Below the pieces are notes generated by a model that was given only the letters and a program-made list of their open reading frames with translations, searched no databases and was not told where the DNA came from. A stretch of 49,927 bases of DNA, taken from the NCBI GenBank assembly GCA_018058095.1, contig JAGPCO010000051.1:1-49927 (forward strand). Direction: 5' to 3'. The stretch is from Kofleriaceae bacterium (GTDB taxonomy: Bacteria > Myxococcota_A > Polyangia > Haliangiales > Haliangiaceae). Position 1 is the first letter of the stretch. Each line of letters begins with the position of its first letter. Below are positions 1-49,927 of this stretch, piece by piece. Both the position numbers and the translations under genes were made by a program.

Positions 1-177
<177 letters not shown>

Positions 178-515
178 CTGCAGTGCGCCGCGGGCCACGC
201 GTCCGGCCCGCGATGGCACGCATGGTCGGTGGGCTGCCGACGGGCGGGGGTGACGCGGAGGCAACGGGTCCCTCAGTCGCGAGTTCCGCGGGCCCTCGCG
301 CGGGCGTCATCGACTGCGTCACCCTCCGCCCCGCACCTCGGCCCCATCATCTAGGCAGCCCGCGGATGTCTGAGCGGATGAGGGACCCTTGCCAGGCGGC
401 GGAGGCCCGCGCCCGGCGGCGTCGGTGATCTACACCGGCGGCCGCCCTGGATCAGAGCATCCGCGCGCGCCACGCGCCCGGCGCGCGATGGCACGCATGC
501 GACGCGCGGCGCACG
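178..515. other. Non-coding stretch with a 30-bp imperfect direct repeat
   Basis: No open frame here has convincing codon content; the short ones are Arg/Ala/Pro-rich shadows. The stretch holds two copies of a 30-base segment, at 195-224 and 470-499, that differ at two positions. Each contains the core GCGATGGCACGCATG. The second copy lies just beyond the stop of the glycosyltransferase at 516-1091. No terminator or RNA gene was recognised. Confidence 0.5.
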
Positions 516-1091
516 TTACGAGGCGCGGCGGGCGACGAAGGCGGCGCGCAGGCGGGCCATGCCGACCGGCGGCGGCACGAGCGGGGCGCCGTTGATGGCG
601 ACGCGCAGGCCACGCACGGCGAGGCGCTTGCCGAAGCGGCGCTGGGCCGGCTCGCCGCGCAGGCGGACGCCGGCGAAGGCATCGAGGGTGCGGACGCGGT
701 GGGCGACGATGTAACGACCGAGCGCGATCTCGACGTCGACGCGATCGTGCACGCGCGCCGCCGCGGCCAGGAAGCTGGCCACGTTGCTGGTCGACACCTC
801 GGGCGGTGACAGCACGGCGAGGACGTGACCCTGGGCGCGGTCGACGCCAGCCTCGACCGCACGCGTGCGTGGTGGCGCCTGGATGACCCGCAGCTCGGAG
901 ATCTCCGGTCGCACCAGCGCCAGCACTGCGTGCGAGTTGTCGGCGCTGTCCTCGTCGACGGCGATGATCTCGAAGGTCAGGCCGGAGGCGCGCAGGGCGG
1001 CGGCCAGCTGGCGCATGGCCGCGCCGATGACCTCCTCGTCGTCGCCAAAAGGCACGATCACCGAAAGGTCCTGCCGGGGCGCCTGACTCAT
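516..1091 (-). CDS. Short GT2-like glycosyltransferase, probably degenerate
   Basis: The 191-residue protein begins with a GT-A/GT2 signature: LSVIVPFGDDEEVIG (residues 9-23) is the first strand and nucleotide loop, followed by EIIAVDEDSADNS. It stops at about 190 residues, shorter than usual GT2 enzymes. Where the metal-binding DxD normally follows a GxxLAVLD-type strand, this protein reads HVLAVLSPPEV, so the metal-binding acid is missing. The start has GGAG three bases upstream. It lies 67 bp downstream of the GT4 gene on the same strand and may be the last gene of that cluster. It could be a pseudo-enzyme or a partner of the full-length GT2 upstream. Confidence 0.65.
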   Translation of the reverse strand: MSQAPRQDLSVIVPFGDDEEVIGAAMRQLAAALRASGLTFEIIAVDEDSADNSHAVLALVRPEISELRVIQAPPRTRAVEAGVDRAQGHVLAVLSPPEVSTSNVASFLAAAARVHDRVDVEIALGRYIVAHRVRTLDAFAGVRLRGEPAQRRFGKRLAVRGLRVAINGAPLVPPPVGMARLRAAFVARRAS

Positions 1092-1158
1092 CGGCTCCGG
1101 CAGCTAGCAGGAGGCGTGCCGGACGGCAGGGCCCTTTCGACGTCCTAACTGGCTGAAT

Positions 1159-2400
1159 TCACGCGTCAGAAGCTCCCTCACCGGACCGAAACTGCGTAGC
1201 CCCTGCGCCAATCCAGTCCGCGTCGGGCCCCGAGTGCGTAACCCAGTACGCGGCGAGCCTCCGGGCGACCTCCGGCCAGGCATAGCCGGCCGCGACCTCC
1301 CGGGCCGCCGCCGCCGCTGCCCCGGTCCCGATCGCCACCAGCAGCTGCCGGATCGCGGCCGCCAGCAGGTCCGGATGGCCCGGCTCGGCCAGGGCGATCG
1401 CCGACGACGCGGGCAGCTCGGCCAGGCCGCCGGTGCGGCTGACCGCGATCGGCCGCCCCGCCGCCAGCGCCTCGAGCGCCACCCGCGGCGTGCCCTCGCT
1501 GCGCCCGCCGCGCTCGATCGACGGCACCAGCACGACGTCGGCGCCGGCCAGCAGGGCGTCGCGGCCGGCGGCGTCGACCTGCCCGACCAGCTCGACGGTG
1601 TGACCGCCGCCGACGCGGGCCGCCCGCGCCGCCAGCGCCGCCCGCTCGGGCCCGTCGCCGGCGATGATCAGCCGCACCGGCGGCAGGTGCGCGAGCGCGT
1701 CGAGCGCCACCACCACGCCCTTGAGCTCGACCAGCCGGGCCAGCACCAGCAGCGTCGGTCGACGGTCGGTGATCGCCCGCGGCGGCGGCACCGCGGCGAA
1801 GCGGGTGACGTCGATCCCCATCGGCTGCACCAGCGCGCCCGCCACCCACGCCGCGGTGGCGCCGGTACAGGCCGCCGCCGCGCGCGCGCGCAGCGCCTCG
1901 GCCACGAACACCACGCGCGCACCGCGTCGGCGCAGCAGGCCCATCGTCGGCGCCAGCAGGCCGAGCCGGGCCAGCAGGTGCACGTCGCCGCCGTGGGCGA
2001 TCGCCAGCAGCGGCCCGCGGGTCGGCAACGCGGCCAGCGCCGACGGCGCCAGCCAGTGCGTGATCACCGCGTCCCAGCCGCCGCGCCGCGCCGCCCGCGC
2101 CACCGTCAGCGCCAGGCGCGCGCCGAAGCCAGCGGCCCCGAGCAGCCGCGCCGCCCCACCCACCGCGAGCGCGTCGGGCGCGCCGCCGGCGTAGAACAGC
2201 CCGGCCGGCGCCGGCACCCGTGCGATCACCCGGCCGCCGTCGTCGTCGTCGTCGGCCGCGCCGGCCGCCACCACCTCGATCCGCGCCGGCGCGTGCGGCA
2301 GCGCGTCCAGCAGCTCGGCCACGAACGCGCCGGCGGCGTCGCCCGGGCGGCGCGGATACGACGTGGTGACCACGCCGACCGTGCCGAGGCGCGTACTCAC
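1159..2400 (-). CDS. Glycosyltransferase family 4 (GT-B fold)
   Basis: The 413-residue protein is a typical GT4. It has an N-terminal acceptor half ([20 protein letters not shown] near the start, IAHGGDVH about residue 145) and a C-terminal nucleotide-sugar half with [12 protein letters not shown] and the EX7E region [18 protein letters not shown]. It is expected to transfer a sugar from a nucleotide donor to a glycolipid or polysaccharide precursor. The start chosen is GTG at 2398-2400, which overlaps the TGA of the upstream GT2 gene (GTGA), so translation is probably coupled. The open frame continues upstream only as a shadow of that gene. Confidence 0.88.
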
Positions 2401-3140
2401 GCCGGGCGCGACCGCGCGCCGGCGGCCAGGCGCGTGCCCCACGACCGCAGCAGCACCCACGGGATGGGGTGCAGCACCGTGCCGAGCCGGATGCCGCTCT
2501 TCCAGTGCGGGCCGTAGATGGGGCGGACCGGTACGTCGAGCACTCGCATGCCGGCGACGTTGAGGCGCGACAGCAGGTCGTTGGGGTAACCGTAGCGCGG
2601 GAACAGCGCGGCCAGGTCGATGGCCTCGAGCGCGCGGCGGTGGATCACCGTGTAGCCGCACTGCGAGTCGAACACGTGGCGGTAGCCCGAGGTCAGCCGC
2701 GTCGCCGTCGACAGCACCAGGTTGCCGACGATGCGCGCCGGCGGCATCTCGGTCCACACCGCCGGGTGCAGGAAGCGGTTGCCCTTGACGTAGTCGGCCA
2801 CGTCGTCGGCGATGGGGTCGAGCAGCGCGGGCAGGTCGGCCGGGTCCATCTGGCCATCGCCGGCCATCACCGCCACCGCGTCGCAGCCCTCGGCCAGGGC
2901 GCGCCGGTAGCCGGTGACCAGGGCCGCGCCGACGCCGCGGTTGACCGGGTGGCGCACCACCACCACGCCGGCCCGGCCGGCGGCCGCCGCCTCGGCCTGC
3001 GCCGTGGTCGCGTCGGTCGAGGCGTCATCGACGACGATGACGTGATCGAGAAAGGCCGGCGCGGTCGCCACCGCCGCGCCGATCGCCGCCGCCTCGTTGA
3101 AGGCCGGGATCACCACGCCGACGCGCAACTGGCGGTACAT
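2397..3140 (-). CDS. Family 2 glycosyltransferase, polyprenyl-phosphate sugar synthase type
   Basis: The 247-residue GT2 enzyme has the N-terminal signature [27 protein letters not shown], and the DxD-type metal site in [13 protein letters not shown]. This arrangement is typical of dolichol/undecaprenyl-phosphate mannose or glucose synthases, which charge a lipid carrier at the inner face of the membrane. No membrane segments follow, so it is the soluble form. It is the first gene of a GT2-GT4-GT2-like run and overlaps the GT4 by four bases. The run looks like a small glycolipid or polysaccharide unit; the sugar and acceptor cannot be read from sequence. Confidence 0.85.
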
Positions 3141-3147
3141 CGTCGTG

Positions 3148-3176
3148 GTTTTAGTGTGTGGTCCCGGGATCGTCCA
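3148..3176 (-). promoter_or_regulatory. Candidate promoter of the glycosyltransferase cluster
   Basis: On the minus strand, TGGACG (3171-3176) and TAAAAC (3148-3153) are separated by 17 bases. The -10 box ends seven bases before the ATG at 3140. There is no Shine-Dalgarno sequence, so the transcript would start at or next to the start codon. Confidence 0.45.
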
Positions 3177-3308
3177 GCCGGCATGCGGCGGAAATACCCC
3201 CTGGCGTCCCGCGGCGCCGGGCCGGACCTGTCAGGGCGCCATGGTAGCCACGGACCTGGAACGAGGGCCACGCAGAGGTCCTCGCAACCCGAAGAAGTCG
3301 AGGAAGTC

Positions 3309-3803
3309 ATGGCCGCCGGCGTCAACAAAGTCATTCTCGTGGGCCATCTCGGCGCGGATCCCGACATGCGCTACACCCCGAGCGGGCAGGGCGTGTGTGA
3401 GCTGCGCGTCGCCACCAGCGAGAGCTGGAACGACAAGAACGGGCAGCGCCAGGAGCGCACCGAGTGGCACCGCGTGGTGGTGTGGGGCAAGCGGGCCGAG
3501 GTGTGCGCCAAGTACCTGGCCAAGGGCCGCCAGGTCTACGTCGAGGGCCGCATCCAGACCCGGTCGTACGACGACAAGGAAGGCGTCAAGCGCTACATGA
3601 CCGAGGTCATCGCCAACGACGTCCAGTTCCTCGGCAGCGGCAACCGCGACGGCGCGGGTGCTGGCGGCGGTGGTGGTGGTGCGGGTGGTGGTGGTCGCGG
3701 TCGCGACGACGCCGGCGGCCCGCCGCCCGACGACCTCGGCTACGGTGGTGGCGGCAGTGGTGGTGGTGCCGGCCCTGGCCCCGACGACGACATCCCGTTC
3801 TGA
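3309..3803 (+). CDS. ssb: Single-stranded DNA-binding protein
   Basis: The 164-residue SSB binds single-stranded DNA during replication, recombination and repair. The OB-fold occupies residues 1 to about 107, beginning [20 protein letters not shown], with [20 protein letters not shown] and [14 protein letters not shown] Gly/Asp-rich linker follows, and the protein ends in DDDIPF, the canonical acidic tip that recruits repair and replication proteins. The ATG at 3309 is preceded by purine-rich GAGGAAG. The Gly-rich linker is coded by GGTGGTGGT runs. It stands alone on the plus strand. Confidence 0.97.
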
Positions 3804-3835
3804 GCTGCGTCGGAGACCTCTTGGTTCTGTACCGG

Positions 3836-3883
3836 GGCGGCTGCCTCTGCGGGCGAGGTTCGCCGTGCGTCCTGGCTGCCGCC
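3836..3883 (+). terminator. Candidate terminator: nested hairpin downstream of ssb
   Basis: Arms GGCGGCTGCC (3836-3845) and GGCTGCCGCC (3874-3883) pair with one mismatch. Between them sits a second, perfect hairpin GGCGA-GGT-TCGCC (3852-3864). It lies 33 bp after the ssb stop, between convergent genes. There is no T tract, so intrinsic termination is not certain. Confidence 0.35.
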
Positions 3884-3991
3884 GTTCGCGGGCACGAAGT
3901 GCTACCCGCGGGATCGCGACACGGGCGCTCGAACCGAGCCGTAGGCTGGAGGGCCACGGACGGCCCGACGAGTCACGACAGGCCGAACCGG

Positions 3992-4381
3992 CTACGGCGT
4001 GCAGGCGTTGACCGCCGACGGACGACAGAGGCCCATGCCGTTGCAGCGCGGGGGCTCGGGCGCGCCCGGTTGCGCCGGGCACGGGTTGGCGCCATCGCAG
4101 GCCTGGGTGCACACGGTGAACCCGGCGGTGCCGAAGTCGCGGCAGTTGCCCGACAGGCAGTCCGACGGCAGCGTACACGGCTCGTAGGCGGCGCCGGTGC
4201 ACACGTTGCCGCCGGCGCCGTCGGGTGTTCCGGCCGCGCCGTCGGGGCTGCCGGCCGCGCCGTCGGGCGTGCCGCCGGTGGCGGCGTCGGCGGACGGATC
4301 CGGGTCGGACCCACAGCCGGCGGAGCCGAGCACCAGGAGCACGAGAATCGAGTACAGCGCAGCGCCCGTCTTCGACATCAT
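3992..4381 (-). CDS. Cys-rich secreted lipoprotein
   Basis: The 129-residue protein has a lipoprotein signal peptide (hydrophobic ILVLLVLGSAG followed by Cys), then a short repeat of PDGAAG units, then a Cys-rich domain with spacings such as CTLPSDCLSGNC and CNGMGLC. This disulfide-rich style is common in outer-surface lipoproteins of myxobacteria. The start chosen is the ATG at 4381, because TAGGAT (4389-4394) ends seven bases upstream of it, as for other leaderless genes here. An in-frame ATG at 4390 would fall inside that box. Function is unknown. It diverges from the TonB receptor. Confidence 0.7.
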   Translation of the reverse strand: MMSKTGAALYSILVLLVLGSAGCGSDPDPSADAATGGTPDGAAGSPDGAAGTPDGAGGNVCTGAAYEPCTLPSDCLSGNCRDFGTAGFTVCTQACDGANPCPAQPGAPEPPRCNGMGLCRPSAVNACTP

Positions 4382-4388
4382 GGAGACC

Positions 4389-4490
4389 ATCCTACCAAGG
4401 TCCTCGCGACGCCCGCGCGCGCGATCGTCGACGGTGCGCACCTGTTACGACGCTGTAACCGGAGCAGGCCGGTGGACCTCGGCATATGCT
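4389..4490. promoter_or_regulatory. Divergent leaderless promoters with an inverted repeat
   Basis: A minus-strand -10 box TAGGAT (4389-4394) serves the Cys-rich lipoprotein. A plus-strand box TATGCT (4485-4490) ends six bases before the receptor ATG at 4497. Between them is the inverted repeat GTTAC-N6-GTAAC (4444-4459), a possible operator. Neither gene has a Shine-Dalgarno sequence. I found no clear -35 for the receptor. Confidence 0.4.
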
Positions 4491-4496
4491 GCGCGC

Positions 4497-6515
4497 ATGA
4501 ACCTCGGCGCGGTCCTTGCTGAGCCGATCGCCGCCATGACCTCCCCCGGGCGCAAGCGCGCGATCGCGCTCGCCACGGTGCTGCTGGGCGCGGCCGGGCC
4601 GGCGACCGCAGCCCCGGCCGGCGGGGTGGCCAGCCCCACGTCGTCACCGGCGGTCGACGACGGCGCGGCGGCGCCGGGCGAGCCGGCGCTGACCGACGCC
4701 GAGCTGCTGGCGCAGAGCGAGGCCGAGGCCGAGGCCGAGGTGATCGAGGTGTGGGAGGAGCGACCGGAGAAGCCGTTCGATCGCGACACCACCCGCCGCC
4801 TCACCGGCGCGGAGCTGGCGGCGCGCGGCGCGACCGACCTCGGCTCGGCGCTCGCGCTCCTGCCCGACGTGTCGGTGCGCGACGTCGGCCGCGGCGGCTT
4901 CAACGTCGACATCCGCGGCGCGCGCAAGGGTGCGGTCCGCGTCCTCATCGACGGCGTGTCGGTCAGCGACCCGTATTACGGCACGTTCGACGTCTCGACC
5001 ATCCCGGTCACCGACATCGCCGAGATCCGGGTCTCGACCTCACCCAGCTCGCCCATCGACGGGCCAGGTGGACCGGGCGGCGTGATCGAGGTCCACACCC
5101 ACGACGCGATCGGCCCGAGCTTCACCATCGCCCGCCTGGTCGGCACCACCCAGCGCGGCGCCACCGCGTCGGCGACCGGCCGGGTCGCGCTGACCGACCG
5201 GCTGGCGGTGCGCCTGTCGACCACCGCCGGCGTCGGCAACGAGGAGTTCTCCACCCCGCGCGGCTCGGTCGACGAGGACCGGCGCGCGACCTCGGGCGCG
5301 CTGCGCCTCGAGTACCGGCACGGCCAGCGCCGCGTCGTGGTCGACGGCTTCGCCGACGACCGCCGCTACCTGGCGCCGCCGTCCGACGAGCTGGCCACCG
5401 CCCTGTTCCTGCTCGTCGGCAACGAGAGCACCGGCCGCGTCGGCGTTGCCTTCGACGACGCGCTCGGCGCCAGCCAGCGCCTGCAGCTGAAGGCGGCCAG
5501 CTGGCTGCACGCCACCAGCAAGCAGAGCTTCAACTTCCGCGACCCGGCGCTGACCGAGCTGGCCAACAGCGAGGATCTGTTCGCCCTGCGCGCTGGCGGC
5601 CAGGCCCTGCTGACCCGACCGATCGGCCGCGACGCGCGCTGGGTCACCTCGATCACCGTCGATCACGAGCGGGCGCGGTCGGAGAACCAGCGGGCCGAGG
5701 TGACCCGGGCCGAGGTCACCACGGTCGAGGTCGCCGCCGGCGGCCAGTACCAGCGCGGCCGGCTCCGCCTCGACGGCGCGGCCGGCCTGGCGGTGCCGCT
5801 CGGGATCGAGGCCGGGCCGTGGCCGGAGGCCAAGCTGAGCGCGAAGCTCGACGCCACCGCCTGGGCCAGCGTCGAGGCCATCGCCGCCCGCAAGGGCCGG
5901 GTGCCGAGCCTGCGCGAGCGCTTCTTCGACGGCAACGGCGGCAACACCGCCCTCGATCCCGAGCAGGCCAGCCACGGCGAGCTGCGCCTGGTGGTGCGGC
6001 CGCGCGCCGGCGTCGAGCTGACCGCGGCGCCGTACCTGCGCCTGACCACCGGCACGCTCAAGGTCGGGCCGCCGCCCGACAACCTGCTGGTCAACCTCGG
6101 CCGCCTGCGCGTGGCCGGCGTCGATCTGCTGGCCCGGGCCGAGCTGACGACCTGGGCCGAGCTCGGCGGCGGCTATACGCTGGCCGACGCCTACTCGGCC
6201 GACGTGTGCGGCGACGCCGCCAGCTGCTCGCCGATCGAGCGCTTCCCGCGCCACCGCGTCGACGGCTGGGGCCGGCTGCGCCACCGCCGTGGCAGCCTGC
6301 TGGTGCGCGGGCGCTTCGCCGGCCGCGCGGTCGACCAGACCGTGGTCACGCCGCGCTACGTGTTGTGGGAGGCGACCGCCACCGCGACGCTCCGCCCCGG
6401 CTGGCTGGTCGTGCTGCGCGCCGACGACCTGCTCGACGCCCGACCGGAGACCCGCGCCGGGTACCACCTGCCCGGCCGCACCGTGACCGCCCTGGTGCAA
6501 GGCACCTGGGACTGA
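4497..6515 (+). CDS. TonB-dependent outer-membrane receptor (BtuB-like size)
   Basis: The 672-residue protein has a signal peptide (residues 1 to about 38), an acidic Ala/Glu stretch ending in a TonB-box-like EVIEVWEERPEKP (81-93), then a plug domain at about 95-205 with DLGSALALLPDVSVRD, VRVLIDGVSVSDPYYG and GPGGVIEVHTHDA. The rest is a 22-strand-type barrel. It imports a scarce ligand, perhaps a metal complex or vitamin, across the outer membrane using TonB energy; the ligand is not readable. The start is the ATG six bases after TATGCT. A long in-frame extension upstream overlaps the divergent lipoprotein gene and lacks a signal sequence. Residues about 579-609 are duplicated at 7824-7914. 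Confidence 0.88.
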   Translation: MNLGAVLAEPIAAMTSPGRKRAIALATVLLGAAGPATAAPAGGVASPTSSPAVDDGAAAPGEPALTDAELLAQSEAEAEAEVIEVWEERPEKPFDRDTTRRLTGAELAARGATDLGSALALLPDVSVRDVGRGGFNVDIRGARKGAVRVLIDGVSVSDPYYGTFDVSTIPVTDIAEIRVSTSPSSPIDGPGGPGGVIEVHTHDAIGPSFTIARLVGTTQRGATASATGRVALTDRLAVRLSTTAGVGNEEFSTPRGSVDEDRRATSGALRLEYRHGQRRVVVDGFADDRRYLAPPSDELATALFLLVGNESTGRVGVAFDDALGASQRLQLKAASWLHATSKQSFNFRDPALTELANSEDLFALRAGGQALLTRPIGRDARWVTSITVDHERARSENQRAEVTRAEVTTVEVAAGGQYQRGRLRLDGAAGLAVPLGIEAGPWPEAKLSAKLDATAWASVEAIAARKGRVPSLRERFFDGNGGNTALDPEQASHGELRLVVRPRAGVELTAAPYLRLTTGTLKVGPPPDNLLVNLGRLRVAGVDLLARAELTTWAELGGGYTLADAYSADVCGDAASCSPIERFPRHRVDGWGRLRHRRGSLLVRGRFAGRAVDQTVVTPRYVLWEATATATLRPGWLVVLRADDLLDARPETRAGYHLPGRTVTALVQGTWD

Positions 6516-6699
6516 CCGACACGGTGCCACGAGGTGCCGGTGGACGAGTGGCGCTGCGGGTGAACTGGCGCGCGGTGCGAGCGGATGTGGCGTGCCCTGC
6601 AAGTGCGACCGCCGACGTGCGACGCCGGCGCATCCGTCGGCCAGGACATGCACCACACCCGCACCTACGGTCGCCGCAGGGCCGTGTGACGGTGGCGGC
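6516..6699 (+). other. Intergenic region between receptor and lipoprotein
   Basis: This 184-bp stretch has no hairpin typical of a terminator. TACGGT at about 6665 may be a -10 box for the downstream lipoprotein, with a short leader that contains GGTGG. Confidence 0.25.
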
Positions 6700-7794
6700 A
6701 TGCAGGTCCCACGCTGGCCCATCGGGTTGAGTCTCTTGCTGGCAGCGTGCGCGAGTGGTGGCATCGGCAAGCGCGCGGACCGCGCCGCGGTGGCGAACCC
6801 CGGTGAGCTAGGCCGCGCGCGCGCCATCGCTGCGCGCGCACACCTCGGCCCGAGCGGACCCGCGATCGCGCGCGTGTTGTCGGAGGACACAGGCCGCGCT
6901 GGCGGCTCGTGCGTGGCGTTCACCAGCCCCGTCGTCGAGGTCGGGACGACGACGGTCGGCGTCGTCGAGGTGGAAGATGGCGCCGCGCTGGTGCGGACCG
7001 TGCCGGTGCGTCGGCTGGCGTGGATAGTCACCGGCGACGAGACCTACCTGTCCCCCGGGCGCGGGTTGCCGGCCCCGGGCGCGGGCGAGCCGGCGGTGTT
7101 CCTCCGGCGCGGCGCGATGGTCGAGGTGATCCGCCGCGATCGCGACTGGATTCTGGTGGAGCTCGCCGAGGGGTCCGAGACCGCGCGCGGCTGGATCCCC
7201 GTCGCGAGCGCCGCGCAGGTCGGCCCGGGGCGCGACGACGCCGCGGCGACTACGATGGAGGCGGAGCAAGGAGTGCGCGTGTGGCCGCTGGCCGGGCAAC
7301 TCCGGGCTTCGGCCGCGGCCGACGCGCCGGCGCTGCTGACGACGCACGCGGCCGGGCCGTTCGCGCTGGTGTCGCGCACGGAGGCGGCTGCGCTGGCCGT
7401 GTACCAGAGCGCCACGGTACGCGCCCTCGGCTTCATCACCTTCGCCGAAGCGGACGACCTCGCGCCGCCCGGGCGTGACCTGCACCGATGCGTGAACGAG
7501 CCACCACCACGTCGAAACCTCCCGGTAGTCCACGTGTTTCACGGCGGCGAGCGCGCCGAGGTCGACGTTCCGGCCGGGGTGTGCCTTCGGTCCGAGCTCG
7601 ACGGCACCGTGGTCGGCATCACCTTGGCGCCTGCTCGCCGCACCCTGACCCGTCGAGCGGGCAGCGGCTGGGCCACCGCCTGGTTCGCAGGCCGCAACTT
7701 TCCGCCCGTCTCGCTGCAGATGCCGACGCGGCCTGGGGCCGGCCCCGTCCAGATCGTCGCTGACTGCAGCGCCAGCTTGGCCGGCCGCGACTAG
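6700..7794 (+). CDS. Lipoprotein with SH3-like segment
   Basis: The 364-residue protein starts MQVPRWPIGLSLLLAAC, a clear lipobox, so it is probably lipid-anchored. The segment VFLRRGAMVEVIRRDRDWI followed by GWIPVASA (about residues 135-170) resembles a bacterial SH3-like fold, which often binds cell wall or peptide. The rest has no recognised motif. The upstream frame is open to 6592, but the signal peptide fixes the start at 6700, with GGTGG a few bases before it. It sits between the TonB receptor and the duplicated receptor fragment. Function unknown. Confidence 0.65.
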   Translation: MQVPRWPIGLSLLLAACASGGIGKRADRAAVANPGELGRARAIAARAHLGPSGPAIARVLSEDTGRAGGSCVAFTSPVVEVGTTTVGVVEVEDGAALVRTVPVRRLAWIVTGDETYLSPGRGLPAPGAGEPAVFLRRGAMVEVIRRDRDWILVELAEGSETARGWIPVASAAQVGPGRDDAAATTMEAEQGVRVWPLAGQLRASAAADAPALLTTHAAGPFALVSRTEAAALAVYQSATVRALGFITFAEADDLAPPGRDLHRCVNEPPPRRNLPVVHVFHGGERAEVDVPAGVCLRSELDGTVVGITLAPARRTLTRRAGSGWATAWFAGRNFPPVSLQMPTRPGAGPVQIVADCSASLAGRD

Positions 7795-7823
7795 AGCACC
7801 TCTCACAACCCCGTGACCAACTG

Positions 7824-7914
7824 GCCGATCGAGCGCTTCCCGCGCCACCGCGTCGACGGACGGGGCAGGCTGTCCCGCCGTGGCAGCCTGCTGGCGCGCG
7901 GGCGCTTCGCCGGC
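7824..7914 (+). pseudogene. Duplicated fragment of the TonB-receptor gene
   Basis: This 91-bp segment matches 6230-6323, inside the receptor gene, with about six substitutions and one 3-base deletion (about 93 % over aligned bases). Similarity stops abruptly at both ends. The receptor reading frame is kept, giving residues such as PIERFPRHRVDG and a continuation to TGA at 7945-7947. The frame opens only from 7795, so at most a 40-50-residue peptide is possible. It is most simply a relic of a partial duplication. Its 3' edge supplies the upstream region of the next lipoprotein gene. Confidence 0.75.
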
Positions 7915-7928
7915 TGCCGGGGGCCGGG

Positions 7929-7934
7929 TAGGAT
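7929..7934 (+). promoter_or_regulatory. -10 box of a leaderless transcript
   Basis: TAGGAT ends six bases before the ATG at 7941, and no ribosome-binding site is present. The upstream promoter region lies inside the duplicated receptor fragment. Confidence 0.4.
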
Positions 7935-7940
7935 GCGCCC

Positions 7941-8432
7941 ATGCTGATTCGCCTCGATCTCGTCTCCGCTCGCGCGGCGCTCGCCGCCCTCGCCCTCGCC
8001 ATCACGCCCGCCTGTGGCGGCGGCGCCCGGCCCAGCCCCGGCACCGGCCCGACCGCCGGCACCGGCGCGGCTGGCGACGACGGCGCCAGCGCCGCGCCCG
8101 CCACCGCGCCTGCTGCGGATCCCGCGCTCGCCACGCTGCTGGCGTCGACGTTGCCGCTGCCGGCCGAGATGTCCAACCAGACCGAGTGCGCCGGCGCCGC
8201 CACCCTCGGCGCGCTGGTGGCCGACGTGCAGCGGCAGCACCCGGACTGGACGGTCAAGGTCACCTGTGACTCGCCGACCGATCCGGCCGCCTGCACCGCC
8301 GCCTTCACCGGCCCGGCCGGCAGCAGCGCCGACCCGTGCAGCGCCGCGGGTGGCCCCGGCCTGACCATCATCTTCTCGACCGACGCCGCCGGCGCGGTGG
8401 TCCGAGATGGCCTCGAGTGCTCCTGGTTCTGA
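7941..8432 (+). CDS. Small lipoprotein of unknown function
   Basis: The 163-residue protein has a signal peptide (LALAITPAC, lipobox Cys about residue 25), an Ala/Gly/Thr/Pro-rich linker of about 35 residues, and a small C-terminal domain with four spaced cysteines (about residues 83-136) that could form disulfides, ending ECSWF. No family was recognised. The domain reads like a compact alpha/beta fold (LGALVADVQRQHPDWTVKVTC). It is monocistronic by spacing, preceded by a leaderless-type -10 box. Confidence 0.6.
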   Translation: MLIRLDLVSARAALAALALAITPACGGGARPSPGTGPTAGTGAAGDDGASAAPATAPAADPALATLLASTLPLPAEMSNQTECAGAATLGALVADVQRQHPDWTVKVTCDSPTDPAACTAAFTGPAGSSADPCSAAGGPGLTIIFSTDAAGAVVRDGLECSWF

Positions 8433-8472
8433 CCCACCGGAGTCGCTGATGGGCCGGTCGAGCGGCAGGAAG

Positions 8473-8502
8473 TTGGCCCCGAGGAGCGCAGCTCGATACG
8501 AT
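8473..8502 (+). promoter_or_regulatory. Promoter of the VDA-repeat lipoprotein
   Basis: TTGGCC (8473-8478), an 18-base spacer and TACGAT (8497-8502), which ends six bases before the ATG at 8509. There is no ribosome-binding site between them, which fits a leaderless transcript. Confidence 0.45.
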
Positions 8503-8508
8503 TGCCGG

Positions 8509-9228
8509 ATGAACACGCCCTCGCTGCGCTCGACCCTCCTGATCATGCTGTCCGCCCTCGCCGCCTGCGGCGATGACGGCGGGGGACTGGTCGACGCTCG
8601 TCGCACCACCGACGCCTCGGGGACGACGACCGACGCCCCGAGCTCGACCGTCGACGCCGAGGGCCCGGCCATCGACGCCGAGACTCCGCCCGTCGACGCC
8701 CCGGGGCTCATCGACGCCAGCGTCGACGCGCCGATCGTCCCCGATGCCGCGGTCGACGCGGCGATCAGCGTGGACGCCGGCGTCGACGCGCCGGTGGGCC
8801 TGGCCGGTGAGGCCTGCGCCGCACCCCAGGCCATCACGCTGGTCGGCGGCGCTGCCTCCATCAGCGCCACCACCGCTGGCTACACCAACGATCACCAGCC
8901 TGGCGGCTGCGCCGGCGTCAACTCGGCCGGACCGGACCGGGTCCACGCCATCAGCGTGCCGGCCGGGCAGCGCCTGACCGCCTCGGTCGTGCCGACGGCC
9001 GGGACGTACGACCCGGGTATCTTCGTCATCGCCGCGCCGGCCGCCAACTGCGACACCGACCCCCCGGTGTGCCTGGCCTCCAACGACGCCGGCGGCGATG
9101 GCGCCACCGACGCCATCACCTACAACAACACGACCGCGGCCGCGGTCGACGCCTTCATCATCATCGACGGCTTCCGCCTCGCTGGCGACGCCTACACGCT
9201 CAACGTCGCCGTCGCGCCCATCCCCTGA
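8509..9228 (+). CDS. Lipoprotein with Asp-Ala repeat linker and pre-peptidase-like domain
   Basis: The 239-residue protein has lipobox LSALAAC at about residue 20, then about 85 residues built from repeated VDAP/IDA/TDA units, then a beta-rich domain of about 120 residues: DRVHAISVPAGQRLTASV, DPGIFVIAAP, a Cys pair, and FIIIDGFRLAGDAYTLNV. This last part looks like a bacterial pre-peptidase C-terminal (PPC) type beta-sandwich, seen in many secreted myxobacterial proteins. The Asp-Ala linker is typical of surface lipoproteins of this group. No catalytic motif. Function unknown, probably surface display. Confidence 0.68.
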   Translation: MNTPSLRSTLLIMLSALAACGDDGGGLVDARRTTDASGTTTDAPSSTVDAEGPAIDAETPPVDAPGLIDASVDAPIVPDAAVDAAISVDAGVDAPVGLAGEACAAPQAITLVGGAASISATTAGYTNDHQPGGCAGVNSAGPDRVHAISVPAGQRLTASVVPTAGTYDPGIFVIAAPAANCDTDPPVCLASNDAGGDGATDAITYNNTTAAAVDAFIIIDGFRLAGDAYTLNVAVAPIP

Positions 9229-9246
9229 CGGGCGGGCGCGGTCGCA

Positions 9247-10941
9247 TCAGCGGCCGGCGGTGCCGGTCGACCACACCGGCGCGCCCGCGGCGTAGATGAC
9301 GACGTTGCCGTCGTTCTGCAACTCGAGCGCCGCGCCCGGGTGACCGCCGCTGCCGCTCGACCACACCACGGCGCCGTCGGCCGCGCTCACCACCAGGTTG
9401 CCGTCGTCCTGCATCGTCACCCGGCCGGCCGCGCCGCCGGTGCCGCTGGCCCAGATCGGCGCGCCCTGCTGGTACAGCACGAGATTTCCGTCGCCCTGGT
9501 AGGTGAACACGAAGCGGCCGTCGCTCGAGGTCAGGCTGCCGCCGGCCGGCAGCCAGGCCCCGGCCGCCAGGCGCGAGGTCACCGGCGGCGCCTCGCCGGG
9601 GATGCGCTCGATCGGCACCTGCGCGGTGACCGGCGCCTCGCCGCGGATCATCTTGGTCGCCGCCCCGGCCAGGCGCAGGTAGAAGTCTGACGACACCCGC
9701 GTACCGTCGGCGTCGAGGGTGAGGAAGTACTGGTCGTTCGGCGTCTGGCTGCGATCGACCGCGGCCTTGGCCAGCGCGGTGCCCTCGTCGTACTCGTCGA
9801 ACATCGCGAGGTACGCGCCGGTGCCGAGGCGGGCGGTGTGATAGGCCTGGCTCCAGAAGAAGTCGCCGGCGCGGCGCGGGATGCCGTTCTGCGGCGGCGC
9901 GTTCCAGTTCGACCAGGCAAAGCCGGGCCAGATCACCCGCTGGTAGGCCTGGCCGCGCTGGTCGGTCAGGGCCACGTCGCCCGGCACCAGGTCGGAGAAG
10001 TGGCCGTCGAGGTCGCCCCGGCTGGCGAAGGTGCCGACCGACCACGGCTGCACCAGGTCGAGCGCGGCGAACGCCTCGTCGAAGCCGGGCTTGGCCCCGC
10101 CCGGCGAGCGCCAGCTGTACGGCACGCCGCCGGCGACGTACACGCCGCGGGCCTGGAACCAGCGGATGAGCTCGAGCGCCTGCGCGCCGGTGCCGGGCCG
10201 GTCGCCCGAGCCGATGCCCCACACGTTGACCACCGGCTTGCCGTCCTGGTGCGCGTACTGCGGCGAGCCGGCGTGGCCCTCGCCGCCCTCGACCAGCGCC
10301 AGCCAGTCGCGCTTGATGTCCTCGGCCCAGGTCGCCTCGCCGGCGCCGCTGATGTCGTACATCACGTAGTAGATGCGGCCGTGGCGCTCGGCGGCGGCGC
10401 GGATGCGGCGCAGGATCTCGTAGCTGCGCGTCGGATTGCCCAGGCCGACCACGAAGCGCTGCACGCCGATGCCGTCGATGCCGTACTCGGCCATCCAGCG
10501 CAGGTGGGTGTCGATGACGCTGGCGCCGGCGGCGTTGTACAGGCGGGCGCGCTGGCCGTTGCCGAGGTTGCCGAGGTTGGTGTCGCACAGGTCGCGCGGG
10601 TCGTACTCGCTGACGTCGGGGTACAGCTCGAACGAGATGCGGCCCGGCTCGGGGTTGTTGCCGTAGCTCCAGTGCGTCCAGTTGGTGCCCAGGTCCGAGG
10701 TCGGGCAGCCGAACCAGGCCTGGTAGCCGGCGGTGACCTTGTCGACGAAGGTGCTGGCGTCGGCCCGGCTGCTGATCGCCGTCGGGTCGGGCTCGTCACC
10801 CTCGACCTCGGCGTCGGCGCCGATGCAGCCGGCGCTGGTCGCCAGGGCGGCGGCCAGGGCCAGGGCCGAGGCCAGGGTGGCCCGGCCGGAGGGGGTGAGG
10901 ACCGGGGCGGCGGCGGCGGACGACGTGGGGTTGGTGCGCAT
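9247..10941 (-). CDS. GH99-like glycoside hydrolase with bulb-type lectin domain
   Basis: The 564-residue exported protein has a lipobox-like LATSAGC. Its catalytic part begins YQAWFGCPTSDLGTNWTHW and contains DTHLRWMAEYGIDGIGVQRF, a pattern of GH71/GH99-type (beta/alpha)8 enzymes, and AMFDEYDEGTALAK, whose two Glu residues resemble the acid motif of endo-acting GH99 enzymes. The last 115 residues are a B-lectin with three repeats (YQGDGNLVLYQ, MQDDGNLVVSA, LQNDGNVVIYA), expected to bind mannose-type sugars. A role in breaking down mannan-like glycans is inferred. The start is the ATG at 10941 with GGGAGG close upstream; a GTG at 10971 is possible. Confidence 0.8.
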   Translation of the reverse strand: MRTNPTSSAAAAPVLTPSGRATLASALALAAALATSAGCIGADAEVEGDEPDPTAISSRADASTFVDKVTAGYQAWFGCPTSDLGTNWTHWSYGNNPEPGRISFELYPDVSEYDPRDLCDTNLGNLGNGQRARLYNAAGASVIDTHLRWMAEYGIDGIGVQRFVVGLGNPTRSYEILRRIRAAAERHGRIYYVMYDISGAGEATWAEDIKRDWLALVEGGEGHAGSPQYAHQDGKPVVNVWGIGSGDRPGTGAQALELIRWFQARGVYVAGGVPYSWRSPGGAKPGFDEAFAALDLVQPWSVGTFASRGDLDGHFSDLVPGDVALTDQRGQAYQRVIWPGFAWSNWNAPPQNGIPRRAGDFFWSQAYHTARLGTGAYLAMFDEYDEGTALAKAAVDRSQTPNDQYFLTLDADGTRVSSDFYLRLAGAATKMIRGEAPVTAQVPIERIPGEAPPVTSRLAAGAWLPAGGSLTSSDGRFVFTYQGDGNLVLYQQGAPIWASGTGGAAGRVTMQDDGNLVVSAADGAVVWSSGSGGHPGAALELQNDGNVVIYAAGAPVWSTGTAGR

Positions 10942-11091
10942 GCCTCCCGGGACGAGCAGGGACCGGGCCACACCCGGCGGGGCGCGGAAGGTGACGGGCC
11001 CGGGCCGGCCGTTGCTTCGGCGCGCCAGCCGCTGTCGTCCTGGCGCTGGCGGCCGGGTCGACCGGCTAGCGCAGGCGCCGGCAGCCGGCGG

Positions 11092-13509
11092 TCAGGCCGA
11101 CGCCGCGCCGCGCCGGTACAGCGTCACGTAGTTCCAGGCCCGGGCCAGCATGGCGTCGGAGTGCTCGTTGCTGTCACCACGGGCCTCGGCCGCGGTGAGC
11201 TCGCTGGCGGCCTCGACCATCCAGTCGTCGTCGCGGCCGTCGCCGTCGTGGTCGGTGTGGGTCGGTACGTTGCGGTGCTTGCTGCCGGCGCGGCTCTTGC
11301 CCGGGTCGGCGTAGGCATCGCCGGCCTTGCGCCGATCGTAGCCGGCGCGGATGCGGCCGTACGGGTCGTCGATGATCATGCCGCCGCTGACCACCTGCTG
11401 CGGCACCACCAGGTGTGTGCCCGACTTGCCCGCGCCCTTGTGGAACACGCTGAGGATGGCCGAACCGCCGGCCTCGAGCGCGGCGTGGACCTCGGCCCGC
11501 ACCGTCGCCCACGACACCTTGCCGTCGTTGCGCAGGGTCTGCACCGTCGGCCGATCGGCCGCGTCGGTCTCGATCTTGCCGAGCAGCTTGGTCGCCGCCG
11601 GCGTGATCGAGGTGCGGTCGATGCCCAGCATCGACAGCAGGAAGTCGACCAGGTCCTCGAGCTGGGCGTTGGCCGAGAAGGCCGCCGCCATCTCCTTGCG
11701 CTCGGCCCGGCTGGTGTCGTGACCGCGCAGGCGCTGGTAGCCCTTGCCGGCGGCCTGCTCGTGATCGAGGTACCGCAGCACCTCGGCGCCGAACTGACCC
11801 TTGGGCAGCGCGACGTCGGACAGGTCGACCCCGTCGGTCGCCTGACCCTGGGCTCGCAGCCAGCGCCGCTTGACCTCGCGGTCGATCGCGGCCAGGAGGT
11901 CGGCCCGGCTGTATCCCAGCCGCTCGAGGACCATGGCCATGCTCGTCACGTTGCAGGTCGCCTCGGGCGCGGCCAGGTTGTCGGACTGGGTCCGGTACTG
12001 GCTGGCGCCGAGGCGGCTGTGCCAGTCCTCGCCGCCGTCGAGGTGCTCGGCGTACAGCGCCAGCTCGCGGGTGGCGCCGATCAGCTCCGGCGGCACCCAC
12101 GCGCCGGTGGCGTCCTCGGCCAGCGGCTGACGCGCCAGCTCGAACGCGTCGGTCTCGCCGGGGCGGCGCAGCGCGCCGACGAAGCGCTCGATCTCGCGCA
12201 GCAGCTCCTGGCTGCGGGCGCGCCGGGCCTCGCCGTCGAGGTCGCGCAGGCGGGCCAGCTCGAGCCGGACCCAGTCGGCGTACTCGACCAGCGTGCCGTC
12301 GGTCCAGTCGTCGTCGCGCGCCGTGCCCTTGGCCGCCGATGCCTTGGCCTGCGTGCTCGTCGAGGTCGGCGACGCCCCGGCGTGTTCGGCCGCGGCCGGG
12401 GCGACGTCGGCCGGCCCGCCGGCGCCACCGGGCGGCGTGCGCCCGGCCCGTGCCTCGCGCTGCAGCTCGGTCAGCGACGGCATGTGCTCGGCCATCGGCC
12501 CGCCGCCGTAGCCATACGCCTCGCCCTCGGTCTCCAGCTCGACCTGGCGCAGGTACGCCAGGCGGCGCTGGAACCGGTCCTCGGGCACGTGTTTCCACGC
12601 CGCCCGATCGGCCATGGCGTCGGTCAGGCGCAGCAGGTCGTCGCGCGCGGCCGCGCCCTGCACCCGCTCGCGCGCGGACCCGGTGTAGTCGCCGCGGTAG
12701 CGCAGGTCGATCAGCGTGTCGGTGATGGCCGGGTTGATCTCGTCGAGGTCAGCCCGGCCGTACGCCTCGACCACGCCCGGCTTGCCCGAGATGCGGTCGA
12801 CGTCGCGCGCCATCTCCTGGTAGGTGATCGTGAACAGCGCCTCCTGCTGCGTCGGCGTGATCTCCGGCAGCGAGGCGTGGTGCGCCGCCAGCCAGGCCTT
12901 GGCCTTGGCCCCGCGCAGGCCGGCGGCGGCGGCGTAGGCCCGGGCCGTCTCGGTTGACAGCCCGGCCGCGGTCATCGCCGTGATGATCTGCGCCGCGCTG
13001 TGCTGGCCGAGGTCATAGCCGCGACCGATCGTGACCCCCGACGGCCCGGGCGGCACGTGAGCGACGCGGGTGTGGAACTTGCCGCCCTCTCGCCCTTCGG
13101 CGTCGAACGTGAGCTGCCCGGCCTCGACCTGGAACGCTGGCCCGGCGGTGCCGCTGCCGTACCGATCGACGTAGGGGCCGGTGCTGCCCTCGATCGCCGG
13201 CGGAAGCGCGGCAGCCTCGGCGGCCGGCTCGGTCGCGCGCTGCTGGTCCTGGACCTGGCGCAGCACCGCGAACGCGACCATGTTGCCGGCGCCGGCGTGG
13301 ACCGCGCCCATCATGGCCCCGGCCTCGGCCGGGTGGGCCAGGATCAGCGCGGCGATGGCGTCGGGCTGGGCAGCCCCGGTGGCCAGCAGCGCCTGGATCT
13401 GCGCGACGCCACCACCGACCGTGGGCCCAGCGCTGGCCGACGTGGGCTCGGCAGCGCGGGCGCCGCCATCAGCCAGTCTGCCGTGAGCACCTGCGCCAAC
13501 CTCAGCCAT
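11092..13509 (-). CDS. Putative two-domain peptidoglycan hydrolase effector (pesticin-like muramidase + C39-like peptidase)
   Basis: This 805-residue protein has no signal peptide. Residues about 36-87 form a helical hairpin with IAALILAHPAEAGAMM and GNMVAFAVLRQV. Residues about 135-320 resemble the pesticin/T4-lysozyme fold: EGGKFHTRVAHVP, then GVTIGRGYDLGQH, giving a candidate triad Glu141, Thr160, Asp166. A flexible Ala/Thr/Ser linker (about 355-400) and a helical segment lead to a C39-like cysteine peptidase: SQYRTQSDN, Cys519 in TCNVTSMAMVL, His699 in SGTHLVV, Asp714/715 in IIDDPYG. Both heads could cut peptidoglycan, one the glycan and one peptides. Without a Sec signal it would need a dedicated secretion route. 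Function is inferred from motifs. Confidence 0.75.
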   Translation of the reverse strand: MAEVGAGAHGRLADGGARAAEPTSASAGPTVGGGVAQIQALLATGAAQPDAIAALILAHPAEAGAMMGAVHAGAGNMVAFAVLRQVQDQQRATEPAAEAAALPPAIEGSTGPYVDRYGSGTAGPAFQVEAGQLTFDAEGREGGKFHTRVAHVPPGPSGVTIGRGYDLGQHSAAQIITAMTAAGLSTETARAYAAAAGLRGAKAKAWLAAHHASLPEITPTQQEALFTITYQEMARDVDRISGKPGVVEAYGRADLDEINPAITDTLIDLRYRGDYTGSARERVQGAAARDDLLRLTDAMADRAAWKHVPEDRFQRRLAYLRQVELETEGEAYGYGGGPMAEHMPSLTELQREARAGRTPPGGAGGPADVAPAAAEHAGASPTSTSTQAKASAAKGTARDDDWTDGTLVEYADWVRLELARLRDLDGEARRARSQELLREIERFVGALRRPGETDAFELARQPLAEDATGAWVPPELIGATRELALYAEHLDGGEDWHSRLGASQYRTQSDNLAAPEATCNVTSMAMVLERLGYSRADLLAAIDREVKRRWLRAQGQATDGVDLSDVALPKGQFGAEVLRYLDHEQAAGKGYQRLRGHDTSRAERKEMAAAFSANAQLEDLVDFLLSMLGIDRTSITPAATKLLGKIETDAADRPTVQTLRNDGKVSWATVRAEVHAALEAGGSAILSVFHKGAGKSGTHLVVPQQVVSGGMIIDDPYGRIRAGYDRRKAGDAYADPGKSRAGSKHRNVPTHTDHDGDGRDDDWMVEAASELTAAEARGDSNEHSDAMLARAWNYVTLYRRGAASA

Positions 13510-13516
13510 GCTCCCA

Positions 13517-13551
13517 GGAGGCTAACGTAGCCCTCCGCGCCGTGGGGACAA
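13517..13551 (-). promoter_or_regulatory. Promoter with overlapping palindrome for the muramidase/peptidase gene
   Basis: On the minus strand TTGTCC (13546-13551), a 16-base spacer and TACGTT (13524-13529). The -10 box sits in an imperfect inverted repeat, GGAGGCTA (13517-13524), ACG, TAGCC(C)TCC (13528-13536), a possible repressor site. A 14-base leader holds GGGAG next to the ATG. Confidence 0.4.
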
Positions 13552-13574
13552 AAAGCCTGTTCACCGCCCCGGGC

Positions 13575-14567
13575 TCACAGCAGCGCCAGCACGAAGGCGA
13601 CGTAGCCGGCCAGCAGCAGCACACCCTCGGCTCGCGATACCCGGGCCCGGGTCAGGATGACCAGCGCCGCGGCCACCGTCATGCCGCTCAGGGCGACCAG
13701 GTCGACGGTGAGGTCCGACAGCTCGGCGTGGAGTGGCGCGACCAGGCCGCTGGCGCCGAGGATGAGCAGCACGTTGAAGATGTTGGAGCCGACGACGTTG
13801 CCGACGGCGATGGCGCTGTGGCCACGCAGCGCGGCGATGACCGAGGTGGCCAGCTCCGGCAGCGAGGTGCCGATCGCGACCACGGTCAGGCCGATGACCC
13901 GCTCGGACATGCCGAATGCACGCGCCACCCCGATCGCGCCGTCGACGAAGATGCGACCGCCGACGACCAGCAAGGCCAGGCCGAGCACGACCAGGCCGAT
14001 GTCTCGACCACGCGACGAGGTCCGGGCCGAGGCGGCTGGCACCGTCGGCGCCAGCCCCGCGGTGGCCGCCGCCTCGGCCATGACCGCGGCCTCGGCCGGG
14101 GCCCCGGTCGCCGCCGGCGTGCCGCGGGCCGACCGCACCATCCACCAGGTGTAGACCACGGCGATACCAAGCAGGCCGGCCCCGTCCCACCACTGCACCA
14201 CGCCGTCGAGGAGCACCAGCGGCACCAGCGCGACTGCACCGAGCAGGACGGGCACCTCGCGCCGCCGCAGCGAGCGGTCGATGGCCGGCGGGTGGATGAG
14301 CGCCGTGATGGCGAGGATGATGCCGATGTTGGCGATGTTGGAGCCGATGGCGTTGCCGAGGGCGATGCCGCCCTGGCCGCTGGCGGCGGCGCCGATGCCG
14401 ACCACCAGCTCGGGCGACGACGTGCCGAACGCGACCACGGTCAGGCCGATCACCAGCGGCCGGATCCCGAGCGACGCGGCGATCCGCGAGGCGGCGCCGA
14501 CCAGCCACTCGGCGCCGAAGTACAGGAGGACCAGGCCCCCGACCAGGTAGGCGACGTTGGTCAGCAT
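13575..14567 (-). CDS. Ca2+:cation antiporter (CaCA family, YrbG-like)
   Basis: The 330-residue inner-membrane protein has two inverted halves, each with the CaCA alpha-repeat: VIGLTVVAFGTSSPELVVGI in the first and VIGLTVVAIGTSLPELATSV in the second, plus NAIGSNIANIG and NVVGSNIFNV. About ten membrane segments are separated by a polar loop (about residues 150-185). The conserved Glu residues of GTSxPEL bind the ion. It should exchange Na+ or H+ for Ca2+. Its ATG follows the stop of the SPFH gene by two bases, so it is the third gene of that operon. Length matches the bacterial family. Confidence 0.9.
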   Translation of the reverse strand: MLTNVAYLVGGLVLLYFGAEWLVGAASRIAASLGIRPLVIGLTVVAFGTSSPELVVGIGAAASGQGGIALGNAIGSNIANIGIILAITALIHPPAIDRSLRRREVPVLLGAVALVPLVLLDGVVQWWDGAGLLGIAVVYTWWMVRSARGTPAATGAPAEAAVMAEAAATAGLAPTVPAASARTSSRGRDIGLVVLGLALLVVGGRIFVDGAIGVARAFGMSERVIGLTVVAIGTSLPELATSVIAALRGHSAIAVGNVVGSNIFNVLLILGASGLVAPLHAELSDLTVDLVALSGMTVAAALVILTRARVSRAEGVLLLAGYVAFVLALL

Positions 14568-14569
14568 GC

Positions 14570-16890
<2,321 letters not shown>

Positions 16891-16910
16891 CGTGCCTCCC
16901 GGGCGAACGA

Positions 16911-16928
16911 GCGCCCGGGCGCAGCGTA
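16911..16928 (-). promoter_or_regulatory. -10 box and leader palindrome of the SPFH-antiporter operon
   Basis: TACGCT (16923-16928, minus strand) is followed by a perfect 12-base palindrome GCGCCCGGGCGC (16911-16922) and the Shine-Dalgarno GGGAGG. The palindrome could be an operator or a short leader hairpin. No -35 box was recognised. Confidence 0.3.
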
Positions 16929-16947
16929 GCAGGCAGGACGGGGGTGG

Positions 16948-17739
16948 TCAGGACGCCGGCTTGCGCTTGCGCGGCGGCGACTTCGGGTACTCGACGCGCG
17001 CCTCGACGTGGAAGTGGTCGTAGTGCGACTTCGGGTCGTTGCGCGGCGTCAGCACGGTGCGGAAGCCGCCGGAGTCAGACAGCGCCTGCTCGACCGCCAG
17101 CAGCAGCTCGTCGCCCTTGGGGTAGTCGGTCAGGACCTCGGCCTTGCGGCCGTCGGCGTCGACGAAGGCACGGATGTCGATGGCCAGTCCGAGGGCGTGG
17201 CGCGACAGCACCCGCTTGACCGTGCCGCCGGTGCGCACCGGTGTGTTGCGGTAGATGCTCGAGAAGTGGATCTCGCGCACGCCCAGCTGATGCAGCGCCG
17301 GCAGGTGCTGGCTCAGGCCGAGCGCCAGGTGGCAGTCCATCGTGAACGGCGGCTTGCGGAAGGTCGGCACCAGCTTGATGCCGCCCAGCTCCATCGCCGG
17401 CACCTTGATCGCGGTGGCGATCTTGCCCTCGCGCCGGCTCTTCTTCCACGCCACCTCGGCGGCCTCGAGCTTGCGCACGCAGGCGTCGCCCTGCGCGATC
17501 ATCGCCTTGCTCGGCGGCCAGCTCCAGCCGGGCGGCATGTTGGGCTTGATGCGGCGCCGGGCCCTGGTGCTGGCGCGCTTCTTCTTGCTGCCGGCACGTT
17601 TGGTCTTCTTGGCCTTGGCCTTGGCCGGACCGCCGCTGCTGGCCGCCGGGGTCTCGGCCCGGGCCGCACCGGCGCCGACGCCAGGGCTGGCGACCGCCAC
17701 GGCGACCAGCACGGCGAGCAGCCTCGATCTCGTCAGCAC
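16948..17739 (-). CDS. Extensin-like/M15-type peptidase-fold secreted protein
   Basis: The 263-residue protein has a signal peptide (LLAVLVAVAVASPGVGAGAARA), a Lys/Arg-rich linker (residues about 38-65) and a C-terminal domain related to the extensin-like C-terminal/peptidase M15 group. The hallmarks are SRHALGLAIDIRAF (His and Asp zinc ligands) and SHYDHFHVEA (second His cluster). Such proteins cleave D-amino-acid peptide bonds in peptidoglycan or bind the wall. The basic linker may hold it to wall or LPS. The GTG start lies six bases after TAAGGT, so a leaderless transcript is likely. It diverges from the 2080-residue gene. Confidence 0.75.
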   Translation of the reverse strand: MLTRSRLLAVLVAVAVASPGVGAGAARAETPAASSGGPAKAKAKKTKRAGSKKKRASTRARRRIKPNMPPGWSWPPSKAMIAQGDACVRKLEAAEVAWKKSRREGKIATAIKVPAMELGGIKLVPTFRKPPFTMDCHLALGLSQHLPALHQLGVREIHFSSIYRNTPVRTGGTVKRVLSRHALGLAIDIRAFVDADGRKAEVLTDYPKGDELLLAVEQALSDSGGFRTVLTPRNDPKSHYDHFHVEARVEYPKSPPRKRKPAS

Positions 17740-17745
17740 CGCGCC

Positions 17746-17751
17746 ACCTTA
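17746..17751 (-). promoter_or_regulatory. -10 box of the extensin-like gene
   Basis: TAAGGT on the minus strand ends six bases before the GTG start at 17739. There is no ribosome-binding site. Confidence 0.4.
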
Positions 17752-17885
17752 CTACCGGACCACGCGGGCGGGGTGGAAAACTCCGGATTGGACCCACGCG
17801 CGCGCACCGGTGGGCAAGGCGCGACGAGGGAGCATTCCCGGCCCGGCGATACCGGACCGAGGAGCAACGCAGGCCCCGGGGATGG

Positions 17886-17932
17886 ATCGTTCGCGAGAAC
17901 GATTGAGTTGCCCCTTCGCGGGCCCGTACGCT
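17886..17932 (+). promoter_or_regulatory. Promoter with perfect palindrome upstream of the 2080-residue gene
   Basis: The inverted repeat ATCGTTC-GCGA-GAACGAT (17886-17903) abuts the -35 box TTGAGT (17903-17908). An 18-base spacer leads to TACGCT (17927-17932), which ends six bases before the ATG at 17939. The GTTC-N4-GAAC core has the form of a dimeric repressor site. Binding there would cover the -35. The regulator is unknown. Confidence 0.5.
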
Positions 17933-17938
17933 TCGCGC

Positions 17939-24181
<6,243 letters not shown>

Positions 24182-24197
24182 CCCGCCGTCGGCTCCG

Positions 24198-24210
24198 GGC
24201 TCGTCGAGCC
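24198..24210. terminator. Small hairpin between convergent genes
   Basis: GGCTC-GTC-GAGCC lies in the 29 bp between the stop codons of the 2080-residue gene and the AbiEii-like gene. It could act on both transcripts but has no T tract. Confidence 0.3.
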
Positions 24211-24885
24211 TCAGCGGCTGGCCGGCAGGGCGCGCGCGCGCAGCCGGACCACCAGGCCCTCCACGTACGTACGCAGCGCCGCGGCGCTGACCCCGGCCGG
24301 CAACCTGGCGCCATCTGGGATCACGACCTCCGACAGCAGCCAGGCCAGCGTGGCCGGCGTACACCCGCCGTCCTTGCGCAGCGCGAGCTCGAGAGCGTGG
24401 TCGAGTGATCGACCTGACTGCTCCAGGAACATGACGTCGATCAGATCGCGCTCCTCGGCGCGACCGACCAGCGCGGTCAACTTGTTGGCGAAGATCTCGT
24501 CGGCCGGATCGACGATCATCTCCCCATCGCGCATCCGCTCCGGCGCTCGGTCCAGCGATGGCTCGTGCACCAGATCGATGACCAGGCCACCGGCGCTCGG
24601 GTCGGTCAGGACGTAGCGGGCAAACCTCGGAGCGCGCTGGCGGCTCGCCAGCGTCCCCCCCAGGTGCGAGGCCACCTCGGCCAGCACGGCCGGACCGCGC
24701 GCGAACGCGTCCGGGTCGGTCGTGAAGAGGTCGAGATCGTCCGTGGTTCGATGAGCCAGGTGGAAGCCGGCCAGCGCCGCTCCCCCGGTCAGGTAGAAGC
24801 CTTGCTCTCGCGCAAAGAAGGCGCGCAGCACCCCGAGCTGCATCGAGCTCAGGGTCCCCGGCGGCCTAGCTGGCGAGGAGGCCAT
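24211..24885 (-). CDS. AbiEii-type nucleotidyltransferase, putative toxin
   Basis: The 224-residue protein has the DNA polymerase-beta-like motif FYLTGGAALAGFHLAHRTTD followed by DLDLF: Gly34-Gly35 and the Asp50/Asp52 pair hold metal and NTP. NKLTALVGRAEERDLIDVMF follows, typical of the AbiEii/AbiGii family. In known type IV systems such enzymes add nucleotides to tRNA or modify other targets and stop growth, including during phage infection. The start at 24885 overlaps the partner gene by 20 bases; an internal Met at 24843 would remove the overlap. Neither start has a strong ribosome-binding site. Confidence 0.78.
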   Translation of the reverse strand: MASSPARPPGTLSSMQLGVLRAFFAREQGFYLTGGAALAGFHLAHRTTDDLDLFTTDPDAFARGPAVLAEVASHLGGTLASRQRAPRFARYVLTDPSAGGLVIDLVHEPSLDRAPERMRDGEMIVDPADEIFANKLTALVGRAEERDLIDVMFLEQSGRSLDHALELALRKDGGCTPATLAWLLSEVVIPDGARLPAGVSAAALRTYVEGLVVRLRARALPASR

Positions 24886-25162
24886 CGCGACGCCATCCGT
24901 CGATCAGGAAGGTCCAGAACGGGAGCCGCCGACCCAGCCGTCGCTGCAATCTCGGCAGGGCTGCCGCCACGTCGCTCGGGGTAACGAACTCCCAGACGTC
25001 GAGATCCCGAGCCTCACGCAGCATCTTGCCGAGTAGCCGGTCGCGCGCTGGCCCGTCGGGACCCGCCAGGACGGCGCGTAACTCGTCGACCGAGACGTCC
25101 TCGTCCCACAGGAAGTACGGCCGCGCCGCACCATCGCGCAGGTTGGTGGTCAGCGGCCGCAT
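24866..25162 (-). CDS. Small partner of the AbiEii-like gene, putative antitoxin
   Basis: The 98-residue protein contains YFLWDEDVSVDELRAVLAG, LLGKMLREARDLDVWEF, TPSDVAAALPRLQRRLGRR and FWTFLIDGW. It is acidic at the N-terminus and helical. From memory, small proteins with an LLGKMLREAR...DVW...FW.FL...W pattern commonly precede AbiEii-type genes. The overlap with the downstream gene and the toxin-antitoxin order support an antitoxin role. No DNA-binding motif is obvious, so whether it represses the operon is unclear. Confidence 0.7.
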   Translation of the reverse strand: MRPLTTNLRDGAARPYFLWDEDVSVDELRAVLAGPDGPARDRLLGKMLREARDLDVWEFVTPSDVAAALPRLQRRLGRRLPFWTFLIDGWRRDGLLAS

Positions 25163-25269
25163 CGCCGAGCGATCGTGCCACGCCCTGGCGACGAGCACCA
25201 GCGGCGCCAGACTCCCAGGTCCCGGCGCCGTCGGCTGGAACGGCGCCAGCGTCCGCGGCGCGAGCGCGC

Positions 25270-26492
<1,223 letters not shown>

Positions 26493-26496
<4 letters not shown>

Positions 26497-28334
26497 GAGG
26501 CCGGCAGGGTAGCAGGTTCGGCGATCGCCAGGTCGCCCGACGGCGGGCCCCACGTCGGCGCCGAGACCAGGGCCGCCCCGACCAGCTCGACCAGGTGGGC
26601 CGGCGCGAACGGCTTGTCGAGCAGGCCGATGGCTCCGGCCGCCAGCACCGCCTGCGCCTCCTGGGACGACGCGTAGCCCGAGGTCAGGAGCACGCGCAGC
26701 TCCGGGTACAGGGCCCTGGCGGCGCGGAACATCTCGGGCCCGCTCATCCGCGGCATGGCCATGTCGAGCAGCACGAGGTCGAACCGACCGCCCTCGGCGC
26801 GGAGCCGCGCCAGGCCCTCCTTGCCGTCGGTGGCGACGGTGACCTCGTGGCCGGCCCGCTCCAGCGCCCGCACCACCACCGTCCGCACCAGGTCCTCGTC
26901 GTCGACCACCAGCACGCGACCACGCCGGCCGCTTGGCGCCACTGGGCGCGGGTGGGCTGGGGCCGCGGCGCCGACCGCGACCGGCCCGGCCACGATCGGG
27001 AGGTAGAGCGAGAACATCGCGCCCTGCCCCGGCGCGCTGTCGACGGTGACCGCGCCCTGGTGTCGCTTGATCGTGCCGTACACCATGGCCAGCCCCAGCC
27101 CGGTGCCGGTGCCGGCGGCCTTGGTCGTGAAGAACGGCTCGAACACCCGAGCCCGGGTCGCCTCGTCCATGCCGGCGCCGTCGTCCCGCACGGTCAGGAG
27201 CACGTACGGCCCCGCCGCCAGCTCGAGCGGGTGCGCGGCCACGTCGTCGAGCTCGACCGCGCGGCCGGTGATGGCCAGGGTGCCCCGGCCGGCCATCGCG
27301 TCGGTCGCGTTGATGGCCAGGTTGACCAGGGCGTGGCTCAGCATCGAGCCGTCACCCATCACCGGTGGCAAGGCGTCGGCGCCGTCGACGGGCGTCGGCA
27401 ACGAGGTGGTCACGGTCACGCCCTTGGGTAAGGTCCGGCCGAGCAGCGCCACCACCGAGTCGACCAGGGCCCCCACCGCGATCCGGTCGGACCGGTACTG
27501 GCCGCGCCGGCTGAAGCCGAGCAGGTTGCGGGTCAGGTCGGCCGCGCGCCGGGCCGCGACGACGATCTGCTCGGCGTCGGCCCGGACCGCCGGCGTCGGC
27601 GCCTCGCTGGCCAGGCACTCGGCCACGCCCATGATCGCGACCAGCGCGTTGTTCATGTCGTGCGCCACGCCGCCGGCCAGGGTGCCGATCGCCTCCATCT
27701 TCTGCGCGTGCAGCAGCTGGGCCTGGTAGCGCTCGCTGTCGCGCTGGGCCTGGGCGCGGGCCAGCTCGGCCTGCTCCCGCTCGCGCAGCTGCTCGCGCGC
27801 CAGCGACAGCGCCGCCTCGAGCTGGGTGGCGTAGACCCCGTCGCGATGGCGCTGACGGTCGCGCAGCGCGACGTGGAGGGTGAGGCTCAGCACCGCGCCG
27901 GTCGCCACCAGCACGCCGACCCCACCTGCGTCGACCATCGCGAAGGTGATCACCGCCGCCAGCACCACCGCGGCCAGGTGGACGAGCAACCAGCCGGCCG
28001 AGAAGAACAGCGCCCCCGCGGCGACCAGCTGCAGCAGCAACATCACCACGTAGAGCTGCTGGGGATCGAGGACGTAGGCGGTCAGGGTCACCGCCGCCAG
28101 CTGGCCAGCCAGGACGGTGCCGCCGACGTTGATCAGCCGGCCCGCGATCCGGCCGCGCCGGGTCAGCACGGCGATCGGCACCGCGGTCGCCAGCAGCACC
28201 AGGTTGAGCACCAGCAGCAGCGGCCGGGTCCGGACCTCGGGCAAGGTCAGGCTGAGCGCGACCACGGCGACGGTGGCCCAGGCGGCCCACTGCAGGCGGC
28301 CGCGCGCCACCACCGCGTCCTCGCGCAAGGGCAT
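26493..28334 (-). CDS. Hybrid sensor histidine kinase with C-terminal receiver domain
   Basis: The 613-residue protein has about six N-terminal membrane segments (residues 15-150), a coiled coil (170-215), the H-box GTLAGGVAHDMNNALVAIMG with His225, an HATPase domain (LVNLAINATDAM, DDGAGMDEATR, GTGLGLAMVYG), a Pro/Arg linker, and a receiver domain RVLVVDDEDLVRTVVV with Asp524 in LVLLDMAMP and the conserved Lys in LLDKPF. The stimulus is likely sensed in the membrane, as no outer domain is present. The output is presumably another phosphorelay protein, as no DNA-binding domain is attached. GGAGG precedes the ATG at short spacing. Confidence 0.93.
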
Positions 28335-28446
28335 GCCTCCGTAGGATCCGACCAGGGGCGACGTTCGTCGAGGGGGAACCTGCGGCGATGGTCGGGCGGG
28401 ATGTGGGTGTCTCGCCCACGATCCGGCACCCCCGCGACTGGCCTCG

Positions 28447-29457
28447 TCAGCGCGAGCCGTCGCTGGTCAGCGCCTGCCCCAGCTCGATGCTCGACACGCT
28501 GGTCAGCGCGGCCACGGCAGGGAGCGCACGCAGCGGGATCCGCAGGCCCTCGATGTTGGAGCTCGGCGTGGTGGACATGAACACCCCGCCCAGGGCGCGG
28601 ATGCGATCGCGGTCGGCCGGCGACGCGGTCCACTCGATCAGCACCTCCACCACCGGGGCCTGTCCATCCTTGAGCTGGGCCAGCGCCATCGTGCCCGACG
28701 AGCCGATCTTGTTCATCGGGTCGCGCGGCCCGGCCGCGCCGCGGGCCAACGTGCCCAGCAGCGTCGTGAGCCGACCACAGTGCTCGTCCGACAGCGGGTA
28801 CGGAGCGGCCAGCTCGGTGGTCAGGACACACAGGGGCGCCTCCGCGCGCGCCGGGTCGAGGCTGGTCGCACCCAGCCAGGTCGTCACGGCGGAGAGATCA
28901 GCTCCCGCGTTGACCGCAGCCCCGGCCGCCGGGCAGTCGATGGTGAGCACCTGGGCCCCTTCGCCGGCCAGCTGGCAGCGGCCGTCACCCGCCGTGACGT
29001 GCCAGCGATGGAACGTCGCCGGCACCGGCAACGCGACCGACGCCGCACCCGCCGGGCGCTGCCGCAGCAAGGCCTTGAGCTCGCGCGCGATCGGGACCCA
29101 GCCATCGGCGACCGCGACGGCCGGCGCCCCGGCGCGGGTGAGCTGGGCGGCGGGCCAGCCGCCAGCCGCGGGCTCACCCGGGCCCGCTGGCAGGGCGGCG
29201 ACCATCGCGCCGAGGTGACCCGACGCGGAGTGGCCTTGCAGGTCGAGCGCGCCCAGGCCGGCGCACGCGCCGGCGGTGGCCTGATCGCCCTGCCCGTGCA
29301 GCGTGCACTCGCCGCCGAGCATGGTGATCGACCACGCCGATGAGGCGACGGTGGTGGTGGTGGCCTGGCCCGGGCGAGAGGCGGCGCAGCGGATCGAGCC
29401 GAGCGCGGCGCTGGCGAGCAAGACCGAGAAGAGCGGGCAGCGAAGCGTGGGCGACAT
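28447..29457 (-). CDS. Secreted protein of unknown function with inhibitor-like C-terminus
   Basis: The 336-residue protein has a signal sequence (LFSVLLASAALGSIRC, possible lipoprotein site). The body is Ala/Gly-rich with a few paired cysteines. The last 60 residues (VVEVLIEWTASPADRDRIRA, then LRIPLRALPAVAALTSVSSI) look like the alpha/beta fold of subtilisin prodomain (I9)-type inhibitors, where a strand ends in a V..IE-like edge; this is a weak inference. It lies about 110 bp upstream of the hybrid kinase on the same strand and could be cotranscribed with it. Confidence 0.6.
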   Translation of the reverse strand: MSPTLRCPLFSVLLASAALGSIRCAASRPGQATTTTVASSAWSITMLGGECTLHGQGDQATAGACAGLGALDLQGHSASGHLGAMVAALPAGPGEPAAGGWPAAQLTRAGAPAVAVADGWVPIARELKALLRQRPAGAASVALPVPATFHRWHVTAGDGRCQLAGEGAQVLTIDCPAAGAAVNAGADLSAVTTWLGATSLDPARAEAPLCVLTTELAAPYPLSDEHCGRLTTLLGTLARGAAGPRDPMNKIGSSGTMALAQLKDGQAPVVEVLIEWTASPADRDRIRALGGVFMSTTPSSNIEGLRIPLRALPAVAALTSVSSIELGQALTSDGSR

Positions 29458-29586
29458 TAAGGAGGTCCTGCGTGAGGTGACGTGGTGACGGCTCCGAGCT
29501 GTAGACGCACGCCGGGCCGTCCCGGCCTACGCGCGGCGAAGAACACGGCGCGGCACCAGGGCGCCCCTGGGTCGAGGATCGTTCGT

Positions 29587-30381
29587 TCAGTAGCAGGTCA
29601 CGTGGGCGACCACGACCGGCTCGCCGTCGGCCTCGGCCACCTCGACGGTGCCGCGCCGGACCGGGCCGGCGTCGACGCGGACGATGCGCCGGCTGCCGTC
29701 CTCGGCCAGGGTGGCGGTGGCCGTGAGCGCGCCACCGTCGTCGACGACCTCGAGCGCGGCGTCCTCCACCGCGAACCCGTGGCTGCCGATCGACAGCGCC
29801 AGGGGGTCGTCGGCGCCGGCGACCGCCACGAACGGGTACTCGTACACGCTCAGGCCCTCCTCGAACACCGTCGGGTCGAGCACCTGGGTGGTCACGCACG
29901 ACAGCTGCTCGTCGGCGCTCCCGCTCAGGTGGCGCAGCGTCGCCGGGGCATCACCCTCGGGGTCGAGCACCAGCTCTCGCCCGTCCAGCTGCCACGGGGC
30001 GTCGAACACCACCTCGCCGTCGGAGCCGGTCAGGCGCAGGTGCGGCACGCCGTCGACGGCGTAGCTGCGGTACTTGCCGCGGGTCAGGCTCGACTCGTAG
30101 TCGCCCAGGTCACGGGTCAGATCGAACTCGCCGAGGGTCACGCCACGGCGCGAGCTGGTCGGCGGGTGGATCGCCAGCACCTGCAGCGCGTCGACCTCGC
30201 CGCTGCCTTCGAACGCGTAGTAGGCCCCGGCCAGGCCGGCCCCGTCGGCCTTGCCGTCGACGGTACCGCCGGCGCCGCCCGGGCCGGGCGCGTCGGTGGC
30301 GCAGCCGAGCGCACCAGCCGACAGCACGAGCGCGGAGGACATCATCATGAACAGGCGAGTGGTGGTCTGGTGGGTCGTCAT
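29587..30381 (-). CDS. Hypothetical lipoprotein
   Basis: The 264-residue protein has lipobox GALGC at about residue 27 and a Gly/Asp/Lys linker (TVDGKADGAG). The remaining domain is beta-rich with no recognised motif: YYAFEGSGEVDALQVLAIHP, GVPHLRLTGSDGEVVFD, and two cysteines at the end (SCVTTQV, HVTCY). Linkers of the DGKADG type are common in lipoproteins of this bacterial group. Same strand as its neighbours, spaced about 130 bp from the next gene. Function unknown. Confidence 0.65.
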   Translation of the reverse strand: MTTHQTTTRLFMMMSSALVLSAGALGCATDAPGPGGAGGTVDGKADGAGLAGAYYAFEGSGEVDALQVLAIHPPTSSRRGVTLGEFDLTRDLGDYESSLTRGKYRSYAVDGVPHLRLTGSDGEVVFDAPWQLDGRELVLDPEGDAPATLRHLSGSADEQLSCVTTQVLDPTVFEEGLSVYEYPFVAVAGADDPLALSIGSHGFAVEDAALEVVDDGGALTATATLAEDGSRRIVRVDAGPVRRGTVEVAEADGEPVVVAHVTCY

Positions 30382-30657
30382 GCCGCGACGGATTGCAACG
30401 GGTGTGCCCAGCTCGCGCCGGCCGATCCGGCGCGTTGGGGTCGATCGTCCTGGCCAGCGCAGCCGCCGCCGGCTGCGCGACCCGCCAGCGTCTGTGCCGA
30501 CGACGACATCGCGCTGGCGTGCGGCGCATGAGCGTGGCCAGCGCGGTGGCCATCACGCGGTGAGCGCCTCGCGTGGCGCGCTCGATCGCGCGGCGGGCGC
30601 CGTCGCGACACGCCGCGCACCAGGCGACCATGCCTGGCACGCCAGCGCGATGGCGCT
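30382..30657 (-). other. 276-bp intergenic region
   Basis: It lies between the SulP gene (3' side) and the lipoprotein gene at 29587-30381. It is GC-rich and holds short self-complementary runs, but no convincing terminator with a T tract, no RNA gene and no open frame with coding character were seen. A promoter for the lipoprotein must lie here; none fits clearly. Confidence 0.35.
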
Positions 30658-32445
30658 TCACCCCGTCGGGGCGTGGGCGGCGTGGACGATGGCCATCGAC
30701 ACCGCGGTGTCGAGATCGGGCGCGAAGGCCAGCTCACCCGGCACCCGCTTGATGTCGGCCCGCTCGAGAATGGCCTGCATGTCGGGCTGCAGGCCAGCCA
30801 GCACGACCATGCGCTTGTCGCGGCGCAGGCGGTCGAGCGTGCTCTCGAGCGCGACCAGGCCGGTCGCGTCGATGGTCGGCACGTGCTTCATGTTGAGGAC
30901 GATGGTCCGGGTCGCCTGGTCGGTCACCTCGAGGGTGGCCATCGCCGTCTTGGCCGCCCCGAAGAACATCGGCCCGGCGATCTGGAACACCCGCACCCCC
31001 TCGGGCACGACGTGGTGGATCGGATCGTCGTGCTCGAGCGTGACCCGGGTCAGCACGGTCATGCGCCGCATGAACAGCAGCGCGGCCATGACCACGCCGA
31101 CGGTGACCGCCACCACCATGTCGAACACCACGGTCAGGCCGAAGCAGGTCAGCAACACGCCGACGTCGGCGCGCGGGGCGATACGCATGAGGCGCGCGAA
31201 GTGACGCGCCTCGCTCAGGTTACGCGCCACCACCAGCAGCAGGCCGGCCAGCGCCGCCATCGGCAGGTACGACACCAGCGGCGCCAGCGCCAGCATGCAG
31301 GCCAGCACGATCACGGCGTGGAAGGCCGAGGCCAGCGGCGAGCGAGCCCCGGCGCGGATGTTGGTGGCGGTGCGCGCCAGCGCGCCGGTGCACGGGATGC
31401 CGCCGAAGAACGGGCACACCAGGTTGCCGACGCCGAGGGCGATGAGCTCGGCGTTGGGCTCGTGCCGGCTGACGCCCGGCGGGCTGACCCCGTCGGCCAC
31501 GGTCGCGGTCGCCAGCGATTCGATGGCGCCGAGCAGGGCGATGGCCAGCGCCGACGGCAACAGGGCCCGGATGGTCGTGTAGTCGAGCGCGAACTGGGTC
31601 GACGACGACGGCGGGTCCCACGGCCACATCGGCATCGGCGGCAGCGGTGGCAGGCCGTGCACGACCTGGCCGTCGATGGCCGACTGGAACCGATGGGCGA
31701 TCGTGATCGGCGCGAACGACGGCGCCAGCTGGTGGATGAGCGCGACCGCGGCGGCGACCACGGCCAGCACCAGCAGCGGCGCCGGCAGGCGGCGGTCGAG
31801 GCGCGGCACCAGCACCAGCAGGCCGACGGTGACCACGGCGACGCCCAGATCGGGCAGCGACACCTGGCCGCGCGCGGCCCACAACCCGTCCAGGTAGCCG
31901 ATGAGGCCATCGCTCGTCGGCACCACCACGCCCAGCACGTCCTTGAGCTGCAGCAGCGCCAGCACCAGGGCGATCCCGGCGGTGAAGCCGGTGGTGACCG
32001 GGTGTGGGATGAGCGTGAACAGCTTGCCGAACCGGGCCAGCCCCATGGCGATGAGGAGGACGCCGGCCATCATCCCGGCGGTGAGCAGGCCGGCCAGCCC
32101 GTAGCGATGCAGGATGGGCAGGAGGATGACGACGAAGGCCGCGGTCGGGCCGGTGATCTGGACCCGGGTCCCGCCCAGCAGCGCGACCACCACGCCGGCG
32201 ACGATGGCGGTGTACAGCCCGTGCTGCGGCGCGACCCCGGCCGCCACCGCCAGCGCCAGCGACAGCGGCAGCGACACCGCGGCCACCGCGGCGCCGGCGC
32301 GCAGGTCGGCCCGGAAGTCGGCGCCGGTGTAGCCCTCGGCCAGCTTGCGGCGCAGGCCGTAGCCGATGAGCTCGCGCGTGCGCAGCGCGAACGCCAGCTG
32401 TCGGCGCAGGACCTCGGTCAGGTCGTCGACGTAACGCAGGCGCAT
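30658..32445 (-). CDS. SulP-family anion transporter with STAS domain
   Basis: The 595-residue inner-membrane protein has the SulP core: DFRADLRAGAAVAAVSLPLS, QHGLYTAIVAGVVVALLGG, VQITGPTAAFVVILLPIL, HPVTTGFTAGIALVLALLQL, GNLVCPFFGGIPCTGALART and about 11-12 membrane segments. A C-terminal STAS domain follows (about 465-585, core TIVLNMKHVPTIDATGLVAL). SulP proteins move sulfate, bicarbonate or dicarboxylates; the substrate is not readable. Length fits the bacterial family. No carbonic anhydrase or sulfate-assimilation gene is adjacent, so a bicarbonate or sulfate role cannot be inferred from context. Confidence 0.93.
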   Translation of the reverse strand: MRLRYVDDLTEVLRRQLAFALRTRELIGYGLRRKLAEGYTGADFRADLRAGAAVAAVSLPLSLALAVAAGVAPQHGLYTAIVAGVVVALLGGTRVQITGPTAAFVVILLPILHRYGLAGLLTAGMMAGVLLIAMGLARFGKLFTLIPHPVTTGFTAGIALVLALLQLKDVLGVVVPTSDGLIGYLDGLWAARGQVSLPDLGVAVVTVGLLVLVPRLDRRLPAPLLVLAVVAAAVALIHQLAPSFAPITIAHRFQSAIDGQVVHGLPPLPPMPMWPWDPPSSSTQFALDYTTIRALLPSALAIALLGAIESLATATVADGVSPPGVSRHEPNAELIALGVGNLVCPFFGGIPCTGALARTATNIRAGARSPLASAFHAVIVLACMLALAPLVSYLPMAALAGLLLVVARNLSEARHFARLMRIAPRADVGVLLTCFGLTVVFDMVVAVTVGVVMAALLFMRRMTVLTRVTLEHDDPIHHVVPEGVRVFQIAGPMFFGAAKTAMATLEVTDQATRTIVLNMKHVPTIDATGLVALESTLDRLRRDKRMVVLAGLQPDMQAILERADIKRVPGELAFAPDLDTAVSMAIVHAAHAPTG

Positions 32446-32523
32446 GGAGCGGGCGGAGCCCGTCGCTATCGTGCCTGGCCGGCCCGGCCTTGGCTACCGA
32501 CCGGCGGAGGAACCGACGGGCCG

Positions 32524-33165
32524 TCAGCGCCGGCGCCACAGGCACACGCGGTCGCTCTCCATCGGCTCCTCCTCGAGCAGCTCGTACCCGGCCGGCATCT
32601 CGCCGCCGTAGCCGCAGAACGTGACCACCTCGGCGCCGACCGGCATGGCCGCGAGCTGGCGCTCGGCGGCGTGGACGTCCTCGAGGTAGCCGGCGCGGCG
32701 GATGAACGGATCGACCACGCCGCCGCCCCACAGCCGCTCGCCGAACGGGTTGAACAGGTACAGGCCGCCGAAGGCGCGCCAGTCGACCGCGTCGACCTCG
32801 TCGTGCACGAAGGTGACCCGGTCGTCGATCGCCAGCGCCCGCGCCGCCCGCCGCGCCGCCTGCACCATGCGGCCATCACGCTCGACCCCGGTCCAGCGCA
32901 GCGGGCCGACCAGCGCGCCGATGAGGCAGGCCTTGCCGACGCCGGCGCCGACGTCGAGGACCTGGCCGCCCGGGCAGCCGGCCAGCATCTCGCACACCCG
33001 CAGGGCGACGTCGACCGGGGTCCAGTGTAACGAGGAGCGGTGCCGGTGCGCCGGTGGGTACAGCCGATCGAAGTCGTGATCCCGCACCGGCCGCCCCTGC
33101 CGCAGGGTGCGCTGCAGGCGGACCGGATCGAGCGGGCCGTCGTCGTCGAGGTCGAGCTCGCTCAC
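32524..33165 (-). CDS. Class I SAM-dependent methyltransferase-like protein
   Basis: The 213-residue protein has motif I, VLDVGAGVGKACLIGAL, and an acidic post-I site WTGVERDGRMVQAARRA, then DDRVTFVHDEV, the usual Rossmann order of class I methyltransferases. LYLFNPFGERLWGGG (motif IV region) keeps an NPF catalytic-like triplet, as in some N-methyltransferases. The substrate is unknown. The GTG at 33165 was chosen because GATACT ends seven bases upstream; a Met at 33189 is further out. It diverges from the SMI1-like gene with only 62 bp between starts. Confidence 0.75.
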   Translation of the reverse strand: MSELDLDDDGPLDPVRLQRTLRQGRPVRDHDFDRLYPPAHRHRSSLHWTPVDVALRVCEMLAGCPGGQVLDVGAGVGKACLIGALVGPLRWTGVERDGRMVQAARRAARALAIDDRVTFVHDEVDAVDWRAFGGLYLFNPFGERLWGGGVVDPFIRRAGYLEDVHAAERQLAAMPVGAEVVTFCGYGGEMPAGYELLEEEPMESDRVCLWRRR

Positions 33166-33172
33166 CGCCGCC

Positions 33173-33178
33173 AGTATC
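33173..33178 (-). promoter_or_regulatory. -10 box for the methyltransferase gene
   Basis: GATACT ends seven bases before the GTG at 33165. It is back to back with the plus-strand box at 33216-33221, and the two -10 boxes are 37 bp apart, so the two promoters would compete or share control. Confidence 0.3.
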
Positions 33179-33215
33179 CCACCAACCATGCCTGGCGCGG
33201 GCGGCGCCGCCTCGT

Positions 33216-33221
33216 TACCGT
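33216..33221 (+). promoter_or_regulatory. -10 box for the SMI1-like gene
   Basis: TACCGT ends six bases before the GTG at 33228. There is no ribosome-binding site. Confidence 0.35.
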
Positions 33222-33227
33222 CGCCAC

Positions 33228-34103
33228 GTGGCTGGCCGCGACGGACACGCGCCCGAGGACGACGGCGGCGGCGAGCGGCCGGGCTGGCTGTCCGCCTGGT
33301 GCCTGCTGGTCGAGCAAGTGGCCGGCGCCGACCCAGGCCGGCGCCGCTTCGGCGCGCGGCACCACCAGTATCGAACGGCGCCGCCGCTGACCGCGGCCCG
33401 GCTGGCCGCGCTCGAGGCAGAGCTGGGCCTGGCCCTGCCGGCCGACTACCGCGACTACCTCGGCCTCGTCGGTGATGGTGGTGCCGGTCCGTACGCCGGG
33501 CTGGCGCCGTTCGACCATCCAGCCCAGCGGCCCGGGCTGCGCGGGGTGCACGACCCGACGACGAGCACCGGGCCGTGGGCCGGGGTGGTCGCGCTCGGCG
33601 CGGTCGGATGCGATCAGGCGACCTACCTGGTCGTGCGCGGCGCCGACGCCGGCACGGTGTGGCTCGACGCCCGCGCCGCCGGCGCCGGGGTGCGCCCGAT
33701 CGCCCCCAGCTTCGCCGCCTACCTGGCCGACTGGGGCCGCGACCTGGCCCGCGGCGAGTGGCCCCGTTCGTGGGCGCCGCCAGGCGCATGTGCGTTGCCG
33801 CGCGCGCTGTCGGCCTACCTGGCCGGGCGCGAGCGCGCGCTCGGCGTGGCCGCGGGCACCCTGGGCGACGCCGAGCTGCGACGCGAACTGGCCGCCATCC
33901 CGGCTGGCGCGATCCGCCTGGTCGCCGCCGGGGCCGGCCCGATGTACGCCGACGGCGACCTGGTCGACCCGTGCCCGGCGTGTGAGCACCTGCTGGCCGG
34001 GCTGGCCGGGCGTGGGCTCGACCGCGCCGCCCTCGCGCCAGCCACGACGCCGCGGCTGGCGGTGGCCACCTCGGGTCCGGACGGGCCCGGGATCGACCGA
34101 TAG
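33228..34103 (+). CDS. SMI1/KNR4 (SUKH)-like protein
   Basis: The 291-residue protein has the SUKH-like core at about 40-190: an LTAARLAALEAELGLALPAD helix, YRDYLGLVGDGGAGP with the typical Y..YL...G turn, and a C-terminal PSFAAYLADWGRDLA. SUKH proteins are often immunity proteins against contact-dependent or other polymorphic toxins. The last 100 residues are an extra part with one CPAC pair. No toxin gene is adjacent; the closest candidate is the C39-like gene downstream. The start is GTG at 33228, six bases after TACCGT; the longer upstream frame overlaps the methyltransferase gene. Confidence 0.6.
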   Translation: MAGRDGHAPEDDGGGERPGWLSAWCLLVEQVAGADPGRRRFGARHHQYRTAPPLTAARLAALEAELGLALPADYRDYLGLVGDGGAGPYAGLAPFDHPAQRPGLRGVHDPTTSTGPWAGVVALGAVGCDQATYLVVRGADAGTVWLDARAAGAGVRPIAPSFAAYLADWGRDLARGEWPRSWAPPGACALPRALSAYLAGRERALGVAAGTLGDAELRRELAAIPAGAIRLVAAGAGPMYADGDLVDPCPACEHLLAGLAGRGLDRAALAPATTPRLAVATSGPDGPGIDR

Positions 34104-34107
34104 TTTC

Positions 34108-34124
34108 CGAGCAGTTTCAGCTCG
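34108..34124 (+). terminator. Hairpin after the SMI1-like gene
   Basis: CGAGC-AGTTTCA-GCTCG, five bases after the stop, in a locally AT-richer stretch. The arms are short, so it is only a possible terminator. Confidence 0.3.
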
Positions 34125-34195
34125 TTGCAGATCTTGGTGGGAACGGCTCGACGGCCCCTGCCCCCGCCGCGCCGCAGCGGTAGAGTGCCGCCCCC

Positions 34196-35158
34196 ATGGC
34201 GCGACCGACGAAGGGAGAGCCCAAGCCGGGCTTCTACCCGCAGCCCAACGACTGGACGTGTGGGCCGTTCGCGCTCAAGCACGCCCTGGTCGCGCTCGGG
34301 CGCGCCGTCGAGGCGACGCAGATCGCCGCCACCGCCAAGACCCACTGGTGGTCGGGCACCGACGAGATCCGCCTGGCCCGCGCCGCCCGCGAGTTCGAGT
34401 GCGACCTGGTGCTCGAGCGCCGGCGCGACGAGGAGCAGGCCCGCCGCCTGCTCGGCAAGTTCCTGCGCGAGCAGACCCCGGTGCTGCTGTGCGTGGAGGA
34501 GTGGACGCACTGGATCACCGTGGTGCGGGCCGAGGACAAGCGCTTCGTCGTCATCGACAGCACCGACGACCCGGTGCTGAGCGTGCAGACCTGGCCGCAG
34601 CTGCGCGGCCGCTGGCGCTACCACGACGTCGACTACGACAAGCACGACCCGCCCATCATCTACGACCTGATGGCGGTGGTGCCGCGCTTCCGCAACCCGG
34701 TCAAGGCCGACTTCTCCGTCGAGCGCGTCAAGTTCTTGCGCCGACCCGAGAACAAGCACCTGGCGCTGCACTGGAACGAGTACCTCGAGGACCTGATGAC
34801 CATCTGTCGGCCGCCGGGAGGGCGCACCGCCGACCCGCTGTCGATGGGCGAGTTCATGCGCCGGCACCAGGAGCTGCTGGTGTCGCGCGTCGTGTACTGG
34901 CACGGCGCGGTCGAGCGCGAGGAGGTCCTGCGGGTGCTGCGCAACCTGCGCTTCGTGTCGGAGACCTACGGCCTGGTCATCCCGGCCTCGGCCAGCCGGC
35001 GCGCGGTGGCCGACCTGGCCATCCTGGTCACGCTGTGGGCCGCGGCCATGCGCGGCGTCGACGAGATGTACGGCGTCGGTGGCGCGGTCGCCGCCAGCGC
35101 GACCCGACGCACGCTCAAGCGCGCGCCGGTGCGCGCGGCCAAGCTGCGCCGCCGCTGA
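34196..35158 (+). CDS. C39-like cysteine peptidase-fold protein, cytosolic
   Basis: The 320-residue protein has the papain-like C39 pattern near the N-terminus: QPNDWTCGPFALKHALVALG (oxyanion Gln and Cys in DWTCG), later EEWTHWITVVRAEDKRFVVI with a His and DSTDD with the Asp. It has no signal peptide or ABC-transporter fusion, so it differs from bacteriocin processing peptidases. The C-terminal 140 residues are helical and Arg-rich. It may be a cytosolic peptidase or a pseudo-peptidase. TAGAGT lies nine bases before the ATG, near-leaderless. It follows the SMI1-like gene by 92 bp. Confidence 0.7.
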   Translation: MARPTKGEPKPGFYPQPNDWTCGPFALKHALVALGRAVEATQIAATAKTHWWSGTDEIRLARAAREFECDLVLERRRDEEQARRLLGKFLREQTPVLLCVEEWTHWITVVRAEDKRFVVIDSTDDPVLSVQTWPQLRGRWRYHDVDYDKHDPPIIYDLMAVVPRFRNPVKADFSVERVKFLRRPENKHLALHWNEYLEDLMTICRPPGGRTADPLSMGEFMRRHQELLVSRVVYWHGAVEREEVLRVLRNLRFVSETYGLVIPASASRRAVADLAILVTLWAAAMRGVDEMYGVGGAVAASATRRTLKRAPVRAAKLRRR

Positions 35159-35167
35159 GCCCGACGC

Positions 35168-35851
35168 TCAGCCCGCGAGCAGGCGCCGGGCCAGCGCCGG
35201 CCGGGCCATCAGCGCGTCGACCGCCCGCTCGAGGCTGGCGGCGCGATCACGCACCAGCTGGCGGTCGACCTGGCGGTAGCGCCTGGCCAGGCGGCGGTCC
35301 TCGGCCTGGCGGTCGGCGGCGATCCGCGGCGCCGGCGCCGGCGCGACCGGGCCCGGCTCGACCTCGAAGAACGGCTCCTGGATCGCGACGACCTCGGCCT
35401 GGGTGAGGCCCGAGGTCAGGATCCAGTCCATGAGCGCGCCGTCCTGGACGTCGGCCAGGCGGATGAAGTTCTGCTCACGTGCGACCTGATCGACCAGCGC
35501 GGTGGCCCCGCTCCGATCGATCATCGTCGCCGCCGCACACAGGTGCCCCTCGGCGTCGCGCCACACGTTGAGCGCACCCGGCTGCATGGTGTTGTGGGGG
35601 TACACGCCGCGCAGGCGGTAGGCCCGGAACGCGCGCAGGTTGCGGCTGCGGGCGGTCACCAGCGCCGCCCGCACCCGGGCGCGCGTCAGCAGCTCCGGGC
35701 GCGCGGCCGGCGCGGCGTCGTCGATGCCGACCCAGGCCGGCGCGGCGGACGGTGGCGCAGCGGCGAACCCGCGGGCGGCGGCCGAGCCAGCGCCGAGGAC
35801 GGAGGTGGACAGCAGAGAGGCCAGGACGAGGGACGGAAGCAGACGCGACAT
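35168..35851 (-). CDS. Secreted protein of unknown function
   Basis: The 227-residue protein has a signal peptide (LLPSLVLASLLSTSVLGAGSAAA) and a Pro/Ala linker. The core includes RAFRAYRLRGVYPHNTMQPG, NVWRDAEGHLCAAATMIDRS and ALMDWILTSGLTQAEVVAIQ, then a Pro-rich stretch and a charged helical C-terminus (RQAEDRRLARRYRQVDRQLV). No family was recognised. AGGAG lies seven bases before the ATG, a good Shine-Dalgarno. It diverges from the cupredoxin gene. Confidence 0.65.
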   Translation of the reverse strand: MSRLLPSLVLASLLSTSVLGAGSAAARGFAAAPPSAAPAWVGIDDAAPAARPELLTRARVRAALVTARSRNLRAFRAYRLRGVYPHNTMQPGALNVWRDAEGHLCAAATMIDRSGATALVDQVAREQNFIRLADVQDGALMDWILTSGLTQAEVVAIQEPFFEVEPGPVAPAPAPRIAADRQAEDRRLARRYRQVDRQLVRDRAASLERAVDALMARPALARRLLAG

Positions 35852-36044
35852 GACGAGCTCCTGCAGCGGCGGCGGGCAGTCCCACGCAGCGGACCCGCCG
35901 GCAGGATCGCCTGGGGTCGCTGCCGAGCTGGGTGACGCCTGTCTGCTGATGGAGATGTCGACGCACCGGCCGCTCCGGCGGTCTGCGTCGCCACGCGTCC
36001 ACGGTAAGGGCGGCGTAAGGACCTCACCGGCGCGCCGACCCGGC

Positions 36045-36050
36045 TACACT
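36045..36050 (+). promoter_or_regulatory. -10 box of the cupredoxin gene
   Basis: TACACT ends seven bases before the ATG at 36058. No ribosome-binding site or clear -35 box was seen. Confidence 0.35.
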
Positions 36051-36057
36051 GGCGGCC

Positions 36058-37212
36058 ATGCGCAGGGCGATCGCGATCGTGGCCGGGCTCGCCGCCGTCG
36101 GTGCCGGGTGTGGACCATCGCTGTGGTCGGTCGGGGGTGCGCCTCCAGGCGCGGCCCCGCGCGCCGGCGAACGCGCCGGCACCAGCCGCGCCGCCGGGGG
36201 CGTGAGCACCAGCGACTACGGTGCTGGTGGAGACGCGACCACCGGCGACGTCGACCTGCTGGCGCTGTACCAGCTGACGACGCGACCCGGCGCCGACACG
36301 TCCCCCTCCGTCGCCGCCTCGACCGCCCCGGCCGCGATCCGCGCCGCCGAGCTGAGCGACGCGGCCGACCTGCTGCGCCAGGCCGAGGCCGCACGCGCCG
36401 CCGGCAAGACCAGCACCGCCGAGCTGCTGTTCTCGAGCGCCGAGCTGCTGGTCGGGGCGCCGACGCTGGCCGACCTGGCCGACGGCTTCCGGGCCGGGGC
36501 GCCGCCGCGGGTGACCGACGCGCCGATCACCGTGGCCGACACCGGCCGGCAGGCGGCGGTGGTCGGCTCGTCCGATGACGAGGACGCGGCCGCGCCGCCC
36601 CGGCCCGACCCGGCCGAGGCCAGCGCACCGCCTCCGGTCGGCCGCCTCGACGGCACGTTGACCCTGGCCGGGGCGCCGCCGGGCGAGGCCCGCGCCTTCA
36701 TCACCCTCGATCCGACCGACCGGCGCGGCCGGGCCCGGGTGCCCCGGCAGCGGGTCATGGAGCAGCGCGACCGCCAGTTCGCGCCGCGCCTGATGTTGAT
36801 CCCGGTCGGCTCGACGGTGAGCTTCCCCAACTTCGATCCGATCTTCCACAACGTGTTCTCGACGTCGACGCCGGCGCCGTTCGACCTCGGCCTGTACAAG
36901 GAGGGCCAGGCCCGTACGGTGACGTTCACGCGCGAGGGCTTCGTCCGCCTCGGCTGCAACCTGCATGCGAACATGAGCGCGACCATCGCCGTCATCGGCG
37001 CCCCGCACTACGTGTTCACCGACGCCGCCGGCGCGTTCGCCTTCCGCGCCCTGCGGCCCGGCAAGTACCGCCTGCGGGCCTGGAGCGAGAGATCCAGGCT
37101 CCCGATCGAGCAGGACGTCACGATCTCCGCCGGCAAGAACACCGTCGTCGTCGGCGTCGCCGCCGACGCCACGCCGGTGCGCCGGGTCGACAAGTTCGGG
37201 CAACCGCGATGA
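36058..37212 (+). CDS. Cupredoxin-domain lipoprotein
   Basis: The 384-residue protein has lipobox VGAGC (residue 18), a long Ala/Gly/Asp-rich region, and a C-terminal blue-copper domain at about 230-315: SFPNFDPIFHNVFSTS with His264 and GCNLHANMSATIAVIG with Cys300, His303 and Met306. All four plastocyanin-type copper ligands are present. A carboxypeptidase-regulatory-like strand bundle follows (TDAAGAFAFRALRPGKYRLR). Such proteins carry electrons or bind copper at the envelope. The next gene, a beta-barrel, starts in the overlap region at the stop (ATGA), so the two are likely one operon. Confidence 0.82.
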   Translation: MRRAIAIVAGLAAVGAGCGPSLWSVGGAPPGAAPRAGERAGTSRAAGGVSTSDYGAGGDATTGDVDLLALYQLTTRPGADTSPSVAASTAPAAIRAAELSDAADLLRQAEAARAAGKTSTAELLFSSAELLVGAPTLADLADGFRAGAPPRVTDAPITVADTGRQAAVVGSSDDEDAAAPPRPDPAEASAPPPVGRLDGTLTLAGAPPGEARAFITLDPTDRRGRARVPRQRVMEQRDRQFAPRLMLIPVGSTVSFPNFDPIFHNVFSTSTPAPFDLGLYKEGQARTVTFTREGFVRLGCNLHANMSATIAVIGAPHYVFTDAAGAFAFRALRPGKYRLRAWSERSRLPIEQDVTISAGKNTVVVGVAADATPVRRVDKFGQPR

Positions 37213-37234
37213 GCGCCGGCGATCCCGCCTCTGC

Positions 37235-37240
37235 TACCGT
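37235..37240 (+). promoter_or_regulatory. -10 box of the beta-barrel gene
   Basis: TACCGT ends seven bases before the ATG at 37248. It would give a separate short transcript in addition to readthrough from the cupredoxin gene. Confidence 0.3.
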
Positions 37241-37247
37241 CTCCTCC

Positions 37248-37997
37248 ATGGCGCGCGCGCGGGTGCTCACGGCGTTGGTGGTCGCGCTGGCCGCCGGGGT
37301 GGCGTTCGACGTGGCGCCGGCCCACGCCGGCCTGCGAACGACCGCCTGGAACTTCGACAGCGAGACGGTGCCAGCCCGGCAGGCCGAGCTGGAGCTGTGG
37401 TTGACCAACCTGGTCGCCGGCGTCGACGGCGCCGCCGGCACCACCTCGCTCCTGGTCGCGCCAGTGATCGGCCTGGTCGACGGGGTCGAGCTGGCGCTGC
37501 CGATGACGTTCGACTACAGCCGCGCCGATGGCGCCACCACGATGGGCGTGTACGGCGCCGAGGTGCGCTGGCGCCTGGCGCCCAGCCTGCTCGGCCGCAA
37601 GACCGGCTGGGTCCCGCTGCTGCGCGCCGGCGCTCGCCGCTCGCCCGCCAGCGACGAGCAGGTCCGCCTGCTCGGCACCGCGGTGCTGGGAGGCAACCCC
37701 ACGCCCGAGCTGCACGTGGTGGCCAACCTCGGCGTGGTCGCCATCACCGATCCATCGGCGGTCGCGCTCGAGTACGGCGCCGGCGCGCTGTACGCGGTGA
37801 CGCCCGACGTCAAGCTCGGGCTCGATGCCTTCGGCCGGCACCAGATCAAGGGCACCGGCCCGAGCGCGACGCTCGCCGTCGGTCCCGCGCTGGCGCTGAC
37901 CCACGGCCGGTTCTGGCTGGCGCTGAGCGTGCCGGTCGGCCTCACCTCCGACTCTCCCGACGTCGCGCCGCGCATGATCTGGGCCCTGGCGTTCTGA
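37248..37997 (+). CDS. Outer-membrane beta-barrel protein
   Basis: The 249-residue protein has a signal peptide (ARVLTALVVALAAGVAFDV, cleavage after AHA) and then alternating strands such as AELELWLTNLVAGV, VELALPMTFDY, VRWRLAPSLLG and ending RMIWALAF, with the C-terminal Phe used by the BAM complex. Barrel type and substrate are unknown. An upstream ATG at 37209 overlaps the cupredoxin stop (ATGA) but would add 13 polar residues before the signal peptide, so I prefer 37248. It ends head to head with the next gene: the two stop codons meet in TGATCA. Confidence 0.65.
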   Translation: MARARVLTALVVALAAGVAFDVAPAHAGLRTTAWNFDSETVPARQAELELWLTNLVAGVDGAAGTTSLLVAPVIGLVDGVELALPMTFDYSRADGATTMGVYGAEVRWRLAPSLLGRKTGWVPLLRAGARRSPASDEQVRLLGTAVLGGNPTPELHVVANLGVVAITDPSAVALEYGAGALYAVTPDVKLGLDAFGRHQIKGTGPSATLAVGPALALTHGRFWLALSVPVGLTSDSPDVAPRMIWALAF

Positions 37998-38672
37998 TCA
38001 GCCGCTCACGCATTCGAGCACGTCGCACGCGCTGGCCCACGCACCCGCGTCGGGGTGGTCGACGTCACCCTCGACGGCGCGGCGCAGCACCACCAGCGGC
38101 GGCCCGGCCAGCAGCCAGTCGCGCAGGGTGGAGGTCGCGCCCTGCTTCCACCAGATCCAGCCGGGTGCGGCCGCGGTCAGGCGCGCGCCGTAGTCGAACA
38201 CCAGCCGCGCCAGCCCGCTGACGCGGGTCGCGTCGGCGCCGACCAGCAGGCGATCGAGCATGGTCGCCAGCGGCAGCCCGGCCAGGCCGATGCTCTCGAT
38301 CAAGACCAGCGGCGAGCGGCGCGGGTCGTCGACGGCCGCGGCCAGGGCCACCTCGGCGAAGCGGCTGACCGCCGCCAGCTCGGCCGCGGTCCACGGCCCG
38401 TCGTACACCAGCTTGTGGAACACCACCTGGGTGTCGCAGTCGAGCGTGTCCGCGGCGACGAGCTCGAGGATCCGCGGCAAGAAGTACTTGAAGTCGGCCA
38501 GCGTGCCGACGGTGTACAGCGCCGAGAAGGCGTACGGCCCCAGGGCCGCGCCGTCGAGCTGCCGGCGCGGGCGCGCGCTCAGCGAGGCCAGGTGGGCGCC
38601 GTCGCTGCAACACGGGCAGCCGGTGACCGCGCGCGGCGCCGGCCCGTCGAAGGTCGCGTACAGCGCTTGCAC
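37998..38672 (-). CDS. Hypothetical protein with N-terminal GCPCC cluster
   Basis: The 224-residue protein starts VQALYATFDGPAPRAVTGCP; Cys19, Cys21 and Cys22 form a CPCC cluster that could bind a metal. The rest is helical: LGPYAFSALYTVGTLADFKY, FLPRILELVAADTL. From memory, related hypothetical proteins share a GCPCC...YAF.AL.T.G...DFK.FLPRIL pattern. No signal peptide. The GTG at 38672 is preferred, nine bases after the stop of the lipoprotein gene; another GTG at 38702 overlaps it. Last gene of the five-gene operon. Function unknown. Confidence 0.6.
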   Translation of the reverse strand: MQALYATFDGPAPRAVTGCPCCSDGAHLASLSARPRRQLDGAALGPYAFSALYTVGTLADFKYFLPRILELVAADTLDCDTQVVFHKLVYDGPWTAAELAAVSRFAEVALAAAVDDPRRSPLVLIESIGLAGLPLATMLDRLLVGADATRVSGLARLVFDYGARLTAAAPGWIWWKQGATSTLRDWLLAGPPLVVLRRAVEGDVDHPDAGAWASACDVLECVSG

Positions 38673-38680
38673 CGCCTCGG

Positions 38681-39654
38681 CTACGGCGTCACGCGCGCGC
38701 ACAGCTCCTGCCAGGACACGCCGAGGCGCTCGTCGCGCTGGATCATCCACAGCGTGTAGGTGGTGGCGACGTCGACGAACGGGGCTCGCCACAACGTGTC
38801 GAGCGGCGGCACGTTGCCGACGCCGTCGCGCGGCCCACCGGTGCTCTCGCGCGACCAGTCGCCACCGGTGGCCAGCCACTGGTAGCTGAGGTACTCGCGG
38901 AACATGCGGGCGTCGCCCTCGAACGTCGGCACCAGGTAGTCCTCGCGCGCGCCCGCGGTCTCGGCCGGGGCCATGACCACCTCGGTCCCGCTCGCGATCT
39001 CGACGGCGACCCCGTCGGCGCAGCGCCCGAGCGGCAGCGACACCGGCGGCGCGCCCGGCACCGGGAAGCCCTCGATCGAGTCCACCGTCGGGTTGCGGTT
39101 GGCGGTGCGCTCGACCGGCAGCTGGGCGGCGAAGCGGACCCGCTTGGCGGCGTACTGGCCGAGGTCGAGGTCCTGCCCGTCCGGCCCGACCCGCAGCTCG
39201 ACCACCAGGTCGATGCCGCCGAAGCCGAGCAGCTGGTCCTGGCTGAGCGCGTCCATCAGCACCGGCACCAGCTCGCCGCCCGGATCGTAGGTCGTGCACA
39301 GGAGCGGCGCCGGCGAGGTGGTGTCGGGGTCGTCGATGACGCCGGTCGCCACCTCGCGGAACGGCCGCTCGAGGTCACACCGCAGGTCGCGCGTCTCCGG
39401 GCAGATCCGCATGGACCACGCCAGCGGCCCGGCCCGATCGGGCTCGGCCACCAGCGCGCACACCTCGATCGGGGCCGGGTCGATCCCGAGCAGGCTGGCC
39501 GCCGGGTTGGCCGGGTCGACCGGGAACAGCTGCTCGGGCGGCTCGGCCCGCATCGCCAGCACGCGCAGGTCGAGCACGATGGCCGGATCCTCGAACGAGC
39601 CGCACCCGACCAGGCCGAGACCGGCCAGCAGCGCGACCAGGCCGTGGCGCCGGC

Positions 39655-39658
<4 letters not shown>
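38681..39658 (-). CDS. Lipoprotein partner of the TonB-receptor fusion
   Basis: The 325-residue protein begins VSRRHGLVALLAGLGLVGCG, with lipobox LVGC, and has a beta-rich body with several cysteines (VCALV, RICPETRDLRC, LLCTTYD, RCADGV) and YTLWMIQRDERLGVSWQELC near the end. The GTG at 39656-39658 overlaps the TGA of the receptor gene (GTGA), so it is translationally coupled. By analogy with SusD-like partners, a surface lipoprotein coupled to a receptor may present its ligand, but no SusD fold is visible. Function unknown. Confidence 0.7.
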
Positions 39659-42390
<2,732 letters not shown>

Positions 42391-42452
42391 AGGCTACCCC
42401 CGTCGGTACCGAAGGCAAGGTGGGCCGGCCGACAACCGCCAGCGGGGCGAGC

Positions 42453-43064
42453 TCACGGCGGCGCGCTGCACTCGCACACCCAGCCGTACGCGTCCTGCGC
42501 CGAGCGCGAGCGCACCACCTCGCCCAGCGGCTCGATCATCATGGCCTGCCCGGGGCGCGCGGCGCCGGGCTCGGTCGCCGCCCACGGCAGGTAGGTCGCG
42601 ACCTGGCCGCCGGGCCGGGTCCACACGCCATCGCCGTCGATGTCGGCCACGCCGGTCCACATCCAGGTCGAGAAGTGCAGGTCGCGGACCCGGGCGGTGA
42701 TGGCGGCCTGCTCGGCGGCGTCGTCGAACACGACCAGGCGCACCGCCGGGTGGTCGAGCGCCTGGGCCCGGCACTCGCCGTCGGCGTTGGCCCACGCCTG
42801 CAGCGGCAGGCCGAGCAGCGGCGGCCCCGGCAGGCGGTAGCGCGAGCCGGGCACGCCGAGGTCCTGATAGTCGGCCGGGCAATCCGTGGCCGGGTTGAAC
42901 GGCCGGGCGTCGACGCCGGCGTCGAACCCGGTCGCCTCGGCGTCCGCCACGCCGGCGTCCCCGGCGCCGCGCCCGTCGGCCCGCCTGCCACCGTCGTCGT
43001 CGACGGCTGACGGCTCGAAGCTGCACCCGGCCAGCACCAGGCCAAGCGCGGCGACCCGCCGCAC
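42453..43064 (-). CDS. Lipoprotein with C-type lectin-like domain
   Basis: The 203-residue lipoprotein (lipobox LVLAGC) has a short Asp/Gly-rich linker and then a domain resembling C-type lectins: ECRAQALDHPAVRLVVFDD, TARVRDLHFSTWMWTGVADI, DGDGVWTRPGG, TYLPWAATEP and the closing AYGWVCEC. This Trp/Gly/Cys order is that of the CTLD fold, which can bind sugars or proteins. It is separated from the HEAT gene by one base (TGA then GTG), with GGGAG for ribosome binding. It may present a glycan ligand to the receptor encoded downstream. Confidence 0.7.
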   Translation of the reverse strand: MRRVAALGLVLAGCSFEPSAVDDDGGRRADGRGAGDAGVADAEATGFDAGVDARPFNPATDCPADYQDLGVPGSRYRLPGPPLLGLPLQAWANADGECRAQALDHPAVRLVVFDDAAEQAAITARVRDLHFSTWMWTGVADIDGDGVWTRPGGQVATYLPWAATEPGAARPGQAMMIEPLGEVVRSRSAQDAYGWVCECSAPP

Positions 43065-43065
43065 C

Positions 43066-43974
43066 TCAGCTCCCAGCGCCGCGGCGCAGGTGGGCGATCA
43101 GCTTGTCGAAGATGCCGCCGACCGCGTTGGTCAGGGCGTCGCGCCGAAGCTGCGGCAGGTAGCTGGCGTTGAACGAGCGGCGCGGCACCTGCACCATGGC
43201 ACCACCCGACAGGAACGACATCATCCGCCCGGTGTGATCGGAGATCGCCAGGCGCAGCTGGACCTCGACCTCGACCATCGCCCCGGTCGTGCGCTGCTCC
43301 ATCTTGACCACCGAGACGTCGAGGTTGCGCAGCTCGAGGTCGTACCGGCGCGCCTCGGTCGCCTGCGCCGTCACGGTCCGGGTCGCGCCGAGCGCGCGCT
43401 GCATCGACTCGCGCAGGATGACGCCGTGCTGCTGGCGTGCGCGCTTGTCGTGCAGCCCGGGCGAGTCGTCGCTCGCGGTCTTGATCACGACGTACAGGTC
43501 GGGCCGGGCCGGCAGGGCCCGGGCCTGGGTGCCGAAGCCGGCCTGGCCGACGGCCGGGGCCGAAGCCGCGGCGACGACCGGCTCGGCCAGGCCGTTGGAC
43601 TTGCGGATGGCGGCGGCCGCCTCGCGCGCGCGCTTGGCGACGGTGGCATCGGCGTCGCCGGTGGCCTCGGTCAACGCCGGGAGCGCCGCCTTGTGCCCGA
43701 GCTTGCCGAGCGCGGCCGCCGCGACGGCCCGCACCATCGGGCTCGGATCGGTCAGCGCGGTCACCAGCGGCTTGAGCGCCCGCCGGTCCGACAGCCGCCC
43801 GAGCGCGGTGGCCGCACCCAGCCGCTCCTTGGCCGACGAGCTGCTGGCCAGCTGCGACGACAGCTTGCTGATGCGGGCCTCGCCCTCGGCGCGGGCGCCG
43901 GGCGCAGCGACACACGCCACGAAGATCGCCATCGCGATCGCCGTCATCCGTGCTGCGGCCCCACCACGCAACAT
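43066..43974 (-). CDS. Secreted HEAT-repeat protein, first gene of the receptor operon
   Basis: The 302-residue protein begins with signal peptide MTAIAMAIFVACVAAPGARA (after MLRGGAAAR). HEAT repeats follow (LGAATALGRLSDRRALKPLV; VRAVAAAALGKLGHKAALPA), giving a helical adaptor at about residues 35-125. The C-terminal half (LYVVIKTASDD, YDLELRNLDVSVVKM, MVEVEVQLRLAI) is beta-rich and may be periplasmic. The ATG at 43974 follows a strong promoter. Upstream in-frame Met codons would fall inside the promoter or overlap the divergent gene. It may be a scaffold for the uptake system. Confidence 0.72.
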   Translation of the reverse strand: MLRGGAAARMTAIAMAIFVACVAAPGARAEGEARISKLSSQLASSSSAKERLGAATALGRLSDRRALKPLVTALTDPSPMVRAVAAAALGKLGHKAALPALTEATGDADATVAKRAREAAAAIRKSNGLAEPVVAAASAPAVGQAGFGTQARALPARPDLYVVIKTASDDSPGLHDKRARQQHGVILRESMQRALGATRTVTAQATEARRYDLELRNLDVSVVKMEQRTTGAMVEVEVQLRLAISDHTGRMMSFLSGGAMVQVPRRSFNASYLPQLRRDALTNAVGGIFDKLIAHLRRGAGS

Positions 43975-43981
43975 CCCGACC

Positions 43982-44010
43982 ATTACGCCTGCCGCTCTCG
44001 AGCGAGTCAA
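43982..44010 (-). promoter_or_regulatory. Strong promoter of the five-gene receptor operon
   Basis: On the minus strand TTGACT (44005-44010), a 17-base spacer and CGTAAT (43982-43987) end seven bases before the ATG at 43974: the best -35/-10 pair in the window. The spacer holds an inverted repeat CGCTC-GA-GAGCG, a possible operator between the boxes. A leaderless start is implied. Confidence 0.6.
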
Positions 44011-44035
44011 TTGTTTAGCCTCGTTCACGCCGAGG

Positions 44036-44046
44036 CACACAGTGTG
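44036..44046 (+). promoter_or_regulatory. Palindrome in the divergent region
   Basis: CACAC-A-GTGTG lies 34 bp upstream of the ATG at 44080 and just upstream of the opposite promoter, so it could control both genes. Confidence 0.25.
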
Positions 44047-44079
44047 TGATACGCATGAAGCCTCGCCTCGAATCGACGC

Positions 44080-44937
44080 ATGCCAGTCAGCGATCTTCAC
44101 CTCCGCGTCGGTGCCGGCGCCCTCGCCCTGGCCCTGGTCGGGCTGGGTGCGACGCTGCGGTTCTGCGGTGACGTGTCGCTGCCGGCGCTCCCGCCGCGCC
44201 CTGCCGCGCCGTCGGGGACGACCGGCGACGGGCTCAGCTCCACGACCGCGACGGTCCAGGCCTACGAGGCCTACCTGGCCAAGGACGCCGCGCGCATCGG
44301 GATCGATCCACCGACGCTGGCGGCGATGGCGAGCAAGCTGCCGTACCGGATCGACGACACCCGCACCACGCTCGCGCCGGGCCAGCCGGTCGAGCGAGCC
44401 GGGCTGCGCTTGACGCTCGAGGTGGCCGACGGCGAGCTAGGTGACCGCATCGCCGTGTTGTCGATCGAGAACCCCGGCGCGGTGCCGGTCGCGTATCAGG
44501 TGCCGACCCGCGTCAGCTCGCAGCAGTGCACCGGCCGCAGCATCCTGGCCCAGGACGCGATGGTCATCGAGCCGCGCGGGCGGGTCCGTCGCAGCGAATG
44601 CAAGTACTTCGATGGCCTGAACGTGACGCTCGAGCGGGTCGAGGTGATCGAGCTCCCACCCCTGGCGGCGTACTACGTCAGCCAGGTGCCACCGGCGTAC
44701 GTCGGCATCGAGCCGCGCCTGGCGGCGGGGCACAAGCCCAGTGGACGTGGCCACGTTTGCTCGCTGACCGCGTCGCAGAGCCTGCGCACCCAGATCGAAC
44801 GAGGCGAGGTGAGCTGGCGGGATCTCGTCGATTTCTTCGCCCGCCACCGCTGTGAGACCTACCAATTTCCGAAGGAATATCGGTATTTTAAGTCTGACGG
44901 CGAACGCCGGCTCCCGGCCATGGCGGGTGGGGGCTAG
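44080..44937 (+). CDS. Membrane-anchored protein of unknown function
   Basis: The 285-residue protein has an N-terminal hydrophobic segment (VGAGALALALVGLGATL) as anchor or signal, a short Pro/Ala linker, then a globular domain with YLAKDAARIGIDPPTL, LRLTLEVADGELGDRIAVLS and six well-spaced cysteines (e.g. QQCTGR, ECKYF, HVCSL, RCETY), ending near FPKEYRYFKS. No family was recognised. A hint of an immunoglobulin-like beta-fold comes from the VLSIENPGAVPVAYQVPTRV run. The 3' end is AT-richer than the rest. Divergent from the HEAT gene. Confidence 0.6.
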   Translation: MPVSDLHLRVGAGALALALVGLGATLRFCGDVSLPALPPRPAAPSGTTGDGLSSTTATVQAYEAYLAKDAARIGIDPPTLAAMASKLPYRIDDTRTTLAPGQPVERAGLRLTLEVADGELGDRIAVLSIENPGAVPVAYQVPTRVSSQQCTGRSILAQDAMVIEPRGRVRRSECKYFDGLNVTLERVEVIELPPLAAYYVSQVPPAYVGIEPRLAAGHKPSGRGHVCSLTASQSLRTQIERGEVSWRDLVDFFARHRCETYQFPKEYRYFKSDGERRLPAMAGGG

Positions 44938-44967
44938 ACCCCACCTCATGATTTCGAGACGTTAGGC

Positions 44968-44997
44968 TTGCGGTGGCACCCCGAAACTGGGTAGCCT
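44968..44997 (+). promoter_or_regulatory. Promoter of the HU/IHF gene
   Basis: TTGCGG (44968-44973), an 18-base spacer and TAGCCT (44992-44997), followed by a 23-base leader with GGGGG before the GTG at 45021. Unlike most genes here, this one has a normal leader and ribosome-binding site. Confidence 0.45.
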
Positions 44998-45020
44998 GTT
45001 CTCACGTTCCGGGGGCTTAC

Positions 45021-45389
45021 GTGACCAAATCCGAGCTCATCGAGAGAATCTCCGAGTCCCTCAAGCTTCCCGCCGGGAAGGCTGAGGCGATCGTCAATAC
45101 CGTGTTCGACTCCATGGTCAAGGCCCTGGAGCGCGGCGAAGGTATCGAGATCAGAGGCTTCGGCAGCTTCACCGTCCGCGAGTACAAGGCCTACGAAGGC
45201 CGCAACCCGCGCACCGGTGCAACCGTCCACGTGCCGCCCAAGCGGCTGCCCTTCTTCAAGGTTGGCAAGGACCTGCGTGAGAAGGTCAACGCCAAGGTCG
45301 GGACGCCGCTGCCGGCGGATCGGCCCGACGAGCCCGACGACACGGACCCGGACGACGAGCTCGACGACGACGACGACAACGAGGCGTAG
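45021..45389 (+). CDS. HU/IHF-family DNA-binding protein with acidic C-terminal tail
   Basis: The 122-residue protein has the full HU/IHF fold at 1-95: TKSELIERISESLKLPAGKA, IEIRGFGSFTVREYKAYEGR and NPRTGATVHVPPKRLPFFKV, with Pro in the bending arm (RNPRTG). IHF-beta-like features are seen in the RNPRTG arm. It bends DNA and shapes the nucleoid. After it comes an unusual tail of about 25 residues, nearly all Asp/Glu/Pro (RPDEPDDTDPDDELDDDDDN), not present in standard HU or IHF. The GTG start was chosen from the family N-terminus. Confidence 0.93.
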   Translation: MTKSELIERISESLKLPAGKAEAIVNTVFDSMVKALERGEGIEIRGFGSFTVREYKAYEGRNPRTGATVHVPPKRLPFFKVGKDLREKVNAKVGTPLPADRPDEPDDTDPDDELDDDDDNEA

Positions 45390-45418
45390 CCGGTCGCACG
45401 CCGCCACCGCCGCCAGCG

Positions 45419-47614
45419 TCACAGCCGGCTGACGGTGCCCGCCTCTCCATCGACCGCGACCAGCTCGCCGGTCGTGAGCGCGTCCCACGCCCCGGCGCAG
45501 CCGACGACGTAGGGCAGCCCGAGTTCGCGCGCCATGGCGGCGCCGTGGTCGAGCAACCCGCCGGTGGCGCACACCAGCGCGCGGGCGTCGACCAGCGCCA
45601 GCGCCAGCGCCGGAGTCGCGGCCGGGGCGACCACGATCTGCCCGGCCATCATCGGCAGCGCGCCGCCATCGAGCCGGTCGAGCCGCACCACCGCGCCGAC
45701 CACCCGGCCTCCGCCGCCCTGGCCGCTCCAGGTCGCGGCGGCGCGCTCGTCGTGCCCGAGGCCGGTGCCGTCGACGACCGTCGGACCGGGCCGGATCACC
45801 CTCGGCATGGACCAGGCCCGCGCCCGATCGGTGGCGGCGCGCGCCGCGGCGGCGCGGGCACGCGCGCGGGCTGGATGCGCCGCCAGCTCGATCAGCTCGT
45901 CGGGCCCGAGCCAGAACACATCGACGCCCAGGCCGAGCTGCTGCCCGACCTGCTGCAGCGCCCGGCGCACCGCGGCCTGGGCCCGCGCGAACCACAGGTC
46001 GTCGCGCTCGGCCAGCTCGCCGACCAGCGTCGCCAGCGCGACCAGCGGCGCGTCCGGCACACCCGGCGCCGGCGCGGCCGGGCGGGACGGCGCGGCGGCG
46101 GCGGCGGCGAGCGCGGCGGCGACGGCGACGAACCGCTCCGGCTGCTCGCCCAGCGTCGGCGCCGCCACGTCCCACGCCAGCGCCACCTCGGCGAACGCGG
46201 CCCGCACTTCGTCGAGCGCGCGCCGACCGGCGACGACGTCGGCCAGGGCGGCGCCGAGCGCGGAGCGACGTGGGCCGGTCGCCGCGATGATCCACCCGGC
46301 GGCGCCGGCCGGGCCGACCGCGGCGACCGCGGCGGCGTGCACCACCCGTCGGGCCGCGGCGATGGCTGGCGCCAGCTGGTGCGACCAGGTCCGGATCACC
46401 TCGACGTACGCGGCGATCACCGTCGGTAGCGCGGTGACCGTGGCGCAGGCCGCGGCGACCGCGCGCAGCTGGTCGAGCTGGCTCGCCAGCCGCACCTCGA
46501 TCGGCCCGATCACCGCGGCCAGCTCGTCGGCCGCCGTCGGCGACGGAGCCGGCGTGGCCAGCGGGTCGGCCGCCGTCGGCGACGGCACGGTGGTGTACAG
46601 GTAGCCGGCGACGGTGCACAGCCGGGCCGGGCTGGCCGCGGCGGCGTCGACGGCGGCGACCAGCGCCCGCTGCGCCGGCGACAGCGGATCGGGGTTGTGG
46701 CCGAGATCGAGCGCCCAGGTCGCGTCACCCGCGCGCAGCGGCGCCAGCAGCGCGGCCGGCGGCGCCTGTCGCGGCGGTGCCGGCGCCGGGTGCACGATCG
46801 GCCGCGCCTGCACCATCCACCAGGTGGCGCCACCGCGATGCGCTCCGTCGGGCCAGACCAGCTCGACGTCGGCGCCGGCCGGCGCGGCGATGGCCCGCGC
46901 CGCGGCCCGGGCCAGCCGGGCCGCCGCCTGCTCGATCGCCGACAGCTCGCCGTCGAGGCGGCGCGCGGGTTGCCCGACCTCGGCCATGAGCAGCACGTCC
47001 GCCCCCGGCTGCCCGGGCGGGCAGGTGTAGATCGTCGTGCGGCGACCGGCGACGAGCTGCTGCACGATCACCGCCAGCTCGATCGGCGCGGCGGCGACGG
47101 CGTGGGCGCGACGGCGGGCGTAGGCGACCGCCGCCGGTGACAGCGCGCTCAGCCAGACCGCGCGGATGGCCGGCCACAGCTCGGCCGGCGTGAGCGCGGC
47201 CACCGAGGTGAACACGCCTGGCCCGGCGGCCAGCGCGCCATCCTCGAGGGCGAACGACGACCGCACCATGACCGGCCCGAGCGCCGCCGCCCGCTGCGCG
47301 ACCTCGCTCGCCAGCGCGGGTGGGATCGCGGCCTGGCCGAGCTGCTCGGCCAGCGCCGCCAGCTGGTGGGCCTGCGCCGCCCCGGCCTCGACGTCGGCCG
47401 GCGCGGCCGGCGCGACGGCGGCGAGGGTCACGCCGGCGGCGGCGGCGACCTGCACCAGCGCGGCATGGGTGAGCACGAAGCCTGGCGGGACCGGCAGGCC
47501 CGCAGCCCGCAGCCCGCCCAGCCCGCGCGCCTTGGCGCCGACGCCCGGCGCACCCGGCCCGACGTCGGCCAGGTCGAGCACCAGCGTGGCGCCCGGCGAC
47601 GCCGTCGCCGTCAT
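45419..47614 (-). CDS. PEP-synthase/rifampin-phosphotransferase-like enzyme lacking a TIM barrel
   Basis: The 731-residue protein starts with the ATP-grasp-type pyruvate/PEP-binding region (VGAKARGLGGLRAAGLPVPP; VMVRSSFALEDGALAAGPGV), has a Pro/Ala-rich middle with helical repeats, and ends with a phosphohistidine domain: CATGGLLDHGAAMARELGLP, His690, then YVVGCAG. The PEP-binding TIM barrel of true PEP synthases is missing, so the layout is that of rifampin phosphotransferases (ATP-grasp, substrate, His domain). It would phosphorylate a small substrate through His690. The substrate is unknown. Its ATG overlaps the stop of the 3D-domain gene (ATGA). Confidence 0.8.
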   Translation of the reverse strand: MTATASPGATLVLDLADVGPGAPGVGAKARGLGGLRAAGLPVPPGFVLTHAALVQVAAAAGVTLAAVAPAAPADVEAGAAQAHQLAALAEQLGQAAIPPALASEVAQRAAALGPVMVRSSFALEDGALAAGPGVFTSVAALTPAELWPAIRAVWLSALSPAAVAYARRRAHAVAAAPIELAVIVQQLVAGRRTTIYTCPPGQPGADVLLMAEVGQPARRLDGELSAIEQAAARLARAAARAIAAPAGADVELVWPDGAHRGGATWWMVQARPIVHPAPAPPRQAPPAALLAPLRAGDATWALDLGHNPDPLSPAQRALVAAVDAAAASPARLCTVAGYLYTTVPSPTAADPLATPAPSPTAADELAAVIGPIEVRLASQLDQLRAVAAACATVTALPTVIAAYVEVIRTWSHQLAPAIAAARRVVHAAAVAAVGPAGAAGWIIAATGPRRSALGAALADVVAGRRALDEVRAAFAEVALAWDVAAPTLGEQPERFVAVAAALAAAAAAPSRPAAPAPGVPDAPLVALATLVGELAERDDLWFARAQAAVRRALQQVGQQLGLGVDVFWLGPDELIELAAHPARARARAAAARAATDRARAWSMPRVIRPGPTVVDGTGLGHDERAAATWSGQGGGGRVVGAVVRLDRLDGGALPMMAGQIVVAPAATPALALALVDARALVCATGGLLDHGAAMARELGLPYVVGCAGAWDALTTGELVAVDGEAGTVSRL

Positions 47615-48366
47615 GTGCCGCGGTCGCGCAGGTAACGACAGCGCGGCGTCTCGACGTGGGGGGTGATGAACGTGATGCCCCACAGCTCGGTCAGCAGGAT
47701 CCGGAAGTTGCCGTAGCTGGCGACGAAGAAGTCCATCTTCCGCTTCTTGATGCCGCCGCCGGTGTCGTCGGCGCGGACGCAGCCGTCGTGCAGCGTGCCG
47801 TCGGGCAGGCGCATGCCGTCGAACTCGGGGATGTACAGCGGCTCGCCGATGGGAATGATCGACGGGTCGACCGCGACCGACCGGAACGGGATGAGCGGGC
47901 GCGGCCCGGCGCCGCGCCCGTACGGATGGACCCGGACGTCGAGCTGCTCGAAGCAGGTGCCGTAGCCGTAGGTGCACTTGCCCGAGGTGTTGAGCACGCG
48001 GCCGTCGGCCAGCAGGCCGGAGCCCTCCATGCGCAGCGACCAGGCGAACTTCTCGGGGAACGAGCCCAGGTAGAAGCCGTGCTTGGTGTACAGGTCGACC
48101 GCATCCGGGTCGGCGAAGTCGATCTCCTCGGGGTCGTCGTGGTCGACCTCGAGGGCCAGCCAGTAGAAGCGCAGCGCGAAGCCCAGCTCCTCGGCCAGGG
48201 GGTAGCCGCAGCACATCGGGTCACGCGGCACGAACCACTGCTGATCACCGATCGGGACGTCCTCCTTGAACAGCTTGGTGGTGTCGGCCCGGACCACGCT
48301 CACCGCGCCGAGGCCGACCAGGCCGAGGCCGACCACGCCACGCAGGAGCTGGGACGACGGCATCAC
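47611..48366 (-). CDS. Secreted 3D-domain (double-psi beta-barrel) protein, MltA/RlpA-like
   Basis: The 251-residue protein has an N-terminal hydrophobic signal (LLRGVVGLGLVGLGAVSVV) and a C-terminal 3D domain: PFRSVAVDPSIIPIGEPLYI and ADDTGGGIKKRKMDFFVAS, with the conserved Asp residues of the 3D motif. Such domains occur in MltA-type lytic transglycosylases and RlpA-like proteins, which cut peptidoglycan glycan strands. An extra part with CCGYPL and CTYGYGTC cysteines precedes it. The GTG at 48366, six bases after TACCAT, gives MM at the N-terminus. It overlaps the downstream enzyme gene. Confidence 0.78.
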   Translation of the reverse strand: MMPSSQLLRGVVGLGLVGLGAVSVVRADTTKLFKEDVPIGDQQWFVPRDPMCCGYPLAEELGFALRFYWLALEVDHDDPEEIDFADPDAVDLYTKHGFYLGSFPEKFAWSLRMEGSGLLADGRVLNTSGKCTYGYGTCFEQLDVRVHPYGRGAGPRPLIPFRSVAVDPSIIPIGEPLYIPEFDGMRLPDGTLHDGCVRADDTGGGIKKRKMDFFVASYGNFRILLTELWGITFITPHVETPRCRYLRDRGT

Positions 48367-48370
48367 CCGG

Positions 48371-48859
48371 TCATGGTAGCAGCGCGCTCACCACGCCGCT
48401 GGTGATGACCATGCGGCCGGCGCTGCGCTGCTCGAGGTCGGTCACCCCGGCGGCCAGCGCGCGCCGGCTGGCCACCGCCGGGGCGCCCCGGTCGACCAGC
48501 ACCAGCACGCCGCCGTCGCGGACCAGCCGGGCCCAGCCCGCCACCAGCGCCGGGCCGTCCGTGCTGGTCGCGCCGACCCCGATCACCGCGCCGGCGGCGC
48601 GGTCCGGCAGCGGCACGGCGTCGGCCGGGCCGACCACCGCGCCCGGCAGCCGGCGCGCCTTGGCCTCGGTCGCCACCACCGCGGTCACCGCCACGCCCTC
48701 GCCGAGCAGCGCGCGGGCGAGGCGATCGTCGCCGACGACCACGACCCGGCCTCGACCCTCGGTTCCGGTCGCGCCCCCTTCGGTGGTGGCCAGGGCGGCG
48801 CGGATCGCGCCCACGGTCGAGGCCAGGAACAGCGCTTCGAGCACGCCCGTGGGTACCAC
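48371..48859 (-). CDS. Methyltransferase-fold remnant (Rossmann-like)
   Basis: The 162-residue protein has a hydrophobic start (LEALFLASTVGAIRAA) and then a Rossmann-type segment: RVVVVGDDRLARALLGEGVA, AKARRLPGAVVGPADAVPLP, WARLVRDGGVLVLVDRG. The order (strand-loop, acidic turn, ...DGG.LVLV...) matches class I methyltransferases, but the Gly-rich SAM loop is replaced by VVGDDRLAR. It may have lost SAM binding. The GTG at 48859 lies next to the stop of the upstream PEGA/barrel gene; another GTG at 48844 is possible. No ribosome-binding site was seen. Confidence 0.55.
   Translation of the reverse strand: MVPTGVLEALFLASTVGAIRAALATTEGGATGTEGRGRVVVVGDDRLARALLGEGVAVTAVVATEAKARRLPGAVVGPADAVPLPDRAAGAVIGVGATSTDGPALVAGWARLVRDGGVLVLVDRGAPAVASRRALAAGVTDLEQRSAGRMVITSGVVSALLP
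48373..48378 (-). promoter_or_regulatory. -10 box of the 3D-domain gene
   Basis: TACCAT on the minus strand ends six bases before the GTG at 48366. It lies inside the end of the upstream gene, so this would be an internal promoter. Confidence 0.35.
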
Positions 48860-48860
48860 G

Positions 48861-49927
48861 TCAGCGCGGGTGAAAGACCAGGCCGACGCTGATCGGGAAC
48901 GCGGTCCGGGTCGCGTCGGCCGCCTTGAGCCGGCCCACCCCGACGCCGAGCTGCAGGTCGATCCCCAGCGGCGGCTTGCCGAGCAGGTTGCCGACGAGCA
49001 GCCCGAACTGGGCCTCGTACCACAGGCCGGCCAGCGCGCTGCCCGACACGACGTCGATGGCCACCGCCGCGAACGGGTGGATGCGGGTCGGCCCCAGGTG
49101 CAGGCGGAACACGCCGCCGTACGAGAACCCGCCGGCGGTGTCGCCGAACTCGTCCTCGCCGGCCCGATAGCCGAAGCGAAACGCGTACTCGCCGAACGCG
49201 CCGCGCACGCCGGCGCCGAGCTGGGCGAAGCCGCCGCCGACACCAGCCAGCGCCAGCCCGCCGTCGACGGAGAAGGTGGTGCGGCGCCGGTGCGGATCGC
49301 CGGCCGTGCCGGGCCGGGTCGAGCCGCCAGGCTCGGGCCGGACGCCCGGCGGCGGTGGCACGGCCGGGCGGGCCCGGAAGGTCACGTCCTGGCGCGCCGC
49401 CTGCCCGACGCGCACGTCGACCGTTCGCTCGATGGTGGGGAAGCCGTCGGCGCTGATGCGGATGACCCGGCGGCCCGGCGCGACCGCGCTGGTGAACGGG
49501 GTGACGCCGAGGAACACGCCGTCGACCTCGACCCGGGCCCCGACCACGTCGGCGTCGATGGTCAGCGTGCCCTGATCGGCGCGCAGGGTGAGCCGGAGCG
49601 TGATCGGCTCGCCGTACTCGGCGGTGACGTGCCGGCTGACCGTGAGCGTGCCGCTGGTCGCCGCGACCTGGTGGATACCCGGGGCCAGGCTGCGGGTCAG
49701 CGGCGCCTTCCCGACCGGGCTGCCGTCGACGAGGATGGTCGCGCCGGCCGGATCGGTCTCGACCTCGAGCGGGCTCGGCCGGCGCTGCAGGCCGGCGATG
49801 GTCGACAGGACGCGCTCCTCGTCGGCGGCGTCGCCGGCCTCGGCCAGGTAGCGCTGGTAGTACTCGACCGCGCTGCGCAGCTTGCCGGCGCGCTCGAGGT
49901 TGGCGGCGACGTTGTACAGCGAGAACA
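48861..49927 (-). CDS. TPR-PEGA-beta-barrel protein (5' end beyond window)
   Basis: The frame is open to the window edge, so the start is outside. The visible part (about 355 residues) begins with a TPR-like helix pair (LYNVAANLERAGKLRSAVEY), followed by two PEGA domains (ETDPAGATILVDGSPVGKAP; GARVEVDGVFLGVTPFTSAV), a Pro/Arg linker, and a C-terminal beta-barrel of about 130 residues (FRFGYRAGEDEFGD; HPFAAVAIDVVSGSALAGLW). PEGA domains are common in surface proteins of this group. It may link the cell surface with a periplasmic TPR partner. Function unknown. Confidence 0.7.
   Translation of the reverse strand, partial: FSLYNVAANLERAGKLRSAVEYYQRYLAEAGDAADEERVLSTIAGLQRRPSPLEVETDPAGATILVDGSPVGKAPLTRSLAPGIHQVAATSGTLTVSRHVTAEYGEPITLRLTLRADQGTLTIDADVVGARVEVDGVFLGVTPFTSAVAPGRRVIRISADGFPTIERTVDVRVGQAARQDVTFRARPAVPPPPGVRPEPGGSTRPGTAGDPHRRRTTFSVDGGLALAGVGGGFAQLGAGVRGAFGEYAFRFGYRAGEDEFGDTAGGFSYGGVFRLHLGPTRIHPFAAVAIDVVSGSALAGLWYEAQFGLLVGNLLGKPPLGIDLQLGVGVGRLKAADATRTAFPISVGLVFHPR

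What the first reader, a model, noticed from the sequence alone, without database searches (positions are those of the whole stretch)
11092..13509. Two-headed peptidoglycan hydrolase without signal peptide: candidate injected effector
A pesticin/T4-lysozyme-like muramidase (Glu141, Thr160, Asp166, with the Thr-Asp spacing of six as in pesticin) is fused to a C39-like cysteine peptidase (Cys519, His699, Asp714/715). There is no Sec signal. The N-terminal helical stretch resembles, from memory, segments found in proteins linked to contractile injection systems in Haliangium-type bacteria. A predator with a bifunctional wall-cutting effector would be new. No injection-system genes lie in this window.
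Basis: partly seen in the sequence, partly recalled or inferred. Interest (0 to 1): 0.75.

Follow-up and report, generated by a model that had tools for sequence, protein, structure and literature searches.

The report
Candidate two-headed wall-cutting effector protein
A myxobacterium-like genome encodes one protein that appears to join two different cell-wall-cutting enzymes behind a small helical tag, without an ordinary export signal, and it may be ammunition for a phage-tail-like syringe that the same genome encodes elsewhere.

Summary
The 805-aa gene is real. Residues 118-330 form a pesticin-type muramidase head: profile and fold searches return pesticin first. Residues 395-805 form a papain/C39-like peptidase head (AlphaFold pLDDT 88; Q508, C519, H699, D715 conserved; C519 is the only cysteine). 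No Sec/Tat signal is visible and no upstream start exists. Correction: the catalytic Glu is more likely E138 (29 of 33 heads) than E141 (13 of 33).

The N-terminal helical stretch is a recurring module: 43 matches in 16 of 35 genomes of the order. It precedes effector-like domains (CHAP, Tle1-like, M91, PG-binding, M15-like) and, in three ORFs, adjoins eCIS_core. The genome has a contractile injection system (eCIS) on other contigs and no T6SS sheath gene was found. Elsewhere each head alone is fused to eCIS_core.

Delivery by the eCIS is plausible but unproven. The gene fails the usual tests for an eCIS toxin: no neighbouring operon, no DUF4157. That the C39 head cuts peptidoglycan is inferred. 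Two-headed wall effectors (TseP) and pesticin in eCIS loci are in print. New here, as far as searched: this head combination, the C39 family's eCIS link, and the tag.

The parts
11092..13509 (-). 805-aa CDS: N-terminal helical module + pesticin-type muramidase head + linker + papain/C39-like peptidase head; no visible Sec/Tat signal
13234..13422 (-). N-terminal helical module, residues about 30-92
   Evidence: profile A1: 43 matches in 16 of 35 order genomes, 0 in reversed translations of the fetched loci; helices 33-43, 49-58, 60-74, 76-93 at block pLDDT 80-90
12520..13158 (-). pesticin-type muramidase head, residues about 118-330
   Evidence: closest relative found for this head is in G390, 61% identity over residues 109-352
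13096..13098 (-). E138, most likely catalytic Glu
   Evidence: Glu at this motif position in 29 of 33 heads; invariant
13087..13089 (-).
   Evidence: Glu at this motif position in 13 of 33 heads; aligned with pesticin E178 in one HMM alignment
13030..13032 (-). T160, predicted catalytic Thr
   Evidence: invariant in the alignments
13012..13014 (-). D166, predicted catalytic Asp
   Evidence: invariant in the alignments
12328..12477 (-). Gly/Ala/Thr/Ser-rich linker, residues 345-394
   Evidence: sequence
11095..12327 (-). papain/C39-like peptidase module, residues 395-805 (helical segment of about 90 aa, then the catalytic domain)
   Evidence: AlphaFold pLDDT 88, pTM 0.90; VIA Z about 10 to C39, PeiR and phytochelatin synthase folds; 16 relatives
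11986..11988 (-). Q508, presumed oxyanion-hole Gln
   Evidence: invariant
11953..11955 (-). C519, presumed nucleophile, the only Cys in the protein
   Evidence: invariant; first residue of a helix in the model; single Cys
11413..11415 (-). H699, presumed catalytic His
   Evidence: invariant; in a strand of the model
11365..11367 (-). D715, presumed third member of the triad
   Evidence: invariant; just after a strand of the model

Best explanation
The gene encodes an antibacterial effector that damages peptidoglycan in two ways. The pesticin-type head cuts the glycan strand (muramidase; E138/T160/D166). The papain/C39-like head (Q508/C519/H699/D715) probably cuts the stem peptide or cross-bridge. 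With no export signal, the protein stays in the producer's cytoplasm until a delivery machine carries it. The helical N-terminal module (residues about 30-92), shared with many other effector-like proteins of the same order, is probably its sorting or loading tag. The most likely machine is the extracellular contractile injection system encoded elsewhere in the genome. Shown by computation: the two folds (the first from a low-confidence model plus profile search), conserved catalytic residues, no visible signal peptide, recurrence of the module, presence of an eCIS, no T6SS sheath gene found. Inferred: enzymatic activity, peptidoglycan as the C39 head's substrate, the role of the module, and delivery by the eCIS.
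For: Folds and residues. Module: 43 matches, five of them the profile's seeds, in 16 of 35 order genomes. Of 29 module proteins scanned (this one and 28 of the other 42), 5 have PG_binding_1, 4 PG_binding_3, 2 eCIS_core, 2 SH3_3, and 1 each SH3_4, CHAP, Tle1-like phospholipase effector, M91 effector peptidase, M15-like, C39-like and pesticin (the last two are this protein); M15-like, C39-like and pesticin are below Pfam's cut-off. Module and eCIS_core share one ORF in 3 of 43 matches. System: Pvc16, two sheaths, two gp19 tubes, CIS_tube, GPD hub and gpV baseplate on contig C68; AAA+ ATPase and a 218-aa eCIS_core protein on C177. No VipB in the own genome and in 0 of the 16 module-bearing order genomes. 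Heads elsewhere: eCIS_core + C39 head in at least 2 of 16 loci (L126, L130; Pfam run on 5 of the 16, the rest read by eye) and eCIS_core + pesticin head in L022. Pesticin head in or beside T6SS gene clusters in two plasmid regions. Pesticin head fused to another apparent wall peptidase: weak VanY/M15 matches in L159, L165, L166; papain-like motif by eye in L163. Two genomes (G294, G378) encode both heads as separate genes.
Against: No sheath or eCIS_core gene lies on the window's contig, while 88% of the known eCIS toxins in one study lie within ten genes of the operon (PMC11297309, passages). No immunity gene was recognised among the eight neighbouring proteins scanned. Of 19 distinct eCIS_core ORFs read, only the one already known carries the module. 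Module presence is not significantly linked to sheath presence (14 of 16, 13 of them over the family's cut-off, against 12 of 19; Fisher p = 0.10 on 14/16). The first 50 residues are not very hydrophilic (mean Kyte-Doolittle +0.13). The C39 model fits papain-like interbacterial toxins about as well as wall enzymes, and one such toxin, Cpe1, cleaves GyrB/ParE rather than wall (PMC12136450, abstract). The pesticin-head model is low-confidence. The pairing of C68 and C177 as one system is assumed.
Confidence: 0.45

Rival explanations
1. The C39-like head is not a wall enzyme. It is a papain-like protease toxin that cleaves a cytoplasmic protein of the target, as Cpe1 does, so the two heads hit different compartments.
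For: VIA-align gives Z 9.6 (2.2 A over 125 residues) to the papain-like toxin of a toxin/immunity pair (9l5u) and 9.3 to a C. rodentium CdiA-CT (8ssm). Cpe1 cleaves GyrB/ParE (PMC12136450, abstract). In the 16 C39-head loci no pesticin motif was seen by eye.
Against: The model also matches the pseudomurein endoisopeptidase PeiR (Z 10.5), within about 1 Z of those rows, so roughly tied. Other pesticin heads carry apparent wall peptidases or wall-binding domains (VanY/M15-like, SH3_3, LysM, PG_binding_1, several below cut-off). The two heads share one polypeptide.
Confidence: 0.25
2. It is a two-headed wall hydrolase, but it leaves the cell by another route: cell lysis as a bacteriocin, a contact-dependent killing apparatus, or an unknown exporter that reads the helical module.
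For: No link in gene order to the eCIS. Pesticin-type muramidases also occur in plasmid-borne genes followed by LprI-type genes, in or beside T6SS clusters, and in a protein with a weak RHS match. The module is not significantly tied to sheath presence.
Against: The same heads are found, singly, on eCIS_core proteins. The module shares an ORF with eCIS_core in three cases. No VipB was found in any of the 16 module-bearing genomes of the order.
Confidence: 0.25
3. It acts on the producer itself: a cytoplasmic wall hydrolase used in programmed lysis or development, possibly fired inside the cell as proposed for the Streptomyces contractile system.
For: No immunity gene was recognised among the neighbours scanned. 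A contractile injection system is required for developmentally regulated cell death in S. coelicolor (PMC10020575, title and start of abstract in the search listing).
Against: The head pair was seen in one protein only of the genomes scanned (3-4 candidates scored per genome), unlike a housekeeping lysis gene. Related heads sit beside T6SS genes or LprI-type genes.
Confidence: 0.1

Closest known systems
TseP, T6SS dual amidase-lysozyme effector (PMC11893102; passages read)
   Same: Two different peptidoglycan hydrolase heads in one effector, which also exist separately in other species
   Different: Delivered by a T6SS, interacts with VgrG2; N-terminal Zn amidase plus C-terminal lysozyme; has an immunity protein. 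Here: no T6SS sheath gene found, pesticin-type muramidase first, papain/C39-like head second, no recognised immunity gene
Pesticin and pesticin-like VgrG3cp (PDB 4AQN/4EPF; PMC9927483, passages)
   Same: Muramidase fold and the Glu...Thr-x5-Asp catalytic arrangement
   Different: Pesticin is a bacteriocin with its own receptor-binding part (recalled); VgrG3cp is a T6SS spike fusion; no C39 head or such N-terminal module is described for them in what I read
eCIS-associated toxins: EAT10 and the pesticin domain in a Pseudoalteromonas luteoviolacea eCIS locus (PMC8213781, passages); 68 predicted EATs with a peptidoglycan-binding domain (PMC11297309, passages)
   Same: Wall-directed payloads associated with contractile injection systems
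   Different: EATs are mostly encoded near the eCIS operon or with DUF4157; this gene is not, and carries a different N-terminal module
Cpe1 and CDI papain-like cysteine protease toxins (PMC12136450, abstract; 9l5u, probably the Cpe1 pair by inference, and 8ssm)
   Same: Papain-like toxin fold
   Different: Chains of 138-143 residues, so without the helical segment and large insertion; Cpe1's targets are GyrB/ParE; associated with CDI and T6SS and with an immunity partner

Membership tests
Pesticin family (PF16754) | Pesticin/T4-lysozyme-like fold | tested here: met
   Foldseek: top 11 rows all pesticin, probability 1.00; VIA Z 9.2-9.6; but a low-confidence model
Pesticin family (PF16754) | Catalytic Glu, Thr and Asp with Thr-Asp spacing of six | tested here: met
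   T160 and D166 invariant in 13 and 12 rows; Glu at the E138 position in 29 of 33 heads. Activity not tested
Pesticin family (PF16754) | Pfam curated score cut-off | tested here: not met
   17.5 against 25.8 bits, so called pesticin-type rather than a Pfam member; relatives L016, L013, L019 and L159 pass the cut-off
Peptidase C39-like (PF13529) | Papain-like fold with Gln, Cys, His and Asp | tested here: met
   pLDDT 88 model, VIA Z about 10 to C39-type peptidases; Q508/C519/H699/D715 invariant
Peptidase C39-like (PF13529) | Pfam curated score cut-off | tested here: not met
   20.6 against 24 bits, so called C39-like by fold only; relatives L131 (29.1) and L127 (24.3) pass
eCIS-associated toxin (EAT) | Gene within about ten genes of an eCIS operon | tested here: not met
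   Sheath and eCIS_core matches of the genome are on C68 and C177 only; the window is all of contig C7
eCIS-associated toxin (EAT) | DUF4157/eCIS_core in the protein or next to it | tested here: not met
   None in the protein or on C7. Homologues of each head elsewhere have it
eCIS-associated toxin (EAT) | N-terminal eCIS signal (very hydrophilic first 50 residues) | tested here: inconclusive
   Mean Kyte-Doolittle of residues 1-50 is +0.13, which speaks against it; the published classifier was not run
eCIS-associated toxin (EAT) | Found in or delivered by the particle | not testable with these tools
   Needs particle purification
T6SS effector | T6SS in the same genome | tested here: not met
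   No VipB (PF05943) match in G000, 97% complete, 227 contigs; other T6SS genes not searched
Sec/Tat-exported autolysin | N-terminal Sec or Tat signal | tested here: not met
   No hydrophobic stretch in the first 35 residues by reading, no early RR, no upstream start; no predictor was run

The most novel reading that the evidence does not exclude
The helical N-terminal module is an unrecognised sorting tag in an order of Myxococcota. It directs a scattered set of effectors (muramidases, peptidases, phospholipase, M91 peptidase, beta-repeat proteins) into an extracellular contractile injection system, replacing the usual operon linkage and DUF4157. This protein is its two-headed wall-cutting payload, and its C39-like head belongs to a family of eCIS payloads shared with Bacteroidota.
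Probability: 0.3. Interest if true: 0.75.

Novelty: new variant of a known kind. Interest (0 to 1): 0.5.

Why it matters
Published payload finding for eCIS relies heavily on gene neighbourhood and DUF4157 (PMC11297309, passages). If the helical module is a loading tag, it would reveal scattered payloads in genomes like this one, and a module-swap experiment would test it directly. The protein also shows nature joining a glycan-cutting and a probable peptide-cutting wall enzyme in a genome without a detected T6SS, and a C39-like family that occurs on eCIS_core proteins in two phyla.

Tried and rejected
T6SS delivery was considered and set aside: no VipB in the genome. The assembly is 97% complete in 227 contigs, so a missed locus is possible.

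Phage origin was considered. There was no match to the whole protein among 50,697 phage records. The C39 profile found no viral relative. The pesticin profile found 15 viral loci, seven with the head at the end of a protein of over 1000 aa that looks like a portal (named by eye). The head type is shared with phages; the two-headed protein was not found there.

The expectation that eCIS_core proteins generally carry the module was tested and failed. Of 28 loci given to the script, my pattern recovered an eCIS_core ORF in 21 (19 distinct); only the one already known had the module.

Gene-order link to eCIS was tested with eleven proteins of the own eCIS clusters (one of them the unnamed 1384-aa protein) against 31 fetched loci. 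Found: an AAA ATPase match in the three Persicobacter loci L008, L011 and L131, eCIS_core in L126 (the C39 ORF itself) and in L130 (a separate place downstream), and one baseplate match in L061. No sheath match.

A second protein with both heads arranged as here was not seen in 240 class and 282 phylum genomes. Those searches scored only 3-4 candidates per genome, so absence is weak evidence. L163 (G285) joins a pesticin head, LysM and a papain-like motif, the last by eye only and cut by the end of the fetched stretch.

Single-protein pattern scans of genome contigs and viral contigs confirmed no relative. NCBIfam gave no match. Foldseek E-values for the C39 head are above 0.1, so that fold call rests on VIA Z values and residue conservation. 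M23-like motifs in L012, L013, L016 and L019 were seen by eye; Pfam did not report them in L013, L016 and L019 (L012 not run), so they are not used.

The 33 heads were chosen by the GVTxGxGYD motif, so they say nothing about T160/D166; four near-duplicate viral loci were left out (L138, L142, L144, L146) and other near-duplicates kept.

Literature: no paper in the library holds 'contractile injection' + 'C39' + 'effector' + 'peptidoglycan', or 'Haliangium' + 'contractile injection' + 'predat'; subscription papers are mostly missing from that library.
Full report
WHAT IS THERE. The gene at 11092-13509 (-) codes for 805 residues with gene-like codon composition. The frame opens four codons before the ATG, right after a TAG, so no longer start exists. 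By reading, the first 35 residues hold no hydrophobic stretch; the most hydrophobic 17 residues of the protein (41-57, mean 1.49) lie inside the helical module; the first RR is at residue 315. The window is a whole contig (C7) of a 7.57-Mb, 97%-complete genome. A closer name was not established.

MURAMIDASE HEAD. Pfam's Pesticin match is below cut-off. A 13-row profile retrieves pesticin structures. The model, poor overall (pLDDT 59), gives only pesticin in its 11 best Foldseek rows and Z 9.2-9.6 by VIA, clearly above T4 lysozymes. In 33 heads collected by the SGVTIGxGYD motif, the Glu at the E138 position is kept in 29 and that at E141 in 13. E138-T160 spacing is 22, close to pesticin's 23. 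So E138 is the better candidate, although one HMM alignment favours E141.

C39 HEAD. Residues 395-805 form a helical segment of about 90 residues and a papain-like domain (pLDDT 88, pTM 0.90). VIA gives Z about 10 to phytochelatin synthase, C39 peptidases (PCAT1, ComA, 3erv), the pseudomurein endoisopeptidase PeiR and, at Z 9.6 and 9.3, papain-like interbacterial toxins; rows within 1 Z are tied. Q508, C519, H699 and D715 are invariant in 10-row and 17-row alignments, and C519 is the only cysteine of the protein. Relatives (16 loci) lie in Myxococcota and Bacteroidota: Persicobacter, Lewinella, Sporocytophaga, Salinivirgaceae. At least two of the 16, L126 and L130, carry an N-terminal eCIS_core domain in the same frame (E 3e-22 and 3e-27, which ran 5 of the 16; the others were read by eye). 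The L126 protein is the same as that of L158, from a genome of the window's phylum.

HEADS APART. The pesticin head occurs behind eCIS_core in G158 (L022); right after a tss cluster and next to an LprI-family gene in Thioclava; in a T6SS island of Pseudoalteromonas; before LprI/DUF1311 genes on E. coli and Enterobacter plasmids; and at the end of a protein with a weak RHS match. In other Myxococcota it is followed by PG_binding_1 and a weak VanY match (L159), SH3_3 and a weak M15 match (L165, L166), or LysM and a papain-like motif seen by eye (L163). Genomes G294 and G378 encode the two heads as separate genes. The head pair in the window therefore looks like one outcome of shuffling of wall enzymes. 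I take this as the main, indirect reason to think that the second head also cuts the wall.

N-TERMINAL MODULE. Residues about 30-92 match a 454-aa protein of the same genome and proteins of relatives. A five-row profile finds 43 matches (five of them the seeds) in 16 of 35 genomes of the order. Reversed translations of the fetched loci give none below E = 1, against 41 forward; the forward count is biased because the profile fetched many of those loci. Among 29 module proteins scanned (this one and 28 others; 13 matches had no fetched locus and one gave no ORF), Pfam reports PG_binding_1 (5), PG_binding_3 (4), eCIS_core (2), SH3_3 (2) and one each of SH3_4, CHAP, Tle1-like phospholipase, M91 effector peptidase, M15-like, C39-like and pesticin, the last two being this protein, plus two weak matches without an evident link (Metal_resist, Cu_amine_oxidN2). 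Seven others look like beta-repeat proteins by eye. In three of 43 matches the module shares an ORF with eCIS_core (L087 and L088 by Pfam, G003:C771 by strand, frame and coordinates). Against this, 18 other distinct eCIS_core ORFs that I read lack it, and module presence follows sheath presence only loosely (14 of 16 against 12 of 19, p = 0.10; one of the 14, G010, is just under the family's cut-off; the two module genomes without a sheath match are 59% and 75% complete).

DELIVERY. The genome holds an eCIS: Pvc16, two sheaths, two gp19-type tubes, CIS_tube, GPD hub and gpV baseplate on C68, and an AAA+ ATPase and a 218-aa eCIS_core protein on C177; that both contigs belong to one system is assumed. 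No VipB was found in it, nor in any of the 16 module genomes. The window gene itself lies on another contig without sheath or eCIS_core matches. By published criteria (operon proximity, DUF4157; PMC11297309 and PMC8213781, passages read) it would not be called an eCIS toxin. So eCIS delivery is the most economical idea, not a result.

COMPARISON. Two-headed wall effectors exist in the T6SS (TseP; passages read), pesticin-like T6SS effectors exist (VgrG3cp; passages read), and a pesticin domain and a toxin predicted to hydrolyse peptidoglycan and far more toxic in the periplasm (EAT10) are reported with eCIS loci of Pseudoalteromonas luteoviolacea. The papain-like toxin Cpe1 cleaves GyrB/ParE (abstract), which keeps the intracellular-protease rival open for the second head. 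What I found no print for, within, is the C39-like family's eCIS link; the helical module was not searched for by name, as I know none for it.

VERDICT. A real, well-formed two-enzyme protein, most likely an effector; a new variant of a known kind. The open and testable part is the module.

Noticed in passing
window 9247-10971 (-): Downstream neighbour, 120 bp away on the same strand: probable lipoprotein (by eye) with a weak GH99-like match (E 0.013) and a C-terminal B-lectin part resembling putidacin-type lectin-like bacteriocins (NF033557 E 3e-21, 75.9 bits against a cut-off of 275).
   Followed up: partly
window 9838-12957 (+): A 1039-codon open frame runs antisense over part of the effector gene and part of the lectin gene; my composition-based gene call did not choose it, so it is probably a high-GC shadow frame.
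   Followed up: partly
L099 (contig C68 of the own genome) 3273-7427: 1384-aa protein inside the eCIS cluster, between a tube gene and the CIS_tube gene, without any Pfam match at E 0.01; possibly a tape-measure or cage protein.
   Followed up: partly
G019 (same family): 70 eCIS_core domain matches in one genome, scattered over many contigs; several of their N-termini share a short stretch of the form GKxxxT[SG]RL before the core domain.
   Followed up: no
L008, 9508-23963 (Persicobacter psychrovividus plasmid pPP2): Three tandem units, each a C39-head gene followed by an overlapping 413-to-427-aa gene (the one scanned has no Pfam match) and divergent from an AAA ATPase gene weakly similar to the AAA+ protein of contig C177.
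   Followed up: partly
L119 7013-8670 and L120 7032-8695: C39-head genes of two related MAGs are followed by the same two genes, a probable lipoprotein (350-352 aa) and a 202-aa membrane protein (both by eye): possible immunity candidates.
   Followed up: no
L138, L139, L140, L144, L145, L146, L147 (viral contigs): Pesticin-type lysozyme head at the C-terminus of a protein of over 1000 aa that looks like a phage portal protein (by eye).
   Followed up: no
N-termini of L152, L155, L128/L157: A short GNAAAQ motif near the N-terminus of separate pesticin-head and C39-head proteins resembles the end of the helical module (LGNAxVQ).
   Followed up: no
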